Shown: in pieces, positions 1 to 64,000 of the stretch
Position numbering within the stretch: position 1 is the stretch's first letter
How the letters are laid out: the number at the start of each line of letters is the position of its first letter
Assembly: GCF_021028995.1 (NCBI RefSeq)
Contig: NZ_JAJJZG010000011.1
Span: forward strand, 1 to 64,000
DNA: 64,000 nt
DNA from: Halobacterium sp. KA-4
Lineage (GTDB): Archaea > Halobacteriota > Halobacteria > Halobacteriales > Halobacteriaceae
Direction: 5' to 3'
Notes under the pieces: model-generated
What the model was told of the DNA's origin: nothing
Database searches by the model: none
Seen by the model: the letters and a program-made list of their open reading frames with translations, nothing else
Position numbers and translations under genes: made by a program

Positions 1-1100
1 AGGAAGACGAGCACGACGACGACGCCGTAGACGCCGATGCCGGCGCGCACGAGCGCGCTCCGGAGGTCGTCGACGTCGAGGGAGAACAGCCGGTCGCGAG
101 GCAGCGGCTTACCGGCACCACCGCCCGCGCGCCGTGCCTCGTAGCGCAGGTAGACGTACGTCAAGCCGAGCGAGACGACGGTCTCGAGCGTGGCGAGCGC
201 GGCCGCGGTCTCGTAGTCGAGCTGCTGGACGCGCGCGTACAGCCACACCTCGACGGTCGCCAACTGGAGGCCGCCCAGCCCCAGTACGATGGGGAACGTC
301 ATGAACGTGAACACGAACGTCAGCACCGCGCTCGCCGCAAGCGCCGGCAGCAACTGAGGCGCGACGACGTCACGGAACGCCCGCAACGGGCTGGCGCCGA
401 GCGATCGCGCGGTCTCGACGGCGCTGGCGTCGACGTTCTCCCACGCCGACGTCACCATCCGGGTGACGAGGGGCGCGTTGTAGAACGCGTGCGCCAGCAC
501 CACGATTTTCAGGGTGTACAGCAGTTCGACCTTCCCGAGGCCGAGCGCCGTCAGCACGCCATTGAGAGTGCCGTTCGTCCCGAACGTCGCGACGAATCCC
601 GCGACCACCATGATGGAGGGGAGCACGAACGGCAGGATGGTCAGCGCCTTTAGCGTGCGCCGGCCAGGGAACTCGAAGCGCGCGAGCACGTACGCGCCCG
701 GCAGCCCGAGCGCAACGCTCGCCACCGTCGACAGGAACGCCTGCCACGCCGTGAATCCGAACAACCCCTTCCGAACCGCGGGGTACGAGAACCAGATGTC
801 TGGCAAAAATCCAGTCCACGCGGCGTGCACGCGCACGCTCGCCAGCCACGCGAGCACGTCGCCGGGCACCTGCGTGGGGTGCGCGAACAGGCCGTGCGCG
901 GCGCCCACGTAGAACTCGCTCTCGAGCACGTCCCGAATCGGTTCGGCGGCGTCCCCGAACGCCTCCACGAACACCGTCCACACCGGGTAGTAGAAGACGA
1001 CGGCGAGCACGAGCAGTGTCCCGGCACCGACCACTGGGAAGACCAGCCGGTCCGCGTCATCGGCGAGTCGGCCCGCCGCGCCGGACAGCCAGTCGGTCAC
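1..1100 (-). CDS. thiP: Thiamine-type ABC transporter permease (partial, runs off window start)
   Basis: Inner-membrane permease that would move the ligand captured by the adjacent binding protein. The reverse frame is open from a GTG at 1100 to the window edge, giving about 366 residues with the C-terminus missing. Several hydrophobic segments are visible, and an EAA-type loop (ETARSLGASPLRAF, near residue 230) that contacts the ATPase in binding-protein-dependent permeases. It starts 5 nt after the stop of the binding-protein gene, so the two are almost certainly co-transcribed. The length already seen suits the long double-domain ThiP/iron-type permeases. Substrate assignment is inferred from the neighbour; an iron-type ligand is the alternative. 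Confidence 0.8.
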   Translation of the reverse strand, partial: MTDWLSGAAGRLADDADRLVFPVVGAGTLLVLAVVFYYPVWTVFVEAFGDAAEPIRDVLESEFYVGAAHGLFAHPTQVPGDVLAWLASVRVHAAWTGFLPDIWFSYPAVRKGLFGFTAWQAFLSTVASVALGLPGAYVLARFEFPGRRTLKALTILPFVLPSIMVVAGFVATFGTNGTLNGVLTALGLGKVELLYTLKIVVLAHAFYNAPLVTRMVTSAWENVDASAVETARSLGASPLRAFRDVVAPQLLPALAASAVLTFVFTFMTFPIVLGLGGLQLATVEVWLYARVQQLDYETAAALATLETVVSLGLTYVYLRYEARRAGGGAGKPLPRDRLFSLDVDDLRSALVRAGIGVYGVVVVLVF

Positions 1101-1105
1101 TCGCG

Positions 1106-2230
1106 TCAGTTGCTCGCGACCAGCTGGGCCCAGGACTCGGTCCATTCGTCGAGGTTCCCTGCGAGCTCCTCGTAGGTAAACGTGACCGGCTCGGGCGGCT
1201 CCTTGGCGTACTCGGCGTACCCCTCCGGGAGCGACGCGGTGGTCGTCGCGGGAATCTGGACGTTGTTCACGGCGACGTTCGCCTGCGCCTCGTCGGTGAG
1301 CACGAAGTCAACGAAGTCGGCGGCGGTCTCGGGCTGGTCGGTACCGGCGAACCGTCCCACGGTTTCGGGGTTGGCGTAGCCCTGGTCGTTCAGGAAGCTC
1401 ACCTGGTGGTGCGGGAGTTCCTCCTCGCTGTTGTAGTACACCTGGTCGGTGGAGTAGGAGACGACCATCGGGCGCTCGCCCTCGAGGAACGCGTTGTAGG
1501 CGGGCTGCCAGTCGTCGAGCACGCGCACGTCGTTGGCGAGCAGTTCCTCCCAGTAGTCGAGGTAGCCGTCCGCGCCCTTCTCGTGAATCGTCCAGAGGAG
1601 GAACGCCAGCCCGGGGTCGCTGGACTGGGCGTTCTGCGCGAGCAACGTCCCCTCGTACTCGGGTTCCAGGAGCGCGTCGAACGTCTCCGGATTGTCGATT
1701 TCGGTGCTGTCGTAGACGGGCGTGATGTAGCCCGTGTCGTAGGCGACGACGCGGTTCTCGGGGTCGACCTCCAGACTCTCCTTGACGTTGTCGTCGTTGT
1801 CGAGGTCGCCGCGCAGGTCGTCGAAGAGGTCGCTGTCGGGCAGCGACTCGTCGACGCGCACGAGGTCGGGCGTGTTCAGGCCGACGAAGAGGTCGGCGTC
1901 GATGCCCGCGCCCTGCTGTTTGCGCTGGATGAACTCGTTGATGCCGTTGCTCGGCGCGGTGTATTCGATTTCGGTGTCGTGGTCTGCCTCCCACTGGTCT
2001 TTCAGCCAGCGGCCGGCGGTCCCCTCGTCGCCGAAGAACGAGTCGTAGGTCGCGATTTTCAGCGGCTCGGTCGACTCGCTGGTCGTGCCAGTCGTCGTCC
2101 CCTTGGTGGTCGTGGTGGTCTCTGCAGTAGTGCTCGTCTGCTCCCCCTCCTCGACCTGCAAGCAGCCGGCGGTCAGCAGGCCCGCGACGCCGACGCCAGC
2201 CGTCTTGAGGTAGGCACGCCGTCTCATCAC
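1106..2230 (-). CDS. thiB: Thiamine-type ABC transporter substrate-binding lipoprotein
   Basis: Extracellular solute-binding protein of 374 residues. The N-terminus carries a twin-arginine start (RRRAYLKT) and a lipobox ending AGC at residue 23, so it should be Tat-exported and lipid-anchored, the usual haloarchaeal arrangement. A Thr-rich linker (about 30-55) precedes the binding domain, which opens with IATYDSFF and DADLFVGLNT, resembling the TbpA/ThiB family. It heads an operon with the permease. No TPP riboswitch-like structure is visible in the 54 nt before it. Thiamine as ligand is a family-level inference. Confidence 0.82.
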   Translation of the reverse strand: MMRRRAYLKTAGVGVAGLLTAGCLQVEEGEQTSTTAETTTTTKGTTTGTTSESTEPLKIATYDSFFGDEGTAGRWLKDQWEADHDTEIEYTAPSNGINEFIQRKQQGAGIDADLFVGLNTPDLVRVDESLPDSDLFDDLRGDLDNDDNVKESLEVDPENRVVAYDTGYITPVYDSTEIDNPETFDALLEPEYEGTLLAQNAQSSDPGLAFLLWTIHEKGADGYLDYWEELLANDVRVLDDWQPAYNAFLEGERPMVVSYSTDQVYYNSEEELPHHQVSFLNDQGYANPETVGRFAGTDQPETAADFVDFVLTDEAQANVAVNNVQIPATTTASLPEGYAEYAKEPPEPVTFTYEELAGNLDEWTESWAQLVASN

Positions 2231-2284
2231 CGGGTTGTTTCTCTCTGTGGTAGAAAAGGTCGTCGCTTCGGCAGGTGCGAGCGT

Positions 2285-5200
2285 TCACTCCCGGAGTGCG
2301 AGCCCCGCCGCCGCAGCGAGCGCGAGCAGCGCCGCCACAGCGCCGAACCCCGGTGCTTCACCGGGCGTCTGCCCATCACCCGGATTTCCGGGGTCGTCCC
2401 GCGTCTCGCCGCCTGCCAGCGTCTGGTCGCTCGTCTCACTCGTCGCAGTCGCCTCCTCGGTCGCAGTCTGCGTGTTCTCGGTGACCGTCCGCGTACTCGT
2501 CGGCGTCTGTGTACTCTCGTTGGTCGTGAGCGCAGTCGTCGTCTCCGTCGTCGAGTCGCCACTCCCACCCGACCCTCCAGACCCGCCACTCCCGCCGCCA
2601 GTCGAACCACCGTCCGTCGAATCGCTCGTCGTCGTGGTGTCCGCGACAGTGCTGTCCGACACGACGTCCACCTTCATCGACGCGCTCGCGGTGTCGTTCG
2701 AGCCGTCACTCGCGGTCAGCACCACCTCGTACGTGGCCGCCGAATCGAAGGCGTACGTGACGGTCTTCCCGCTTTTCACGGCGCTCGACGCGAACTCCCA
2801 CTCGTAGTCGACGTCACCGACCGCGGCGTTCACGGCCGCCGGCGAGTACTCGACCTCCTCGCCCACGTCCACGGTCCGGCTGTCGTTCAGGGAGACGTCG
2901 AGCGTTTCGGTGTCGACGGTGAGCGAGCCGGTTTCCGCGGAGTCAGTGGAGTTGCTCCCCGTGGCAGTCACCGTCACCGACTGCTCGCCGTCGGTCGCGT
3001 TCGAGTCCACCGCGACAGTTCGGTTGTACGTGTTGTCGCTGGCGAGTGTGAGGTCGACGCTTTCGTTCGCGCCGAACGCCGAGAGGTTCGCCGTCACCGA
3101 GGTGGCGTCGCCGCTCACGGTCGCCGTCACCTCCACGGTGTCGCCAGGTGCGACGATGCCGTTCTCGTTCGTCTCGTCGGAGACGTTCACCGCCTCGACG
3201 ATCGGCGCGTCGACCACCTCGACCACCATCGAGGCGTTCGCGGTGTCGCGGGAGTCGTCGCTGGCGTTCAGTTCGACCGTGTACGTTCCTGTCGACTCGT
3301 ACGCGTGGCTGACGGTCCTGCCGGTGGCGTTGTCGCCGTTCCCGAACGTCCAGTTGTAGATGACGTCGCCGGTCGTGTTGCTGACGGACTGCGGCGCGTA
3401 CTCGTACGTCTTCCCCAGTTGCACCGTTCGACTATCACTCACCGTCACCGTCAGTTCCTCGGTATCCACGGTGAGCGTTCCCGTCTCGCTGGAGTTCGTG
3501 GTTCCCCACTCCCCCGTCGCCGTCACGGTCACCGAGTGGTTGCCATCGGTCGCGCTGTCGTTGACCGCGATGGTTCGGTCGTAGATACTCCCGCTGGCGA
3601 GTGTGAGTTCGACGCTTTCGTTCGCGCCGAACGCCGAGAGGTCCGCGGTCACCGTGTCGACGGCACCCGTCACGTTCGCGCGCACGTAGACCGTGTCGTT
3701 GGGGACGACGACGCCGTTCCCGTCCGTCTCGTCGGAGATACTCGCTGCCTCCACGACCGGACTGTCGTCCTCGACAGTGACCGTCATCGAGTCGTTCGCG
3801 GTGTCGCGGGACCCGTCGCTCGCGGTCAGTTCGACCGTGTACGTGCCCGTCGAGTCGAACGTGTAGTTGACGTACTTCCCGGATTCGCTGGTCCCAGCGA
3901 ACGTCCAGTTGTAGGTGACGTTGCCCACTTCGTTGTCCACAGACTGCGGCGAGTACTCGTACTCCACGCCGACTTGGACCGTGCGACTGTCGTTGAGGGA
4001 TACAGCGAGTTCGTCGGTGTCGACTTCGAGCGCGTTCGTATCCGCCGAGGCGTTGTCCCCCACCTCGCCGGTCGCCGTCACGTTCGCCGACCAATTCCCG
4101 TCGGCCGCGTTCTCCCCAACCTGAACAGTCGTACTGTACACGCCGCCACTCTCGGTGAGATTGACTGTCCCCGCGTCGAACGCCGACAGGTTAGCGACCA
4201 CCGTATCGACGTCGCCGCTCACGTTCGCCGCCACCTCGATAGTGTCGCCGGGGACGACGATGCCGTTCCCGTCGACCTCGTCGGTGAGATTCACGGATTC
4301 GATGGCGGGCGGCTCCTTCACCGTCACGTTCATCGACGCGTTCGCGGTGTCGCCTGTCCCGTCTGTGACGGTCAGGTTCACCACGTACTCGCCCGTGGCG
4401 TCGTACGTGTGATTGACCGTCTCGCCGGACGCGTTAGTGCCGTCGCCGAACGCCCACTCGTAGGTGACGTTGCCACTGGCGTTCTCCACGGACTGCGGCG
4501 AGAATTCGACCTGCTCGTCGACGGCGACCGTTCGGTTGTCGCGGAGTTCGACCGATAGCTCGCCGGTGTCGACGGTGAGCGTGCTAGTCTCGTTACTGAC
4601 GGTGTTCCCCTGTCCGTCGCTGACGGTCACGTTCGCGGCGTGGTTGCCGTCGGTCGCGTTCTCCCCGACCTCGCCGGTCCAGTTGTACACGTCGCTGCTC
4701 TCGTGCGAGAGGCTGACGTTGCTGCCCGCGTCGAACGCCGAGAGGTTCGCCGTCACCGTGCCGACGTCGCCGGTCGCGTTCGCCGTCACTTCGATAGTGT
4801 CGCCGGGCGCGACGCTCCCGTCGTCGTTCGTCGCGTCGGTGAGGTTCACCGAATTCAGAACGGGCTTGACCTCGTCGACACTCGCGGTGTCGGAGCCCGT
4901 CGACGAGACGTTGTCGCCGGCCGACGCCGCGCGTTCGACCGTGGCCGTGTACTCGCCGTCCGTGCTGCCGTCGTAGGTCGCGGTGTACGAGTACGGGTTC
5001 GTCTCCGTCTCCTCGAAGTCGCCGAGCGTGAGCGTCTCGTTCTCGGGCCCGCTGAGCGTAACGTTGAGTTCCGAGAGGTCGTGGTTCGTCGTGACGTTCA
5101 CCGTCACGTTCTGGTCGCCAGTCGCGTTCGCCTCGAAGTTGCTCACTGAGAGGGAGGAGGGATAGTTTTCAACGCGTGCGACGCCCGCAGTATGAAGTGC

Positions 5201-5593
5201 GTTGATTTTGTCACCGTCAGCATCCTGAACAGTTTTCGTCGTTTCGTTGAAGTGCGTATATGCAACCTCTCCATTCTTGTTTAGGTGAACAACTTCAAGT
5301 CTCGAATCGCCTACCCAGTTGACGCCGGCTGCTGGGGCTTTCGCCATCCCGCTGTTTGAGAGTGAAATAACGTCATTACTCGCGTTCACGATAATCGGGT
5401 TCCCAACCATCATGGGCACCCGGTATTCCTCGTTATTTCGAAAGATTGCAGGAGAACCGACACCAAGACCGCCATTATTGCTTCCAGCAGTCTTGAGACT
5501 ATGAACGTCATCCGCCTTCACGTCGTAGTACTTGACTGTCTGTGATGTCCCTGCGTAAATAACCTCCTTCGACTCATCGCCGTCGAAATCCAC
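2285..5593 (-). pseudogene. PKD-repeat PGF-CTERM surface protein, 3' part, separated by an IS element
   Basis: C-terminal 1,102 residues of a large secreted glycoprotein. It begins with FG-GAP/VCBS-like segments (DFDGDESKEVIYAG). Four modules follow, each pairing an Ig-like unit (motif V.PGDT.EV) with a PKD domain (motifs YSPQSV, Y.W.F, HTYD..G.Y.V.L). A Ser/Gly/Thr-rich stalk leads to a C-terminal PGF motif, a hydrophobic helix and RE, the archaeosortase A sorting signal. Many N-x-T/S sequons suggest N-glycosylation. The listed GTG start is only the first one after the IS. Removing the IS and one TA joins this frame to the 5' part at 6668 and gives about 1,280 residues. As it stands this piece lacks a signal peptide and is probably not exported. 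Confidence 0.9.
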
Positions 5594-5610
5594 AGCGCCA
5601 AGAACTGCAC

Positions 5611-5638
5611 TATAGTAACCGGTAGAACTTTTTACTCA
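5611..5638 (+). repeat. IS630 left terminal inverted repeat with target TA
   Basis: Begins TATAGTAACCGG. It aligns to the reverse complement of 6642-6669 with about 20 of 28 matches: TATAGTA, TAGAA and CTCA are shared. The first TA is the duplicated target. Confidence 0.8.
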
Positions 5639-5657
5639 GAGATAGTTGCAGTAGCTA

Positions 5658-6182
5658 GTGAATCATCTCGACGAGATCTCCGTCGAGGAATTGCAAGACG
5701 CTCTCGACAACGTGGACGGAAAGAAGCCGACACAACGGCTCTTAGCGGCAATCGCGTACAAAAATGGTGTCACGCAAACCGAGCTAGCCGAGTGGTACGA
5801 CGTTCAGCGACGGACCATCTACAGCTGGCTCACGCGACTCGACACCGACGAGTCGCTTGAGCAAGCCGTTTCTGACGATAAACGAACTGGGAGAAAGCGG
5901 AAACTCTCAGAATCACAGCAGAAAGAATTCGAAGAAACCGTTCACGATCCACCTGAAGAGGTCGGGATCGACGCGCCGGCGTGGACGCCGGCGCTTGCCC
6001 AACAGTATCTCGAAGAAACGTACGGCGTCCAGTATTCAATCCCGAGTTGTCGGCGGTTGCTGAAAGAAGCGGGATTGAGCTATCAAAAACCACGCCGTTC
6101 AGCCGCCGAAGCCGACGAAGACGAGCGAGAAGCGTTCCACGATGAGCTCAAAAAAAGCGGCGGGAAATGGACGCCACCGTAG
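5658..6182 (+). CDS. IS630-family transposase, N-terminal frame (OrfA)
   Basis: 174-residue frame starting at GTG. It holds the helix-turn-helix DNA-binding half of an IS630 transposase (TQTELAEWYDVQRRTIYSWL, near residues 38-58), followed by a linker with the winged-helix features of the family (QYLEETYGVQYS). It ends within OrfB, overlapping it by 16 nt. The overlap contains a run of seven A (6150-6156). A -1 shift there gives the continuous sequence ELKKKRREMDATVVCIDQ, the normal junction of one-frame family members. The functional product is therefore probably a fusion of both frames. Confidence 0.9.
   Translation: MNHLDEISVEELQDALDNVDGKKPTQRLLAAIAYKNGVTQTELAEWYDVQRRTIYSWLTRLDTDESLEQAVSDDKRTGRKRKLSESQQKEFEETVHDPPEEVGIDAPAWTPALAQQYLEETYGVQYSIPSCRRLLKEAGLSYQKPRRSAAEADEDEREAFHDELKKSGGKWTPP
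6150..6157 (+). promoter_or_regulatory. Predicted -1 recoding site (A7 then G) in the IS transposase
   Basis: Seven A residues followed by G at the OrfA/OrfB overlap. Slippage by -1 changes ...LKKSGGK-stop into ...LKKKRREMDATVV and enters the catalytic frame. Ribosomal frameshifting or transcriptional slippage would both work. A plain inactivating indel cannot be ruled out. Confidence 0.6.
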
Positions 6183-6658
6183 TCTGTATCGACCAAACCA
6201 AGAAATCCGTGCAAGTTGAGCCGCGTGCCGCGTGGTTTCCACAGGGCACGCGGCCCTCAGTCGAACTGTCTGGCCAACGCGAGTGGACGTGTCTGCTGGG
6301 CGCGATCACCGAGGACGGTGATCGCTTCTTCTCGCGATTCACCGAGTACGTCACGGCCGAACACGCGAAACATTTCATTTTAGCAGTATGCGAAGAATTC
6401 GAAGATGACTTGATCGTCGTGCTAGACGGAGCGCCGTATTTTCAGGCGTCGGCCGTCACGGACCTGGCGGCCCGTGACGACCTCGCCTTCGTGACGTTAC
6501 CCTCGTATTCACCGGAGTTGAATCCGGTCGAAGAATGCTGGAGACAGCTGCAAAAGGCACTGAGCAACCGCTTCTTTGACTCACTCGACGAGCTAACAAC
6601 AGCGATCGACACCGCTCTCGACAAACTCTCCGTCCCTAAAGTGAGCAATTACTTCTAG
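6167..6658 (+). CDS. IS630-family transposase, catalytic DDE frame (OrfB)
   Basis: 163-residue frame carrying the DDE catalytic domain. The first Asp is in VVCIDQTK, the second in VVLDGAPYF, and the Glu in SPELNPVEECW, all in family order and spacing. It is intact to its stop just inside the right inverted repeat. Independent translation from the internal ATG at 6167 would lack the DNA-binding half, so the active enzyme probably needs the frameshift from OrfA. Confidence 0.9.
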   Translation: MDATVVCIDQTKKSVQVEPRAAWFPQGTRPSVELSGQREWTCLLGAITEDGDRFFSRFTEYVTAEHAKHFILAVCEEFEDDLIVVLDGAPYFQASAVTDLAARDDLAFVTLPSYSPELNPVEECWRQLQKALSNRFFDSLDELTTAIDTALDKLSVPKVSNYF

Positions 6659-7184
6659 TGTCTACTATAGCCTTCTTACTGGTGAGCTCTGTTGGCGTTC
6701 CGGAGATGTTCGCGTAATAAATGTCCTTTTCGTCCGATTTGTTCGCGTACAGAACTTCTGGATTTCCGTCGCCAGTCCAGTCGCTGACGCCGACCTTCGA
6801 TTTCGAAGCGAACGCCCCACTTGCAATAAACTGCGTCTCGTTGTCCTTGTCAACTGCATAGATATCGTTACTCTCGGTTACGTATGGCACTTCAAGCAAC
6901 CCGTCGCTGTCAAGGTCGGCCATTGGCCCGATGATGTCTGCGGTCGCGTTTGTCCCGACTCGCGTTCCGTTCGCGCGTACGAACGTGACGTTGTCAGTGT
7001 CGCCGTCGACGTACACGAACTTGATTGGGTTCTCTTCGGATGCGTCCGCCGTCGTCTCTGTCGTGCCATCCGCCGCTACCGTACCGACACCCGCTGCCAC
7101 CGCGCTCGCCGCGAACAGGACGACCACCGCGAGCACGAGCGCCCGCTGCCGCCCCCACGTGCTGCTGGCCCCACTGTCAGTCAT
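6636..7184 (-). pseudogene. PKD-repeat PGF-CTERM surface protein, 5' part (IS-truncated)
   Basis: N-terminal piece of the gene broken at 6668. Residues 1 to about 38 form a Sec-type signal peptide (hydrophobic core VLAVVVLFAASAVAAG). FG-GAP/VCBS-like units follow with calcium-loop-like patterns (DLDSDGLLEV, DWTGDGNPEV). Native residues run to TSKKA (about residue 172). The last ten residues, ending NCSL, are read from the IS right end and are not native. The product would be a secreted stub without the C-terminal cell-surface anchor. Confidence 0.88.
6642..6669 (-). repeat. IS630 right terminal inverted repeat with target TA
   Basis: The reverse complement begins TATAGTAGACAC and pairs with the left end at 5611-5638. 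The outer TA is the second copy of the target duplication. Confidence 0.8.
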
Positions 7185-7358
7185 GTATAATAAGACGGCG
7201 ATTGACGCGGAAAGGGATTATTGCCAAACTTCTGGTAACGCGGCCGCTAACGGCCAACAAGCCTAAAAGAGGTGATCGATTTGTCAGCCGAACACGAAGC
7301 GTGGGGCGGTCGGTCCCCGCGCCGAACGCTTTTGACAGTTCCTGCGGTAGTTCCCGTC

Positions 7359-8375
7359 GTGCCCCCGTCACGAACCACCACGCTGGCCGTCGTACTCGCC
7401 GTACTCCTCGTCGCCGCCGCGTTGCTCCTCGGGGCCGTGTTCGGGACGGTGTTCTTCGCCGTCACCGTCGCGTACCTCCTCGTGCCGATTCACCGTCGCG
7501 TCCAGCGACTCGGCCTGCCGCCGTGGTGGTCGAGCGCGACGACGGCCGCGCTCGCGTCGCTGGCCGTCTTCGTGCCCGTCGCGACCGGCATCTACGTGCT
7601 CACCGAGCGCGCCGACCGACTCCTCGACGCGCTCGAAGGGCTCCCGGAGAGCCTGACGCTGGCGTTCTACGAGTATACGTACACAATCGAGGTCGGAATC
7701 GTCACGGACGCCGCGCTCTCGTATCTCACGGCGTTCGCCGTCGAAGTCGCGGTCGCGCTCCCGGAACTCGCGTTGAAGCTCACGCTGTTCGGGATGCTCG
7801 TCTTCGGGCTGTTGCTCGCCCACGAGGACGCCGAGCGCGCGCTCCTCGCGACGATTCCCGCGACGTACCACGACATCGCGCGCTCGCTGTCGGACCGCGC
7901 GGGCGCGACGCTGTACGCGATTTACGTCCTGCAGGCCGTGACGGCGCTCGCGACGGCGGTTATCGCGCTCCCAGTGTTCTTCGCACTCGGCGTTCCCTAC
8001 CCCGTCACGCTCGCCGCGCTCGCGGGCCTCCTCCAATTCATCCCCATCGTCGGGCCATCGCTGGTCGTCGGCGCGGTCGCGCTCTACTGGGCGAGCATCG
8101 GCGACGTGACCGGCGCCATCCTCGTCGTGGTCGTTGCGGGCGTGTTAGTAGCGTGGCTGCCCGACGTCGTCGTTCGCCCACGGCTCTCCCGGCGGACTGC
8201 GGACCTCCCGGGGAGCCTCTACTTCGTCGGGTTCACCGGCGGCCTACTCACGGTCGGCCCCATCGGCATCATCGCCGGGCCACTCATCGTCGCGCTCGTT
8301 GTCGAGGCCGCGAGCCTGCTCGCGGACGAACACCGCGGGACGCAGGTGTCGCTGCTGCCGGAGGAATGGCCGTGA
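7359..8375 (+). CDS. AI-2E family (PerM-like) membrane transporter
   Basis: Multi-pass membrane protein of about 338 residues with the hydrophobic layout of the AI-2E/PerM exporter family: paired N-terminal helices, a central soluble loop, and C-terminal helices including LLQFIPIVGPSLV and GPIGIIAGPLIVALV. The GTG at 7359 is preferred over an upstream ATG at 7272 because the membrane domain begins directly after it and a T-rich box (TTTTGA) lies about 28 nt upstream, fitting a leaderless transcript. It is divergent from the disrupted surface-protein gene. Substrate unknown; the family includes exporters and Na+/H+ antiporters. Confidence 0.8.
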   Translation: MPPSRTTTLAVVLAVLLVAAALLLGAVFGTVFFAVTVAYLLVPIHRRVQRLGLPPWWSSATTAALASLAVFVPVATGIYVLTERADRLLDALEGLPESLTLAFYEYTYTIEVGIVTDAALSYLTAFAVEVAVALPELALKLTLFGMLVFGLLLAHEDAERALLATIPATYHDIARSLSDRAGATLYAIYVLQAVTALATAVIALPVFFALGVPYPVTLAALAGLLQFIPIVGPSLVVGAVALYWASIGDVTGAILVVVVAGVLVAWLPDVVVRPRLSRRTADLPGSLYFVGFTGGLLTVGPIGIIAGPLIVALVVEAASLLADEHRGTQVSLLPEEWP

Positions 8376-8414
8376 TTACCGCAGAATGGTCGTGACGACG
8401 CGGCGGAGCCGTGA

Positions 8415-9185
8415 CTATTCGAGCGCGTGGCCGCGCTCGGTCCAGTCCGTGAGGCTCCCCTCGTAGAACGCGACGTCCGGGAACCCCAGCCAGCGCAGCA
8501 CGACGAACGTGTGGCTGATGCGGCGCGCAGTGTTGCAGTACAAGACCACTCGCTCGTCGGGCGTGACGCCACGCTCGGCGAGCAACGCCTCGATTTCTTC
8601 ACGGGGCTTCAGGCCGCGCGTCTCGTCGTCGACAACTTCCTTCCAGTCGAGGTTCACCGCACCCGGGATGTGGCCCGCGGCGTACTCGTCGGGTTCGCGT
8701 GTGTCTACGACCACCGCGTCCGGGTCGTCGGTCGCCGCGAGTACGTCGTCGGCGTCGACGAACACACTCTCATGGGGCTCGCCGGGTTCGTAGTCGGTCG
8801 GCGTCACGTCGGGCGCTTCGCTGCTGGTCTCGTGGTCGCGCATCCACGCGCTGTAGTCGCCGTCGAGGAGCCGAAGGTCGTCGTGGCCGTAGTACAGCGC
8901 GGTGACGAGGAAGCGCGCCGCGAACACGCCGTGCGTGTCGTCGTACGCGACGATGGTGTCGTCGCGCTCGATGCCCGTGTCGCCGAGCAACTCGGCCCAG
9001 TGGTCGCGCTCGGGCATCATTCCTTCCGGCCCGCCCTCGGCTCTGAATTCGTCGAACGGAACGCTGACCGCCCCCGGAACGTGGCCGATGCCGTCGTACT
9101 CCCACGCGTCGCGGACGTCCACGACGACGACGTCGTCGAGGTGTTCGGCGAGCCAGTCCGCGGACGCGACCCAATCCTCGCTCAT
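8415..9185 (-). CDS. Two-domain sulfurtransferase (rhodanese)
   Basis: 256-residue thiosulfate/3-mercaptopyruvate sulfurtransferase. The C-terminal rhodanese domain has the active-site loop CNTARR (near residue 220) with the persulfide-forming Cys. The N-terminal domain keeps the fold (VVDVRDAWEYDGIGHVPGAV) but has YDDTHG at the equivalent loop and no Cys, the usual non-catalytic half. It is divergent from a second rhodanese at 9395 across a 209-bp gap. Likely roles are sulfur transfer, cyanide detoxification or sulfur-carrier loading; the physiological donor is not visible. Confidence 0.87.
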   Translation of the reverse strand: MSEDWVASADWLAEHLDDVVVVDVRDAWEYDGIGHVPGAVSVPFDEFRAEGGPEGMMPERDHWAELLGDTGIERDDTIVAYDDTHGVFAARFLVTALYYGHDDLRLLDGDYSAWMRDHETSSEAPDVTPTDYEPGEPHESVFVDADDVLAATDDPDAVVVDTREPDEYAAGHIPGAVNLDWKEVVDDETRGLKPREEIEALLAERGVTPDERVVLYCNTARRISHTFVVLRWLGFPDVAFYEGSLTDWTERGHALE

Positions 9186-9394
9186 GCTCGAGGCGAGGGG
9201 TTCGCGCGCCTTAGCCTCCCGGCTGTCGCCGTCACTCCGAGATAGCGGATTTTGTTGCCTATAAACTGGCTAACATCCGGCGAGCCCGTCGGGAACCGCC
9301 ACCTATCGCGGCGAACCTCGCCGGTAAACTCGATGCCCGGGGGAACCTGCCGGCGTAGCCGATAGTTATGGGGGTGGGTGTCGTACGGGCGTGT

Positions 9395-10249
9395 ATGGCA
9401 GAATACGCCAAAGACGTACTCGTCACCGCGGACTGGGTCGAGGACCACCTCGACCAGTTCCAGAGTGACGACCCCGAGTATCGACTCGTCGAAGTAGACG
9501 TCGACACCGAAGCGTACGACGACGAACACGCCCCCGGTGCCATCGGTTTCAACTGGGAGACCCAGCTCCAGGACCAGACCCAGCGAGACATCCTCGACAA
9601 GGAGGACTTCGCGGACCTCCTCGGTAGTCACGGCATCAGCGAGGACTCCACGGTCGTCCTCTACGGCGACAACTCCAACTGGTTCGCCGCCTACACCTAC
9701 TGGCAATTCAAGTACTACGGCCACGAGGACGTCAAGCTCCTCGACGGCGGCCGCGACTACTGGGTGGAGAACGATTACCCGACCACCGACGAGGAGCCGG
9801 ACTTCTCCGCAGTCGACTACGAGGCCCGCGGCCCCTTCGACGGCATCCGCGCGTACCGCGACGACGTCGAGACCGCGATCGACCGCGGCATCCCGCTCGT
9901 CGACGTTCGCTCCCCCGAGGAGTTCAGCGGCGAGGTCCTCGCACCGCCAGGACTCAACGAGACCGCCCAGCGTGGCGGCCACGTCCCCGGCGCGGAGAAC
10001 ATCTCGTGGGCCGCGACGGTCAACGACGACGGCACGTTCAAGTCCGAGGACGAGCTCGCGGAGCTCTACGAGTCCGAGGGCATCACGAACGACCAGGAAG
10101 TCGTCGCCTACTGCCGCATCGGCGAGCGCTCCTCTATCGCGTGGTTCGCGCTCTCCGAGCTGCTCGGCTACGACGACGTCACCAACTACGATGGCTCGTG
10201 GACGGAGTGGGGCAACCTCGTCGACGCCCCCATCGAGACTGGCGAGTAA
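9395..10249 (+). CDS. Two-domain sulfurtransferase (rhodanese)
   Basis: 284-residue rhodanese, a distant paralogue of the divergent neighbour. The C-terminal catalytic loop is CRIGERSS (near residue 238), and the N-terminal domain has a Cys-less loop (YGDNSNWF). The ATG at 9395 is chosen over 9368 because an A/T box (TAGTTATG, about 9363-9370) lies some 28 nt upstream, which suits a leaderless start and would fall inside the longer frame. An acidic surface is evident. Sulfur-relay function is inferred from the family. Confidence 0.87.
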   Translation: MAEYAKDVLVTADWVEDHLDQFQSDDPEYRLVEVDVDTEAYDDEHAPGAIGFNWETQLQDQTQRDILDKEDFADLLGSHGISEDSTVVLYGDNSNWFAAYTYWQFKYYGHEDVKLLDGGRDYWVENDYPTTDEEPDFSAVDYEARGPFDGIRAYRDDVETAIDRGIPLVDVRSPEEFSGEVLAPPGLNETAQRGGHVPGAENISWAATVNDDGTFKSEDELAELYESEGITNDQEVVAYCRIGERSSIAWFALSELLGYDDVTNYDGSWTEWGNLVDAPIETGE

Positions 10250-10467
10250 CTCGACACCACACACTCGTTTTTTCGCGCGCTACGGCCCGATAGCGTCGGC
10301 TGTCCGCTCTGCGGCCACAAGCCACTTTATCGGACCGGGCGACAAGACGCTCGGGCGAGGTTCTCGCCCCATGTTCCCCCTCGTTGGACTGTCGGCTCCC
10401 CACCAGTCCACCTCTCCCGTTCGCCGCGACGACAGCATACAAGCCCCAGTAGCCACTACGCCACGCC

Positions 10468-11097
10468 ATGACACCGAGCGAATTCCTCGACGCGGTCCGC
10501 GACGACAACGAGACCGCGCTCTCGCGACTCGGCTCCTCGAAGTCACTGTACGCCGCCACCGGCGGCGAGATGGACGCCGCCCCGGTCCTCGAAGCCGCCG
10601 CCGACGCCGAACACGTCGCCGCGCAGACGTTCCACGCGTGGGCCGCCGACGAAGCCGACGACGAAGCGACCGTCGTCTTCGAGACTACCGCCGCCGAGGA
10701 GGACGAGCACGCCGACGCCGTCCTCGCGAAACTCGACGACTACCAGCCCGACGACGACGCCACTGGCATGCAGGCGTACCTCCGCGGCCTCGACGACACG
10801 GTCGAGCGCGCCGGCGCGCTCCTCGGTCGCATCCTCGCCACCGAGAAGTCCAAAGAACAACTCACGGGCTTCTTCGTCGGCCAAGCCGACCCCCAGACCG
10901 CGAGCGTCTTCCGCGACCTCAAAGGCGACCTCGACGACCAGCGCGAGCGCGCGCTCGAACTCCTCGACGACATCTGCGAGGACGACGAGGACTGGCAGAC
11001 TGCCAAAGACGCCGCCGACGCCGCCATCCAGGCCGCCTACGACGAGTACACCGAACAACTCGAATCCATGGGCGTCAACCCGAAGCCGGTCTGTTAA
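10468..11097 (+). CDS. Rubrerythrin/ferritin-like helical protein
   Basis: 209 residues, almost all helical and strongly acidic. Patterns such as AEHVAAQTFH, EEDEHADAV and GRILATEKSKEQ resemble the metal-binding helices (E..H) of ferritin-like four-helix bundles. No rubredoxin-type Cys pair is present, so it is not a full rubrerythrin. A promoter-like CATACAAG sits about 30 nt before the ATG. It is followed by a strong hairpin terminator and is convergent with the Nudix-like gene. Function uncertain; oxidative-stress or iron handling is possible. Confidence 0.6.
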   Translation: MTPSEFLDAVRDDNETALSRLGSSKSLYAATGGEMDAAPVLEAAADAEHVAAQTFHAWAADEADDEATVVFETTAAEEDEHADAVLAKLDDYQPDDDATGMQAYLRGLDDTVERAGALLGRILATEKSKEQLTGFFVGQADPQTASVFRDLKGDLDDQRERALELLDDICEDDEDWQTAKDAADAAIQAAYDEYTEQLESMGVNPKPVC

Positions 11098-11250
11098 CGC
11101 ACTTTTTGCTGTGGGAGGGCGGCTACGCCGCCCTCCCTGGCAAAAACTTGCGGAAAAAGCGCCGTCACCCACCTTCGGGGGTTCGTCGGCTTCGCGGCGA
11201 AGCCGCGAGTGAACCGCGAGCGCCGTCGGCGCTCGCGGATGCTCGTTCTG
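11098..11250 (+). repeat. Dispersed intergenic repeat, copy 1
   Basis: Shares three blocks in the same order with 60686-60875: an ACTTTTT box, a 30-base core (11131-11160) identical at 28 positions, a CCGCGAGTGAAC block and a GCGGATGC block. Both copies sit directly after a gene. The region also contains several GC-rich palindromes. No coding capacity is seen. It resembles a non-autonomous intergenic repeat that supplies transcription terminators. Confidence 0.65.
11103..11146. terminator. Strong bidirectional hairpin terminator
   Basis: TTTTTGC pairs with GCAAAAA as the outer stem, and GGGAGGGCGGC pairs perfectly with GCCGCCCTCCC as an 11-bp inner stem around a TAC loop. Poly-T lies on both strands, between two convergent genes (ends at 11097 and 11257). 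This suits termination from both directions. Confidence 0.75.
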
Positions 11251-11256
11251 CGGTTG

Positions 11257-11760
11257 TCAGTCCACGAATAGCTCGACGTCCGCTGCGACGGGTCCAGGAG
11301 CGTGTTCGGGAACGTCCACGAACCACTGGATTTCGGTGCCGTCCACGCGACTCTGCGGGCCCTCCGGAATTCGAGCGGTCGGCGTCGTGCGGACGACCAC
11401 GTTGTAGACCGTCGTGCTGTCGCCAGTGTCGGGGACGCGGTACTCGTGGGCGCGGAGGCGTTCGACGGCGTCGATAGTGACCGATACACCGGTCAGCCTC
11501 TCGAACTCGCGGCGCGCGACCGCCAGCCAGTCGTCGCCCGCTTCGACGGGGAACGCGGGGAGCGTCCAGCCGTGGTGCCCATCGTTCTGGAGGAGGACAC
11601 CGGCCTCGCTCGCGACGCCGACGACGACGTGGCTTTCCAACTCGGTCGTGTCCGCGAACTCGGCCGCGTCGACCACTTGGGTCTCTTCGCGAACGGCGAC
11701 GGCTTCGCGGTCGCGGAGCGTCGCGGGGTCTGTCAGGGAATCGGGGGCGTCGGCGGTCAC
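11257..11760 (-). CDS. Nudix-like hydrolase
   Basis: 167 residues. The core has the Nudix layout: VVVGVASEAGVLLQN, then a degenerate Nudix box (PVEAGDDWLAVARREFERLTGV, near residues 75-96) keeping the REF.R.TG portion. The canonical G.....E.......REU.EE.GU signature is incomplete, so the catalytic metal site may be weakened. Haloarchaea carry many such divergent Nudix-fold proteins. Substrate unknown; an inactive or regulatory Nudix fold is possible. It lies 43 bp after the start of tyrS on the same strand. Confidence 0.7.
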   Translation of the reverse strand: MTADAPDSLTDPATLRDREAVAVREETQVVDAAEFADTTELESHVVVGVASEAGVLLQNDGHHGWTLPAFPVEAGDDWLAVARREFERLTGVSVTIDAVERLRAHEYRVPDTGDSTTVYNVVVRTTPTARIPEGPQSRVDGTEIQWFVDVPEHAPGPVAADVELFVD

Positions 11761-11803
11761 GGCGGGTCTACGGCGACCTGCGGCTTAGAAGTAGGGTGTG
11801 GGG

Positions 11804-12787
11804 TTACTCGCCGCGAATCTCGCGGAGGCGCTCGCGGCCGGGCGCGATGAGGTCGTCGAGGTAGTCCGCGAGCGCGCCCTTCGCGTCCGCGGGGTGGAGT
11901 TCGCCGGATTCGAGGTCCGCGGCGAGCGCCTCGTAGTCGTCGTACTCGAGGTTGCCGCCGTACTCGTCGGGGCGCTCGACGACGACTTCCTCGAAGCGCG
12001 GGAAGACGTGGTACTGGAACAGTTCGAGCACGGGGTTGACGAGGTCGCCCTCGGGGTCGCGGGTCCGCGGGCAGAACGCCGAGTTCACCTTCTCCTGGAG
12101 GTCCTCGGTGGAGTCCTCCATGGAGATGGTGATGCCCTCGCTGGAGGACATCTTCCCCTCGCCGGTCTCGAGGTCGCCGAGAATCGGCGTGTGGACGGCG
12201 GGGCGCTTCTCGTAGCCGAGGCTCGGGAGCTCCTCGCGGGCGAGCATGTGGACCTTCCGCTGGTCCATGCCGCCGACCGCGACGTCGACGTCGAGGTACT
12301 CGATGTCGAGTGCCTGCATCAGCGGGTAGACGACGTGGCTGACCTTCGCGGTCTCGCCGCCCTGAATCTCGGCCATCGCGCGCTGCGCGCGGTTCAGCGA
12401 CGTCGCCAGCTCCAGTTCGTGGAGGTCCAGTTCGTAGTCGTCGTCGAGCTGGTAGTCGCTGCCGAGCACGAAGTCCGTGGACTCCTCGTCGAGGCCGTAC
12501 GCGAGGAACTGCTCTTTCATCTGGTCGGCGGTGTCCCGAATCTCCTCGAAGGAGCCCTTCCCGTTGAGGTACGCGTGGACATCTGCCAGGAGGACGACGA
12601 CGTCCAGTCCGGCGTCCTGCAGGTCGATGAGTTTGTTCGCGGTGAGCAGGTGGCCGAGGTGGAGCACGCCCGAGGGCTCGTAGCCGACGTACGCTCGCTT
12701 CCCGTCGGGGTCCTCGGCGAGCGCTTCGACTTCCTCCTCGGTCACGACTTCCGCCGCGTTCCGCGTGAGGAGTTCGTAGGTGTCCAT
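11804..12787 (-). CDS. tyrS: Tyrosyl-tRNA synthetase
   Basis: Class I aminoacyl-tRNA synthetase charging tRNA-Tyr. 327 residues, the usual compact archaeal/eukaryal size. The HIGH-type motif is HLGH (43-46) preceded by YEPSG. The KMSSS loop is intact (GEGKMSSSEG, near residue 212). The tyrosine pocket element VGGMDQRKVHMLARE is present. It stands alone between the Nudix-like and UspA genes, all on the minus strand with short gaps. Confidence 0.97.
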   Translation of the reverse strand: MDTYELLTRNAAEVVTEEEVEALAEDPDGKRAYVGYEPSGVLHLGHLLTANKLIDLQDAGLDVVVLLADVHAYLNGKGSFEEIRDTADQMKEQFLAYGLDEESTDFVLGSDYQLDDDYELDLHELELATSLNRAQRAMAEIQGGETAKVSHVVYPLMQALDIEYLDVDVAVGGMDQRKVHMLAREELPSLGYEKRPAVHTPILGDLETGEGKMSSSEGITISMEDSTEDLQEKVNSAFCPRTRDPEGDLVNPVLELFQYHVFPRFEEVVVERPDEYGGNLEYDDYEALAADLESGELHPADAKGALADYLDDLIAPGRERLREIRGE

Positions 12788-12852
12788 ACGACTGCGGAGT
12801 CAGCGCTCGGGGTTAAGCGGTTTGGATGCGTGCGAACGCGTCCACAGGAGAC

Positions 12853-13245
12853 TCAGGGGATGACCGTCACGGGCACGCGGTCGGCGTGCAGCACCGTCTC
12901 GGCGGCACTCCCGAGGAGCGCGCGTTCGAGCGTGCCGGCGCCGTGGTGCCCCATCACGACGTGGTCGTAGCCGCGCTCCTCGACGAGCGAGAGGATGTCG
13001 TCGCCGACGCTGTCGCTCGGGCGGAACTCCACGTCGACGTCCGTGTTGACCTCGGGTTCGGTGTCGACGTCCTGGGCGTCGAGGACGCGTTCGGCGCGGT
13101 CGAGGACGGCGTCCGTACTCTCGGATTCGGCTTCCGCGAAGTGGACGGCGTCGAGGCGTCCCTCGTAGCGGCGCGCCATCTCCGCGGCGAACCCGAGCGC
13201 GCGGAAACTGCAGTCCGAGCCGTCGACGGGGACGAGGATGTCCAT
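12853..13245 (-). CDS. Universal stress protein (UspA family)
   Basis: 130 residues, a single Usp domain. It opens with MDILVPVDGSDCSFRAL and ends with the ATP-binding loop VMGHHGAGTLERALLGS followed by VPVTVIP, the nucleotide-binding signature of the ATP-type subgroup. Predicted cytosolic dimer. It lies 24 nt after the start of the zinc-ribbon gene at 13270 reading in the same direction, so co-transcription is plausible. Confidence 0.93.
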   Translation of the reverse strand: MDILVPVDGSDCSFRALGFAAEMARRYEGRLDAVHFAEAESESTDAVLDRAERVLDAQDVDTEPEVNTDVDVEFRPSDSVGDDILSLVEERGYDHVVMGHHGAGTLERALLGSAAETVLHADRVPVTVIP

Positions 13246-13269
13246 GTGCGGTAGTACCGTGCCGCCGAG

Positions 13270-13929
13270 TTACGCGTTGCGGTGGAGCGCGTCGAGCGCT
13301 TCGGCGGCCTCGCGGGCGGCTTCGAGGAATTCGCGGGCGCGCCGCGGATCGTCGGCGCCGGCGGCGCGGCGCGCGAGCGCGGCAATCGAGGACTCCAGCG
13401 CGTCCGCGGCTTCGCCGGACGGCGCAGCGTTCGCGCCCTCGCCGTCGACTGCCGGCTGCTCGGGCGTCGCGGGCTGTTCGCGGCGCTGCTCGCGTGCGGG
13501 CTGAGCGGGCTGCTGCTCGGACTGCTGTCGTCGGTCAACGGACTGCCGGCCTTCAGCGGGCTGCTGTCGTTCCGCGGCGTTCCCGGTCGGCTGGCTGGCG
13601 CGGGCACCTTCGGCTGCGTCCGCGTCGTCGCCTGCGGGCTGTTGGGACTGCTGAGCCGCCTGCCCTTGGGCGTCGACTTGCTGCTGTGCGGCCTGCTCCT
13701 GCGCCGCTTGCTGTTGTTCGGCGGCCTGCTGGCAGTTCGGGCAGAACGACTGGCCCTCGTAGCGGAAGATGGGGTTGCCGCAGCGGTCGCAGTGCTGGTT
13801 GGTCATCGTCGCGCCCTGCAGGAGGAGTTCGCTCATGCGCTCGGTCTCCCCGCGGTCGTCGTCGGCGTACTTCTCGCGGAGTTCCTCGCGTACGGCCTCC
13901 TCGTCGAAGCCGTCGTCCGTGTCGCTCAT
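13270..13929 (-). CDS. Sjogren's syndrome/scleroderma autoantigen 1-type zinc-ribbon protein
   Basis: 219 residues. After an acidic helical N-terminus, a zinc ribbon with two CxxC pairs ([19 protein letters not shown], near residues 47-66) matches the autoantigen p27/SSSCA1 family common in haloarchaea. A long low-complexity stretch rich in Gln, Ala and Pro (about 67-165) separates it from a C-terminal helical segment. The ATG at 13929 is used because upstream codons are not protein-like and lie in the divergent promoter shared with mdh. Function unknown; nucleic-acid binding is a guess from the ribbon. Confidence 0.8.
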
Positions 13930-14104
13930 GGGTGTGTACAGGGCGCGACGCCTCGAAAAGCCTGCGGAGCACGGACCTACCCGAGATGTTCGACGAAAGT
14001 CGAAGTGGCGTTCGTCCGTCGTCGGCGTCCGTGCGGGTGGTTTTCCCGGGTGCTCGAACTCACCGAAGCGCTTAACGGATTCGCCGGCGGTGGGTATACG
14101 TGAT

Positions 14105-15019
14105 ATGACGAAAGTCAGCATCGTGGGGGCCGCCGGCACGGTCGGCGCCGCCGCAGGCTACAACCTCGCGCTCCGCGACGTGGCCGACGAAGTCGTGTTC
14201 GTGGACATCCCGGACAAGGAAGACGAGACCATCGGGCAGGCCGCGGACGCGAACCACGGCGTCGCCTACGACTCCAACACGGAGGTCACGCAGGGGACGT
14301 ACGAGGACACCGCTGGCTCCGACGTCGTCGTCATCACCGCGGGGATTCCCCGCCAGCCCGGCCAGACGCGCATCGACCTCGCGGGCGACAACGCGCCCAT
14401 CATGGAGGACATCGGCTCCTCGCTGGCCGAGCACAACGACGACTTCGTCACCGTCACGACGTCGAACCCCGTCGACCTCCTGAACCGCCACCTCTACGAG
14501 AGCGGCGACCGCGACCGCCACAAGGTCGTCGGGTTCGGCGGCCGCCTCGACAGCGCGCGCTTCCGCTACGTGCTCAGCCAGCGCTTCGACGCCCCCGTGC
14601 AGAACGTCGAAGCCACCATCCTCGGCGAGCACGGCGACGCGCAGGTGCCCGTGTTCTCGAAGGTGCGCGTGAACGGCGCGGACCCCGACTTCTCGGACGA
14701 CGAGCGCGAGGACATCCTCGAGGAACTACAGCAGTCCGCGATGGACGTCATCGAGCGCAAGGGCGCGACCCAGTGGGGGCCCGCGACGGGCGTCGCCCAC
14801 ATGGTCGAGGCCATCCTCCGCGACACGGGCGAAGTGCTCCCCGGTTCCGTCGTGCTCGACGGCGAGTACGGCCTCGACGACGTCGGTCTCGGCGTTCCCG
14901 TAAAACTCGGCTCGAACGGCGTCGAGGAAGTCGTGGAGTGGGACCTCACGGAGTACGAGCGCGACCAGCTCGGCGAGGCCGCGGAGAAGCTCTCCGAGCA
15001 GTACGACGAAATCGCGTAG
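14105..15019 (+). CDS. mdh: Malate dehydrogenase (LDH/MDH superfamily)
   Basis: Interconverts malate and oxaloacetate with NAD(P) in the TCA cycle. 304 residues, as in characterised haloarchaeal LDH-like MDHs. The Rossmann motif [11 protein letters not shown] begins near residue 8. The substrate loop IPRQPGQTR carries Arg residues expected for malate specificity, and the catalytic His lies in [12 protein letters not shown] (near 177). Acidic residues are abundant. It converges on a 37-codon gene at 15047. Confidence 0.95.
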
Positions 15020-15046
15020 TCGTCGCGCCCGCGCTCGCCGGCCGCG

Positions 15047-15160
15047 TCAGGCCGGCGCGACCTCTTTCGTGACCTCGTCCGGTTCGTCGCCGTCCGTGGA
15101 TTCGCGTTCGGCGTCCGGTTCGAGTTCCCGTATCGGCACTTCCTCCCAGTGGTGGCACAT
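15047..15160 (-). CDS. 37-residue acidic microprotein (MCHHWEE...)
   Basis: A short frame starting at ATG 15160 and ending TGA at 15047. The peptide starts MCHHWEEVPIRELEP, ends TKEVAPA, and has high Asp/Glu content and G/C-rich third positions like neighbouring genes. The reverse strand has an AAGTTTTATGC box (15187-15197) about 30 nt before the ATG, fitting a leaderless promoter. The Cys-His-His cluster could bind a metal. I do not recognise a named family with certainty. Confidence 0.6.
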   Translation of the reverse strand: MCHHWEEVPIRELEPDAERESTDGDEPDEVTKEVAPA

Positions 15161-15226
15161 TACAGTCGCTAGTGTGGTGCGCGTTAGCATAAAACTTGGC
15201 GGGGCGGCGGAGAGTGCGCTCGGGCC

Positions 15227-15469
15227 TCAGACGACCTGTTCGCCGTCGTCGTCGTAGACTGCAATCGCGTCGACGGGGCACGAGCGCGCCGCGAACTTCG
15301 CGTCGAACTCCTCGTCTTCGGGAATCTCGCGTGCGAAGACGCCGTCCTCGACCTCTTCGCTGTCCTGCAGGACGGCTTTGCCCGCGTCCGTGTCCTCCTC
15401 GAAGGCGTCCCACTCCGCGACACACTGGAACATCCCGATGCAGACGTCGCGGTCGAACTCGACTCGCAT
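15227..15469 (-). CDS. Small ferredoxin (three-cysteine type)
   Basis: 80-residue acidic ferredoxin. Cysteines fall at CIGMFQC (residues 10 and 16) and in SCPVDAI (near 64), the C-x5-C...CP pattern of single-cluster ferredoxins that usually bind a 3Fe-4S centre. An exchangeable fourth ligand is not evident. The middle is expanded by acidic residues. Likely a cytosolic electron carrier; its partner is not shown by the context. Confidence 0.88.
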   Translation of the reverse strand: MRVEFDRDVCIGMFQCVAEWDAFEEDTDAGKAVLQDSEEVEDGVFAREIPEDEEFDAKFAARSCPVDAIAVYDDDGEQVV

Positions 15470-15674
15470 ACGAGAACGTGGAGGCGCCCCGCCTATATCG
15501 TTGCCGGGCTAGGTGGCGTAGTCACGACCGGAGACTCGGGCACGGTCTCGAGGCGTCGGAGACGGTGGTGACTCCACAACCTCACGCGTAGATAGCGAAA
15601 CGTGCGAGCCGACCTGGCCACTTTCACCCCGGTACGCGAACCCTTAACCACGTGAACGACGTACGACCGCCCGA

Positions 15675-18125
15675 ATGTCGGAGTCCGCGTACGTCGACCA
15701 TCCGATGCTGGCCGAGGGCGTCATCGAGGCGCGCCAGTACCAGCTGCAGCTCGCGGCGGCCGCCCGGGAGGACCACACGCTCGTCTGCCTCCCCACCGGG
15801 CTCGGGAAGACGACGGTGAGCCTGCTGGTGACGGCCTACCGGCTGGCCGACGACGCGGGCGGGAAGTCCCTCCTGCTCGCGCCGACGAAGCCGCTGGTCG
15901 AACAGCACGCGGCGTTCTACCGGGAAGCCCTCCAGATTCCGGACGAGGAAATCGTCGTGTTCACCGGGGAGACGCGGCCCGACGACCGCGCGGAGATGTG
16001 GAACGACGCGCGCGTGGTCGTGGCGACGCCCCAGGTCGTGGAGAACGACCTCGTGGGCGGGCGCATCGGGCTCGAAGAGGTCGTGCACTGCACGTTCGAC
16101 GAGTGCCACCGCGCGACCGGCGACTACGCGTACACGTACATCGCGGAGCGCTACCACGCCGACGCGCTGAACCCCCTCGTGACGGCGATGTCCGCCTCTC
16201 CGGGCGGCAACGAGGAGGACATCCAGACGGTCTGCGAGAACCTCGGCGTGCGGAACGTCGAGGTGATGACCGAGGACGACGCGGACGTCGGCGAGCACAC
16301 GTACGACACGGACGTGCAGTGGGAGCGCATCGAACTCCCCGAGCAGGTTATCGAGGTCCGTGACGCAATCAACGAGGTCATCGAAGACCGCCTGGAGAAA
16401 CTCCGGGAGTTGGGCGTCACGCGCGTCTCCAGCCCGGACGTCTCCCAGAAGGACCTGAACAAGATTCGCGCGAAACTCCAGGAACTCATCGACAACGACC
16501 AGAGCGAGGGCTACCAGGGGATGAGCGTGCACGCGGAGGTGATGAAACTCCGGCGCGCGGTCGAACTCGTCGAGACGCAGAGCGTCGAATCAGTCCGCAG
16601 ATACTTCGAGCGCCAGCGCAACGCCGCGCGCTCGTCGGGCGCGTCGAAGGCGAGCCAGCGGCTCGTCTCCGAGCCCAAGGTCAAGGAGGCGATGCGGAAG
16701 GCCGACGACTTCGACGGCCTCCACCCGAAGTTCCGGCGCGCGCGGATGCTGCTCGCGGAGACCCTCGGCATCGAGGAGGGCGAGCGTGTCATCGTGTTCA
16801 CGGAGTCGCGGGACACCGCGGAAGCCCTCACCGACTTCCTGGGCGAGCACTTCGACACGCAGCGCTTCGTCGGGCAGGGTGACGCGGACGGCAGCGACGG
16901 GATGACACAGAAAGAACAACGCGAGACGCTCGACCGGTTCCGGAGCGGCGAGTTCGAGGTGCTGGTCTCCACGAGCGTCGCCGAGGAAGGGCTGGACGTG
17001 CCAGAGGTCGACCTCGTGTTGTTCTTCGAGCCGGTGCCGACGGCGATTCGCTCCGTCCAGCGGAAGGGCCGGACGGGCCGGCAGACGGAGGGGAAGGTCG
17101 TCGTGTTGATGGCCGAGGACACCCGCGACGAGGCGTACTTCTGGATCAGCCAGCGCCGAGAGCAGGAGATGGAGGACGAACTCCGCGAACTCAAAGGCGT
17201 GGCCGACGACATAGAGGGCGACCTCGGCGAGAGCCAGCGCGCGCTCGACGACTACGGCGACGAGGAGGCGGACGACGCGAGCGAGACGGCGACGGCAGCC
17301 ACGTCTGACGACACGCAGCCCGCGGAAGCGGACGGCGGCAGTGCGGCCGGGGCCGGCGACGGGCAGGCAGGACTCACGGACTTCGACGCGCCCGACCCTG
17401 ACGATGTCGCGGAGAGCGAGGACGACGAGGGCGTGGCGGCGCGCGCTGACAGCGGCGACGAGGAGTCAGTCGAGGTGGTCGTCGACCAGCGCGAACTCGA
17501 CTCGAACATCGCGCGGGACCTCTCGAAGCGCGACGAGGTCGAGACCCGCCTAGAGACGCTGTCGGTGGGCGACTACGTGCTCTCGGACCGCGTCGCCGTC
17601 GAGCGGAAATCCCACGCGGACTTTCTCGATACGTTGCTGGGCGGCGACCGCTCCATCTTCGAGCAGGCCAAGGACCTCACTCGGCACTACACGCGGCCCG
17701 TCCTCCTCTTGGAGGGGGACGGCGACCTCTACGCGGAGCGCAACGTCCACCCGAACGCGATTCGCGCGACGCTGTCGTCGCTGGCCGTGGACTGGGGCAT
17801 CAGCGTCGTGCAGACGCGCGGCGAGGACGACACCGCGGAGATGATTCAGACCATCGCCGAGCGCGAGCAGACCGACAACGACCGCGAGGTGAGCGCGCAC
17901 GGCGAGAAGGCCGCGAAGACGCTGGGCGAACAGCAGGAGTACGTCGTCTCCTCGATTGCGGACATCGGTCCGGTGACCGCGCGCTCGCTCCTCGAGGAGT
18001 TCGGCACCGTGGAAGCCGTGATGACTGCCCGCGAGGACGACCTCACGGAGGCCGACGGCGTCGGTCAGGTCACCGCCGAGCGCATCCGCGAGGTCGTCGG
18101 CAGCGACTACCAGCCCGACGCGTAG
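15675..18125 (+). CDS. hef: Hef-type helicase/XPF-family nuclease
   Basis: Processes stalled replication forks and branched DNA. 816 residues with the full Hef plan. The N-terminal SF2 helicase has Walker A PTGLGKT (40-46), DECH (near 140) and motif VI RSVQRKGRTGRQ. A long acidic linker (about 510-590) follows. The XPF nuclease domain has VVVDQRELDSN (near 600) and VERKSHADF (near 642), so the catalytic ERK is intact. Tandem helix-hairpin-helix motifs close the C-terminus (IADIGPVTARSLL, ADGVGQVTAERI). Haloarchaeal Hef is a central fork-restart protein. Confidence 0.96.
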   Translation: MSESAYVDHPMLAEGVIEARQYQLQLAAAAREDHTLVCLPTGLGKTTVSLLVTAYRLADDAGGKSLLLAPTKPLVEQHAAFYREALQIPDEEIVVFTGETRPDDRAEMWNDARVVVATPQVVENDLVGGRIGLEEVVHCTFDECHRATGDYAYTYIAERYHADALNPLVTAMSASPGGNEEDIQTVCENLGVRNVEVMTEDDADVGEHTYDTDVQWERIELPEQVIEVRDAINEVIEDRLEKLRELGVTRVSSPDVSQKDLNKIRAKLQELIDNDQSEGYQGMSVHAEVMKLRRAVELVETQSVESVRRYFERQRNAARSSGASKASQRLVSEPKVKEAMRKADDFDGLHPKFRRARMLLAETLGIEEGERVIVFTESRDTAEALTDFLGEHFDTQRFVGQGDADGSDGMTQKEQRETLDRFRSGEFEVLVSTSVAEEGLDVPEVDLVLFFEPVPTAIRSVQRKGRTGRQTEGKVVVLMAEDTRDEAYFWISQRREQEMEDELRELKGVADDIEGDLGESQRALDDYGDEEADDASETATAATSDDTQPAEADGGSAAGAGDGQAGLTDFDAPDPDDVAESEDDEGVAARADSGDEESVEVVVDQRELDSNIARDLSKRDEVETRLETLSVGDYVLSDRVAVERKSHADFLDTLLGGDRSIFEQAKDLTRHYTRPVLLLEGDGDLYAERNVHPNAIRATLSSLAVDWGISVVQTRGEDDTAEMIQTIAEREQTDNDREVSAHGEKAAKTLGEQQEYVVSSIADIGPVTARSLLEEFGTVEAVMTAREDDLTEADGVGQVTAERIREVVGSDYQPDA

Positions 18126-18223
18126 CGCCCGCCACGACTCCGGGAGTTCTGAACGAGGCCACCAACGACGTAGCTCCGGTGACCTGTCGAATCAGTTAAG
18201 TCTAGAGCCGGCGACGTGGCGGT

Positions 18224-19117
18224 ATGGCTCCGGATACCGGCGGCGAGACGGTGCTCGCCGACCTCGAATTGACCCGCGGGCTCACCGTCCAGATGACCGC
18301 GCTCAGCACCCTCGGGGTAATCGTCGCGGCCACCGCGCTCAGCGCGCTGTTCCAGGCCGTCACCGGCCACCCGGCGTCGCTCGACTTCGCGCCGGCCGGC
18401 GTCGGCTGGTGGACGAACGCGCTGGACGTTCTGGTCATCCTGGTGCTGGCGACCGTCTTCGTGGTCCCCCACGAACTGTTACACGGGCTCGCCATCCGGT
18501 ACTACGGCGGCCGAGCGAAGTACGGCGTCGGCATCGCGCACTTCATCCTCCCGTACGCGTACGCCACGACCGACCACGAGTTCACCCGCAACCAGTTCGT
18601 CGTCGTGCTGTTGACGCCGCTGGTCGTGATGACGGCCGTCGGCGTGCCGCTGATGTTGGCCTTCGAGTGGGAGTGGCTCGTCGTCCCGCTGGCCGCGAAC
18701 GCCGCCGGCGCGGTCGCGGACGTCTGGATGACGATGACGCTGCTGGGCTTCCCCGAGGACGTCCGCCTCGAAGACCACCCCGACGGCGTCCGCATCCTCG
18801 GCGACGAGAGCGACCGGCCGCGCGCGCTGTCGGTGACGGCAGTCGTCTGGGACGCGCTCTCCGGCGCGGCCGTCGCCACGGTCGGCGTGTTCCTCGTGTT
18901 GGCCGTCGTCGGCCCGCTCGCCCTCGACGCGCTTGGCGTTGACTCTCTGACCGTCGGCACACCGGACACGTTCACCTTCCTGTTCGCGTTCTCGTCGTCG
19001 CCGACCGAAATCTCGATGAGCGTCGGCCCGGGCGTGCTCGGCGTCGGCGCAGTCGTCGGACTCCTGTACGCACTCGTACGGAGTTACCGGCAGGCCCGCA
19101 AAGGCGTCGAAGAATAG
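18224..19117 (+). CDS. DUF3267-type membrane metalloprotease-like protein
   Basis: 297 residues with about six hydrophobic segments. The second segment contains the zinc-protease signature HELLHG (HExxH, near residue 84), as in the DUF3267 family, which is related to site-2-type membrane metalloproteases. A downstream Asp (AGAVADVWM) could provide a further ligand. It follows hef by about 100 bp with its own promoter-like TTAAGTC box. Substrate unknown; regulated intramembrane proteolysis is an inference from the motif. Confidence 0.82.
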   Translation: MAPDTGGETVLADLELTRGLTVQMTALSTLGVIVAATALSALFQAVTGHPASLDFAPAGVGWWTNALDVLVILVLATVFVVPHELLHGLAIRYYGGRAKYGVGIAHFILPYAYATTDHEFTRNQFVVVLLTPLVVMTAVGVPLMLAFEWEWLVVPLAANAAGAVADVWMTMTLLGFPEDVRLEDHPDGVRILGDESDRPRALSVTAVVWDALSGAAVATVGVFLVLAVVGPLALDALGVDSLTVGTPDTFTFLFAFSSSPTEISMSVGPGVLGVGAVVGLLYALVRSYRQARKGVEE

Positions 19118-19144
19118 GCAGTCCAGCGCGAGGGCTCGAAAGCG

Positions 19145-21112
19145 TCAGTCGCGGTCGGCGCGGTGCTCGCTGATGATGGAGTCGACCATACTCTCCTTGC
19201 GTTCGCGCTCGCGTTCGGCCTTCCGCTCGCGCCAGTCCGCAATCACGGCCTCGACCTCGGGTTCGCTGGCGATGGCGAGTTCGTCCACCTCGCGGATGGT
19301 GACGTCGTCGGCGGGGCCGACCGGAATCTCGTTCTCGAACAGCACCTCGTCGGCGGCGTCCGAGAGGCCGCCCGACCGGAGCACGACCCGGGGGTCGAAC
19401 TCTGCGAGCAGCTCCGCCGTCGAGCGGCCCGCGCCGGACGCGTCCCGGAGGTAGACGACGTCGCCGGACGCGATGCCGTACTCGTCGTTGGCGGCCTCGA
19501 TGGCGTCGACGGTGAATTGGTCGACGGGTTTGACGGCGACGAGGTCGCCGCTGTGGTTCACGTCGCCGAGGTTCGAGTGGTCGAGCTTCCAGAGGTCTTT
19601 GAGGCGTTCGAGTTTCGCCGCGAGTTCGTCGGCGCGCTCGCGCTCCTCCTCGAGTTCGGTCTCGAGGCGGTCGTTCTCCCACTGGAGCTGCGTGACCTCG
19701 CGGCGCTCGCGGGCCTCCTGGCGCTCCTCGCGGCGCGCCTCCGAGAGTTCCTCCTCGTACTCCGCGATTGTCTCGTCCTTCTCGTCGAGTTCGCCTTCGA
19801 GGTCCGCGACGTGGTCCTGGAGCCGCGCGACCTGCGCTTCGAGGTCCCGCATCCGCCGTTCCTCGTCGGTGAGTTCGCGAGGCTCGTGCTCGACTTCCTC
19901 CTCCTCGGGTTCGTCGGTCTCCGTGAGGTCGTCGATGACCGCCGCGAGCGGTTCGTCGTCGCCGACGACGCGGGAGACGACCTCGCCGCGGTCGAGTTCG
20001 GGCGGCGTCTCCTCGGTGGCGCGCCGAATCTGGTCGGCGTGGGCGTCGCGGGCGAACAGCGCCGCCGCCATCGCGTCGCGCTGGTGGTCGTCGTCGTAGC
20101 CCTCCTCGCGGGTGCGGTGTTGCTTCTCGTCCACGGGGAGGTCCGTGTCGGGCGCCCAGCCGGCGGCGTCGAAGCTCGCGCGAATCTTCTCGACGGTCGC
20201 CGGCATCGGGGTCACGTCGGCGGCGACCACGACGGGGCGGCCGCGCTCGATAATCCACTCGATGACTTCGGCGGTGTCGGCGGTGCGCGTGCTCGTGACG
20301 TCGAGCACGCGGCCGTCGAGCGCGACCAGCGCGACTGCCGTGGTCGTCCCGGGGTCGATGCCGACGAACACGCGGTCGCGGCGCCGCGCGAGCGGCTTGA
20401 ATTCGATGCCGTCCCGGCGCACGGGCTCGACCTCGACGCGCGTGTCGCCGGAGCGCCGGCTGCTCACGGGGATGTCCTCGGGGCGAGCCTGCACGGTGAA
20501 CACGGCGTTCGAGAACCCGCCGTACTTCTCGGTGACGTCGCGCTCGTAGTCGAGGCCGGCGTCGTCGAGGTCGGACTCCACGTCGCGGGCGACGCGCTTC
20601 ACGGAGCCGTGGATGCGGCGCGTGAAGCGGTCCTCGCTCCACCCGCCACCGCCACCGGTCGAGCGACCGCGGGCGACCTTCACGGTGGTCTCGTCGGTGA
20701 ACGCCGACACCTCGTAGCCGACGTTGCGCGCGGCCAGTCGGGCCGCTGCCTCGGCTTCCTCCATCGCGGGCTTGCCGTACGGGACGCCGTGGCGTTTCGC
20801 CACTCGGGAGAGCGGCTCGGGGCGCTCGTCCCCGGTGACCTGCACGAGCTTCGTCTCCTCGGGAAGCCCGCGCAGGAAGTGCACGAGCTGGTCCTTGTCC
20901 GCGGCCAGTTCGTACATGTTGTCGGTCGCGAGAATCGCGGGCTCCTCGCTGTCCACGCGACGCAGCAGTTTCCGCCGGCTGACGACGTCGCGCTCGACTG
21001 TCTCTCCGTCGAAGACGACGAGCGCGTAGGATGGGGCGTCCCCGCGCACGTCACCGCTCTGCACGTCGACGCCGAACACGCGGGCGTCGAGGGCGCTCGT
21101 GCGGGTACTCAC
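19145..21112 (-). CDS. DUF460 RNase H-like fold protein with coiled coil
   Basis: 655 residues. A central RuvC/RNase H-like domain begins VFVGIDPGTTTAVALVALDG (near 247) with Asp residues typical of this superfamily. A long charged coiled coil (about 405-530) follows, then a small C-terminal domain. This is the archaeal DUF460 family, predicted to be nuclease-like or nucleic-acid binding. The N-terminal third is conserved-looking and ordered. Convergent with the DUF3267 gene. No experimental function known to me. Confidence 0.85.
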   Translation of the reverse strand: MSTRTSALDARVFGVDVQSGDVRGDAPSYALVVFDGETVERDVVSRRKLLRRVDSEEPAILATDNMYELAADKDQLVHFLRGLPEETKLVQVTGDERPEPLSRVAKRHGVPYGKPAMEEAEAAARLAARNVGYEVSAFTDETTVKVARGRSTGGGGGWSEDRFTRRIHGSVKRVARDVESDLDDAGLDYERDVTEKYGGFSNAVFTVQARPEDIPVSSRRSGDTRVEVEPVRRDGIEFKPLARRRDRVFVGIDPGTTTAVALVALDGRVLDVTSTRTADTAEVIEWIIERGRPVVVAADVTPMPATVEKIRASFDAAGWAPDTDLPVDEKQHRTREEGYDDDHQRDAMAAALFARDAHADQIRRATEETPPELDRGEVVSRVVGDDEPLAAVIDDLTETDEPEEEEVEHEPRELTDEERRMRDLEAQVARLQDHVADLEGELDEKDETIAEYEEELSEARREERQEARERREVTQLQWENDRLETELEEERERADELAAKLERLKDLWKLDHSNLGDVNHSGDLVAVKPVDQFTVDAIEAANDEYGIASGDVVYLRDASGAGRSTAELLAEFDPRVVLRSGGLSDAADEVLFENEIPVGPADDVTIREVDELAIASEPEVEAVIADWRERKAERERERKESMVDSIISEHRADRD

Positions 21113-21180
21113 GTTGCCAAAATTAGGTCGTGACGACTAATAAGTGCACGGCGGGACCGGGGTGTCGGCGTCGAAGGAGG

Positions 21181-22113
21181 CTACTCGGCGTCCGGGAACG
21201 GGACGTCGTAGGTCATGCCGTCGTGGGCGACGAACACCTCGCCGTCGAAGTCGGCGGCTTCGGCGTCTTCGCGGACTTCGCGGGCGTCGCCGGCGTACCG
21301 CGAGGAGATGTGCGTGAGCGCCAGCGTTCGGGCGTCGGCGCGGGCGGCGACGCCAGCGGCTTCGCCGGCGGTCGAGTGGCCGGTCTCGGCGGCGCGCTCG
21401 GCGGCGTCGTCGGTGAACGTCGCGTCGTGAATCAGGAGGTCGGCGTCGTCCGCGGCGGCGACGACGGGGTCGTGGGGGCGCGTGTCGCCCGTGTAGACGA
21501 GTTTGCGGCCGGGGCGGGGGTCGCCGACGACCTGCTCGGGGCGGACGACCGTGCCGTCGTCCAATTCGACGGCGTTGCCCTCGTGGAGCTTCGAGAACTT
21601 CGGGCCGACCGGGACGCCGAGTTCCTCGGCCTTCTCGCGGTCGAAGCGGCCCTTGCGGTCGTCCTCGACGAGCGCGTACCCCACGGAGGTCGTGCGGTGG
21701 GCGGTGTCGAACGCGCGGACCTCGTACTCGGGGCGGTCGAGGACGGTCTCGCCCGCGCTCACCTCGCTGATACGGACGGGGAAGCCGACGTCCCCGCCGA
21801 CGGCGAACACGAGCGCCTCTATCTGGTCGCGGAGGCCTCGGGGGACGTGAATCGTCAGGGGGTCCTCGCGGTCGTTGAAGTCCCAGGTCTGGACGAGCCC
21901 CGGCAGCCCGAAGACGTGGTCGCCGTGGGCGTGCGTGACGAACACGTCGGAGACGTCGAAGCCGGTGCCGTACCGCATCATCTGGCGCTGGGTCGCCTCG
22001 CCGGCGTCGAAGAGGAACGCGTCACCCTCCCGGCGCACGAACACCGAGCTGGGGTTGCGTTCGGTCGTGGGGACGGCGCCACTCGTCCCGAGGAATGTAG
22101 CCTGCAGAGTCAT
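21181..22113 (-). CDS. rnz: Ribonuclease Z (tRNA 3' processing)
   Basis: Cleaves the 3' trailer of pre-tRNA. 310 residues from ATG 22113, chosen because the protein then opens MTLQATFLGTSGAVPTTERN as in the family. Upstream codons are Arg-rich noise overlapping the divergent lipoprotein promoter. The metallo-beta-lactamase core has HAHGDH (61-66). Further ligands lie in YTGDTRPHD, LIHDATF and LTHIS. The flexible arm that binds the tRNA elbow is present at GGDVGFPVRI. Cytosolic dimer expected. Confidence 0.95.
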   Translation of the reverse strand: MTLQATFLGTSGAVPTTERNPSSVFVRREGDAFLFDAGEATQRQMMRYGTGFDVSDVFVTHAHGDHVFGLPGLVQTWDFNDREDPLTIHVPRGLRDQIEALVFAVGGDVGFPVRISEVSAGETVLDRPEYEVRAFDTAHRTTSVGYALVEDDRKGRFDREKAEELGVPVGPKFSKLHEGNAVELDDGTVVRPEQVVGDPRPGRKLVYTGDTRPHDPVVAAADDADLLIHDATFTDDAAERAAETGHSTAGEAAGVAARADARTLALTHISSRYAGDAREVREDAEAADFDGEVFVAHDGMTYDVPFPDAE

Positions 22114-22212
22114 GCCCGAACGTGGGCGCGCCGCGCGCAAAACCCCACCGATGCGGGCGCAGGCGGGCCAGCGGCCAGAGCGCTTTCCCGGACTGGCGAC
22201 GTGGCTCCGCAC

Positions 22213-22860
22213 ATGTCACGCACAGTCGCGACGCTCGCGGTGGCGGCGCTGCTCGTCACGGCGGGCTGCACGGGCTTCTTCGGCGGCGACGGTGGCGAGG
22301 GCACCGTCGAGATGTACGTCAGCGACCAGCCCGGCGCCATCGAGGACTTCCAGCACCTCAACGTCACCATCACGGAGGTCGCCGTCCACCCCGCGAACGC
22401 CACCGAGAACGAGTCGTGGGTGACCCGGGACGTGGACAACCGGACCGTCGACCTCACGCGCCTCGAGGGCGAGAACGCGAGCCTCGTCGGGAACCTGAGC
22501 GTGCCGGCGGACACCTACGAGATGGTGTTCGTGCGAATCGACGGCATCGACGCGACGCTGACCTCCGGGGAGTCCGCGGACGTGAAACTCCCCTCCGAGC
22601 GCCTCCACCTGAACAGCGAATTCACCGTCGAAGCCAACGAGACGGTGTCGTTCGTCTACGACATCCGCGTCCACGAGACCGGTAGCGGCCGGTACATCCT
22701 CCGTCCGAACGCCGGCGAATCCGGGCCGAATCAGCCCATCAACCACGTCCGGCAGCAGCATCGGCGCGGCCAGCACAACGGTAGCGGTGGCATGGGTGGC
22801 GGCGGGATGAACGATGGTGGCACCACGAGCGGCAGCGGAACCGCGACCACGGCGGCGTAG
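22213..22860 (+). CDS. DUF4382 lipoprotein
   Basis: 215 residues. A signal peptide ends in a lipobox (VTAGC, Cys near residue 18), so it should be membrane-anchored outside the cell. One DUF4382 domain fills residues 32-165 (VEMYVSDQPGAIEDF, RTVDLTRLEG, LPSERLHLN). A His/Gln and Gly/Ser/Thr-rich tail follows. It is a shorter paralogue of the 53981 gene, without that gene's inserted domains. Function unknown; many DUF4382 proteins are surface lipoproteins. Confidence 0.85.
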   Translation: MSRTVATLAVAALLVTAGCTGFFGGDGGEGTVEMYVSDQPGAIEDFQHLNVTITEVAVHPANATENESWVTRDVDNRTVDLTRLEGENASLVGNLSVPADTYEMVFVRIDGIDATLTSGESADVKLPSERLHLNSEFTVEANETVSFVYDIRVHETGSGRYILRPNAGESGPNQPINHVRQQHRRGQHNGSGGMGGGGMNDGGTTSGSGTATTAA

Positions 22861-22908
22861 CCGGACGGACCGACTCTTTCTTAGCCCCGTGGCGGCTACT
22901 TACTGGTA

Positions 22909-23919
22909 ATGGACGAGCCGCTGTGGATAGACGCGCACGCGCCGTCGCTGGCCGACCTCCCACAGGAGGAACTGCGGGACCGCCTGCGGGACGCCACCGA
23001 CGAGCCCGTGAACCTGGTCGTCTACGGCCCCGAGGGCGCGGGGAAGACGGCGGCGGTGCGCGCGCTCGCCGAGCACGCCCACGAGGCCCCCGAGAACGAC
23101 CTCGTGGAGCTGAACGTGCAGGACTTCTTCGGGATGACGAAGAAGGAGGTCAGCGAGGACCCGCGGTTCTCGCAGTTCATCTCCTCGAAACGCCGGCGGA
23201 ACTCCTCGAAGGCGGACCTCATCAACCACGTGCTCAAGGAGTCCGCGAGCTACCCGCCGGTCTCCGGGGAGTACAACACGATTCTGTTGGACAACGCCGA
23301 AGCGATTCGGGAGGACTTCCAGCAGGCGCTGCGGCGCGTGATGGAGCGCCACCACGAGGCCACGCAATTCATCATCGCGACCCGCCAGCCGTCGAAGCTC
23401 ATCCCGCCGATTCGCTCGCGCTGCTTCCCGGTCTCCGTGCGCGCGCCGACGCCCGACGAAATCACCGCCGTGCTCCGCGACATCGTGGACGCCGAGGACG
23501 TCGAGTACGACGAGGACGGCATCGAATTCGTCGCGGGGTACGCCGACGGCGACCTCCGGAAGGCCATCCTGGGCGCGCAGACGACCGCCGAGCAGGAGGG
23601 CGAGATTACGATGAACACGGCCTACGAGACGCTCCAGGACGTCGGTCCCGACGATCAGATTACGTCGATGCTGGACGACGCGGAGGCCGGCGAATTCACA
23701 GACGCGCGCTCGACACTCGACGACCTGCTCGTCGACGACGGATTGAGCGGCGAGGAAGTGCTCGAAGAGATTCTTCGCGTCGGGCGCTCGCGCTACGACG
23801 GCGAGGAACTCGCAGCACTCCACCGGCTCGCGGGCGACGTGGAGTTCGACCTGCACAAGGGGAACAGCGACCGGATTCAGGTCGGACGGCTGCTCGCGGA
23901 AATGGGTCGAGAAGCGTAG
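22909..23919 (+). CDS. rfcC: Replication factor C small subunit-like AAA+ ATPase (RfcC type)
   Basis: 336-residue clamp-loader subunit helping to load PCNA. Walker A is GPEGAGKT (40-47). The Walker B region reads ILLDNAE, where the usual Asp-Glu is Asp-Asn, so hydrolysis may be impaired. The sensor 1 region (FIIATRQPSKLIPPIRSRCF) has the arginine-finger SRC. This matches the third haloarchaeal RFC subunit better than the main RfcA. It overlaps no neighbour and follows the lipoprotein gene by 48 bp. Confidence 0.85.
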   Translation: MDEPLWIDAHAPSLADLPQEELRDRLRDATDEPVNLVVYGPEGAGKTAAVRALAEHAHEAPENDLVELNVQDFFGMTKKEVSEDPRFSQFISSKRRRNSSKADLINHVLKESASYPPVSGEYNTILLDNAEAIREDFQQALRRVMERHHEATQFIIATRQPSKLIPPIRSRCFPVSVRAPTPDEITAVLRDIVDAEDVEYDEDGIEFVAGYADGDLRKAILGAQTTAEQEGEITMNTAYETLQDVGPDDQITSMLDDAEAGEFTDARSTLDDLLVDDGLSGEEVLEEILRVGRSRYDGEELAALHRLAGDVEFDLHKGNSDRIQVGRLLAEMGREA

Positions 23920-23960
23920 TCACCGCCCGCCGGGTGCGTGTGTTCGGCTCGCAGCCGCCG

Positions 23961-24110
23961 TCAGAAGACCACGAACAGCGCGACGAGGAGGCCGAAGACG
24001 AGAACGACTGGGAGGAGCGTCCAGAACACGTCCGCCAGGCTCGTCTCGTCGGTCGAGGGGTCGTTCGGGGGCGAACCCAGCCCGATACCCAGGTCGTCAC
24101 CGTCCTGCAC
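23961..24110 (-). CDS. 49-residue single-pass membrane protein
   Basis: Starts at GTG 24110 (opening MQDGDDLGIGLGSPPND) and ends with one hydrophobic helix (VFWTLLPVVLVFGLLVALFVVF) that forms the C-terminus. It is a C-tail-anchored micro membrane protein with an acidic cytosolic or external head. Convergent with rfcC, 41 bp apart. The longer upstream frame is Arg-rich and looks spurious. Function unknown. Confidence 0.65.
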   Translation of the reverse strand: MQDGDDLGIGLGSPPNDPSTDETSLADVFWTLLPVVLVFGLLVALFVVF

Positions 24111-24229
24111 GAACGACTGTTCGAAGCGAGCCGGTAAGTACTCTGTGTCGGTTCTGGAGGCGCGAGCGCGCCGTGGCCGCGGGCACTCTGAAGGAGTAGT
24201 TTTTCTACGCGCGGCCACCGAGAGCCACT

Positions 24230-24577
24230 GTGTCTCTCGCCGACCAGTTCGAGCGCGTCGGAATCGTCGTCGGTGCCGTCCTGTTGGTGGCGCTGCCGCT
24301 GTCACTCGCCGTGGACGCACTCGTCGGCCCGGAAACGCCGTGGTGGCAGCTACTCGTCGTGCTCGGCCCCGGATTCGTCGTCGGATGGGCGGCGGCCGCC
24401 GACGACCTCCCGGTGGCGTACGGGAGCGTCTGGTTCGTCTGCTTCGTCGGCTACCTGCTCTCGGTCGCGACGATACGCCTGCTCGAATTGGTGCCCGTCC
24501 ACGAGCACACGACGAGCGTGCTGGTCGTGCTCACGGCGTCGTTCGCGGTCGCCGTCGTCGCCGACAGTTACCGGTAG
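24230..24577 (+). CDS. Small four-helix membrane protein
   Basis: 115 residues from GTG 24230 with about four transmembrane segments, short loops and few charges (VGIVVGAVLLVALPLSLAV, LLVVLGPGFVVGWAAA, VWFVCFVGYLLSVATI, VLVVLTASFAVAVVA). A TTTTTC-type box lies about 30 nt upstream. No named family recognised. Convergent with the small secreted protein gene at 24585. Confidence 0.6.
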   Translation: MSLADQFERVGIVVGAVLLVALPLSLAVDALVGPETPWWQLLVVLGPGFVVGWAAAADDLPVAYGSVWFVCFVGYLLSVATIRLLELVPVHEHTTSVLVVLTASFAVAVVADSYR

Positions 24578-24584
24578 TCGGCCG

Positions 24585-24830
24585 TTACGTGGGATTTCGT
24601 CGTTTTCGCGCAGCGACGGCCCCGAGGAACGCCAGCGAGACGAGCGCGCGTTGCGGGCTGATGCTGAGCGCGAGCGGTGAGTCGTCGTTCTGGTCGCTGT
24701 CGGAGCCGCCGGCGAACGTGACGAGTGCGGGGTCTTCCGTCGCGACTGTCGATTCGCCGCCCGCGGCGACAGATTGGACGCCGGCACCCACGAGCAGGCA
24801 GACGACGGCAGCGACGGCACAGAGACGCAC
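24585..24830 (-). CDS. Small exported protein with C-terminal membrane anchor
   Basis: 81 residues from GTG 24830. A signal-like helix opens it (RLCAVAAVVCLLVGAGVQSV), followed by an acidic middle and a C-terminal helix ending in RKRR, as in stop-transfer anchors. A longer version from TTG 24875 would bury the signal peptide behind 15 polar residues, so the shorter start is preferred. A perfect palindrome at 24879-24893 lies just upstream and may be its operator. Function unknown. Confidence 0.55.
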   Translation of the reverse strand: MRLCAVAAVVCLLVGAGVQSVAAGGESTVATEDPALVTFAGGSDSDQNDDSPLALSISPQRALVSLAFLGAVAARKRRNPT

Positions 24831-24878
24831 GGCAGTTTCGGCGTTGATACCATAGGGTTTCCAATACGTGGCCAAAAA

Positions 24879-24893
24879 GGTTATCCGATAACC
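24879..24893. promoter_or_regulatory. GGTTATC-C-GATAACC palindrome (candidate operator)
   Basis: Perfect 7+1+7 inverted repeat beside an A/T tract (CCTTTTT on the minus strand), about 50 nt upstream of the small exported protein start. Position and symmetry suit a dimeric repressor site overlapping the promoter. Confidence 0.45.
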
Positions 24894-24997
24894 GTTGTCG
24901 TGCTAGGCACCACCAGAGCGCGTACCTGCCGAAATATTGCGGTACGGAGCCTATATACCGACCCTGATTGTTACCCTTCGCTGTCACGTCTGTCGTG

Positions 24998-25960
24998 TCA
25001 GTCGAGTACGAGAACGTAGCGTGTCAGGGAGCGATGGACGTGGCGCTCGAAGCGTTCGGCGACCGTCCAGCCGGCGGCTGTGGCCTCCTCGCGCCAGTCG
25101 CGGTCGGCGACGAGCACGCAGCGGTCGGTGACGCGATGGGCTTCCGCGAGCGCGCCGGCGACGAGGTCCGCGAGGTCGTGCGTCTCGACTTTCGACTGGC
25201 GGCCGTACGGCGCGTCGAAGATGACCGCGTCGGCGGTGTCGTCCCGGAGTGGGAGCCGGGTGGCGTCGGCACGCGCGACGTCGAAGTCTGGGGCGTACGC
25301 GGCGAGGTTCTGCCGGGCTCCCGCAACCATCTTCTGCTGAGCGTCGGTGCCGACCGGATGCGCACCGAGCAGGCCGGCTTCGATGAGCACGCCGCCGGTG
25401 CCACACATCGGGTCGAGGACGACGTCGCCCGGCTGGACGCGTGCGAGGTTGCAGAGCGCGCGCGCCAACAGCGGGTCCATGCTGCCCGGCTGGAAGAACG
25501 GGCGGTCGGTGGGCTTGCGCTCGCCGAAGTCGCGGACGGACTCGGCAGCGAGCCACGCGAGGAAGCAGGAGTCGTCAGCGAAGAGTGCCCGGAGCTCGTG
25601 GTCTGGGTCGTCCAAGTCCACGTCGAAGCCGGCGTCGACGAGCACGCCGCCGAGGTCGCGCTCGGCCTGCTGGGTGTCCACGTCGGTCGTGTTGCGGACG
25701 TTGCGCGCGCGGACCGCGACGGAGCCCTCGCGGGCGATGTTGGTCCCCTGGAGCGCGTCGACGGCGGCGTCGACGCTGGCGTCGGTCGTGGCGACGTGGT
25801 CGCCAGCACGGTGTGTGTACGCGAGGCCGCGGAAGCGCTCGCGGTCGACGTCGCTGGCGAGACCGATACCGGGAGCCGCGACGCGGACGTCGGTCGCGGC
25901 GGCGCGGGCTTCGGCGGCGGCGAAGTCGTCGTCGGCACCGCCGAGTTCGAGGACGAACAC
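24998..25960 (-). CDS. trmG10: tRNA (guanine(10)-N2)-dimethyltransferase
   Basis: Methylates G10 of archaeal tRNAs. 320 residues from GTG 25960, giving the family-like opening MFVLELGGADDDFAAAE. The other in-frame start upstream is a TTG inside the promoter shared with tbp. A THUMP-containing N-terminal half is followed by a Rossmann methyltransferase domain with VVLDPMCGTGGVLIEA and catalytic DAPYG (usual form DPPYG; the Ala substitution is seen in some homologues). Divergent from tbp. Confidence 0.88.
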   Translation of the reverse strand: MFVLELGGADDDFAAAEARAAATDVRVAAPGIGLASDVDRERFRGLAYTHRAGDHVATTDASVDAAVDALQGTNIAREGSVAVRARNVRNTTDVDTQQAERDLGGVLVDAGFDVDLDDPDHELRALFADDSCFLAWLAAESVRDFGERKPTDRPFFQPGSMDPLLARALCNLARVQPGDVVLDPMCGTGGVLIEAGLLGAHPVGTDAQQKMVAGARQNLAAYAPDFDVARADATRLPLRDDTADAVIFDAPYGRQSKVETHDLADLVAGALAEAHRVTDRCVLVADRDWREEATAAGWTVAERFERHVHRSLTRYVLVLD

Positions 25961-26040
25961 GTGGGCAACTGGACGCCCGCGGGCAATCAGCCTGCCGGCA
26001 TCGCGGGGTACTTGAGGCGTTGTTCCCCGGACTACCAACC

Positions 26041-26067
26041 TTTATAAACCTTAAATACGTGATTTAA
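26041..26067 (+). promoter_or_regulatory. tbp / trmG10 divergent promoter with palindromic TATA region
   Basis: TTTATAAA (26041-26048) and TTAAATA (26051-26057) are both candidate TATA boxes, 20-35 nt before the tbp ATG at 26076. TTAAAT-ACGTG-ATTTAA (26051-26067) is an inverted repeat covering the second box. On the minus strand TTTATAAAGG can serve trmG10. Confidence 0.7.
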
Positions 26068-26075
26068 ACCGTACG

Positions 26076-26636
26076 ATGACCGACCCCAAGGAAACCATCA
26101 ATATTGAAAACGTGGTCGCCTCCACCGGCATCGGCCAGGAGCTCGACCTCCAGAGCGTCGCGATGGACTTGGAGGGGGCCGACTACGACCCCGAGCAGTT
26201 CCCCGGCCTCGTCTACCGCACGCAGGACCCCAAGAGCGCCGCGCTCATCTTCCGGTCCGGTAAGATCGTCTGCACCGGCGCGAAATCGACCGACGACGTC
26301 CACGAGAGCCTCCGCATCGTCTTCGACAAGCTCCGCGAACTCTCCATCGAAGTCGAGGAGGAGCCCGAAATCGTCGTCCAGAACATCGTCACCTCCGCGG
26401 ACCTCGGCCGCCAGCTCAACCTCAACGCCATCGCCATCGGCCTCGGCCTCGAGAACATCGAGTACGAGCCCGAGCAGTTCCCCGGCCTCGTCTACCGCCT
26501 CGACGAACCGGAAGTCGTCGCGCTGCTGTTCGGCTCCGGGAAGCTCGTCATCACCGGCGGGAAGAAGCCCGAGGACGCCGAACACGCCGTCGACAAGATC
26601 GTCTCCCGACTCGAAGAGCTCGGCCTCCTCGAATAA
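26076..26636 (+). CDS. tbp: TATA-box-binding protein
   Basis: General archaeal transcription factor that recognises promoters and recruits TFB and RNA polymerase. 186 residues made of two direct repeats (about 10-92 and 100-182). Each carries the saddle motif PEQFPGLVYR and a second strand (IFRSGKIVCTGAKS; LFGSGKLVITGGKK). The phenylalanine and valine DNA-intercalating positions are kept. It has the acidic surface of haloarchaeal TBPs. It starts just downstream of a double A/T box and may regulate itself. Confidence 0.98.
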   Translation: MTDPKETINIENVVASTGIGQELDLQSVAMDLEGADYDPEQFPGLVYRTQDPKSAALIFRSGKIVCTGAKSTDDVHESLRIVFDKLRELSIEVEEEPEIVVQNIVTSADLGRQLNLNAIAIGLGLENIEYEPEQFPGLVYRLDEPEVVALLFGSGKLVITGGKKPEDAEHAVDKIVSRLEELGLLE

Positions 26637-26642
26637 GGCGAC

Positions 26643-27011
26643 GTGGTCGTCCTCCAGGTTCAGCCCGCGCCCGGCACGCTCGGCCAGTACGTCGGCACGC
26701 TCGTCGGCGGCTGGCTGCTGTTCGCGTTCACCGCGCACGTCGCCGCGACGTACATTCTCGGCGACGTCCCGTGGAAGCGCGCGCTGCTCGTCGGCGTCGC
26801 ACCCGCGGTCGTCACGGTCGCGCTCGTCCGGTACAACCCGGCCATCATCATCGCCGTCAGCCTCGCCGCCGACTTCGCGGCCGTCCACGCGGTCTACCGC
26901 GTGAAGTACCGGACCGCCGCGCTCGTCGTGGTGATGCACTACGTCGTCTCGGTGGCGCTGGTGTTGCTCGCCGCGAACCTGCTGGCGCTGTTGAGCACCG
27001 CGCCGGCCTGA
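26643..27011 (+). CDS. Small multi-pass membrane protein
   Basis: 122 residues from GTG 26643, 6 nt after tbp and so probably in its transcript. Three to four hydrophobic helices alternate with short basic loops (VPWKR, VYRVKYR), suggesting inside-positive topology. No catalytic motif and no family I can name. Translational coupling to tbp is the only functional hint. Confidence 0.65.
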   Translation: MVVLQVQPAPGTLGQYVGTLVGGWLLFAFTAHVAATYILGDVPWKRALLVGVAPAVVTVALVRYNPAIIIAVSLAADFAAVHAVYRVKYRTAALVVVMHYVVSVALVLLAANLLALLSTAPA

Positions 27012-27069
27012 GTTGCACGCGCAGAGAACGGCCGTCTCGCTTTTTGGTCCGTCCCCAGTACTCACAGCT

Positions 27070-27420
27070 ATGAACGGCTACGAGCGGCGCGCCCTCCACG
27101 CGAGCGCCCTCACGCTCGCCGCCGCTGCGCTCGCGTACGCCGCGTCCTACGTCCACGAACCCGGCCCCGACGTCGCCGCCGTCTTCGGCATCGCCGCCGT
27201 CCTGCTCGGCGCGTACCACGCGCTCGGCGACCCCGACGCCGCCGCTGGTGCGTGGCTCTCCCCGACCGGAGCCGCGGTCCTCTCGGTCGTCGCGGACGCC
27301 TCCTCGGACCTCCGACTGGCGGCGCTCGCGCTCGCGGGCCTGAGCGTGCTCGGCTTCGTCGTCTACCCGCTCACAGCCTCCGCAGCGCGAGCCGTCGAGG
27401 GCGGCGACTTCCTCCGATAA
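27070..27420 (+). CDS. Small four-helix membrane protein
   Basis: 116 residues from ATG 27070; the longer frame from 27013 adds residues that look like untranslated sequence. Helices cover most of the chain (ASALTLAAAALAYAASYV, VAAVFGIAAVLLGAYHAL, GAAVLSVVADASS, LAALALAGLSVLGFVVY). It ends one base before the convergent hisG stop, leaving no room for separate terminators. Function unknown. Confidence 0.65.
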   Translation: MNGYERRALHASALTLAAAALAYAASYVHEPGPDVAAVFGIAAVLLGAYHALGDPDAAAGAWLSPTGAAVLSVVADASSDLRLAALALAGLSVLGFVVYPLTASAARAVEGGDFLR

Positions 27421-28269
27421 CTATTCGACGAGACGCTCGATTTCCGTGACGAGGATGCCCGTCGCGCCCTCGCGCTTGAGGTCGTTGACCGCCTCGAAGA
27501 CGTCGCGCTCCTCGACGACCGCGTGCACCGCCACGATGCCGGGTTCGTCGACGTCCAGCACGGTCGGCCCGCCGAGCCCCGGAATCACGCCCTCGATGGC
27601 GTCGAGGTTCTCCTCGGGCGCGTTCAACATCAGGTAGCGCTTGCCCGCCGCGGAGAGCACTGACTGCAGCGCGGTCTCGACCTGCTCGACTTTCGGGTCG
27701 TCGGTGACGTCCTCGCGGGCGAACAGCCGCACGGAGCTCTGGAGCACCTCGTCGAGGATTTTCAGGCGGTTCACGCGCAGCGTCGTCCCCGTCGACGTGA
27801 TGTCCACGATGGCATCGGCCATCTCCACGTGCGGCGTCAATTCAGTCGCCCCCGACACCTCCACGATGTCCGGGTCGACGGCCTTCCCGTCGAAGTACTC
27901 TCGTGTGATGCGCGGGAACTCGGTCGCCACGGTCTTCCCCGCCAAGTCCTCGGCGGCGTCGATGCTGCCGTCCTCGGGCGCTGCGAGCACCAACCGGCAC
28001 GTCCCGTACTCGAGGTCCAGCAGGTCTTCGACGTTGTCCGCGCCGGACTCCCGCACCTGGTCGAGTCCCGTGATGCCGAGGTCCGCCGCACCGTCCGCGA
28101 CGTACTCCGGGATGTCCGCCGCCCGCGCGTACAACACGGTAATCTCGGGGTCGACGGTGTCGGCGTACAACTGGCGTTCCGCGCCGCTCTCCACGCCGAT
28201 ACCGGCTCTGTCGAGGAGGTCCAGCGTCGGGTCGTGGATACGGCCCTTGTTGGGCACGGCAATTCGCAT
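27421..28269 (-). CDS. hisG: ATP phosphoribosyltransferase (long form)
   Basis: First enzyme of histidine synthesis, joining ATP and PRPP. 282 residues, the long HisG form with a C-terminal ACT-like regulatory domain ([33 protein letters not shown]) that allows histidine feedback. The catalytic half opens [19 protein letters not shown] and holds the PRPP loop DITSTGTTL (near 155). It lies apart from other his genes, as is common in haloarchaea. Its promoter must lie in the start of the 28270-28670 non-coding island. Confidence 0.96.
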
Positions 28270-28369
28270 GTGAGTCGTCTACGTCGACCTCGGGGAACTA
28301 GGTTTTCCTTGTGGCAGTGCGAGAACCACGTTCGATTCTGTGCCGAGAGACAGCGATACGCACTACGAC

Positions 28370-28630
28370 ACCTCGAAAGCCCCGGGCCGCTCGGTGCTCC
28401 GGGACTCGTTGTGCTCCTCGGCCTCCGGCCTGCGGTGCTTACTTCGTCCGGGAGCAGCCGACCGGCCCGCCCCTTTCAGTCCACCCAATTACCGGCTAAC
28501 CAACCGGCTACGGGTGGATTGAAAGCCCCGGCAGGCTCGCGCTTGCGTGGTCGTCTCGCGACGTAAGCACCGCAGCGTAGCGAGGAGCACAGCGAGCGAA
28601 CGACCGCGAGCCTGCCGGGGCTTTCGAGGT
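28370..28630. repeat. Nested inverted-repeat island (non-coding)
   Basis: The 401-bp stretch between hisG and the 2H phosphoesterase holds no credible gene. 28370-28446 and 28559-28630 are imperfect inverted copies: they share ACCTCGAAAGCCCCGG, TGTGCTCCTCG and TGCGGTGCTTAC. Inside, CCCCTTTCAGTCCACCC (28470-28486) pairs with GGGTGGATTGAAAGCCCC (28512-28529). GCCCCGGCAGGCTCGCG (28525-28541) also pairs with 28605-28621. ACCGGCTA is directly repeated at 28491 and 28503. It looks like two or more copies of a mobile intergenic repeat inserted in opposite directions. Confidence 0.65.
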
Positions 28631-28670
28631 ATCCACTCTGGTACGAGGAGCGGAAGAGAACTCTCGGGCG

Positions 28671-29198
28671 TTACGCGGGAAGAGAGAGCGTGTCGACGCG
28701 TTCGCCGTATTCGGCGTCGTAGAGGTAGAGTTCCTCGATGTTCCACGTGACGGGGCCGACGCGGCGGCCGTCGACGTTCTCGACGGCGCGGCGGCCGCGG
28801 AAGCCGTCGGCGTCGCGGGCGAGCGTAACGTGGGGGTCGTAGTCGTCGCCGCCTTCCATCACGGGCACGGGGTCGAACACCTCGCAGAGGCGCTGGTGGA
28901 GGTCGTGGAGCCCGGGGCTCTCGACGGCGAGGTAGACGACGGGGCTGGAGCCGTTCGGTGGGTTCTCGAACGTGTCGACTTCGGCGACGCGGGCTTCGAC
29001 GACGGGCGCGCCGGCGAGGGCGTCCTGCGCGGTCTGCCACGCGGTGCGGAGCTGCTTGCGGTCGTCGGCGGGGACGCGTTTGACGAGGAGGGTCTGTTCG
29101 CGGCGCTCGCGGACGCGAGCGAACCCCGACAGCGCCGGGCGGAGGTCCGCTGCGACCTCCTTGACCGCGTCCGGAACCGGAGCGTTCACGCTGTACAC
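28671..29198 (-). CDS. 2'-5' RNA ligase-type 2H phosphoesterase, first His replaced
   Basis: 175 residues from GTG 29198 (opening MYSVNAPVPDAVKEVAADL). The second 2H motif is intact as HVTLAR (near 127). The first motif region reads RREQTLLVKR, with Gln where the first catalytic His of HxT/S is expected. Catalysis may therefore be lost or changed. The family includes tRNA-splicing-related ligases and cyclic phosphodiesterases. The longer frame to 29333 is antisense to the neighbouring gene's leader and is rejected as N-terminus. Confidence 0.72.
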   Translation of the reverse strand: MYSVNAPVPDAVKEVAADLRPALSGFARVRERREQTLLVKRVPADDRKQLRTAWQTAQDALAGAPVVEARVAEVDTFENPPNGSSPVVYLAVESPGLHDLHQRLCEVFDPVPVMEGGDDYDPHVTLARDADGFRGRRAVENVDGRRVGPVTWNIEELYLYDAEYGERVDTLSLPA

Positions 29199-29235
29199 AC
29201 GCTCTAGTGGGGGTTGGAGCGGGAAAGCGCTGACG

Positions 29236-29430
29236 TTAGATGCGGTCGAGCAGCCACAGCACGAGCAGGATGAGCACGACCACAGCGATGAGCGGTTGGG
29301 CGATGCCGAGCAGGCCGGCGAGCGCGCCGACAATCTCCCCGAGGATTTCCAGCGCGAGCCAGACGACGACCAGCACGAGCACGATTTTCAGCAGGTCTTC
29401 GACGTCGATGCCGCCACGGGCTGATGTCAT
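29236..29430 (-). CDS. 64-residue two-helix membrane protein
   Basis: Starts MTSARGGIDVEDLLK, followed by two hydrophobic helices (IVLVLVVVWLALEILGEIVGAL and IAQPLIAVVVLILLVLWLL) and a short end (DRI). It is a typical haloarchaeal micro membrane protein. It lies 37 bp upstream of the 2H phosphoesterase on the same strand, so the two may be co-transcribed. Function unknown. Confidence 0.7.
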   Translation of the reverse strand: MTSARGGIDVEDLLKIVLVLVVVWLALEILGEIVGALAGLLGIAQPLIAVVVLILLVLWLLDRI

Positions 29431-29520
29431 ATAGTTATGCTAGCGGAGCACGCGGATAAGGATTCAGGCAGACGTGTGGTGTGTTACCGCAGATGGCAAG
29501 ACCACGGGACGGGAGCAACG

Positions 29521-29526
29521 TTTAAG
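29521..29526 (+). promoter_or_regulatory. TTTAAG promoter box before the Arg-rich leader frame
   Basis: ACGTTTAAGCAC, with TTTAAG 26-31 nt before the ATG at 29552. This is the spacing expected for a leaderless haloarchaeal transcript starting at or just before that ATG. Confidence 0.65.
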
Positions 29527-29551
29527 CACTCGGGACTGTTCGGAGCAGGTA

Positions 29552-29659
29552 ATGACACAGTCGCCGGCTCACGCCCGTCGCTCGCCCGCTGTGAGCCGCG
29601 GGGCCGCCGGCTGTTCGGCGTCCTCCCGTCGCGTGCCGCGACGACCGGGGTCCTTCTGA
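29552..29659 (+). CDS. Arginine-rich 35-residue candidate leader peptide upstream of argG
   Basis: ATG 29552 to TGA 29659. The peptide begins MTQSPAHARRSPAVSRG and ends SSRRVPRRPGSF. It contains 7 Arg and one His but no Asp or Glu, the opposite of normal haloarchaeal proteins. Arg codons are paired (9-10, 26-27, 30-31), the last pair being CGA CGA, a codon I expect to be rare in this GC-rich genome. It sits behind its own promoter box and 82 nt before argG. The run of hairpins it encodes suggests an arginine-sensing leader rather than a structural protein. An unrelated short frame is the alternative. Confidence 0.5.
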   Translation: MTQSPAHARRSPAVSRGAAGCSASSRRVPRRPGSF

Positions 29660-29663
29660 CCCC
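29565..29663 (+). promoter_or_regulatory. Chain of four hairpins in the argG leader (candidate attenuator)
   Basis: P1 CGGCTCAC/GTGAGCCG (29565-29598), P2 CGCCG/CGGCG (29605-29620), P3 GTCGCG/CGCGAC (29628-29642), P4 GGGGTC/GACCCC (29647-29663). Arg codons 26, 27, 30 and 31 lie in P3 and the stop codon lies in the 3' arm of P4. CCC (29625-29627) can alternatively pair with GGG of P4. A TTTT tract follows at 29683-29686. Confidence 0.45.
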
Positions 29664-29740
29664 ACTATAGCTACATTCCTCGTTTTCGGTCTCGCATCAC
29701 TTCCCGACTACCGCGGCACACAACACACACGGAACACAGA

Positions 29741-30961
29741 ATGACAGGAGGAACGGTCGCGCTCGCCTTCTCCGGCGGGCTCGACACGACGGTCTGCGTA
29801 CCGCTGCTGAAAGAAGAGTACGGCTACGACGACGTCATCGGCGTGACAGTCGACGTCGGCCAGCCCGAGTCCGAATTCGCCGAAGCCCACGAGACGGCCG
29901 ACGCGCTCGGCGTCGACCACTACGTCGTGGACGCGAAAGCCGACTTCGCCGACCTCTGCTTCGAGGCGGTCCAGGCGAACGCGAGTTACCAGGGCTACCC
30001 GCTCGGCACGGCGCTCGCGCGCCCGGTCATCGCGGAAGCGATTCTGGGGGTCGCCGAGGAACAGGGCTGCACGGCGCTGGCGCACGGCTGCACCGGGAAG
30101 GGCAACGACCAACTGCGCTTCGAGGCCGTCTGGCGCGCCAGCGACCTCGACGTCATCGCCCCGGTCCGCGAGCTCGGGCTCACGCGCGAGTGGGAAATCG
30201 ACTACGCCGACGAGAAGGGCCTGCCAGTCGAGGCGGGCAACGAAGGCGAGTGGAGCATCGACACGAACCTCTGGAGTCGCTCCGTCGAGGGCGGCCAGCT
30301 CGAAGACCCCGGCTACGAGCCGCCGGAGGACATCTACGACTGGACGGACGCCCCGAGCGACGAGACCGAGACCATCGACATCGAGTTCGAGCAGGGCGTG
30401 CCGGTCGCCGTCGACGGCGACGAGATGGAGCCGGTGCCGCTCATCGAGTACCTCAACGACCTCGCCGGGAGCTACGGCGTCGGCCGCACGGACATGATGG
30501 AGGACCGCATGCTCGGTCTGAAGGTCCGCGAGAACTACGAGCACCCGGCGGCGACGACGCTGCTCACGGCCCACGAGGCGCTCGAACAGCTCGTCCTGAC
30601 GAAAGACGAGCGCGACTTCAGCCAGCAGGTCAGCCAGCAGTGGTCCCAGAAGGCCTACGAGGGCCTCGTCGACCACCCGCTGATGGACGCGTTGAACGGT
30701 TTCTTCGAGGGTACCCAGCAGAAGGTCACGGGCACGGTCACCATCAAATTCGAGGGCGGGCAGGCCCGTCCGGTCGCCCGCGAGAGCGAGTACGCGGTGT
30801 ACTCCGCGGACGCCGCGAGCTTCGACACGGAGACCGTCAACGGCATCGAGCAGGGCGACGCGACCGGCGTCGCGAAGTACCACGGCTTCCAGTCCCGCCT
30901 CGCGAACGCGAGCAAGCCGGAACTGGCGCCGGATGGCGGCGACGAGGCGTCCGACGAATGA
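29741..30961 (+). CDS. argG: Argininosuccinate synthase
   Basis: Joins citrulline and aspartate using ATP. 406 residues. The N-type ATP pyrophosphatase loop is AFSGGLDTT (near residue 9). The citrulline/aspartate-binding segments (GCTGKGNDQLRFE; EWEIDYADEKGLPV) are in place. It overlaps argH by ATGA. The upstream gap of more than 300 bp holds the Arg-rich leader frame and a second A/T box (CTATAGC, 29665-29671) that could be a separate promoter for argG. First gene of the arginine cluster. Confidence 0.97.
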   Translation: MTGGTVALAFSGGLDTTVCVPLLKEEYGYDDVIGVTVDVGQPESEFAEAHETADALGVDHYVVDAKADFADLCFEAVQANASYQGYPLGTALARPVIAEAILGVAEEQGCTALAHGCTGKGNDQLRFEAVWRASDLDVIAPVRELGLTREWEIDYADEKGLPVEAGNEGEWSIDTNLWSRSVEGGQLEDPGYEPPEDIYDWTDAPSDETETIDIEFEQGVPVAVDGDEMEPVPLIEYLNDLAGSYGVGRTDMMEDRMLGLKVRENYEHPAATTLLTAHEALEQLVLTKDERDFSQQVSQQWSQKAYEGLVDHPLMDALNGFFEGTQQKVTGTVTIKFEGGQARPVARESEYAVYSADAASFDTETVNGIEQGDATGVAKYHGFQSRLANASKPELAPDGGDEASDE

Positions 30962-32487
30962 GCGGGGAGAACGACGGCACGGTGGTGCGCCGCGACCGCT
31001 TCAGCGGCGGCCCCGCGCGGTCGTTCCTCTCCTCGATGGATGCCGACCACCGCATCTTCGCCGCGGACCTCGCGGTCGACCGCGCGCACGTCGTGATGCT
31101 CGCCGAACAGGGTATTATCGACAGCGACGAGGCGGCGACGATTCTCGACGCGCTCGACAGCGTCGAGGACGCCGGCTTCGACGCGCTCCCCGACGGCGAG
31201 GACGTCCACGAAGCGATCGAGACTGCGGTCGTCGAACGCGTCGGCCCGGTCGGCGGGAAGATGCACACGGCGCGCTCGCGCAACGACGAGGTCGCTACCT
31301 GCATCCGGTGTCGCCTCCGCGAGGACGTACTGGGCGCCCTCGAGGCGGTACTCGCGCTCCGCGCGGCGCTCGCGGAGGTCGCCGAGGCCGAAGCGGAGAC
31401 CGTGATGCCGGGGTACACGCACCTCCAGCCCGCGCAGCCGACGACGGTCGCGCACTGGGCGCTCTCCTACGAGGGGACGCTCGCGCGCGACACCGGCCGG
31501 CTGCTGGACGCGTTCGACCGCACGAACGAATCGCCGCTGGGCGCGGCGGCGTTCGCGGGCACCACGTTCGACGTGGACCGCGAGCGTACCGCCGACCTCC
31601 TCGGCTTCGACGGCGTCGTGACGAATTCGATGGACGCGTCGGCGAGCCGCGACTTCCTCCTCGAGACGGTGGCGGCGCTGTCCTCGGTCGCGGTGACGTG
31701 CTCGGGGCTCGCGGAGGACGTCGTCCTGTTCGCGAACCGCGGGTTCGTGGAACTCAGCGACGACTACTCCTCGACGTCCTCGATTATGCCCCAGAAGAAG
31801 AACCCGGACACGCTGGAACTCGTGCGCGCGACCGCGGGCGACGCGGTGGGCGCGTACACGAGTCTCGCGACGACGCTGAAGGGGCTGCCGCGGGCGTACA
31901 ACCGCGATCTCCAGCGTGCGACACCGCACGCGTGGGAGGCCGTCGACGACGTGACGGACGCCGCGGAGGTAGCCGCTGGCGCGGTCGCGACCGCGGAGTG
32001 GCCCGCCGAGGAACTCGAGGCCGCAGCAGGCGAGGGGTTCTCGACGGCGACCGGCGTGGCGGACGCGCTCGCGGCGGCGGGGATGCCGTTCCGCACCGCC
32101 CACGAAATCGTCGCGCTCGCGGCCGAACACGGCGAGGCCGCGGACGCGACCAACTCGGTCCCGGAGAGCCACGCCAGCGACGGCATCAGCGGCGTCGCGG
32201 GCGAGCACGGCGCGGACCTCGTCGCGGTGGACGCGGCGGCCCGCGAAGTGACCGGGAAGCCGCTGTCGGAACTCGCAGACCCGGAGCTCGTGGCCGCGGC
32301 GCTGGACCCCGTGACGAACGTCGCACAGCGCGACTCCACGGGCGGCCCCGCGCCCGACGCCGTTCGCGAGGCGCTCGACGACGTGCAGGTCGCGCTCGCG
32401 GCGGACGAGGCAGCGGTCGCGGACCACGAGGAGGCGCTGGCCGCGGCGGCCGACGACCTCGCTGCGGAGGTGGCGACGTATGAGTGA
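30958..32487 (+). CDS. argH: Argininosuccinate lyase
   Basis: Splits argininosuccinate into arginine and fumarate, the last step of the pathway. 509 residues. The fumarase-superfamily signature SSIMPQKKNPD (near residue 277) contains the catalytic serine, and HTARSRND and TVMPGYTHLQ are also present. It starts inside the argG stop (ATGA), giving translational coupling. A 230-bp gap separates it from lysW. It is slightly longer than bacterial ArgH because of acidic C-terminal sequence. Confidence 0.96.
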   Translation: MSGENDGTVVRRDRFSGGPARSFLSSMDADHRIFAADLAVDRAHVVMLAEQGIIDSDEAATILDALDSVEDAGFDALPDGEDVHEAIETAVVERVGPVGGKMHTARSRNDEVATCIRCRLREDVLGALEAVLALRAALAEVAEAEAETVMPGYTHLQPAQPTTVAHWALSYEGTLARDTGRLLDAFDRTNESPLGAAAFAGTTFDVDRERTADLLGFDGVVTNSMDASASRDFLLETVAALSSVAVTCSGLAEDVVLFANRGFVELSDDYSSTSSIMPQKKNPDTLELVRATAGDAVGAYTSLATTLKGLPRAYNRDLQRATPHAWEAVDDVTDAAEVAAGAVATAEWPAEELEAAAGEGFSTATGVADALAAAGMPFRTAHEIVALAAEHGEAADATNSVPESHASDGISGVAGEHGADLVAVDAAAREVTGKPLSELADPELVAAALDPVTNVAQRDSTGGPAPDAVREALDDVQVALAADEAAVADHEEALAAAADDLAAEVATYE

Positions 32488-32684
32488 GGCGGCCGCTGCC
32501 ACAGCCGGTGACGACCAGCCAGCGAGCACGCCAGCCGGCCTGCGACGAGACCGACCGCCCCTCCGTGGGCAAATAGTCAACATACTTACTATGTATCTGG
32601 TTTCGGTTGGTCGCTCTTTTCGGGCGTTTTCGCGCCGTTAGATGCTTCTCTCGGTCGTAAAAGAAGTTTGACAGGTCCGATTAG

Positions 32685-32690
32685 TTTAAG
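32685..32690 (+). promoter_or_regulatory. TTTAAG promoter box for the lysW-argF operon
   Basis: ATTAGTTTAAGTGC about 30 nt before the lysW ATG, at leaderless spacing, in the 230-bp gap after argH. The same gap holds T-rich stretches (TCTTTTCGGGCGTTTTCGCG, about 32609-32630) that could end the argGH transcript. This suggests two separately promoted units. Confidence 0.65.
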
Positions 32691-32717
32691 TGCTATCAGT
32701 GAGAACGTGGGAGTGCT

Positions 32718-32882
32718 ATGAGCACATGTCCCGAATGCGGGTCCGACGTGGCCCTGCACGACGACCTCGAAGTCGGCGAAATCGTCGACTGCGACACCTG
32801 TGGCACCGAACTGGAAGTCGTCGACACCGCCCCGCCGGTCCTCGATCGAGCGCCCGAGCTCTCCGAGGACTGGGGGGAGTAA
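32718..32882 (+). CDS. lysW: LysW/ArgW amino-group carrier protein
   Basis: 54-residue acidic carrier protein. Its C-terminal glutamate is extended and modified while bound, protecting the amino group during ornithine synthesis. The zinc site is two CxxC pairs (CPECG at 4-8, CDTCG at 25-29). The conserved C-terminal tail EDWGE is complete, ending in the acceptor Glu. First gene of the downstream operon, with argX starting one base after its stop. Confidence 0.96.
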   Translation: MSTCPECGSDVALHDDLEVGEIVDCDTCGTELEVVDTAPPVLDRAPELSEDWGE

Positions 32883-32883
32883 G

Positions 32884-33750
32884 TTGCGCGTCGGCATCCT
32901 GTACTCCCGGATTCGGAAGGACGAGAAACTGCTGCTGGCCGAACTCCGCGAGCGCGGTCACGACGTCGAGAAAGTCGACGTCCGCAAGCACGGGTTCGGC
33001 CTCGACGGCACCGACGCCGCCCTCGAGGACTGCGACCTCGTGGTGGACCGCTGCCTGGCGACCAGCCGCAGCAAGTACGCCACGGAGTTCTGCAAGCACT
33101 ACGACGTCCCCGTCGTGAACAGCCCCGACACCGCGGCCGTCTGCGCGGACAAAGTGCGGACGAGCCTCGCGCTGGACGACGCGGGACTCCCCACGCCCGA
33201 CACCACGGTCGCGTTCACCACCGAGAGCGCGCTGGAGGCCGTCGAGTCGTACGGCTACCCCTGCGTGCTGAAGCCCGTCGTGGGCTCGTGGGGGCGCCTG
33301 ATGGCGAAACTCGACTCGCGGAACGCCGCCGAGGCGGTCCTCGAACACAAGGCGACGCTGGGGCACTACGAGCACAAGGTGTTCTATATTCAGGACTTCG
33401 TCGAGAAGCCGGGCCGGGACATCCGCGTGCTGGCGACCGACGGCGAGCCCGTCGCCGCGATGACGCGCTCGGGCGACCACTGGTTGACCAACGCCGCGAA
33501 GGGCGCGGAGACGAACTCCTTCGAGGTCGACGAGGAGGTCGCCGAACTCGTCGAGACCGCGAGCGACGCGGTCGGCGGCGGCCTGCTGGGTGTGGACCTG
33601 ATGGAGACCGGCGACGGCTACACCGTCCACGAGGTCAACCACACCGTCGAATTCAAGGCGCTGAACGACGCCAGCGACGTGGACGTCCCGGCCGTGGTCG
33701 TCGACTGGCTGGAGAACCGCGCCGCCGCGGAAGTGGAGGTGACGCCCTGA
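32884..33750 (+). CDS. argX: Glutamate-LysW ligase (ArgX)
   Basis: ATP-grasp ligase attaching the alpha-amino group of glutamate to the C-terminal Glu of LysW. 288 residues from a TTG one base after lysW; the protein then opens MRVGILYSRIRKDEKLLL as in the LysX/ArgX family. ATP-grasp elements visible are PCVLKPVVGSWGRLM and the metal-binding end EVNHTVEFK. Haloarchaea make lysine by the diaminopimelate route, so arginine is the expected product. TTG choice is supported by position and family alignment. Confidence 0.93.
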   Translation: MRVGILYSRIRKDEKLLLAELRERGHDVEKVDVRKHGFGLDGTDAALEDCDLVVDRCLATSRSKYATEFCKHYDVPVVNSPDTAAVCADKVRTSLALDDAGLPTPDTTVAFTTESALEAVESYGYPCVLKPVVGSWGRLMAKLDSRNAAEAVLEHKATLGHYEHKVFYIQDFVEKPGRDIRVLATDGEPVAAMTRSGDHWLTNAAKGAETNSFEVDEEVAELVETASDAVGGGLLGVDLMETGDGYTVHEVNHTVEFKALNDASDVDVPAVVVDWLENRAAAEVEVTP

Positions 33751-34790
33751 TGGCCGAGGGCACGACCGCCACGGTCGTCGGCGGGAGCGGGTTCGCGGGC
33801 GGCGAACTCCTCCGCCTGCTCGCCGGCCACCCCGACTTCGAGGTGGCGCAGGCGACCAGCCGCGAGTACGCGAACAAGACCGTCGGGAGCGTCCACCCGA
33901 ACCTCCGCGACCTCGACCTGCGGTTCACGCCGCCGACGGACCTCGAATCCGTCGACGTGCTGTTCGCGGCGGCGCCCCACGGCGTCGCGATGGACCACCT
34001 CGACGAGTGGCAGGACGCCGCGGACACCGTCGTCGACCTGAGTGCTGACTTCCGCCTCGAAACGGAATCACAGTACGACGAGTGGTACGACGGCCACAGC
34101 GCGCCCGAGTACCTCGACGACGGGGTGTACGCGCTCCCCGAATTGAGTCGGGGCGACCTGCCGGGCGCGGACCTGATTGCGGGCGGCGGCTGCAACGCCA
34201 CCGCGACGATTCTCGGCCTGCTCCCGCTGCAGGAAGCCGGCCTCCTCGACGACGCCCACGTCGTCGTGGACGTGAAAGTCGGCTCCTCGGAGGGCGGCGC
34301 GGGCGGCGGGCCCGCGTCCTCGCACCCCGAGCGCTCTGGCGTCGTGCGCCCGTACGCGCCCACGGGTCACCGCCACGAGGCCGAAATCGAGCAGGAACTC
34401 GGCCTCTCCGTCTCATTCACCGCGCACGCCGTGGACATGGTCCGCGGCGCGAGCGCGACCTGCCACGTGTTCCCCGAGGAGACGCCTTCTACCGGCGACC
34501 TCTGGAGCGCGTACCGCGGGACGTACGAGGACGAGCCATTCGTGGACATCGTCGCGGGCGGCAGCGGCGTCTACCGCTACCCCGAGCCGAAGGCCGTCGC
34601 CGGCACGAACGGCGCGGAAGTCGGCTTCGAACTGGACGAGGACAACGACCGCATCGTGGCGTTCTCGGCCATCGACAACATGATGAAAGGCTCCGCGGGT
34701 CAGGCCGTCCACGCCGCGAACGTCGCGCTCGGCTTCGAGGAGTCCGCGGGCCTCGACCAGCTCGGGTTGCACCCGGTGGGGAGTCCATGA
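33750..34790 (+). CDS. argC: LysW-glutamyl-phosphate reductase
   Basis: Reduces the LysW-bound glutamyl phosphate to the semialdehyde with NADPH. 346 residues. The NADP fold opens VVGGSGFAGGELLRLLAGHPDFE, and the catalytic Cys lies in GGGCNATATILGL (near residue 148). The start overlaps the argX stop by one base (TGATG). Homologous to ArgC/LysY. Confidence 0.95.
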   Translation: MAEGTTATVVGGSGFAGGELLRLLAGHPDFEVAQATSREYANKTVGSVHPNLRDLDLRFTPPTDLESVDVLFAAAPHGVAMDHLDEWQDAADTVVDLSADFRLETESQYDEWYDGHSAPEYLDDGVYALPELSRGDLPGADLIAGGGCNATATILGLLPLQEAGLLDDAHVVVDVKVGSSEGGAGGGPASSHPERSGVVRPYAPTGHRHEAEIEQELGLSVSFTAHAVDMVRGASATCHVFPEETPSTGDLWSAYRGTYEDEPFVDIVAGGSGVYRYPEPKAVAGTNGAEVGFELDEDNDRIVAFSAIDNMMKGSAGQAVHAANVALGFEESAGLDQLGLHPVGSP

Positions 34791-35623
34791 CGGTGGTTGT
34801 GAAAATCGGCGGCGCGCGCGCCGTCGACCCGGCTGGCGCGGTGACCGACGTCGCGCACCTCTCGGTGAACGACGAGGACGTCGTGGTCGTCCACGGCGGG
34901 TCGACGGCGGTCGACGACGCGCTCGACCAGATGGGCAAGGAGCCCGACTATGTCGAGTCGCCGTCGGGCGTCACCGGCCGGTTCACGGACGCGGAGACGA
35001 TGGACGTCTTCGAGATGGCGATGGGGAAGGTCAACACCGACCTCGTCGCGGCGTTCGAGAACGCGGGCGTGCCCGCGGTCGGCCTCAACGGCGTCGACGG
35101 GAAACTGCTGACGGGGCCGCGGAAGTCCGCGGTGCGCGTCGTTGAGGACGGCAAGCGGAAGATTCGCCGCGGCGAGCACTCCGGCACCATCGAGGACGTC
35201 AACACCGACCTGCTGGAGGCCCAACTCGACGCGGGCTACGTGCCCGTGGTGTCGGTGCCGATGTTCGCGAAGGAGAGCGACGACGAGGAGGAGTGGACGC
35301 CCGTGAACGCGGACGCGGACCGCGCGGCGGCAGCCGTCGCGGGCGCGCTCGACGCGACGCTGGTCGTGCTGACCGACGTCGAGGGCGTCTACGCGGACCC
35401 CGACGACCCGACTTCGCTCATCGAGGAAGTACTGACTCCGACGGACCTCGACGGCGCGAAGGAGGCCGCTGAGGGGTTCATGACGAAGAAGGTGCTGGCG
35501 GCGACCGAAGCACTCGAAGGCGGCGCGGAGTCGGTTGTGGTGTCGGACGCGAACCGCCGCGACCCCATCGTCGCCGCGCTCGAAGGGGCTGGGACGCGCT
35601 TCAGCCCGGAGGCTCTCTCATGA
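34787..35623 (+). CDS. argB: LysW-glutamate kinase
   Basis: Phosphorylates LysW-bound glutamate with ATP. 278 residues of the amino-acid kinase family. VVKIGGA opens the chain, the substrate loop is VVVHGGSTAVDDAL, and the nucleotide end reads VLTDVEGVYADPDDP. Overlaps argC by ATGA and argD by the same device. It acts before ArgC, so gene order does not follow reaction order. Confidence 0.95.
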   Translation: MTVVVKIGGARAVDPAGAVTDVAHLSVNDEDVVVVHGGSTAVDDALDQMGKEPDYVESPSGVTGRFTDAETMDVFEMAMGKVNTDLVAAFENAGVPAVGLNGVDGKLLTGPRKSAVRVVEDGKRKIRRGEHSGTIEDVNTDLLEAQLDAGYVPVVSVPMFAKESDDEEEWTPVNADADRAAAAVAGALDATLVVLTDVEGVYADPDDPTSLIEEVLTPTDLDGAKEAAEGFMTKKVLAATEALEGGAESVVVSDANRRDPIVAALEGAGTRFSPEALS

Positions 35624-36729
35624 GCGGCTTCGTCTTCGGGGAGAAGCCCATCCAGATCGAGTCCGGGGAGGGACCGTACGTCTACGACGACGACGAAAAC
35701 GAGTACCTCGACATGGGCGCGTCGTACGCGTGCGCGCCGGTCGGCCACTGCCACCCCGACGTGGTCGAAGCCGTCGAATCTCAGGCCAGCGACCTGCTGT
35801 TCGTACAGGGCTCGTACCCCACCGAGACGCGGACAGCGCTCTACGACCGCCTCGGCGACCTCGCGCCCGGCGAGCTGGACAACGTCTGGCTCTGCAATTC
35901 GGGGACCGAGGCGAACGAGGCGGCGCTGAAGTTCGCGCGCCACGCGACCGGCCGCGAGAAGGTCGTCGCGGCGAAGCGCGCGTTCCACGGCCGCACGCTC
36001 GGTGCGCTGGCGGCGACGTGGAAGCAGAAGTACCGCGAGGGGTTCGCAGTCCCCGAGCACGTGGAGTTCGTGGACTACGGTGACAGCGACGCGCTCGCCG
36101 AGGCCGTCGACGACGAGACGGCGGCGGTCATCCTCGAACCGATTCAGGGCGAGGGTGGCGTCCACCCCGCGCCCGAGGGCTACCTGCAGGCCGCCCGCGA
36201 CGCGTGCGACGAGACGGGCGCGGCGCTCGTCTTCGACGAGATTCAGACCGGGCTCGGGCGCACGGGCTCGCTGTGGGCGTGCGAGCAGGCCGGCGTCGTG
36301 CCGGACGCGCTCACCGTCGCGAAGGGGCTGGGCAGCGGCCTCCCCATCGGCGCGACGCTGGTCGCGGACTGGCTCGCCGAGGACAGTGGCGACCACGGCT
36401 CGACGTTCTCCGGCGGCCCCGTACCGTGCGCGGCAGCGCTCGCGACGCTCGACGTTCTGGAGGACGACCTCGCGGCGAACGCGGCGAGCGTCGGCGACTA
36501 CCTCCAAGAACAACTCGCAGAACTTCCAGTGCGGGACGTTCGCGGCGACGGCCTGATGATTGGCGTCGAGGTGAAACGGGGGGCGAACCGGGCGCTGCGC
36601 GCGCTCGCGATGAACCACGGGATTCTCGCGCTCCCCGCGGGACGGACCGTGGTGCGCCTCTTACCGCCGCTAACTGTCACCGAGTCCCACGCCGACCGCG
36701 TGGTCGACGCGCTCGCCGAGGAGCTATGA
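35620..36729 (+). CDS. argD: LysW-ornithine aminotransferase
   Basis: PLP-dependent class III aminotransferase forming LysW-bound ornithine from the semialdehyde. 369 residues. The cofactor Lys is in ALTVAKGLGSGLPIGA (near 235). Other PLP contacts are CNSGTEANEAALK and FDEIQTGLGRTG. The start overlaps argB and the stop overlaps argE. Members often accept several acyl-ornithine or acyl-lysine analogues. Confidence 0.95.
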   Translation: MSGFVFGEKPIQIESGEGPYVYDDDENEYLDMGASYACAPVGHCHPDVVEAVESQASDLLFVQGSYPTETRTALYDRLGDLAPGELDNVWLCNSGTEANEAALKFARHATGREKVVAAKRAFHGRTLGALAATWKQKYREGFAVPEHVEFVDYGDSDALAEAVDDETAAVILEPIQGEGGVHPAPEGYLQAARDACDETGAALVFDEIQTGLGRTGSLWACEQAGVVPDALTVAKGLGSGLPIGATLVADWLAEDSGDHGSTFSGGPVPCAAALATLDVLEDDLAANAASVGDYLQEQLAELPVRDVRGDGLMIGVEVKRGANRALRALAMNHGILALPAGRTVVRLLPPLTVTESHADRVVDALAEEL

Positions 36730-37736
36730 CCCCACGGGACCTGCTCCGCGACCTCGTCTCGACCCCCTCCGTTTCGGGTGCGGAATCCGAGGCTGCCGGC
36801 GTGCTCGTGGACTACTTCGAGAGCCACGGCCGCGAGGCGTGGACCGACGACGCCGGCAACGTCCGCGCGCCCGGCGACGACAGCGTGCTCCTCACGAGCC
36901 ACGTCGACACCGTCCCCGGCTACATCGACGTTCGCGTCGAAGATGGGGAACTCTGGGGCCGGGGCAGCGTTGACGCGACCGGGCCGCTGGCCGCGATGGC
37001 GGCGGCGAGCGTCGAGACCGGCGCGTCGTTCGCGGGCGTCGTCGAGGAAGAGACGACCTCGGCGGGCGCGCGCCACCTCGTCGAGGACCGCGCGGAGCCC
37101 GACGCCGTCGTGAACGGCGAGCCGTCGGGCTGGGACGCGCTGACGCTGGGCTACCGCGGGCTCGTCGCGGGCACCTACGAGGTCGCCACCGAGAGCGGCC
37201 ACTCCTCGCGGCCCGAGCCCAACGCGGTCCAGATTGCGACCGCGTGGACCGAGCGCGTGCGCGCGGCGTTCCCCGACGACGACACCGTCTTCGAGTCGGT
37301 GACCGTCAAGCCCGTCTCCTTTGACGGCGGGCTCGCCGAGGACGGGACGGCCGTCGAGGCGACCGTGGAGATGCAGTTCCGCCTGCCGCCCGGCACCACC
37401 GCCGACGACGTCCGCGAGACGGTCGCGGACTGCACGGAGGCTGGCTCGGTGACGTGGACGGAGTCGATTCCGCCCGTCATGGCGAGCCCGCGGACGCCCG
37501 TCGCGGGCGCGCTCCGTGCGGGCATCCGGGACGCGGGCAGCGACCCCACGCACCTCCGGAAGACCGGTACGAGCGACGCGAACATCTACGCAGGCGCGTG
37601 GGACTGCCCCGTCGCCACCTACGGCCCCGGGGACTCCAACCTGGACCACGCGCCCGACGAACGCATCGACCTCGCCGCCTTCGACCGTGGCGTCGACGTA
37701 CTCACCACCGCAGCAGACAGGCTATGCACTTCCTGA
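36726..37736 (+). CDS. argE: LysW-ornithine hydrolase (ArgE/LysK type)
   Basis: Releases ornithine from LysW, regenerating the carrier. 336 residues, M20-family di-metal peptidase: first metal ligands in LTSHVDTVPGY (near 60), bridging Asp in GRGSVDATGPL, catalytic Glu in VVEEETTSAGARH. The last 13 nt overlap argF, the longest overlap in the operon. This length and context match archaeal LysK more than bacterial acetylornithine deacetylase. Confidence 0.93.
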   Translation: MTPRDLLRDLVSTPSVSGAESEAAGVLVDYFESHGREAWTDDAGNVRAPGDDSVLLTSHVDTVPGYIDVRVEDGELWGRGSVDATGPLAAMAAASVETGASFAGVVEEETTSAGARHLVEDRAEPDAVVNGEPSGWDALTLGYRGLVAGTYEVATESGHSSRPEPNAVQIATAWTERVRAAFPDDDTVFESVTVKPVSFDGGLAEDGTAVEATVEMQFRLPPGTTADDVRETVADCTEAGSVTWTESIPPVMASPRTPVAGALRAGIRDAGSDPTHLRKTGTSDANIYAGAWDCPVATYGPGDSNLDHAPDERIDLAAFDRGVDVLTTAADRLCTS

Positions 37737-38605
37737 CAATCGACGACCTCACGACCGACGAACTGGCCGGCGTCGTAGACGACGCGGCCGCGTTGAAGCG
37801 CGCGCAAGCCGACGGCATGCCCCACGAAGCCCTCCCCGGGCGCTCGCTGGCGATGCTGTTCGAGAAACCGTCGACGCGAACCCGCGTGAGCTTCGAGGTG
37901 GGGATGACCCAGCTCGGCGGCCACGGCGTCTTCCTCGGCGACGACGACATCCAACTAGGCCGCGGCGAACCCGTCGCGGACACCGCCCGCGCGCTCGGCC
38001 GGTACGTCGACGCGGTGATGGCGCGCGTCTTCGACCACGACGACCTCGAGGAGATTGCCGCGCACGCCGACGCGCCGGTCGTGAACGGCCTCACCGACGA
38101 CGCCCACCCGTGTCAGGCGCTCGCGGACCTCCTGACGCTCCGGGAGGTCGTCGGCGACTCCGGGACCGTGGCGTGGGTCGGCGACGGCAACAACGTCGCG
38201 GCGTCGTTCACCGTCGGCGCGGCGATGATGGGCTACGACGTGCAAGTGGCGACGCCCGAGGAGTACGCGCTCGACGACTCCGTAATCGAACGCGCCGAGG
38301 AACACGGCGACGTGACCGTGACCACGGACCCCGAGGCAGCCACCGCGGACGCCGAAGTCGTCTACACGGACGTCTGGGTGAGCATGGGCCAGGAGAGCGA
38401 GCGCGAACAGCGCCTCGACGCCTTCGAGGGGTTCCAGGTCGACGACGACCTGCTCGGCGACGCCGCGTTCATGCACTGCCTGCCGGCGAACCGCGGCGAG
38501 GAGGTCACCGCCGACGTCATCGACGGCCCGCAGTCCGTCGTCTGGCAGCAGGCCGAGAACCGCCTGCACGCCCAGAAGGCGCTGCTCGTCGAACTCGTGG
38601 ACTGA
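37724..38605 (+). CDS. argF: Ornithine carbamoyltransferase
   Basis: Makes citrulline from ornithine and carbamoyl phosphate. 293 residues. The carbamoyl-phosphate loop is STRTRVSFE (near residue 47), the ornithine-binding elements are HPCQALADLLTL and VYTDVWVSMGQE, and the catalytic HCLPA is near 248. Last gene of the operon; its product feeds ArgG encoded 8 kb upstream. Confidence 0.96.
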   Translation: MHFLTIDDLTTDELAGVVDDAAALKRAQADGMPHEALPGRSLAMLFEKPSTRTRVSFEVGMTQLGGHGVFLGDDDIQLGRGEPVADTARALGRYVDAVMARVFDHDDLEEIAAHADAPVVNGLTDDAHPCQALADLLTLREVVGDSGTVAWVGDGNNVAASFTVGAAMMGYDVQVATPEEYALDDSVIERAEEHGDVTVTTDPEAATADAEVVYTDVWVSMGQESEREQRLDAFEGFQVDDDLLGDAAFMHCLPANRGEEVTADVIDGPQSVVWQQAENRLHAQKALLVELVD

Positions 38606-38650
38606 CACCTACCGCCACCTTTTCCGTCGCCGCCCGCGAGCGTGAGCGTG

Positions 38651-38815
38651 ATGCCCGACAGCGCCCTCCAGCAGCACGTCGACGTCGCGCTCGTCCTCCT
38701 CGGCGCCAACTTCCTGTTGTTGTTCGCGCTCGCGCTCGAATTCGTCCCCGGCGCCGCAGTCGGCGTCGCCGTGCTCACGGGGCTCGTCGGCTACGGCATG
38801 CTCCGGTCGGACTGA
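38651..38815 (+). CDS. 54-residue two-helix membrane protein
   Basis: ATG 38651 to TGA 38815. MPDSALQQHVD is followed by two hydrophobic stretches (VALVLLGANFLLLFALALEFV and GAAVGVAVLTGLVGYGM) and a short polar end LRSD. It lies 45 bp after argF and 60 bp before thrC on the same strand. Function unknown. Confidence 0.6.
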   Translation: MPDSALQQHVDVALVLLGANFLLLFALALEFVPGAAVGVAVLTGLVGYGMLRSD

Positions 38816-38875
38816 GCGCTGGCAAAAGCCGCAACACCCGCCCCGTATTTGTGTCTCCGTCACCGAGACGTGACC

Positions 38876-40123
38876 ATGACTGACCTCTCGCTGGGCGGCC
38901 CGACGCCCGACGTCGCCGACGACGGCGTCTGGCTGGCGTGCGTCGAGTGCGGCGACACCATCGCGCCGTTCGACGACGTGGTGTACGAGTGCCCGGACTG
39001 CGGCGGCCTGCTGGAAGCCCGCTACGCCGAGTACCCGACGTTCGACGAGTTCGCCGGCGACGGCGTCTGGCGATACTCAGCAGCACTCCCGTTCCCGGAG
39101 GGCGTCTCGATTCGCGAGGGGAACACGCCGCTGTACGACGTCCCCGAAATCGAGGCCGAGGCGGACGTCGCGGACCTCCGCGTGAAACACGAGGGCGCGA
39201 ACCCGACTGGCAGTTTCAAGGACCGCGGGATGACCGTCGGCGTGAAGGTCGCCGACCGGCTCGGCGTCGACCGACTCGCCTGCGCGTCCACGGGGAACAC
39301 GTCCGCGGCGCTGGCGGCGTACGGCGCTCGCGCGAACACGCCCGTGCTCGTCCTCCTCCCCGCCGGCAAGGTCGCCGCGGGGAAGGTCGCGCAGGCGGCG
39401 CTGCACGGCGCGCGCATCTGCGAGGTGGACGGCAACTTCGACGACTGCCTCGACGTCGTCGCGGAACTCGCCGACCGCGGGGAGGCGTACCTCCTCAACA
39501 GCCTGAACCCGTTCCGTCTGGAGGGCCAGAAGACCATCGGCCTCGAAATCCTGGAGCAGTCCCGTGACGCCCATGGCCACCTCCCGGACCGCATCGTGCT
39601 CCCGGTCGGGAACGCGGGGAACACGGCGGCGCTGTACAAGTGCTTCCGCGAACTCGTCGAAGCGGGCGAACTCGAGGAGTCCGAGATGCCGAAGCTCACG
39701 GGCGTGCAGGCCGAGGGCGCGGCGCCGATGGTCGAGGCCGTCGAGAAGGGGCGCGACTACGTCGAGCGCTGGGACGACGTGGAGACGCGGGCGACCGCCA
39801 TTCGCATCGGCAACCCCGTGAACGCGCCGAAGGCGCTTCCTGGCATCTACGACACGGGCGGCACGGCCGTCGCCGTCTCCGACGAGAAGATTACCGAGGC
39901 CCAGCGCATGCTCGCCGAGGACGGCGTCGGCGTGGAGCCGGCGTCAGCCGCGAGCGTCGCCGGCCTCCTGAAACTCCGCGAGCGCGGTGACATCGACGCC
40001 GACGAGCGCGTCGTCTGCCTCACCACGGGCCACCTCCTGAAGGACCCCGAGGCGGCCGCCGAAGCCGGCGGCAACACGACGCCCGTCCCCGCGGACGCGG
40101 ACGGCGTGCTGGACGCGCTATAA
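38876..40123 (+). CDS. thrC: Threonine synthase
   Basis: PLP enzyme converting phosphohomoserine to threonine. 415 residues from ATG 38876 (opening MTDLSLGGPTPD). An N-terminal zinc-ribbon-like segment (LACVECGDTI...YECPDCGG) is followed by the PLP Lys in NPTGSFKDRGMT (near 113) and the phosphate loop PVGNAGNTAAL. The ribbon is common in archaeal threonine synthases. Convergent with the thioesterase gene, 6 bp apart. Confidence 0.94.
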   Translation: MTDLSLGGPTPDVADDGVWLACVECGDTIAPFDDVVYECPDCGGLLEARYAEYPTFDEFAGDGVWRYSAALPFPEGVSIREGNTPLYDVPEIEAEADVADLRVKHEGANPTGSFKDRGMTVGVKVADRLGVDRLACASTGNTSAALAAYGARANTPVLVLLPAGKVAAGKVAQAALHGARICEVDGNFDDCLDVVAELADRGEAYLLNSLNPFRLEGQKTIGLEILEQSRDAHGHLPDRIVLPVGNAGNTAALYKCFRELVEAGELEESEMPKLTGVQAEGAAPMVEAVEKGRDYVERWDDVETRATAIRIGNPVNAPKALPGIYDTGGTAVAVSDEKITEAQRMLAEDGVGVEPASAASVAGLLKLRERGDIDADERVVCLTTGHLLKDPEAAAEAGGNTTPVPADADGVLDAL

Positions 40124-40129
40124 CTGTTC

Positions 40130-40573
40130 TCAGTCGGTTCCTTCGCTGGCGAGCGCTTCCTGTTCGAGCCGACGGTCCCGGTCCGTCTCGACGGTTAATT
40201 CGGGCACTGTCGTCGGTTTCATCGCCTCGTCGACGGCGACGAACACGAAGTGCGAACTCGTCGTCTGCTCGGTCTCCCCAGTTCTTGGGTCCTCGCGGAA
40301 CGCCCGCAAGCGGACGCGCACGCTGCTCGTCCCGGCGTCGTAGGCGTAGGACTCGATGGCGCAGATGTCGCCCTGCGGAATCGGGCGCTCGAAGTCGAGG
40401 CCGTTGATGCGCGCGGTGACGCACGTCGACCCCGCGAGCCGCATCGCGGACATCGCACCCACCTCGTCCATCCACTTCACGACGTTCCCGCCGTGCGCTG
40501 ACGCGTAGTTGTTCGTGTCGTCGGGCTGGACGCGCACGCGGTTCTCGATGTACGTCTCCGAAACTGTCGGCAC
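40130..40573 (-). CDS. Acyl-CoA thioesterase (hotdog fold)
   Basis: 147 residues from GTG 40573. Single hotdog domain with the pattern NNYASAHGGNVVKWMDEVGAMSAMRLAG. The Asn/Asp-HGG...E active region matches the YciA/BACH-type thioesterases, and TARINGLDFERPIPQGD is the second conserved block. Hydrolyses acyl-CoA esters; the chain-length preference is not predictable. It lies 32 bp downstream of serA on the same strand. Confidence 0.88.
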   Translation of the reverse strand: MPTVSETYIENRVRVQPDDTNNYASAHGGNVVKWMDEVGAMSAMRLAGSTCVTARINGLDFERPIPQGDICAIESYAYDAGTSSVRVRLRAFREDPRTGETEQTTSSHFVFVAVDEAMKPTTVPELTVETDRDRRLEQEALASEGTD

Positions 40574-40605
40574 GAACGAACGGGCGGGCCGACGGGAGAA
40601 AAGGG

Positions 40606-42189
40606 TTACTCGCTGTTCAGCTCGATGTTGTGGACGTCGATGATGCGCTCGTCCGCGAGCAGTTCGTCGAGCGCTTCCTCGGGGACCGTGGAGTCGAGGT
40701 TGTAGACGGTGAGCGCCTCGCCGCCGATGGTCTCACGGGCGTTGAACATCCCCGCGATGTTGACGTCGGCGTCGCCGAGCACGGTGCCGATGAAGCCGAT
40801 GACGCCGGGCTCGTCCTTGTTACGCGCGGCGAGCATGTGGCCGTGCGGGACGGCGTCGACGCGATAGCCGTCGATTTTCACGAGGCGGGGGTCGTCGCCT
40901 GCGAACAGCGTGCCGGAGACGGTGAGGTCCTCGTCGCTGTTCCCGACCGTGACCGAGACGAGACTCTGGAAGTCCTCGCTCTGTCGGGTCTTGGACTCGG
41001 TGACGTCGATGCCGCGCTCCTCGGCGACTCGGGGCGCGTTGACGGCGTTGACCTGCCACTCTAGCGGGTCGAAGACACCCTTCTGCGCGCTCGCGGTGAC
41101 GAGTTCGAGGTCCTCCTCGGCGATGTCGCCCTCGTAGCTGACTTCGACGCGCTCGATGCGGCCGTCGAACAGCTGGGCGGCGACTTTGCCCGCAGTTTCG
41201 GCGAGGCCGATGTACGGCTCGATGCGGCCGAACGAGCTCTCGTCGACGCTCGGCGCGTTCAGGGCGTTCAGCACGGGTTCGTCGTTCAGCGCGGCGACGA
41301 CCTGGTCGGCGGTCGAGGTGGCGACGTGCTCTTGGGCAGCCTGCGTGGACGCGCCGAGGTGCGGCGTCACGACGATGTCCTCGACGTCCAGCAGCGGCGA
41401 GTCCTCGGGGAGCGGCTCCTCGGCGAACACGTCGAGCGCGGCGCCCGCGAGCACGCCGTCCTCGACGGCGTCGGCGAGCGCGTCCTCGTCGACGACGCCG
41501 CCGCGTGCGACGTTGACGACGTAGCCGTCTTCGAGCTGGGCGAACTCGTCCTCGCCGAGCAGTCCCTCCGTCTCGTCGGTGAGCGGGACGTGGACGGTGA
41601 CGAAGTCCGCGCGCTCGATGCACTCGTCGAATTCGACGAGGTCGGCGCCGAGCTGTTCGGCGCGCTCCTCGCCGATGTACGGGTCGTAGGCGACGAGGTC
41701 CATGCCGAGGCCGCCGAGGCGCTTGGCGACCTCCTGGCCGACGCGCCCGAGGCCGACGACGCCGAGGGTCTTCCCGTTGAGTTCCGTGCCGAGGAACTCG
41801 CCTTTCGCCCACTCGCCGTCCTTGAGGCGGCCGTGAGCCTGGGGGATGGAGCGCGCGGCGGCGAACGCCATCGCGACGCTGTGCTCGGCGGCCGCGCGGA
41901 CGTTGCCCTCGGGGGCGTTCGCGACGATGACGCCGTGCTCGGTGGCGGCGTCGATGTCGATGTTGTCCACGCCGATGCCGGCGCGCCCGACGATGACGAG
42001 GTCGTCGGCGGCGTCGAACACTTCTTCGGTGACTTCGGTGCCGGAGCGGACGATGAGGCCGTGGGCGTCGCTGACGGCGTCGAGGAGCGCGTCGCCCTCT
42101 ACGTCGTAGGCGGTTTCGACGTCGTGGCCCGCCTCGCGGAGTCGGTCGAGGCCGGCGTCCGCGATGGGGTCCGTGACGAGTACCTTCAT
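40606..42189 (-). CDS. serA: D-3-phosphoglycerate dehydrogenase
   Basis: First step of serine synthesis, oxidising 3-phosphoglycerate with NAD. 527 residues, the long form. The Rossmann motif GVVGLGRVGQEVAKRL begins near 142. Catalytic Arg/Glu/His lie in NVARGGVVDEDAL, ALDVFAEEPLPEDSPL and TPHLGASTQAA. An intervening domain and a C-terminal ACT domain (HMLAARNKDEPGVIGFIGTVLG) suggest serine feedback. serB is 1 kb away on the other strand. Confidence 0.96.
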   Translation of the reverse strand: MKVLVTDPIADAGLDRLREAGHDVETAYDVEGDALLDAVSDAHGLIVRSGTEVTEEVFDAADDLVIVGRAGIGVDNIDIDAATEHGVIVANAPEGNVRAAAEHSVAMAFAAARSIPQAHGRLKDGEWAKGEFLGTELNGKTLGVVGLGRVGQEVAKRLGGLGMDLVAYDPYIGEERAEQLGADLVEFDECIERADFVTVHVPLTDETEGLLGEDEFAQLEDGYVVNVARGGVVDEDALADAVEDGVLAGAALDVFAEEPLPEDSPLLDVEDIVVTPHLGASTQAAQEHVATSTADQVVAALNDEPVLNALNAPSVDESSFGRIEPYIGLAETAGKVAAQLFDGRIERVEVSYEGDIAEEDLELVTASAQKGVFDPLEWQVNAVNAPRVAEERGIDVTESKTRQSEDFQSLVSVTVGNSDEDLTVSGTLFAGDDPRLVKIDGYRVDAVPHGHMLAARNKDEPGVIGFIGTVLGDADVNIAGMFNARETIGGEALTVYNLDSTVPEEALDELLADERIIDVHNIELNSE

Positions 42190-42407
42190 GCGAAGTCGGT
42201 CGGTTCACTCGCGGATAAGCGTTTCCGCACGTGCACGAATTGTCGGTGGTTCACGCACCACCAGAATGAGCAAGTACGTGTAATATCACGCCGCGGGAAG
42301 TGGACGTTTGCCCACGCCCGCGTCCGAATCCGGCGGGGCTTGCCGGACTCGGGGGATTCAGTTGCCGGCCCCCGGAGGCTATACGGCGAGCGCGCGACGG
42401 CAGACAC

Positions 42408-43199
42408 ATGCCCGAGTCACAACCGACGAACCAGTTGCGCGAGCGCGTCCAAGACGGCGGTGTCGCCGTCGGCGTGCTCGACTCGACGTACAGCCCGACG
42501 CTCGTGGAGTTCTACGGCGAACTCGGCGTGGACTTCGTGTGGCTGGACTTCGAGCACGGCGGCCCCGACCCGTGGGACGGCCCGAGCGTCGAGAACCTCC
42601 TGCGAGCGGCCGAACGCACGGGCGTCGAACTGCTCGTGCGGCTGCCCGACACGGAGCCGACGCTCGTGCGGAAGGCCCTCGACCTCGGCGTCCGGAACGT
42701 CTTCCTGCCGCGCGTCGAGACCGCCGCGGAGGTCGAGGCCGCCGTGAAGTCCGCACGCTTCGAGCACGACGGCGACCCCGGGAACCGGGGACTGGGGTCG
42801 CCGCGGGCGCGCCGCTGGGGGCTCGGCGAGGACTACGTCGCCCACGAGGACCGCGAGACGATGGTCGGCACCACCATCGAGACCCGGGAAGCCGTCGAGA
42901 ACATCGACGAGATTCTCGCCGTCCCCGAACTCGGCTTCGTCTTCCTCGGGCCGCTGGACCTCTCGGTCGCGTACGGCCACCCCGGGGAAGTCGACCACCC
43001 GGACGTGCAGGAGGCCGTCGAGGAGGTCCGCGCGGCGGCCGTCGACGCCGGCGTCCCGGTCGGCGGGCTCGCGTTCGGGATGGACGACGCCGCGGCGAAA
43101 GCCGAGAACGGCTACCAGATGCTGAACCTCGGCAGCACCACTGGTGCCATTAAGGAGGTCGTCTCGGGCTGGCTCGACGAGTTCGGCACGCGCGAGTAA
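42408..43199 (+). CDS. HpcH/HpaI-family aldolase
   Basis: 263 residues from ATG 42408. TIM-barrel class II aldolase of the HpcH/HpaI family. It has the metal/substrate elements VWLDFEHGGPDPWD, FLPRVETAAEVEAAV and GFVFLGPLDLSVAYG (usual G..DL). It would cleave or form 2-keto-3-hydroxy acids such as 4-hydroxy-2-oxo-diacids or 2-keto-3-deoxy sugars. It sits between serA and serB, but a role in serine metabolism is not established. An upstream frame from 42300 is rejected as non-protein-like. Confidence 0.88.
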   Translation: MPESQPTNQLRERVQDGGVAVGVLDSTYSPTLVEFYGELGVDFVWLDFEHGGPDPWDGPSVENLLRAAERTGVELLVRLPDTEPTLVRKALDLGVRNVFLPRVETAAEVEAAVKSARFEHDGDPGNRGLGSPRARRWGLGEDYVAHEDRETMVGTTIETREAVENIDEILAVPELGFVFLGPLDLSVAYGHPGEVDHPDVQEAVEEVRAAAVDAGVPVGGLAFGMDDAAAKAENGYQMLNLGSTTGAIKEVVSGWLDEFGTRE

Positions 43200-43250
43200 C
43201 GTCTGCCAGAGGAGCGACGCTTTTCCCTGCCCGTCGCCTAGGCCGCGCTA

Positions 43251-43886
43251 ATGACGCTCGTCGCGTTCGACTTCGACGGCACGCTCGCGGACTCGGAGAT
43301 GATGGACCGCCTCGCCGCCCACCACGGCGTCGGTGACGAAGTGTCCAGTATCACCGAGCGCGCGATGCGCGGGGAGCTCTCCTATGCCGAGAGCCTCCGC
43401 GAGCGCGCCAGCCTCGTCGGTGGCCTCTCCTCGACGGACGCCGCCGACGTGTACAGCGACGTCCGCCTGCGGGACGGCGCGGGCGAACTGCTCGGGAAAC
43501 TCTCGGACGACGGCGTCCGCGTCGTCGTGCTCACGGGCGGGTTCGGGCCCGGCGTGGAGGCCGCGCTCGACGCCGCGGGTGTGACCGTCGACCGCGTCGT
43601 CGCCAACAGTCTGCCGGAGGCCGACGGCGAACTCACGGGCGACGTGGAGGGCCCGCTCATCGAGGGGACGAAAGACGACGCGCTCGTGGACATCTGTGCC
43701 GAGTTCGGTGTGGACGTGGCGGACTCCGTGGCCGTCGGTGACGGTGCCAACGACGCGCCGATGCTCGACGAGGCCGGCTGCGGCGTCGGCTTCCAGCCGA
43801 AACCCGGCGTGGAGGAGCACTGCGACACGGTCGTCGCGTCGATGGCGGAATTAGAGGCGCTGCTGCGCGAGCGGAAGGTTCTGTAA
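43251..43886 (+). CDS. serB: Phosphoserine phosphatase (HAD family)
   Basis: Final step of serine synthesis. 211 residues, HAD superfamily: motif I FDFDGTLADSEMMD (near residue 6), motif II VLTGGF, and motif III/IV GDGANDAPMLDEAGCGVGF. The cap and length match SerB. Followed directly by a run of hairpins from 43887. Broader HAD phosphatase activity cannot be excluded, but serA nearby supports the role. Confidence 0.92.
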   Translation: MTLVAFDFDGTLADSEMMDRLAAHHGVGDEVSSITERAMRGELSYAESLRERASLVGGLSSTDAADVYSDVRLRDGAGELLGKLSDDGVRVVVLTGGFGPGVEAALDAAGVTVDRVVANSLPEADGELTGDVEGPLIEGTKDDALVDICAEFGVDVADSVAVGDGANDAPMLDEAGCGVGFQPKPGVEEHCDTVVASMAELEALLRERKVL

Positions 43887-44030
43887 GGGATAGAACCGCC
43901 CGCAGGTGCTGCGGGCGAAGGGATTCCGCGTACCTCGTTGAAGCGTGTGACGAGAAACCCGCGACGGGTGGAGTCGCGGGGTTTCCCGGGCCGGACGGCC
44001 AGGGCACACTGAGCGATACCGACCCGGGCG
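43887..44030 (+). ncRNA. Candidate structured RNA or 3' UTR after serB
   Basis: Four successive hairpins begin 10 nt after the serB stop: CGCCCGCAG/CTGCGGGCG (43897-43917), CTCGT/ACGAG (43934-43954), AAACCCGCGAC/GTCGCGGGGTTT with one bulge (43955-43984), and GGCC-GGAC-GGCC (43989-44000). CCCGGG at 43985 may pair with CCCGGG at 44023 as an outer stem. It has no coding frame of interest. It could be a small RNA, a serB 3' UTR, or a decayed omega-RNA end of an IS200/IS605 element. None of these is proven. Confidence 0.4.
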
Positions 44031-44121
44031 ACTTCCGCTACACCCCTCTCACTCTTGCTTAATTGGTCGTTAAGGTCGCTTTCCTCACGTGATTGGCGGC
44101 GCGTCGGCAACGGAAGGTTGA

Positions 44122-44685
44122 TTGGCTGAAACGACAAATCGAGGGGTAGTGGCGGCCGACAAACCGGACACGGACGAACTCCCCGAGACCGACATCCACG
44201 ACGTCCTCCGCAACGACCGGCGGCGCATGGTCATCGAACTGCTCGGCGACGCCGAAGAGCCGGTGACCGCGCGGGAGCTCTCGGAAGTCATCGCGGCGCG
44301 GGAGACCGGCGAGGAGCCACCGCCCCGCAACGTCCGACAGAGCGTCTACATCTCGCTCCAACAGACCCACCTGCCGAAGCTCGCGGAGCTCGGCATCGTG
44401 GAGTACGACGAACAGACCAAGGAAGTGCGGCCCGCGGAGAACGCGCCCGCGGTCGGCGTCTACATGGAGGTCGTCCCGAAGTACGGCCTCTCGTACGCCG
44501 AGTACTACGCCGCGCTGGGCGTGCTCGGCGCGCTCCTCGTGACTGCGGCCGAAGTCGGCGTCCCGGGCGTGAGCGCGGTGGGCGCGAGCGTCTGGGCAGT
44601 CGCCGTCTTCGCCGTGCTCGTGGCGTCCGCGGCGTACCAGACGTACAGCCAGCGGAGCACGCTCGTCCACCGACTGCGGGACTGA
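44122..44685 (+). CDS. DUF7344-type winged-helix membrane regulator
   Basis: 187 residues. The N-terminal half is a winged helix resembling haloarchaeal DUF7344 proteins (DIHDVLRNDRRRMVIELL, VTARELSEVIAARE, VYISLQQTHLPKLAELGIVEYD). The C-terminus has two hydrophobic helices (near 130-175), so a membrane-tethered transcription regulator is likely. The TTG at 44122 follows a GGAAGG stretch; GTG 44149 is an alternative start. TTAATT/GTTAAGG boxes upstream are promoter candidates. Convergent with metY, stop to stop. Confidence 0.75.
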   Translation: MAETTNRGVVAADKPDTDELPETDIHDVLRNDRRRMVIELLGDAEEPVTARELSEVIAARETGEEPPPRNVRQSVYISLQQTHLPKLAELGIVEYDEQTKEVRPAENAPAVGVYMEVVPKYGLSYAEYYAALGVLGALLVTAAEVGVPGVSAVGASVWAVAVFAVLVASAAYQTYSQRSTLVHRLRD

Positions 44686-45981
44686 CTACCGCGAGGCCTC
44701 CTCGATGGCGGCTTCGAGGTCCGCGACCACGTCCGCGGGGTCCTCGATGCCGACGCTCAGCCGCACGAGGTCGTCGCGGACGCCCGCGGCCTCCTTCTCC
44801 TCGTCGGTGAGCTGCTGGTGGGTGGTGCTGGCGGGGTGGATGATGAGCGTCTTCGCGTCACCGACGTTCGCCAGCAGGCTCGCGAGGTCGGTGTTCTCTG
44901 TGGTCTCCTTGGCGGCCTCGTAGCCGGCTTCCAATCCGAAGGTAATCATCCCGCCGTAGCCGCCGTCCAGGTACTCCGTGGCGTTGTCGTGGGTCGGGTG
45001 GTCCTCCAGCCCGGGATACGTGACCCACGCGACGTCCTCGTGGTCGACGAGGTACTCGGCGACCTTCTGGGCGTTCTCGCAGTGTTTCTCCATGCGCAGC
45101 GGTAGCGACTCCAGCTTCTCGAGGGTCTGCCACGCGTCGAACGGCGACTGCTGGTTGCCGAGGTCGCGGAGGCCGCGCGCGATGGCGGTGTACGTGAACG
45201 CCGCGTCCCCGAAGCGCTCCGCGAAATTTACGCCGTGGTAGGCGGGGTTGTCCTTCGCGACTTCCGGGAATTTGTCCGCGTACTCCTCCCACGGGAACTC
45301 GCCGCCGTCGACGAGCGCGCCGCCGACGGTAGTGCCGGCGCCGTGAATCCACTTCGTAGTGGAGTGCCAGACGATGTCCGCGCCGTGCTCGAGCGGGTTG
45401 CAGAGGTACGGCGTCGCGAACGTGTTGTCCACGATGAGCGGGACGCCCGCTTCGTCCGTAATCTCGCCGAGGCGCTCGAAGTCCGGCGTCGTCAGACTCG
45501 GGTTGCCGATGGTCTCGACGAGCACGTAGGCGGTGTCCTCGTCGATGGCCTCCTCGTAGGCGTCGTAGTCGAGGGCATCCACGAACTCCGTCTCAACGCC
45601 GCGTCGTTCGACGCTGTGCGTGAGGTACGTGTACGTCCCGCCGTAGAGGTCGCTGGACGCGACGATGTTGTCGCCCGCGCTCGCGAGCACGAACGTCGCG
45701 AGGTCCAGGCTCGCCATCCCCGAAGACGTCGCGATGGCGCCGATGCCGCCCTCCAGCGCCGCGAGGCGCTCCTGGAGCGTCTCGACGGTCGGGTTCATCA
45801 GCCGCGAGTAGATGTACCCCGGCTTCTCTAGGGCGAACTGCGCGGCCGCGTCGTCGCTGTCCTCGAAGACGTACGACGTCGTCTGGTAGATTGGCGGCGC
45901 GCGCGACCCGGTCGCCGGGTCGACTTCTTGGCCCGCGTGGACGCTGTTCGTGTCGAAACCGTAGTCGTCTCCGTCTCCCAT
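44686..45981 (-). CDS. metY: O-acetylhomoserine sulfhydrylase (MetY type)
   Basis: PLP enzyme joining O-acetylhomoserine and sulfide to homocysteine. 431 residues from ATG 45981. The Cys/Met-metabolism PLP family fold is clear: [30 protein letters not shown], and the PLP Lys in HSTTKWIHGAGT (near 206). The C-terminal substrate loop HPASTTHQQLTDEE is present. The frame is open upstream to 47091, but that sequence is the antisense-frame shadow of metX. A paralogue lies at 47267. Confidence 0.9.
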   Translation of the reverse strand: MGDGDDYGFDTNSVHAGQEVDPATGSRAPPIYQTTSYVFEDSDDAAAQFALEKPGYIYSRLMNPTVETLQERLAALEGGIGAIATSSGMASLDLATFVLASAGDNIVASSDLYGGTYTYLTHSVERRGVETEFVDALDYDAYEEAIDEDTAYVLVETIGNPSLTTPDFERLGEITDEAGVPLIVDNTFATPYLCNPLEHGADIVWHSTTKWIHGAGTTVGGALVDGGEFPWEEYADKFPEVAKDNPAYHGVNFAERFGDAAFTYTAIARGLRDLGNQQSPFDAWQTLEKLESLPLRMEKHCENAQKVAEYLVDHEDVAWVTYPGLEDHPTHDNATEYLDGGYGGMITFGLEAGYEAAKETTENTDLASLLANVGDAKTLIIHPASTTHQQLTDEEKEAAGVRDDLVRLSVGIEDPADVVADLEAAIEEASR

Positions 45982-46085
45982 GCGTGGTACTGCGTGCCCC
46001 GGGGTCGTTAAGCCGGGGGGTCGCCCGCAGTTCCTGCCGGGTACGGTGACGCTCGCTCGGACGTAAATTCGACGAGAGAGGACTG

Positions 46086-47267
46086 CTACCCCGAGAAGAG
46101 GCTGTTGTGGACGGGGGCGTACAGCGTCCGACGGTCGTCGTCGTGGTCGACGGTGTCGGTGACGGCGCGGCCGGCGACGCCGTTCGCGAGGAAGTCCCGG
46201 ACTGGCGGGCCGACGGACTCGGGTTCGACGAGGAACGCGTCGTGGCCGTGGTCGGATTCGACGACGTGGTGCGAGACTGGGACTTCCTGCTCGCGGAACG
46301 CCTGCGTGACGCCCTCGCTCTGGTCGACCGTGAAGTGCCAGTCGCCCGTGAACGACACCAGCAGGGCTTCGCCGGCGAACGCGCCGACGGCGCTGGCGTC
46401 CGAATCGTAGCCCTCCGCGAGGTCGTAGTCGTCCATCGCGCGCGTCAGGTAGAGGTAGCTGTTTGCGTCGAAGCGGTCGGTGAATTTCTCGGCCTGGTAG
46501 TCGAGATAGGATTCGACGTCCCGGTACGGGAAGAACGCGCCCGCGTCGTCCACGGGGAACGCGTCGCTGCCGGCTTCGCGGCCCGCGGTGCGGCGGCCGA
46601 ACTTCCGCTCCATGGAGTCCTTCGAGAGGTACATCAAATGGCCGAGTTGGCGGGCGAGCGCGAGGCCCTGCTCGGGGAACTCGCCGTCGTAGTAGTCGCC
46701 GCCGTTCCAATTCGCGTCGCCGCGGATGGCGCGGCGTGCGACCGCGTTCAGGCCGAGACACTGCGCGTCGAGCCGAGGCGCGGCGGCGATGGCGGCGACG
46801 CGGCGGGCGTCGTCGGGGAAGCGACGCGCCCAGTCGAGGGCGTTCATGCCGCCGACGCTGCCGCCGAGGACGGCGTGGAGGCGGCCGACGCCGAGGTCGT
46901 CGAGCAGGCGGCGCTGGCTGCGCGTCCAGTCGCCCACCGTGACCGGCGGGAAGTCCGTGCCCCACGGTTCGCCGTCCGGCCCCTCGCTGGCGGGGCCGTC
47001 CGTGCCGTAGCACGACCCGGGGACGTTCGCGCAGACGACGTAGTACTCGTTCGTGTCGATGGCCTTCCCGGGCCCGACGACGTCGTGCCACCAGCCGCGG
47101 CCCTGGCCGTCGCCGCGGCCGCGGACGTGCTGGCTGCCCGTGAGTGCGTGGCAGACGAGGACCGCGTTGTCGCCCGTGAATTCGCCGTACGTCTCGTAGG
47201 CGACGGTGAAATCCTCGATTGTCTGCCCGCTCTCGAACTCGAACTCGTCGAAGGTAGTCGTGGGCAT
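46086..47267 (-). CDS. metX: Homoserine O-acetyltransferase
   Basis: Activates homoserine with acetyl-CoA for methionine synthesis. 393 residues, alpha/beta-hydrolase fold. The nucleophile Ser is in [12 protein letters not shown] (near 139). The catalytic Asp lies in [15 protein letters not shown] and the His in [11 protein letters not shown]. It overlaps the preceding sulfhydrylase stop by one base (TGATG), so product and consumer are translationally coupled. Family members may use succinyl-CoA instead. Confidence 0.94.
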
Positions 47268-48550
47268 CAGTGGGCGTCCTCCAGCGCTCGGTCGAAATCC
47301 GCGAGCACGTCCGCGGTGTCCTCGATGCCGACGGAGACGCGAATCATGTCGGGGCGGACGCCCGCGGCGCGCTGCTCGTCCTCGGAGAGCTGTGCGTGCG
47401 TGGTGCTCGCGGGGTGGATGACGAGCGTCTTCGCGTCACCGACGTTCGCCGCGAACGACGCCAACTCGACGCCCTCGCAGACGGCCTTCGCGGCGTCGAA
47501 GCCGCCCTCGGGGCCGAACGTGAGCATCCCACCGTAACCATCATCCAAGTACTCGCTGGCGGCGTCGTGTGTAGGGTGGTCGTCGTGACCGGGGTAGGAG
47601 ACCCACGCGACGTCCTCGTGGTCCGCGAGGAAGTCAGCGAGCGCGGCGGCGTTCTCGCAGTGGCGGTCCATCCGCAGCGGGAGCGTCTCGACGCCCTGCA
47701 TCGTCTGCCAGGCGTCGAAGGGCGTCTGGCCGGTGCCGGTGGCGCGGACGGCGCGCTGGCGGACGGCCGCGGCGAGCGCGCGGTCGCCGAAGCGCTCCGT
47801 GAAGTCGAAGCCGTACGCAGGGTTCTCGCCGGAGAGTTCGGGGAAGTCGGCGTCGGGGTGGTCCCACGGGAAAGTGCCGCCGTCCACGACGACGCCACCC
47901 AGAGTCGTGCCCGCGCCGTGGAGCCACTTGGTTGTGGACTCCCAAACGATGTCCGCGCCGTGCTCGATTGGCCGGCAGAGGTGCGGGGTGGCGAACGTGT
48001 TGTCCACGACGAGCGGGACGGCGTGGTCGTGGGCGACGTCCGCGATGGCCTCGAAGTCGGGCGTGACGAGCGACGGGTTCGCGATGGTCTCGACGTGGAC
48101 GAACGCGGTGTCCTCGTCGATGGCCGCCTCGACAGCCGCGGGGTCGAGGGCGTCCACGGTCCGGGTGTCGACGCCGCGCTTGCCGGCGATGTGCGAGAAG
48201 TACGTGCCGGTACCGCCGTACATGTCCTCGCTGGCGACGATGTTCCGGCCGGCTTCGGCGAGCACGGTGGTGATGCCGTCGATGGCCCCCATGCCGGCGT
48301 TCGTGGCGACGGCGTCGACGCCGCCTTCGAGGCTCGCGAGGCGGTCCTCCAGCGTCGACACCGTGGGGTTGGAGATGCGCGAGTAGACGTCTGCCTCGGA
48401 CTCCAGGGCGTACCTGTCGGCGGCGTCGTCGGCGTCCGGGAAGACGTACGACGTGGTCTGGTAGATGGGCGGGGCGCGCGCCCCTGTCTCGTCGGGCTCC
48501 TGGCCCGCGTGGACGCTGCGGGTGTGTCGCCCGCCGCTCGCATCAGTCAT
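47267..48550 (-). CDS. O-acetylhomoserine/cystathionine-type sulfhydrylase
   Basis: 427 residues, paralogue of the 44686 gene, sharing [22 protein letters not shown] and the PLP Lys in [12 protein letters not shown]. It differs in the substrate regions and may act as cystathionine gamma-synthase or as a second O-acetylhomoserine sulfhydrylase. Coupled to metX by a one-base overlap. An A/T box (CATATTC on the minus strand, about 48576-48582) lies some 28 nt before its ATG. Gene name withheld because the two activities cannot be told apart by eye. Confidence 0.88.
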
Positions 48551-48706
48551 GTACTGAAGTAATATAGCCCGAAAAGAATATGCATGGCAGTTACGGCAAC
48601 GCTTGCCCAGACGAGACGGGACGGCGGCTCATCCGGCCAACGGGCCGACACCGAGCGGTGTAGCCGATTCCGGCGCGTTCTTGACGGCGCGCACGCAAGC
48701 ACAAGT

Positions 48707-52038
<3,332 letters not shown>

Positions 52039-52095
52039 GCAGCCTCGGGCTACCGCGCCCAAACCAATACGTGTCGTCGCGTGCAGCACTGTGCT

Positions 52096-52509
52096 ATGTC
52101 CGAGCCCTCCCAGCTCGTGTCGCGGCGTGCGGTCCTCGCGGCCGGCGTGGCATCGCTGGCGTCAGTCGCGGGTTGTAGCGCGCTCTCGTCGCGGTCTGCG
52201 ACGCTCGACGTGACGCTGTTCAACCATACGGATAGTCCGTTCACGGTCGAACTGAGCCTGTTCCACGTGGGGAGCGACCTGTCGCGGAGTGACGCGAGAG
52301 CCTACTCGGAGTCAATCGACGTCGAGCCGCAGGGTGAAACACGGCGCGAGGACGTCGCAGTCGCTCGGCAGTACGTCGTCCAGTACGAGGTGTACGAGAA
52401 CAACCGGAACCCGACCGACGAGGACCACGTGCACTTCTACCCGAGTGACGGCGGGGACGACGCGCTCGCGTTCGACATCCACGCGCCGGGCGTGCTGACT
52501 CGCCGGTGA
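52096..52509 (+). CDS. Tat lipoprotein of unknown function
   Basis: 137 residues from ATG 52096. The twin-arginine signal SRRAVLAAGVASLASVAGC ends in a lipobox Cys (near 29), so it is exported folded and lipidated. The mature part is a small beta-rich domain (LDVTLFNHTDSPFTVELSLFHV, VVQYEVYENN), like the haloarchaeal 'hypothetical Tat lipoprotein' type. No catalytic motif. It stands alone after ligA. Confidence 0.7.
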   Translation: MSEPSQLVSRRAVLAAGVASLASVAGCSALSSRSATLDVTLFNHTDSPFTVELSLFHVGSDLSRSDARAYSESIDVEPQGETRREDVAVARQYVVQYEVYENNRNPTDEDHVHFYPSDGGDDALAFDIHAPGVLTRR

Positions 52510-52561
52510 CGCCCTCTCGAACGGGGGCGTCGCTGATGCCACTCGGAGTGTGAAGAATTCA

Positions 52562-52596
52562 CCGCTCGGCCGCGTCGCTACGCGACGAGAGAGCGG
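52562..52596. terminator. Hairpin between convergent genes
   Basis: CCGCTC (52562-52567) pairs with GAGCGG (52591-52596) around an inner CGTCGC-TAC-GCGACG stem, followed by AAAA. It lies between the ends of the Tat lipoprotein (52509) and cold-shock (52629) genes. Confidence 0.5.
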
Positions 52597-52628
52597 AAAA
52601 GAACCGCCGTTAGTTCAGAAATCCGGAG

Positions 52629-52835
52629 TTACGCGCGGACGACGTTCGTCGCGCGGGGACCCTTGGGAGCCTGCTCGATGTCGAATTCGATGCTCGTCCC
52701 CTCGGTGAGGTCCTCGCCGCCGACGTCCTCCATGTGGAAGAACACGTCCTCGTCGTCGTCAACGTCGTCGCTGTCAGTCGTGATGAAACCGTAGCCGCCA
52801 GTCTGGTTGAAGAAATCAACCTTGCCTTCTGCCAT
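52629..52835 (-). CDS. cspA: Cold-shock domain protein
   Basis: 68-residue OB-fold single-stranded nucleic-acid binder. The RNP motifs are recognisable as GGYGFIT (RNP1, near 13) and DVFFHM (RNP2, near 30). It opens MAEGKVDFFNQTGGYGFI, as in haloarchaeal CspA proteins. The ATG at 52835 is chosen because an A/T-rich promoter (ATACACG, AAATATAGG) lies within 35 nt upstream; an earlier in-frame start would cover it. Confidence 0.95.
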   Translation of the reverse strand: MAEGKVDFFNQTGGYGFITTDSDDVDDDEDVFFHMEDVGGEDLTEGTSIEFDIEQAPKGPRATNVVRA

Positions 52836-52976
52836 TACAACCAAATATAGGCGGGATACACGTATAACCATTCCGAGAGGAAGGGTAGCACGAGGGTCGG
52901 CAGACGAACGTCCAGAAATCGCGAACGCTAATCAGTCGGTATCAGCAAGCAGCCGCGAGCGCAGGAAAAGTGCGGG

Positions 52977-53720
52977 TTAGTCGCTCTGGATGCGCGGCGC
53001 GAGCATGTAGGTGACGTGGCCCTGCGCTTCGGCGATGTCGAAGTGAATCTTGACGGGGTACTCGTCGCCGAGTTCGAGTTCGACCTCCGCGTCCTTCGGG
53101 ATGGCCTTGTTCATGTCCTTGAGGTAGTCGAGACTGAACAGGCTGTGGGCGTCGCCCGCTTCCAGGTCGATGAGGTCGTCGCGGGTGAGTTCGAGGTGGA
53201 CGTCGTCGGTGTCGCCTTCCGCGTCGACGTAGAACAGTTCGTCGGCGGCGTCGACGCCGAGCGCGATGTGGTCCGAGACCATGTCGGCGGCGCGGACGGA
53301 GCGGTCGATGTCCGCGCCTTCGATGACGACGTTTGCGGAGAGGTCGAGGTCCGGAATGTCGGGTTCCTGACGGATGGAGTCGGGGTCGATGAGCGCGAGC
53401 GTGTACTCGAGGCCGTCGATTTGGATGTGGAGCTTGCGGGTCTCCTCGTCGAGTTCGAGTTGGACGAGCTGGTCGGTGTCGGCCATGCCGGCGATGTCCT
53501 CCAGTCGGGAGAGGTTGACGCCGATGATGCCGCCGTCGGCTTCGTAGGATTCGAACGCGGCCGCCCCGAGGTCGAGGTCGACCATGCCGACGTTCGCGGG
53601 GTCGACAGCGCGGATGGAGAGGCCGTCTTCGTCGAGGTGGATCTTGCATTCGTCCACCAGCACGCTCACGGAGTCGAGCGTTTCCCGGAGCGTGTCGGCG
53701 CTCACAATCGCCTTGAACAT
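52977..53720 (-). CDS. pcn: DNA polymerase sliding clamp PCNA
   Basis: Homotrimeric clamp for replicative polymerases, FEN1 and ligase. 247 residues from ATG 53720. Two-domain PCNA fold: [27 protein letters not shown], the interdomain loop region ([16 protein letters not shown]), and a C-terminal partner-binding tail ([13 protein letters not shown]). The acidic surface with reduced positive charge in the central channel is typical of haloarchaea. Single copy here; the RFC subunit lies at 22.9 kb. Confidence 0.98.
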
Positions 53721-53889
53721 ATGCGAATTGCTACGCAATCAGGGACTAAAAAGCCCCACGTTCCGCGTGCGCGCGTAAATCGCGAGACGGTAGCGAGGTC
53801 GCCGGAAGCCGGCGGGCGCTACCGGTGCCGTGGTCGCTCGTGGTCGTAAACGTACCACCGACGAGCCAGCCGAACGGGGCAGCGTACCG

Positions 53890-53918
53890 TTAACCCGGGT
53901 TAATCCGGGTTAATCCGG
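53890..53918 (+). promoter_or_regulatory. TTAACCCGGGTTAA palindrome with 10-bp tandem repeats
   Basis: A perfect 14-base palindrome (53890-53903) overlaps two and a half tandem copies of CCGGGTTAAT (53895-53918), phased at 10 bp. It lies about 30-55 nt upstream of a TTTACG box (53947-53952) serving the 53981 lipoprotein. Candidate activator or repressor array. Confidence 0.5.
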
Positions 53919-53980
53919 CCGTTGACCGCCTTTACGGCTTGGTCCCTTTACGTGTGTGTGGCCCGTGGGGTCGAACGCAC

Positions 53981-55471
53981 ATGAAACGCACCGCAGCCAG
54001 TCTCCTCGTGGCCGCGCTCGTGATGCTCGCCGGTTGTGCCGGCGGCATCGCGGGCCCGAACGGGGCACAGACAGCGGACGGCGAGAGCGGGACCGTCCAG
54101 TTCTACGTGAGCGACGAACAGAACGCAATCAGTCAATTCGAGCACCTGAACGTGACCGTGACGAGCGTCGGGTTCGCGCAGACCTCGGCGGCGGACGCGA
54201 ACGCGTCCGCGTCCGGCGAGTGGGAGGTCGAATCCGAGAGCGAGAACGGACTCGAACTCGCCGTCGACGGAAACGTCACGGCCGGCGAGAACGCCACCGT
54301 GACGCTCACGCACGACGGGGCGGCCGTCGCGAACAGCACCATCGTGGTCTCGGCTGACGACACGGAGACGACGGTGACGACGGATGCCGACGGCACCGCG
54401 ACGGTGCAAGTGCCCGCTGACGCCGAGGAGTTCATGGTCGAGGCCGAGACGGACTCGGACAGCGAGTACGGCGAGAGCGCAGCCTCGCTGGAATTCGCGT
54501 ACGAGAGCGAGTCCGAGAGTGACGACGAGGGCGACGCCGAGTGGATCGAGCACGAGGTCGACAACCGCACCGTCGACCTGACCGAACTGCAGGGCGCGAA
54601 CGCGACGTTCCTGGGGAACATGAGCGTCCCCGCGGGCGAGTACGAGAAGGTGTTCGTCCACGTCGGTGAGGTCGAAGGGACGCTGAAGACCGGCGAACAG
54701 GTGAACGTGAAGCTCCCGAGTCAGAAGCTCCACCTGAACGAGGACTTCACCGTGAACCAGAGCAGCGACGTCGACTTCGTCTTCGACATCACGGTGTTCG
54801 AAGCCGGTAACAGCGGGAAGTACATCCTGAAGCCGGTCGCCAGCGAGTCCGGGACCGACGTCCCCATCGAGCGGGTGGACGTCGAAGCCGACGAAGAGGA
54901 GGCCGAACTCGAAGCCAACTTCGTCGGGAACGTGTCCGCCGGCGAGAACGCCACGGTGCGCGTCACCCAGAACGGCGACCCCGTCGAGAACGCGACGGTC
55001 ACCGTGAACGAGGACGTCGTCGTGACGACCGACGCGAACGGGACGGCCTCGGTGAGCGTGCCCGCGGACGCCGAGGAGTTCGAACTCGAAGCCTCAACGA
55101 GCGAGGACAGCGCGTACGGCGAAGCCGAAGCCGAACTTGAGTTCGAACTCGGCGAGTCCGAGAGTGACGACGGCGATAGTGACGACAGTGACGCCGAGAA
55201 CGAGACCGACAGCGAGGTCGAACTCGGCGCGGTCCTCGAGGGCAGTCTTGCGCCCGGCGAGAACGCCACCGTCGTCGTGACCGACGGTGAGGGCGACGCC
55301 GTCGAGGACGCCACGGTCGCCGTGGACGGCGAAGTCGTCGGCGAGACGAACGAGGACGGTGAATTGACGTTCGTGGTGCCCGACGACGTGAGCCTCGACA
55401 CCGAGGTGACGGTGACGTCGGACGGCGAGACAATCACGCTGGATTCGACGACGGCAGCGGCCGCGAACTGA
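53981..55471 (+). CDS. DUF4382 lipoprotein with inserted and C-terminal Ig-like repeats
   Basis: 496 residues. The lipobox is VMLAGCAGG (Cys near 19). The DUF4382 domain starts at about 37 (VQFYVSDEQNAISQFEHLNVTVTSV), is interrupted at about 68-187, and resumes WIEHEVDNRTVDL through YILKPVASESG (near 290). The insert contains a carboxypeptidase-regulatory/Ig-like unit (VTAGENATVTLTHDG, VPADAEEFMVEA). Two more copies follow in the C-terminal half. Very acidic Glu/Ser linkers and N-x-T sequons suit a glycosylated surface protein. Paralogue of 22213. Confidence 0.85.
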   Translation: MKRTAASLLVAALVMLAGCAGGIAGPNGAQTADGESGTVQFYVSDEQNAISQFEHLNVTVTSVGFAQTSAADANASASGEWEVESESENGLELAVDGNVTAGENATVTLTHDGAAVANSTIVVSADDTETTVTTDADGTATVQVPADAEEFMVEAETDSDSEYGESAASLEFAYESESESDDEGDAEWIEHEVDNRTVDLTELQGANATFLGNMSVPAGEYEKVFVHVGEVEGTLKTGEQVNVKLPSQKLHLNEDFTVNQSSDVDFVFDITVFEAGNSGKYILKPVASESGTDVPIERVDVEADEEEAELEANFVGNVSAGENATVRVTQNGDPVENATVTVNEDVVVTTDANGTASVSVPADAEEFELEASTSEDSAYGEAEAELEFELGESESDDGDSDDSDAENETDSEVELGAVLEGSLAPGENATVVVTDGEGDAVEDATVAVDGEVVGETNEDGELTFVVPDDVSLDTEVTVTSDGETITLDSTTAAAAN

Positions 55472-55585
55472 CGGCCTACCGCTGCTGACTGCGGGCGACT
55501 CTTCTGCGGTTTTTCGCGCCGACATGCCGTAGCACCCGGAGCGACGTGGTTTTCAGTCCGGCCGCCGTACTTCTCGTAACTAACC

Positions 55586-56362
55586 ATGGGGAACGGGAAA
55601 GACCACTACTACAACAAGTCCAAGCAGGAGGGCTATCGGACGCGGGCGGCGTACAAGCTCCAGCAGATCGACGACGAGTTCGACGTCCTCTTCGGCGGCG
55701 CGACGGTCGTCGACCTCGGCGCGGCACCCGGTGGCTGGCTGCAGGTCGCCGCCGAGGAGACCGGCGCACGCGGGAAGGTCGTCGGCGTGGACTTCCAGCG
55801 CATCGACGAAATCGAGGATGCCGAGGCGGGCGTCCAGACCATCAAGGGCGACATGACCGAGGAGGACACGCGCGAGGACATCGAGCGCGCCGCGCCGGGC
55901 GGCGTCGACGTCGTCATCTCGGACATGGCCCCGAACATGACCGGCGAGTACAACCTCGACCACGCTCGCTCCGTGCACCTCGCGCGGATGGCGCTGGATA
56001 CGGCCCGCGAGTTACTGAACGACGGCGGGCACTTCGTCGCGAAGGTCTTCGACGGCCAGGACTACCAGGACTACCTCGCGGACGTCGAGGAGGAGTTCGC
56101 GTTCACGCGGACGTACACGCCGGACGCGTCGCGTGATTCCTCTTCGGAGCTGTACGTAGTCGCGAAGAACCGCGTGAACGCGCCCATCGAGAAGGGCGAG
56201 ACTATCGAGGTCGACATCGTCGACGAGGGCGACGAGGGCGACGGCGTCGCGAAGGTCGACGGCTACACGCTGTTCGTCGCGGATGCCGACGAGGGCGAGA
56301 CTATCGAGGTGGAAGTGACGGACGTGAAGCCGAACTTCGGGTTCGCTGAGCGCCGCGACTAG
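55586..56362 (+). CDS. rlmE: 23S rRNA 2'-O-methyltransferase RlmE with TRAM domain
   Basis: Methylates the universally modified U of the 23S rRNA A-loop. 258 residues: SAM-binding motif VVDLGAAPGGWLQ (near 41), with the K-D-K-E catalytic set suggested by YKLQQ, SDMAPNMTG, VAKVFDG and ELYVVAK. A C-terminal TRAM domain (KGETIEVDIVDEGDEGDGVAKVDG, about 190-255) is an archaeal addition that likely helps RNA binding. It overlaps the convergent transporter gene by 4 bases at the 3' ends. Confidence 0.93.
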   Translation: MGNGKDHYYNKSKQEGYRTRAAYKLQQIDDEFDVLFGGATVVDLGAAPGGWLQVAAEETGARGKVVGVDFQRIDEIEDAEAGVQTIKGDMTEEDTREDIERAAPGGVDVVISDMAPNMTGEYNLDHARSVHLARMALDTARELLNDGGHFVAKVFDGQDYQDYLADVEEEFAFTRTYTPDASRDSSSELYVVAKNRVNAPIEKGETIEVDIVDEGDEGDGVAKVDGYTLFVADADEGETIEVEVTDVKPNFGFAERRD

Positions 56363-57045
56363 CGGTCCGCGAGCAGCCGCCGGACGCCGTAGACGAACGG
56401 CGTGTCGGCGACTGCGATGCCGAGTTTGAGGACGTACTGTCCGACGATGAGCGAGAGAATCTGGTTCTGTCCGTAGACCGGCCCGACGCCAAGCACCAGC
56501 GGTGCCGCCCAGAACGCGACGGTGACGAAGATGACGGTGTCGATGACCTGGCTGGTGGCCGTGGAGCCGACGTTGCGCAGCCAGAGGTACGCGCCGTCGG
56601 TGCGGCGGCGGATGGCGTGGAACGCGAGCACGTCCCAGTTCTGGCTGACGACGTACGCCAGCAGGCTGCCGGTGACGATGTTCGCTGACGACCAGAGCAC
56701 GCCGGCGAACTCCGACTGGCCGACGCCGGAGAACGGCGCGATGGGCGCGACGATGGTGGTGTAGACGAGCGCGAGCATTACGAGCGTCATCGCGAACCCG
56801 ACGTTCACGAGCACCTGGGCGGCACGGCGGCCGTACAGCTCGGAGTAGCAGTCCGACGCGAAGAACGTCAGCGCGTACGCCAGCGCCGCGCCTGGCATCA
56901 CCAGCGACGACCCGGTGAACGGCAGCGAGAACGGAATCTGAAATAGGAGGAGTTTCGACGCCGTGAGCTGGGCAGTGACGAGCGCGGTGACGAACAGCCC
57001 GACGAGTGCGACCTGCCCGGCGACGAGGCGGTCCTCACTCCGCAT
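56359..57045 (-). CDS. Queuosine-precursor-type transporter (YhhQ/VUT family)
   Basis: 228 residues from ATG 57045, about six or seven membrane helices. The family signature SDCYSELYGRRAAQVLVNVGFA lies near residue 65, with TSQVIDTVIF later. Bacterial YhhQ imports 7-cyano-7-deazaguanine or related precursors; archaea make archaeosine from the same compound, so salvage for archaeosine is plausible. It overlaps the ribbon-helix-helix gene by 11 nt, suggesting an operon. Confidence 0.82.
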   Translation of the reverse strand: MRSEDRLVAGQVALVGLFVTALVTAQLTASKLLLFQIPFSLPFTGSSLVMPGAALAYALTFFASDCYSELYGRRAAQVLVNVGFAMTLVMLALVYTTIVAPIAPFSGVGQSEFAGVLWSSANIVTGSLLAYVVSQNWDVLAFHAIRRRTDGAYLWLRNVGSTATSQVIDTVIFVTVAFWAAPLVLGVGPVYGQNQILSLIVGQYVLKLGIAVADTPFVYGVRRLLADR

Positions 57046-57214
57046 TGTCGTCGAGCCTCCCATGGCGTTCGTCGATTTCGTCGAGGATGTCGAGGTTCTT
57101 CCGGATGGACGCACGGATGGCGTCGCTGCGGTTCACGTACTTGCCGTCGTCGCCGACGTGGCCGTCGAGGTCCTCCAGGAGCTCCTCGGGAATCTCGACG
57201 CTTATCTTGGGCAT
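57035..57214 (-). CDS. Ribbon-helix-helix (CopG-type) DNA-binding protein
   Basis: 59 residues from ATG 57214 to TGA 57035. The beta strand MPKISVEIPEELLEDLD and helices KYVNRSDAIRASIRKNLDIL form a canonical RHH fold, with the N-x-S-D-A-I-R turn. Its last 11 nt overlap the transporter start (AATGCGGAGTGAG), giving translational coupling. A dimeric repressor of its own operon is the simple inference. Confidence 0.85.
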   Translation of the reverse strand: MPKISVEIPEELLEDLDGHVGDDGKYVNRSDAIRASIRKNLDILDEIDERHGRLDDNAE

Positions 57215-57239
57215 ACCCCGAGAATACCGTGGGAATATC

Positions 57240-59429
57240 TTAAGCCGTTCGTGTCGAGGCGGAGCCGCCGCGGCGGCCGCCGAGTGTCACGACGGCGAGG
57301 ATGGCGAGCCCGACGAGGTACATGATGGCGATGGGCAACGCGATGAGCAGCATCGTGTAGAGGCTGTCGGGGGTGACGAGCGCGCTGAACGCGAACGCGC
57401 TGATGACCGGCACGCGCCAGCGCCGCCGCATCGTCTGGTAGGAGACGATGCCGCCGGCGTGAAACAGCACCATCGTCACCGGGATGTCGACGAGGATGCC
57501 GATACCCACGGTCAGCAGGAACACCATCCACGCGAACGTGCTGACGGTGAAACTGATTACCATGCCGGCGTCGAGCGCGTCGTAGACGAGGAACGAGATG
57601 ACCTCGGGCGCGACGAACGAGTACCCGAGGTAGCTCCCGAGCGCGAGGCCGCCGACAAGCCCGCCGCCCCAGACGGCGATGACGCGGCGGTCGCCGGTCA
57701 CCCAGCCACGGTCGGAGAGCGCGGGCCAGATGTAGTAGATGATGACGGGAAGCGTGCCAATGGCGGCCAACACAACGGAAATCTTCACCTGGAAGACGAG
57801 CGCCTCGACGGGGTGGAGCGTGATGGGCCACTCGCCGCCGGTCGCCAGCGGCCGGACGTCCGCCGGGATGCGCGCGATGAAGTTGTCCCGGACCTCCCGG
57901 AACCCGCCGTAGTAGAGCCACCCGAAGATGCCGACCATCAGCGCCATGAACGTCCCGACGATGCGGAACGCCCGCGAGCGCAGGCTGGAGAACACGAACC
58001 GGATGTCGTAGTAGTAGCCGCCGATGTCGTCCTCGGTGGTCTCCTCCTCGGTGAACGCGTCCATCATCCCCGCGGCCGTGCTCTGGACCGTGTTCGACTC
58101 TTCGTCCGCGGCGGCCTGCTCTGCTTCGACGGCTTCCTCGTCGAGGTCGGCGTGGACCTCGTCGAAGCGGTTGAGGACCGCCTGCGCCTTCTCGTCGTCG
58201 TCGGCTTCGAGCGCGCGGTTGGCCGTCGCGAGCGCCTCGTCCTCGGTCAGCGACGCGAACGCTTCCGGGGGCGCGGCCCGCACACCCGCGGCGTGGAGTT
58301 CGTTGAGGTCGATGTCACCGGGGTTCTCGGGCTGCCCGAGCCGGGACTGTGCGACCTGCTGGGCGGCGCGGTCGATGGCGACGTACGTGTAGTATAGCGC
58401 CGCCGCGGTGAGCGCGACGACCGCGAACGCTCCGCCGAGCACGAGATAGCCGGTCGCCGGGTCGACGCCGAGCACGTCACTGACGGTCGGGACGCGGACC
58501 GACGACCCGATGAATTCGAGGCCGGCGTTGAACGCTTCGATGCCGCCGTACTGGCCGGTCGCGTAACCCGCGGCGAACCCGAGCACGCCGACGCCGAGCA
58601 CGCGGTTCCAGCGCTCGCGGAACACGCCGCGGACGTCGACGTGCTCGCGGCCGCGCTTCATCGTCACCACGACCTTCGCGCAGTACAGCGAGAGGCCGTA
58701 CAGCAGGATGAGCGGGGACGCCCACAGAATCTGGGTGAACGGGTCCGGCGGCGAGAAGAACGCGCCGAACGCGAAGATGCCGACGACCGCGTACTTCCAC
58801 TTATCGCGGAACGTCTCGTAGGGGATGATACCGGAGTACGAGAACGCCGACACGGCCAGCGGGAGTTGGGCCGCGAGCGCGAACGAGAGCGCGAGGAAGA
58901 GGATGAACTCGGTCCACTTCACGATGGAGTACTTCGGCGCGAGCCCCGCGCCCACGGCGTTGCTCGCGAGGAATTCGAACATCAGCGGGAAGAACAGGAA
59001 GTACGCGTACGCGACGCCGGCGGACGCCAGTCCCGCACAGACCAGCGCGACGAGCGCGACGTTGAGCCGGGAGACGGAGACGTCGGGGATGATTTCGCGC
59101 TCCACGAGCGGCTCGCGGGCGTGGTAGAGGAGGACGGGGATGGCGAGCGCGGCCCCCGTGAACAGGCCGATTTTCACCTGCATCAGGATGACGTCGAACG
59201 GCGTTTGCGCGATGACGTTCGCGGTCTCCACGAGGAGGTCTTCCTCGAGTTTCGGCCAGACGTACAGCCGCATCGCCATGATGCCGCCGATTAGCCCGAC
59301 GACGAACGCGATGAAGACGTGCTGGAGCTTCGACTGGGCGGTCCGGAGCATCACACCGAGCGTCTGCCGGCCGGACTCGATGGTGCGGGCCGTACTGGGG
59401 TCTATCGGGCCCGAGCCGGAGCTACTCAT
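57240..59429 (-). CDS. tatC2: Fused double TatC protein (TatCt)
   Basis: Twin-arginine translocase core subunit made of two TatC domains. 729 residues: the first TatC spans about 25-270 (EIIPDVSVSRLNVALVAL, PFTQILWASPLILLYGLSLY). Two extra hydrophobic segments and an acidic linker (about 280-460) follow, then a second TatC (GIFGWLYYGGFREVRDNF to LYTMLLIALPIAIMYLVGL). The haloarchaeal two-in-one TatC is known and pairs with TatCo. Divergent from tatC1, with a shared promoter of about 90 bp. Haloarchaea export many proteins by Tat, as several lipoproteins here show. Confidence 0.94.
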   Translation of the reverse strand: MSSSGSGPIDPSTARTIESGRQTLGVMLRTAQSKLQHVFIAFVVGLIGGIMAMRLYVWPKLEEDLLVETANVIAQTPFDVILMQVKIGLFTGAALAIPVLLYHAREPLVEREIIPDVSVSRLNVALVALVCAGLASAGVAYAYFLFFPLMFEFLASNAVGAGLAPKYSIVKWTEFILFLALSFALAAQLPLAVSAFSYSGIIPYETFRDKWKYAVVGIFAFGAFFSPPDPFTQILWASPLILLYGLSLYCAKVVVTMKRGREHVDVRGVFRERWNRVLGVGVLGFAAGYATGQYGGIEAFNAGLEFIGSSVRVPTVSDVLGVDPATGYLVLGGAFAVVALTAAALYYTYVAIDRAAQQVAQSRLGQPENPGDIDLNELHAAGVRAAPPEAFASLTEDEALATANRALEADDDEKAQAVLNRFDEVHADLDEEAVEAEQAAADEESNTVQSTAAGMMDAFTEEETTEDDIGGYYYDIRFVFSSLRSRAFRIVGTFMALMVGIFGWLYYGGFREVRDNFIARIPADVRPLATGGEWPITLHPVEALVFQVKISVVLAAIGTLPVIIYYIWPALSDRGWVTGDRRVIAVWGGGLVGGLALGSYLGYSFVAPEVISFLVYDALDAGMVISFTVSTFAWMVFLLTVGIGILVDIPVTMVLFHAGGIVSYQTMRRRWRVPVISAFAFSALVTPDSLYTMLLIALPIAIMYLVGLAILAVVTLGGRRGGSASTRTA

Positions 59430-59521
59430 TGAGTCGGGCTAACCCACTCGGAATTATCAATCTTCCCGTCCGCGCCCAAAAGAAAGCCTATAACGCCCCC
59501 GTCGCCAAAGCACGGACACGA

Positions 59522-60682
59522 ATGGCCGAGGAACCGGACGGCGGGCGCGACCGCAACCACGACTGGGAGGGGCTCGCGCCAGCCGTCCGTCCCGTCGACA
59601 GCGCGGACAGCGGGCACAGCGAGTGGGAGGACCTCTCGCCCGCGGTTCGCCGCGTCGACGCCGCTGACGGCTACGCAGGCCCGCGAGTCGCCCGCGACGA
59701 CGAGTGGCGCGACCTCACGCCAGCCGTCGAGCGCGTCGAGCCGGACGACGGCGACGAGTGGGACTGGGACGACGACGCCATCGCGGCCGCGGGCGACAAG
59801 AGCGCCGACCCCGCGTCGGGCGGCGAACCCGAACTGCTCGCCGACGACGACCACCAGGCCGACGAACCCGACGAGGACGCCTCGCTCGACCCGCGCGAGA
59901 ACTCCGTCGTCGACGCCGAGGAGAACCCGGCACCCCCGGACGACGGCATCGGTCTGGACGCGCCCGAGTCCGACGTCGAAGAGCCGCTGGCCGTCCACGT
60001 CGAGGAGATGGTCAAGCGGCTCGCCATCGTCATCGCCATCGCCGCGCTCGTCAGCGTCGCCGTCTTCCCTCTCACGGAGGGCCTCATCACCACCATCTGG
60101 AACTACGTCCTCCCCGGCGGCGAAGCCGTCGACCCCCGCGTCTACCAGCCCCTCGAGCTCGTCATCACGCAAGTGAAAGTCGCGAGCCTCGCGGGCCTGG
60201 TCATCGCGCTCCCCGTGTTCGTCTACCAGTCGTACGCGTTCATGCGCCCCGGCCTCTACCGCCACGAGCGCCGCTACTACCTCGCCGCCGTCCCGACGAG
60301 CCTCGTGCTCGCCGTGCTCGGCGTCCTCTTCGCGTACCTCCTCGTGCTCCCGTACACGATGGACTACTTCCAGGGCTACACCGAGAACACCGCGGACGTC
60401 GCGTTCGCCCTCGGCTCCACGTTCAACCTCATTCTCATGGTGATGGGCTACCTGGCGGTAGTGTTCCAGATCCCGCTGTTCATAATGCTCGCCATCATGC
60501 TCGGCGTCACCACCCGCCAGTGGCTCGAAGACCGCCGCCTGCTGTTCTGGGCCGCGTTCGCCGGCATCTCGTTCACCTTTGGCGCCATTGACCCGACGGG
60601 TGTGGTCCCCATCATCGTCGCGCTCACCATGATTGCGCTGTTCGAGGGAACGCTCGCGCTGCTGCGGTGGACGGGCAACTAA
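59522..60682 (+). CDS. tatC1: TatC protein with long acidic N-terminal extension (TatCo)
   Basis: Single-domain TatC receptor for RR signal peptides, 386 residues from ATG 59522. The six-helix core starts near residue 165 (VEEMVKRLAIVIAIAALV) with RPGLYRHERRYY and FTFGAIDPTG as family landmarks. The first 160 residues are acidic and disordered-looking. They carry three copies of a 13-residue motif, (D/E)W-x-x-L-x-P-A-V-x-x-V-(D/E), at 14-26, 34-46 and 61-73. A CCTATAAC box upstream suits the promoter. The gene is followed by dispersed repeat copy 2. Confidence 0.93.
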   Translation: MAEEPDGGRDRNHDWEGLAPAVRPVDSADSGHSEWEDLSPAVRRVDAADGYAGPRVARDDEWRDLTPAVERVEPDDGDEWDWDDDAIAAAGDKSADPASGGEPELLADDDHQADEPDEDASLDPRENSVVDAEENPAPPDDGIGLDAPESDVEEPLAVHVEEMVKRLAIVIAIAALVSVAVFPLTEGLITTIWNYVLPGGEAVDPRVYQPLELVITQVKVASLAGLVIALPVFVYQSYAFMRPGLYRHERRYYLAAVPTSLVLAVLGVLFAYLLVLPYTMDYFQGYTENTADVAFALGSTFNLILMVMGYLAVVFQIPLFIMLAIMLGVTTRQWLEDRRLLFWAAFAGISFTFGAIDPTGVVPIIVALTMIALFEGTLALLRWTGN

Positions 60683-60685
60683 AAG

Positions 60686-60875
60686 CCCACTTTTTCCAGC
60701 GCTCGGTCACTGGCGCTCCCTCCCTTGCAAAAATTTGCGGAAAAAGCACTCCTCCTTCGGTCCGCTTCGCGTCCCTCAGTCGTTGGCCTCGCGGCTTCGC
60801 CGCGAGTGAACTGCTCACGGGTCGCTCCGCTCCCCGTTCGCAGAAACGAGACGCTACGCGGATGCCGCTCCCCAC
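60686..60875 (+). repeat. Dispersed intergenic repeat, copy 2
   Basis: Shares with 11098-11250 the ACTTTTT box (60689-60695), the core at 60718-60747 (28 of 30 positions identical), CCGCGAGTGAAC (about 60801-60812) and GCGGATGC (60858-60865). It starts 4 nt after the tatC1 stop and probably acts in termination. The copies differ in the central hairpin, which is weaker here (AGCGC/GCGCT). Confidence 0.6.
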
Positions 60876-60931
60876 CCCCTTCTCTCGCCGAGCGCGTGGG
60901 TTTTTGGTCGGTGGTCGACCACGCTACGGGT

Positions 60932-61606
60932 ATGAAGAACACGGGCGGCAGCGACGCGGCGAAGCGACGCGCGGGCGAAGCGGCAGCCGACGACGTCGAG
61001 GACGGGATGGTCGTCGGGCTCGGGACGGGGAGCACGGCGGCGCACGCGATTCGCGCCATCGGCGAGCGCGACCTCGACGTTGAGGGCGTACCGACGTCGT
61101 ACCAGTCCCGCCAGCTCGCCATCGACGCGGGGATTCCGTTGACGACGCTGGAGGAGGCGTCCGTCGACCTCGCTATCGACGGCGCCGATCAGGTCGCGGG
61201 CACGGACCTCGTGAAGGGCGGCGGCGCGGCGCACGCCCGCGAGAAGTACGTGGACGCCAGCGCGGACCGGTTCGTCGTCGTCGCGGATCCCTCGAAGGAA
61301 GTGGACGCGCTGGACTACCCCGTGCCAGTCGAAGTACTGCCGGACGCGCAGCCGGTCGTCGCGGAGCGCGTGCGCGCGCTCAACGGGGAGCCCGAACTCC
61401 GCGCCGCCGAGCGCAAGGATGGCCCGGTGGTGACGGACAACGGCAATCTCGTGCTGGACTGCGAGTTCGGCGCGCTCGACGACCCCGGCGAAGTGGCGGC
61501 GGCGCTGTCGGAACTCCCGGGCGTCGTCGAGCACGGCCTGTTCGTCGGGCTGGCCGACGCTGTCTACGTGGGGACCGAGGACGGCGTACGGGTCACAGAC
61601 GCGTAG
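60932..61606 (+). CDS. rpiA: Ribose-5-phosphate isomerase A
   Basis: Interconverts ribulose-5-phosphate and ribose-5-phosphate, supplying PRPP for nucleotides and histidine. 224 residues from ATG 60932. Conserved blocks are VGLGTGSTAAHAI, LAIDGADQV and VKGGGAAHAREK (phosphate and catalytic region), and NLVLDCEFG. The longer frame from 60725 runs through the dispersed repeat and is rejected. Archaea lacking the oxidative pentose pathway rely on this enzyme. Confidence 0.95.
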   Translation: MKNTGGSDAAKRRAGEAAADDVEDGMVVGLGTGSTAAHAIRAIGERDLDVEGVPTSYQSRQLAIDAGIPLTTLEEASVDLAIDGADQVAGTDLVKGGGAAHAREKYVDASADRFVVVADPSKEVDALDYPVPVEVLPDAQPVVAERVRALNGEPELRAAERKDGPVVTDNGNLVLDCEFGALDDPGEVAAALSELPGVVEHGLFVGLADAVYVGTEDGVRVTDA

Positions 61607-61649
61607 CTACGGGGTGTGGCGTCGCAAAAAACGAAAGGGTCGAACCTAG

Positions 61650-61817
61650 TTACAGGTCGCGCGGCTGGACGGTCTTGCGACCGTTGGACTCGGCGCGAGC
61701 CGCGGCGTCTTCGAGGAGCTCCGACACTTCTTCGTCGAGCGCCTCGTAGAAGTCGGAGGCAACGTTCTTGTCGTCGAGTTCTTCCTTCACAGCGGCCTTG
61801 ACGATGAGGTCTGCCAT
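61650..61817 (-). CDS. DUF1931 single histone-fold protein
   Basis: 55 residues from ATG 61817 to TAA 61650: MADLIVKAAVKEELDD, VASDFYEALDEEVSELLEDAAARAESNGRKTVQPRDL. The pattern is the core of a histone fold (helix, strand VQPRDL), as in the DUF1931 family. It is too short for DNA wrapping and is acidic. A TTATAA box lies about 28 nt upstream on the minus strand. Function unknown; protein-protein or nucleoid role possible. Confidence 0.85.
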   Translation of the reverse strand: MADLIVKAAVKEELDDKNVASDFYEALDEEVSELLEDAAARAESNGRKTVQPRDL

Positions 61818-61968
61818 ACGACCTGGTTTTTTCCTCGCCTCCTTATAAGGCTTCCCATAAGACGCGGCCGTAGCGGCTACTCACGCCTTCCTACAGGCGC
61901 ACGCGCGGTGAATCCTGTCGGCGAGCCGCGGCGTTCGCTCGCACGAAGCCGGGAAGGAGAACTCAGAT

Positions 61969-61999
61969 TCGAATTTGGCCAAATTTTGTTCGAAATTGG
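61969..61999. promoter_or_regulatory. AATTTGGCCAAATT palindrome and TTCGAA-type direct repeats
   Basis: A perfect 14-base palindrome (61972-61985) lies within two direct repeats, TTCGAATTTGG (61969-61979) and TTCGAAATTGG (61989-61999), spaced 20 bp. AGTGTG/CACACT (62017-62039) forms a further inverted repeat. It is situated between divergent DUF1931 and zinc-ribbon genes, upstream of an ACTTATT box. Confidence 0.4.
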
Positions 62000-62065
62000 G
62001 AAAACCCACTTATTCGAGTGTGGTGTACCTTCACACACTGGCCACCCGCGCCAGGGACCACGATA

Positions 62066-62215
62066 ATGCCCCGCTGTGACCACTGCGACGCCCACGTCTC
62101 CGAGAACTTCGCGCGCGTGTTCGCCGACGAGGACGGTCGCCTCCACGCGTGCCCGAACTGTGCGGCGAACGTCGGCATCGCCGAAGTGTCGAAAGACCGC
62201 GCCCGCCGGGCCTGA
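62066..62215 (+). CDS. 49-residue zinc-ribbon microprotein
   Basis: ATG 62066, opening MPRCDHCDAHVSENFARVF. Two CxxC pairs (CDHC at 4-7, CPNC near 29-32) make a compact zinc ribbon, followed by a basic end DRARRA. Haloarchaea encode many such microproteins, some affecting motility and biofilm. The sequence resembles the DUF7563 type. The next gene starts 38 nt later in another frame. Confidence 0.8.
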   Translation: MPRCDHCDAHVSENFARVFADEDGRLHACPNCAANVGIAEVSKDRARRA

Positions 62216-62253
62216 CCGAAACGCAGTCCTGTCCGAACGCCCTCGCTTCGGGC

Positions 62254-62511
62254 GTGCACTACGTCTACGTGGTAGAGTGCAGCGACGGCACTTACTACAC
62301 GGGCTACACGACGGACGTCGAGCGCCGCGTTGCCGAACACGACGCCGGCGACGGCGCGAAGTACACGCGCGGCCGCACCCCCGTCACCCTCCAGTACGTC
62401 GAATCCTTCGAGACAAAATCGGCGGCGATGAGCCGCGAGTACGAACTCAAGCAGCGCTCGCGCCGGCAGAAAGAGCGGCTCGTCGCCGAGCAGGACGATC
62501 CGTGGCCGTAG
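62254..62511 (+). CDS. GIY-YIG nuclease-family protein (YhbQ/UPF0213 type)
   Basis: 85 residues from GTG 62254, giving MHYVYVVECSDGTYYTGYTTDVERRVAEH, the standard family opening. GIY-YIG landmarks are YVYVVEC, YYTGYT and the catalytic Arg in VERRVAEHD. The later Glu/Asn region is AMSREYELKQRSRRQKERLV. Small YhbQ-like proteins act on damaged or branched DNA. An in-frame extension from 62149 overlaps the zinc-ribbon gene and is not protein-like. Confidence 0.88.
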   Translation: MHYVYVVECSDGTYYTGYTTDVERRVAEHDAGDGAKYTRGRTPVTLQYVESFETKSAAMSREYELKQRSRRQKERLVAEQDDPWP

Positions 62512-63066
62512 TCAGCGCTCGGCGAGTTCCCACCGGTAAGCGGCGTCGATAACAGCGTCAGCAACTTCGTCGAGCCGGGCAGCGAGGTCGTCGTCGGTGA
62601 GGACGCCGTCCTCGAAGTACCGCGAGGCGTTCCGGATGCCGACCTGCTCGGGAACGACGTCGGCGTGGACGCCCCGCATCGTGATGCGCATGTGGTCCAG
62701 CGGCGACGCGATGGTGCCGCCGCCAGCCACGACGACGAGGCCGACGGGCGTGTCCTCGTACTCGTCGAACCCGCAGTAGTCGTGGAAGTTCCGGAACGTC
62801 GAAGAGTAGCTACTGTGGTAGTTCGGCGACCCGACGACGACGGCGTCGGCGGCCCGCACGCGTTCAAGCAGCGCTTCGGCGTCGCCGGCGTCCGCAATAT
62901 CGCGGTCGGGGTCGTACAGCGGCAGGTCGGCTGCGCCGAGGTCGACGTGGTCGGTGTCGGCGCCCGCGCGCTCGGCGCCGTCGAGTGCGTGCTCGACGGC
63001 CTGGCGCGTGTAGCTGGTGGCGCGTTGGCTGCCGGTGACGCCGACGACCAGCGGTGTGAAGTCCAT
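62512..63066 (-). CDS. NADPH-dependent FMN reductase-type oxidoreductase
   Basis: 184 residues from ATG 63066. Flavodoxin-like fold with the FMN-binding loops VVGVTGSQRATSYTRQ and VVVGSPNYHSSYSSTFRNFHDY (near 85) and GGGTIASPLDH, typical of the NADPH-dependent FMN reductase/chromate reductase family. Convergent with the GIY-YIG gene, whose stop is adjacent. A longer frame to 63222 crosses the divergent promoter and is rejected. The physiological acceptor is unknown. Confidence 0.88.
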   Translation of the reverse strand: MDFTPLVVGVTGSQRATSYTRQAVEHALDGAERAGADTDHVDLGAADLPLYDPDRDIADAGDAEALLERVRAADAVVVGSPNYHSSYSSTFRNFHDYCGFDEYEDTPVGLVVVAGGGTIASPLDHMRITMRGVHADVVPEQVGIRNASRYFEDGVLTDDDLAARLDEVADAVIDAAYRWELAER

Positions 63067-63166
63067 GTGCCCGCGTTCGGTGGCGGACGGATAAAACTCG
63101 ACGTGGTCGTCCGGGCTCACCGCGGGGACCGCAGGGATTTTGACGCGACGCAGCGACGCCCCGGAC

Positions 63167-64000
63167 ATGGACGGCATCTCCTTCGGGACGGACGGCTGGC
63201 GGGCGACACTGGACGTGTTCACGAGCGGGCGCGTCCGCTCGGTCGCACAGGCTACCGCGGACTACCTCGCCAACGAGGGTCACGCCGGCGAGACTGTCGC
63301 GGTCGGCTACGACGCCCGCGAGACGTCGGAAGGGTTCGCCGAGGACATCGCGGGCGTGCTCGCGGCGAACGGCTTCGACGTGCTGTTGCCCGAGCGCGAC
63401 TGCCCGACGCCGCTGGTCGCGCACGCCATCGTGGAGCGCGACCTCGCGGGCGCGCTCGTCGTCACGGCCTCGCACAATCCACCCGAGTACAACGGCGTGA
63501 AGTTCATTCCCGAGGACGGCGCGCCCGCGCTCCCCGAGGTCACGGAGGCCATCGAGGCGAACCTCCGCGAGCCCGTGGAGGGCCCGTTGCAGGGCGACGT
63601 CCGCGAGGTCGACCTCGTGACGCCGCACGCCGAGCACTGCCGCGACCTCGTGGACGCGGACCTCTCCGGGCTGACGGTCGTCTACGACGCGATGCACGGG
63701 AGCGGGCGCGGCGTCACCGACGCCCTCCTGAAAGCTGCCGGCGCGGAGGTGATTCGGGAGCGCTGCGACCGCGACCCCGAGTTCGGCGGCACGCCCCCGG
63801 AGCCCGACGAAGCCAACTTGCAGGGGCTCGCGCTCGCGGTTGACCAGCACGACGCGGACTTCGGCGTCGCCAACGACGGTGACGCCGACCGCGTCGCCGT
63901 CGTCACGCCCGAGCGCGGCGTCCTCGACGGGAATCGCTTCTACGCGCTCGCGTACGACTACCTCCTCGAAAGCGATACTGGGCCCGCAGTCAGGACAGTG
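63167..64000 (+). CDS. Phosphoglucomutase/phosphomannomutase (partial, runs off window end)
   Basis: First 278 residues of an alpha-D-phosphohexomutase. It starts MDGISFGTDGWRATLD. The phosphoserine loop is intact: VVTASHNPPEYNGVKF, with Ser near residue 104. The metal-binding loop DGDADR appears near 244 (NDGDADRVAVVTPERG). The sugar-specificity and C-terminal domains lie beyond the window, so phosphoglucomutase, phosphomannomutase and phosphoglucosamine mutase cannot be separated. Confidence 0.9.
   Translation, partial: MDGISFGTDGWRATLDVFTSGRVRSVAQATADYLANEGHAGETVAVGYDARETSEGFAEDIAGVLAANGFDVLLPERDCPTPLVAHAIVERDLAGALVVTASHNPPEYNGVKFIPEDGAPALPEVTEAIEANLREPVEGPLQGDVREVDLVTPHAEHCRDLVDADLSGLTVVYDAMHGSGRGVTDALLKAAGAEVIRERCDRDPEFGGTPPEPDEANLQGLALAVDQHDADFGVANDGDADRVAVVTPERGVLDGNRFYALAYDYLLESDTGPAVRTV

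Follow-up and report, generated by a model that had tools for sequence, protein, structure and literature searches.

A short motif with the consensus [WF]-x-[DG]-L-[TSEQA]-[PS]-A-[VI]-[RE]-x-[VI]-[DE] is present in the acidic tails of three protein families of the Halobacteriaceae, namely the TatC protein TatCo, the PilB3-type pilus ATPases and the PrsW-family intramembrane metalloproteases. Since the unrelated PilB3 and PrsW tails carry the motif of TatCo, we consider at roughly even odds (probability about 0.5) that several membrane machines in this family share a motif that docks their cytosolic tails to one common partner. Docking of this kind would probably involve a partner of several machines rather than export alone.

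The motif copies in the TatCo tail

The TatCo gene (TatC1-type, 386 aa) lies at 59522..60682 on the forward strand of the window, i.e., the whole 64,000-nucleotide stretch of Halobacterium sp. KA-4 DNA that was analyzed, and forms a divergent pair with tatCt (57240..59429, reverse strand), which encodes a fused double TatC (TatC2-type) of 729 aa. Membership of TatCo in the TatC family follows from its match to PF00902 (E 1.1e-38, 133.5 bits versus a cut-off of 25.1), which places the membrane domain at residues 159-358 (59996..60595, forward strand), while the NCBIfam tatC model gave 112.3 bits, under its equivalog cut-off of 132.7. The N-terminal extension at residues 1-152 (59522..59977, forward strand) is acidic and predicted to be disordered, with pLDDT values of 35-45, i.e., below 50 almost throughout residues 1-153 (AlphaFold2, 26-sequence alignment). 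The first-pass annotation had described such an extension with three copies of W-x-x-L-x-P-A-V; the copies are indeed there, starting at residues 14, 34 and 61, and the acidic, disordered character is borne out as a prediction. From the sequence and the genus alignment, copy 1 (DWEGLAPAVRPVD) spans residues 14-26 (59561..59599) and copy 3, the last (EWRDLTPAVERVE), residues 61-73 (59702..59740), with copy 2 (EWEDLSPAVRRVD), whose presence and position differ between species, at residues 34-46 (59621..59659), all on the forward strand. The separations of 20 and 27 residues given earlier hold as start-to-start distances but not as gaps, which are 7 and 14 residues.

Searched as a DNA pattern across all 3.34 Mb of the genome, W..L.[PS]A[VI] had 7 matches and its reversed control also 7; however, three of the seven matches are the TatCo copies, and since these cluster within 180 bp they are not a product of chance. 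Adding ..[VI] to the pattern left 5 genome matches against 0 in the control, with 3 of the 5 in the TatCo tail. A stricter pattern (W..L.[PS]AV.R[VI][DE]) searched over 392 haloarchaeal genomes returned 18 matches in 13 genomes, comprising 16 in TatCo tails of Halobacteriaceae, one in a bactofilin-like tail from another family and one out of frame. The three copies in KA-4 share 27-30 of 39 DNA positions (69-77%) and use mixed synonymous codons, and a fresh tandem duplication as their origin was therefore rejected.

Two further candidate explanations of the motif were discarded. The first, mimicry of a twin-arginine signal (a pseudo-substrate for TatC), fails because the positions concerned read RP, RR, ER, SR, RS, RT or EQ, followed mostly by V-D/E, so that RR is not conserved, and no hydrophobic stretch comes after. 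The second, homotypic pairing with motifs in TatCt or TatA, was rejected since neither of these two sequences has the motif.

AlphaFold2 predicted short, low-confidence helices in the TatCo tail at residues 40-46 (PAVRRVD, in copy 2) and 61-64, so that in copy 2 a nascent two-turn helix is predicted to begin at the PAV. The model does not indicate stable packing of the tail on the TatC domain, as confidence is low throughout the tail.

Conservation of the tail across haloarchaea

TatCo is found in 389 of the 392 genomes of the class, and we compared its tail among 11 members of Halobacterium, 10 other Halobacteriaceae loci and 58 TatCo proteins of other families. The tails are mostly acidic, very variable in length and often contain unrelated lineage-specific repeats. 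Halobacterium (g1) TatCo proteins have one to four copies of the motif in all species, at spacings of 15-76 residues, and neither copy number nor spacing, for which an alignment had been proposed as a check, is conserved even inside this genus. Copy 1 is the most stable element, kept at a constant distance from the N-terminus in all 11 complete Halobacterium TatCo proteins as well as in a partial one (G377); W15, L/V18, A21, V22 and V/I/A25 occur in 11/11 species, and L18 itself in ten. The last copy retains W, L and A in 10/11 species, and middle copies are present in some species and missing in others. These anchors (W15, A21 and V22 without exception) are conserved above the surrounding tail, with a modest contrast in pooled dN/dS (motif codons 0.29, spacers 0.47, TatC core 0.09); choosing columns where both sequences carry the motif biases the first of these values downwards.

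Outside Halobacterium, strong copies in TatCo were limited to two other genera of the family, g4 with three copies and g3 with PAV-type copies that lack the W, and the motif is absent from the TatCo tails of g2, g5 and g6. Other haloarchaeal TatCo tails are mostly acidic too but without the motif: only 4 of the 58 TatCo proteins from other families had one weak match each (9-11 bits), and none had strong copies, so the motif was rejected as a general haloarchaeal TatCo module. The absence that had been named as an argument against the original proposal thus applies outside Halobacteriaceae and to three genera inside it, whereas Halobacterium, g3 and g4 keep the motif.

Two other elements of the tail, which the first-pass annotation did not describe, are conserved at most positions in 10-11 of 11 Halobacterium species: GDEWDW at residues 77-82 (59750..59767, forward strand) and PELLADDDHQADEP at residues 103-116 (59828..59869, forward strand), where P103, L105, L106, H111 and Q112 are found in all 11. 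The latter equals motif copy 1 in its conservation within the genus. Repeats of other kinds were seen in other haloarchaeal TatCo tails (four of the DLRDRWGVPDEP type, two of AEAAAAAAVSRLDAEES, and arrays of DETADTGEEAEDTDEAEET and of DEDAADSDV) at loci L006 (Natrinema gelatinilyticum), L097 (f9g75), L046/L047 (f1g2) and L049 (f4g42).

PilB3, PrsW and background matches

A search of other proteins, likewise put forward as a check on the original proposal, found the motif in the tails of PilB3-type ATPases and PrsW. Both were found by following matches, and were then confirmed on orthologues or genera not used for discovery. The PilB3-type ATPases (PF00437 plus PF23989 in intact relatives) have one to three copies in their N-terminal tails in all 11 Halobacterium genomes that keep this region, and some have an extra copy in an acidic C-tail. 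When scored with a position-specific matrix built from TatCo only, the 11 PilB3 N-tails reached 11.5-22.8 bits (each with shuffle p ≤ 7e-4), and none of 50 control tails, from TatCo of other families, reached 10 bits. In G035 the PilB tail reads DWEGLAPAVRERD, in which the ten residues DWEGLAPAVR are letter-identical to KA-4 TatCo copy 1. PilB3 thus resembles TatCo in having the motif in an acidic N-terminal tail in Halobacterium, but it is an unrelated protein, the rest of its tail (VGDYSWVDYLEEYG) is unlike that of TatCo, and its motif is limited to g1; the PilB N-tails of g2, g4, g5, g6 and g87 have none.

In KA-4 itself only an N-terminal fragment of the PilB3 gene survives (G000:C33:228476-228742; L045 1008-1253), reading DYDWQQLTPAVREYD and abutting tRNA-Arg(cct) (L045 1270-1343) and tatA (L045 1384-1713, reverse strand). 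The close relative G319 has one in-frame stop in this gene, which is intact in others.

PrsW (PF13367) was spotted by pattern in two Halobacterium members and then tested across Halobacteriaceae, where 8 of 23 C-tails have the motif, with scores of 11.4-27.0 bits (p 3e-4), against at most 0.8 bits in the remaining 15. The positives include genera outside the discovery set (g3, g4 and g6), in which a single copy stands at the very C-terminal end (e.g., FDGLTPAVERVD and FEDLTPAIEYVGDDE), and the W is often replaced by F or D in PrsW copies; PrsW of g2, g5 and most g1, KA-4 included, lacks the motif. Like TatCo, PrsW has the motif in a tail, but as one copy and at the C-terminus. The g4 PrsW C-tail is also predicted to be disordered (pLDDT 31-35), with a helix at residues 335-341 over PAVERVD, the same place as in TatCo (AlphaFold2).

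These frequencies are well separated from the background, estimated from sampled genome stretches and pattern searches, which amounts to ~4 matches per 410,000 residues versus 11/11 for PilB and 8/23 for PrsW. Only TatCo reached 15 bits in 480 kb of the KA-4 genome, and three 400-kb samples of relatives (G039, G023 and G236) had four other matches of at least 15 bits. Two of the four are LTDAVERV-type motifs in flexible acidic linkers of G039 E2 acyltransferase subunits of 2-oxoacid dehydrogenases (L354 17379-18758, reverse strand; L338 17965-19509, forward strand), which shows that the motif is not confined to membrane proteins; the two from G023 lie in long ORFs with no acidic-tail context. 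In the DNA-pattern search of the genus, most extra matches were in-fold or out of frame (e.g., a NUDIX protein with WAxLPPAVVVV, a permease and antisense frames), and searches of plasmids and the PDB with the motif region gave nothing relevant.

A few isolated copies were also recorded. The best-scoring one outside TatCo is DWDSLTPAVRRVED, in the acidic C-terminal tail of a bactofilin-like protein (L117, G305, family f2). This is the only strict in-frame match outside Halobacteriaceae and falls within the chance rate for 392 genomes; it was not called as real because the reversed-pattern control yields more such matches. Single DLEPAVERV-type copies, which may be due to chance, occur in a loop of an antiporter-like subunit (PF00361) and in an acidic repeat protein (L207 in G319 and L204 in G067), and in a Halobacteriales MAG (L008 7222-8331, reverse strand) a putative frame upstream of an MBL-fold-like hydrolase has TEDWDGITPVVRSVD near its possible start.

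Docking and competing explanations

If the tails do dock, the motif would form a two-turn amphipathic helix with W/F, L, A-V and V on one face, and the acidic cytosolic tails (the TatCo N-terminus, the PilB3 N-terminus with some C-tails, and the PrsW C-terminus) may attach through it to one putative cytosolic or membrane-peripheral partner, with added copies expected to raise avidity. We infer from the recurrence that such a partner exists, that all carriers share it and that binding matters. Several observations sit uneasily with this: the carriers differ in their distributions, as g6 has the motif in PrsW but not in TatCo, PilB has it only in g1, and KA-4 combines a motif-less PrsW with a mere fragment of PilB3; the motif is short and made of residues common in haloarchaeal proteins; and the dN/dS contrast is modest, in columns preselected for the motif in both sequences. 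The E2 linker matches would, in addition, make any partner not specific to membranes. A narrower version, in which a dedicated Halobacteriaceae adaptor reads the W/F-L-PAV-V helix and links Tat, the pilus motor and the protease to a common membrane site or control, is doubtful; if true, it would mean that an archaeon has a docking code for its membrane machines.

Among the alternatives, it is unlikely that the motif acts as a membrane-surface or self-sticking helix, whereby amphipathic stickers in an acidic spacer would cluster their carriers without a dedicated receptor. The hydrophobic moment of most copies is high for their length (above at least 95% of shuffles), the copies are multiple and variably spaced, and the three main carriers are all membrane or membrane-associated proteins, yet amphipathicity would not require so strict a consensus at the level of letters (a P opening the helix, A-V, R/E), similar matches occur in the linkers of the soluble E2 enzymes, and the flanks of the motif are acidic, as is the membrane. 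An absence of function, in which the repeat arose in one lineage and is drifting in a disordered tail that tolerates change, is similarly unlikely. Unrelated repeats in other TatCo tails, freely varying copy number and spacing, and a dN/dS much higher in the tail than in the TatC core would all fit such drift, but it accounts poorly for a copy 1 whose W, L/V, A, V and V/I/A are kept in every species amid spacers that are hard to align, and for the recurrence of the motif in two unrelated proteins.

Somewhat less likely again is a role specific to Tat, as first suggested, where the motifs would bind TatA, TatCt or a Tat chaperone for translocase assembly or substrate collection. TatCo has the motif in multiple copies, with copy 1 in every Halobacterium species, and the TatC gene cluster of H. 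salinarum is reported as essential in the passage of PMC3235422 that cites Thomas and Bolhuis (2006). However, the motif is not Tat-specific because PilB3 and PrsW tails also carry it; TatCt and TatA are without it, and most haloarchaeal TatCo proteins lack it although they run Tat with TatA and TatCt. From the initial docking idea, therefore, the conserved helix-forming motif in a disordered acidic tail is supported, whilst the Tat-specific role is not. Finally, a tag for regulated proteolysis, i.e., a recognition site of an AAA+ protease such as LonB that would set the amount of each machine, is improbable: in TatCo, PilB3 and PrsW the motif does lie on or close to a free disordered end, and haloarchaeal LonB is membrane-anchored and controls how abundant membrane and envelope enzymes are (PMC9263693), but LonB is described across haloarchaea while the motif is limited to one family, the same review yielded no degron consensus, and a degron needs no conservation of up to four copies.

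Docking of several machines to a shared partner shifts the question from what TatC binds to what TatCo, PilB3 and PrsW bind in common. Little seems to be described about the placement or regulation of archaeal membrane machines through disordered tails, and a motif common to Tat, a pilus ATPase and a protease offers a concrete bait for the partner, in an organism amenable to genetics. Our literature searches found no archaeal motif with this consensus and no role or motif for the TatCo N-terminal tail, which does not prove that such a description is absent.

In its gene arrangement, KA-4 matches H. salinarum, with TatC1 plus a fused TatC2 in both, and TatCo is like H. salinarum TatC1 and haloarchaeal TatCo in having a single TatC domain and a gene beside the fused TatC2/TatCt (PMC13186574). 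The motif itself is most like the helix-forming short linear motifs known as molecular recognition features, with its ~12 residues, amphipathic helix, and aromatic and aliphatic anchors, and it shares with folding-on-binding motifs the several copies, the variable spacing and the unrelated carriers, being here a candidate for this class by sequence and prediction.
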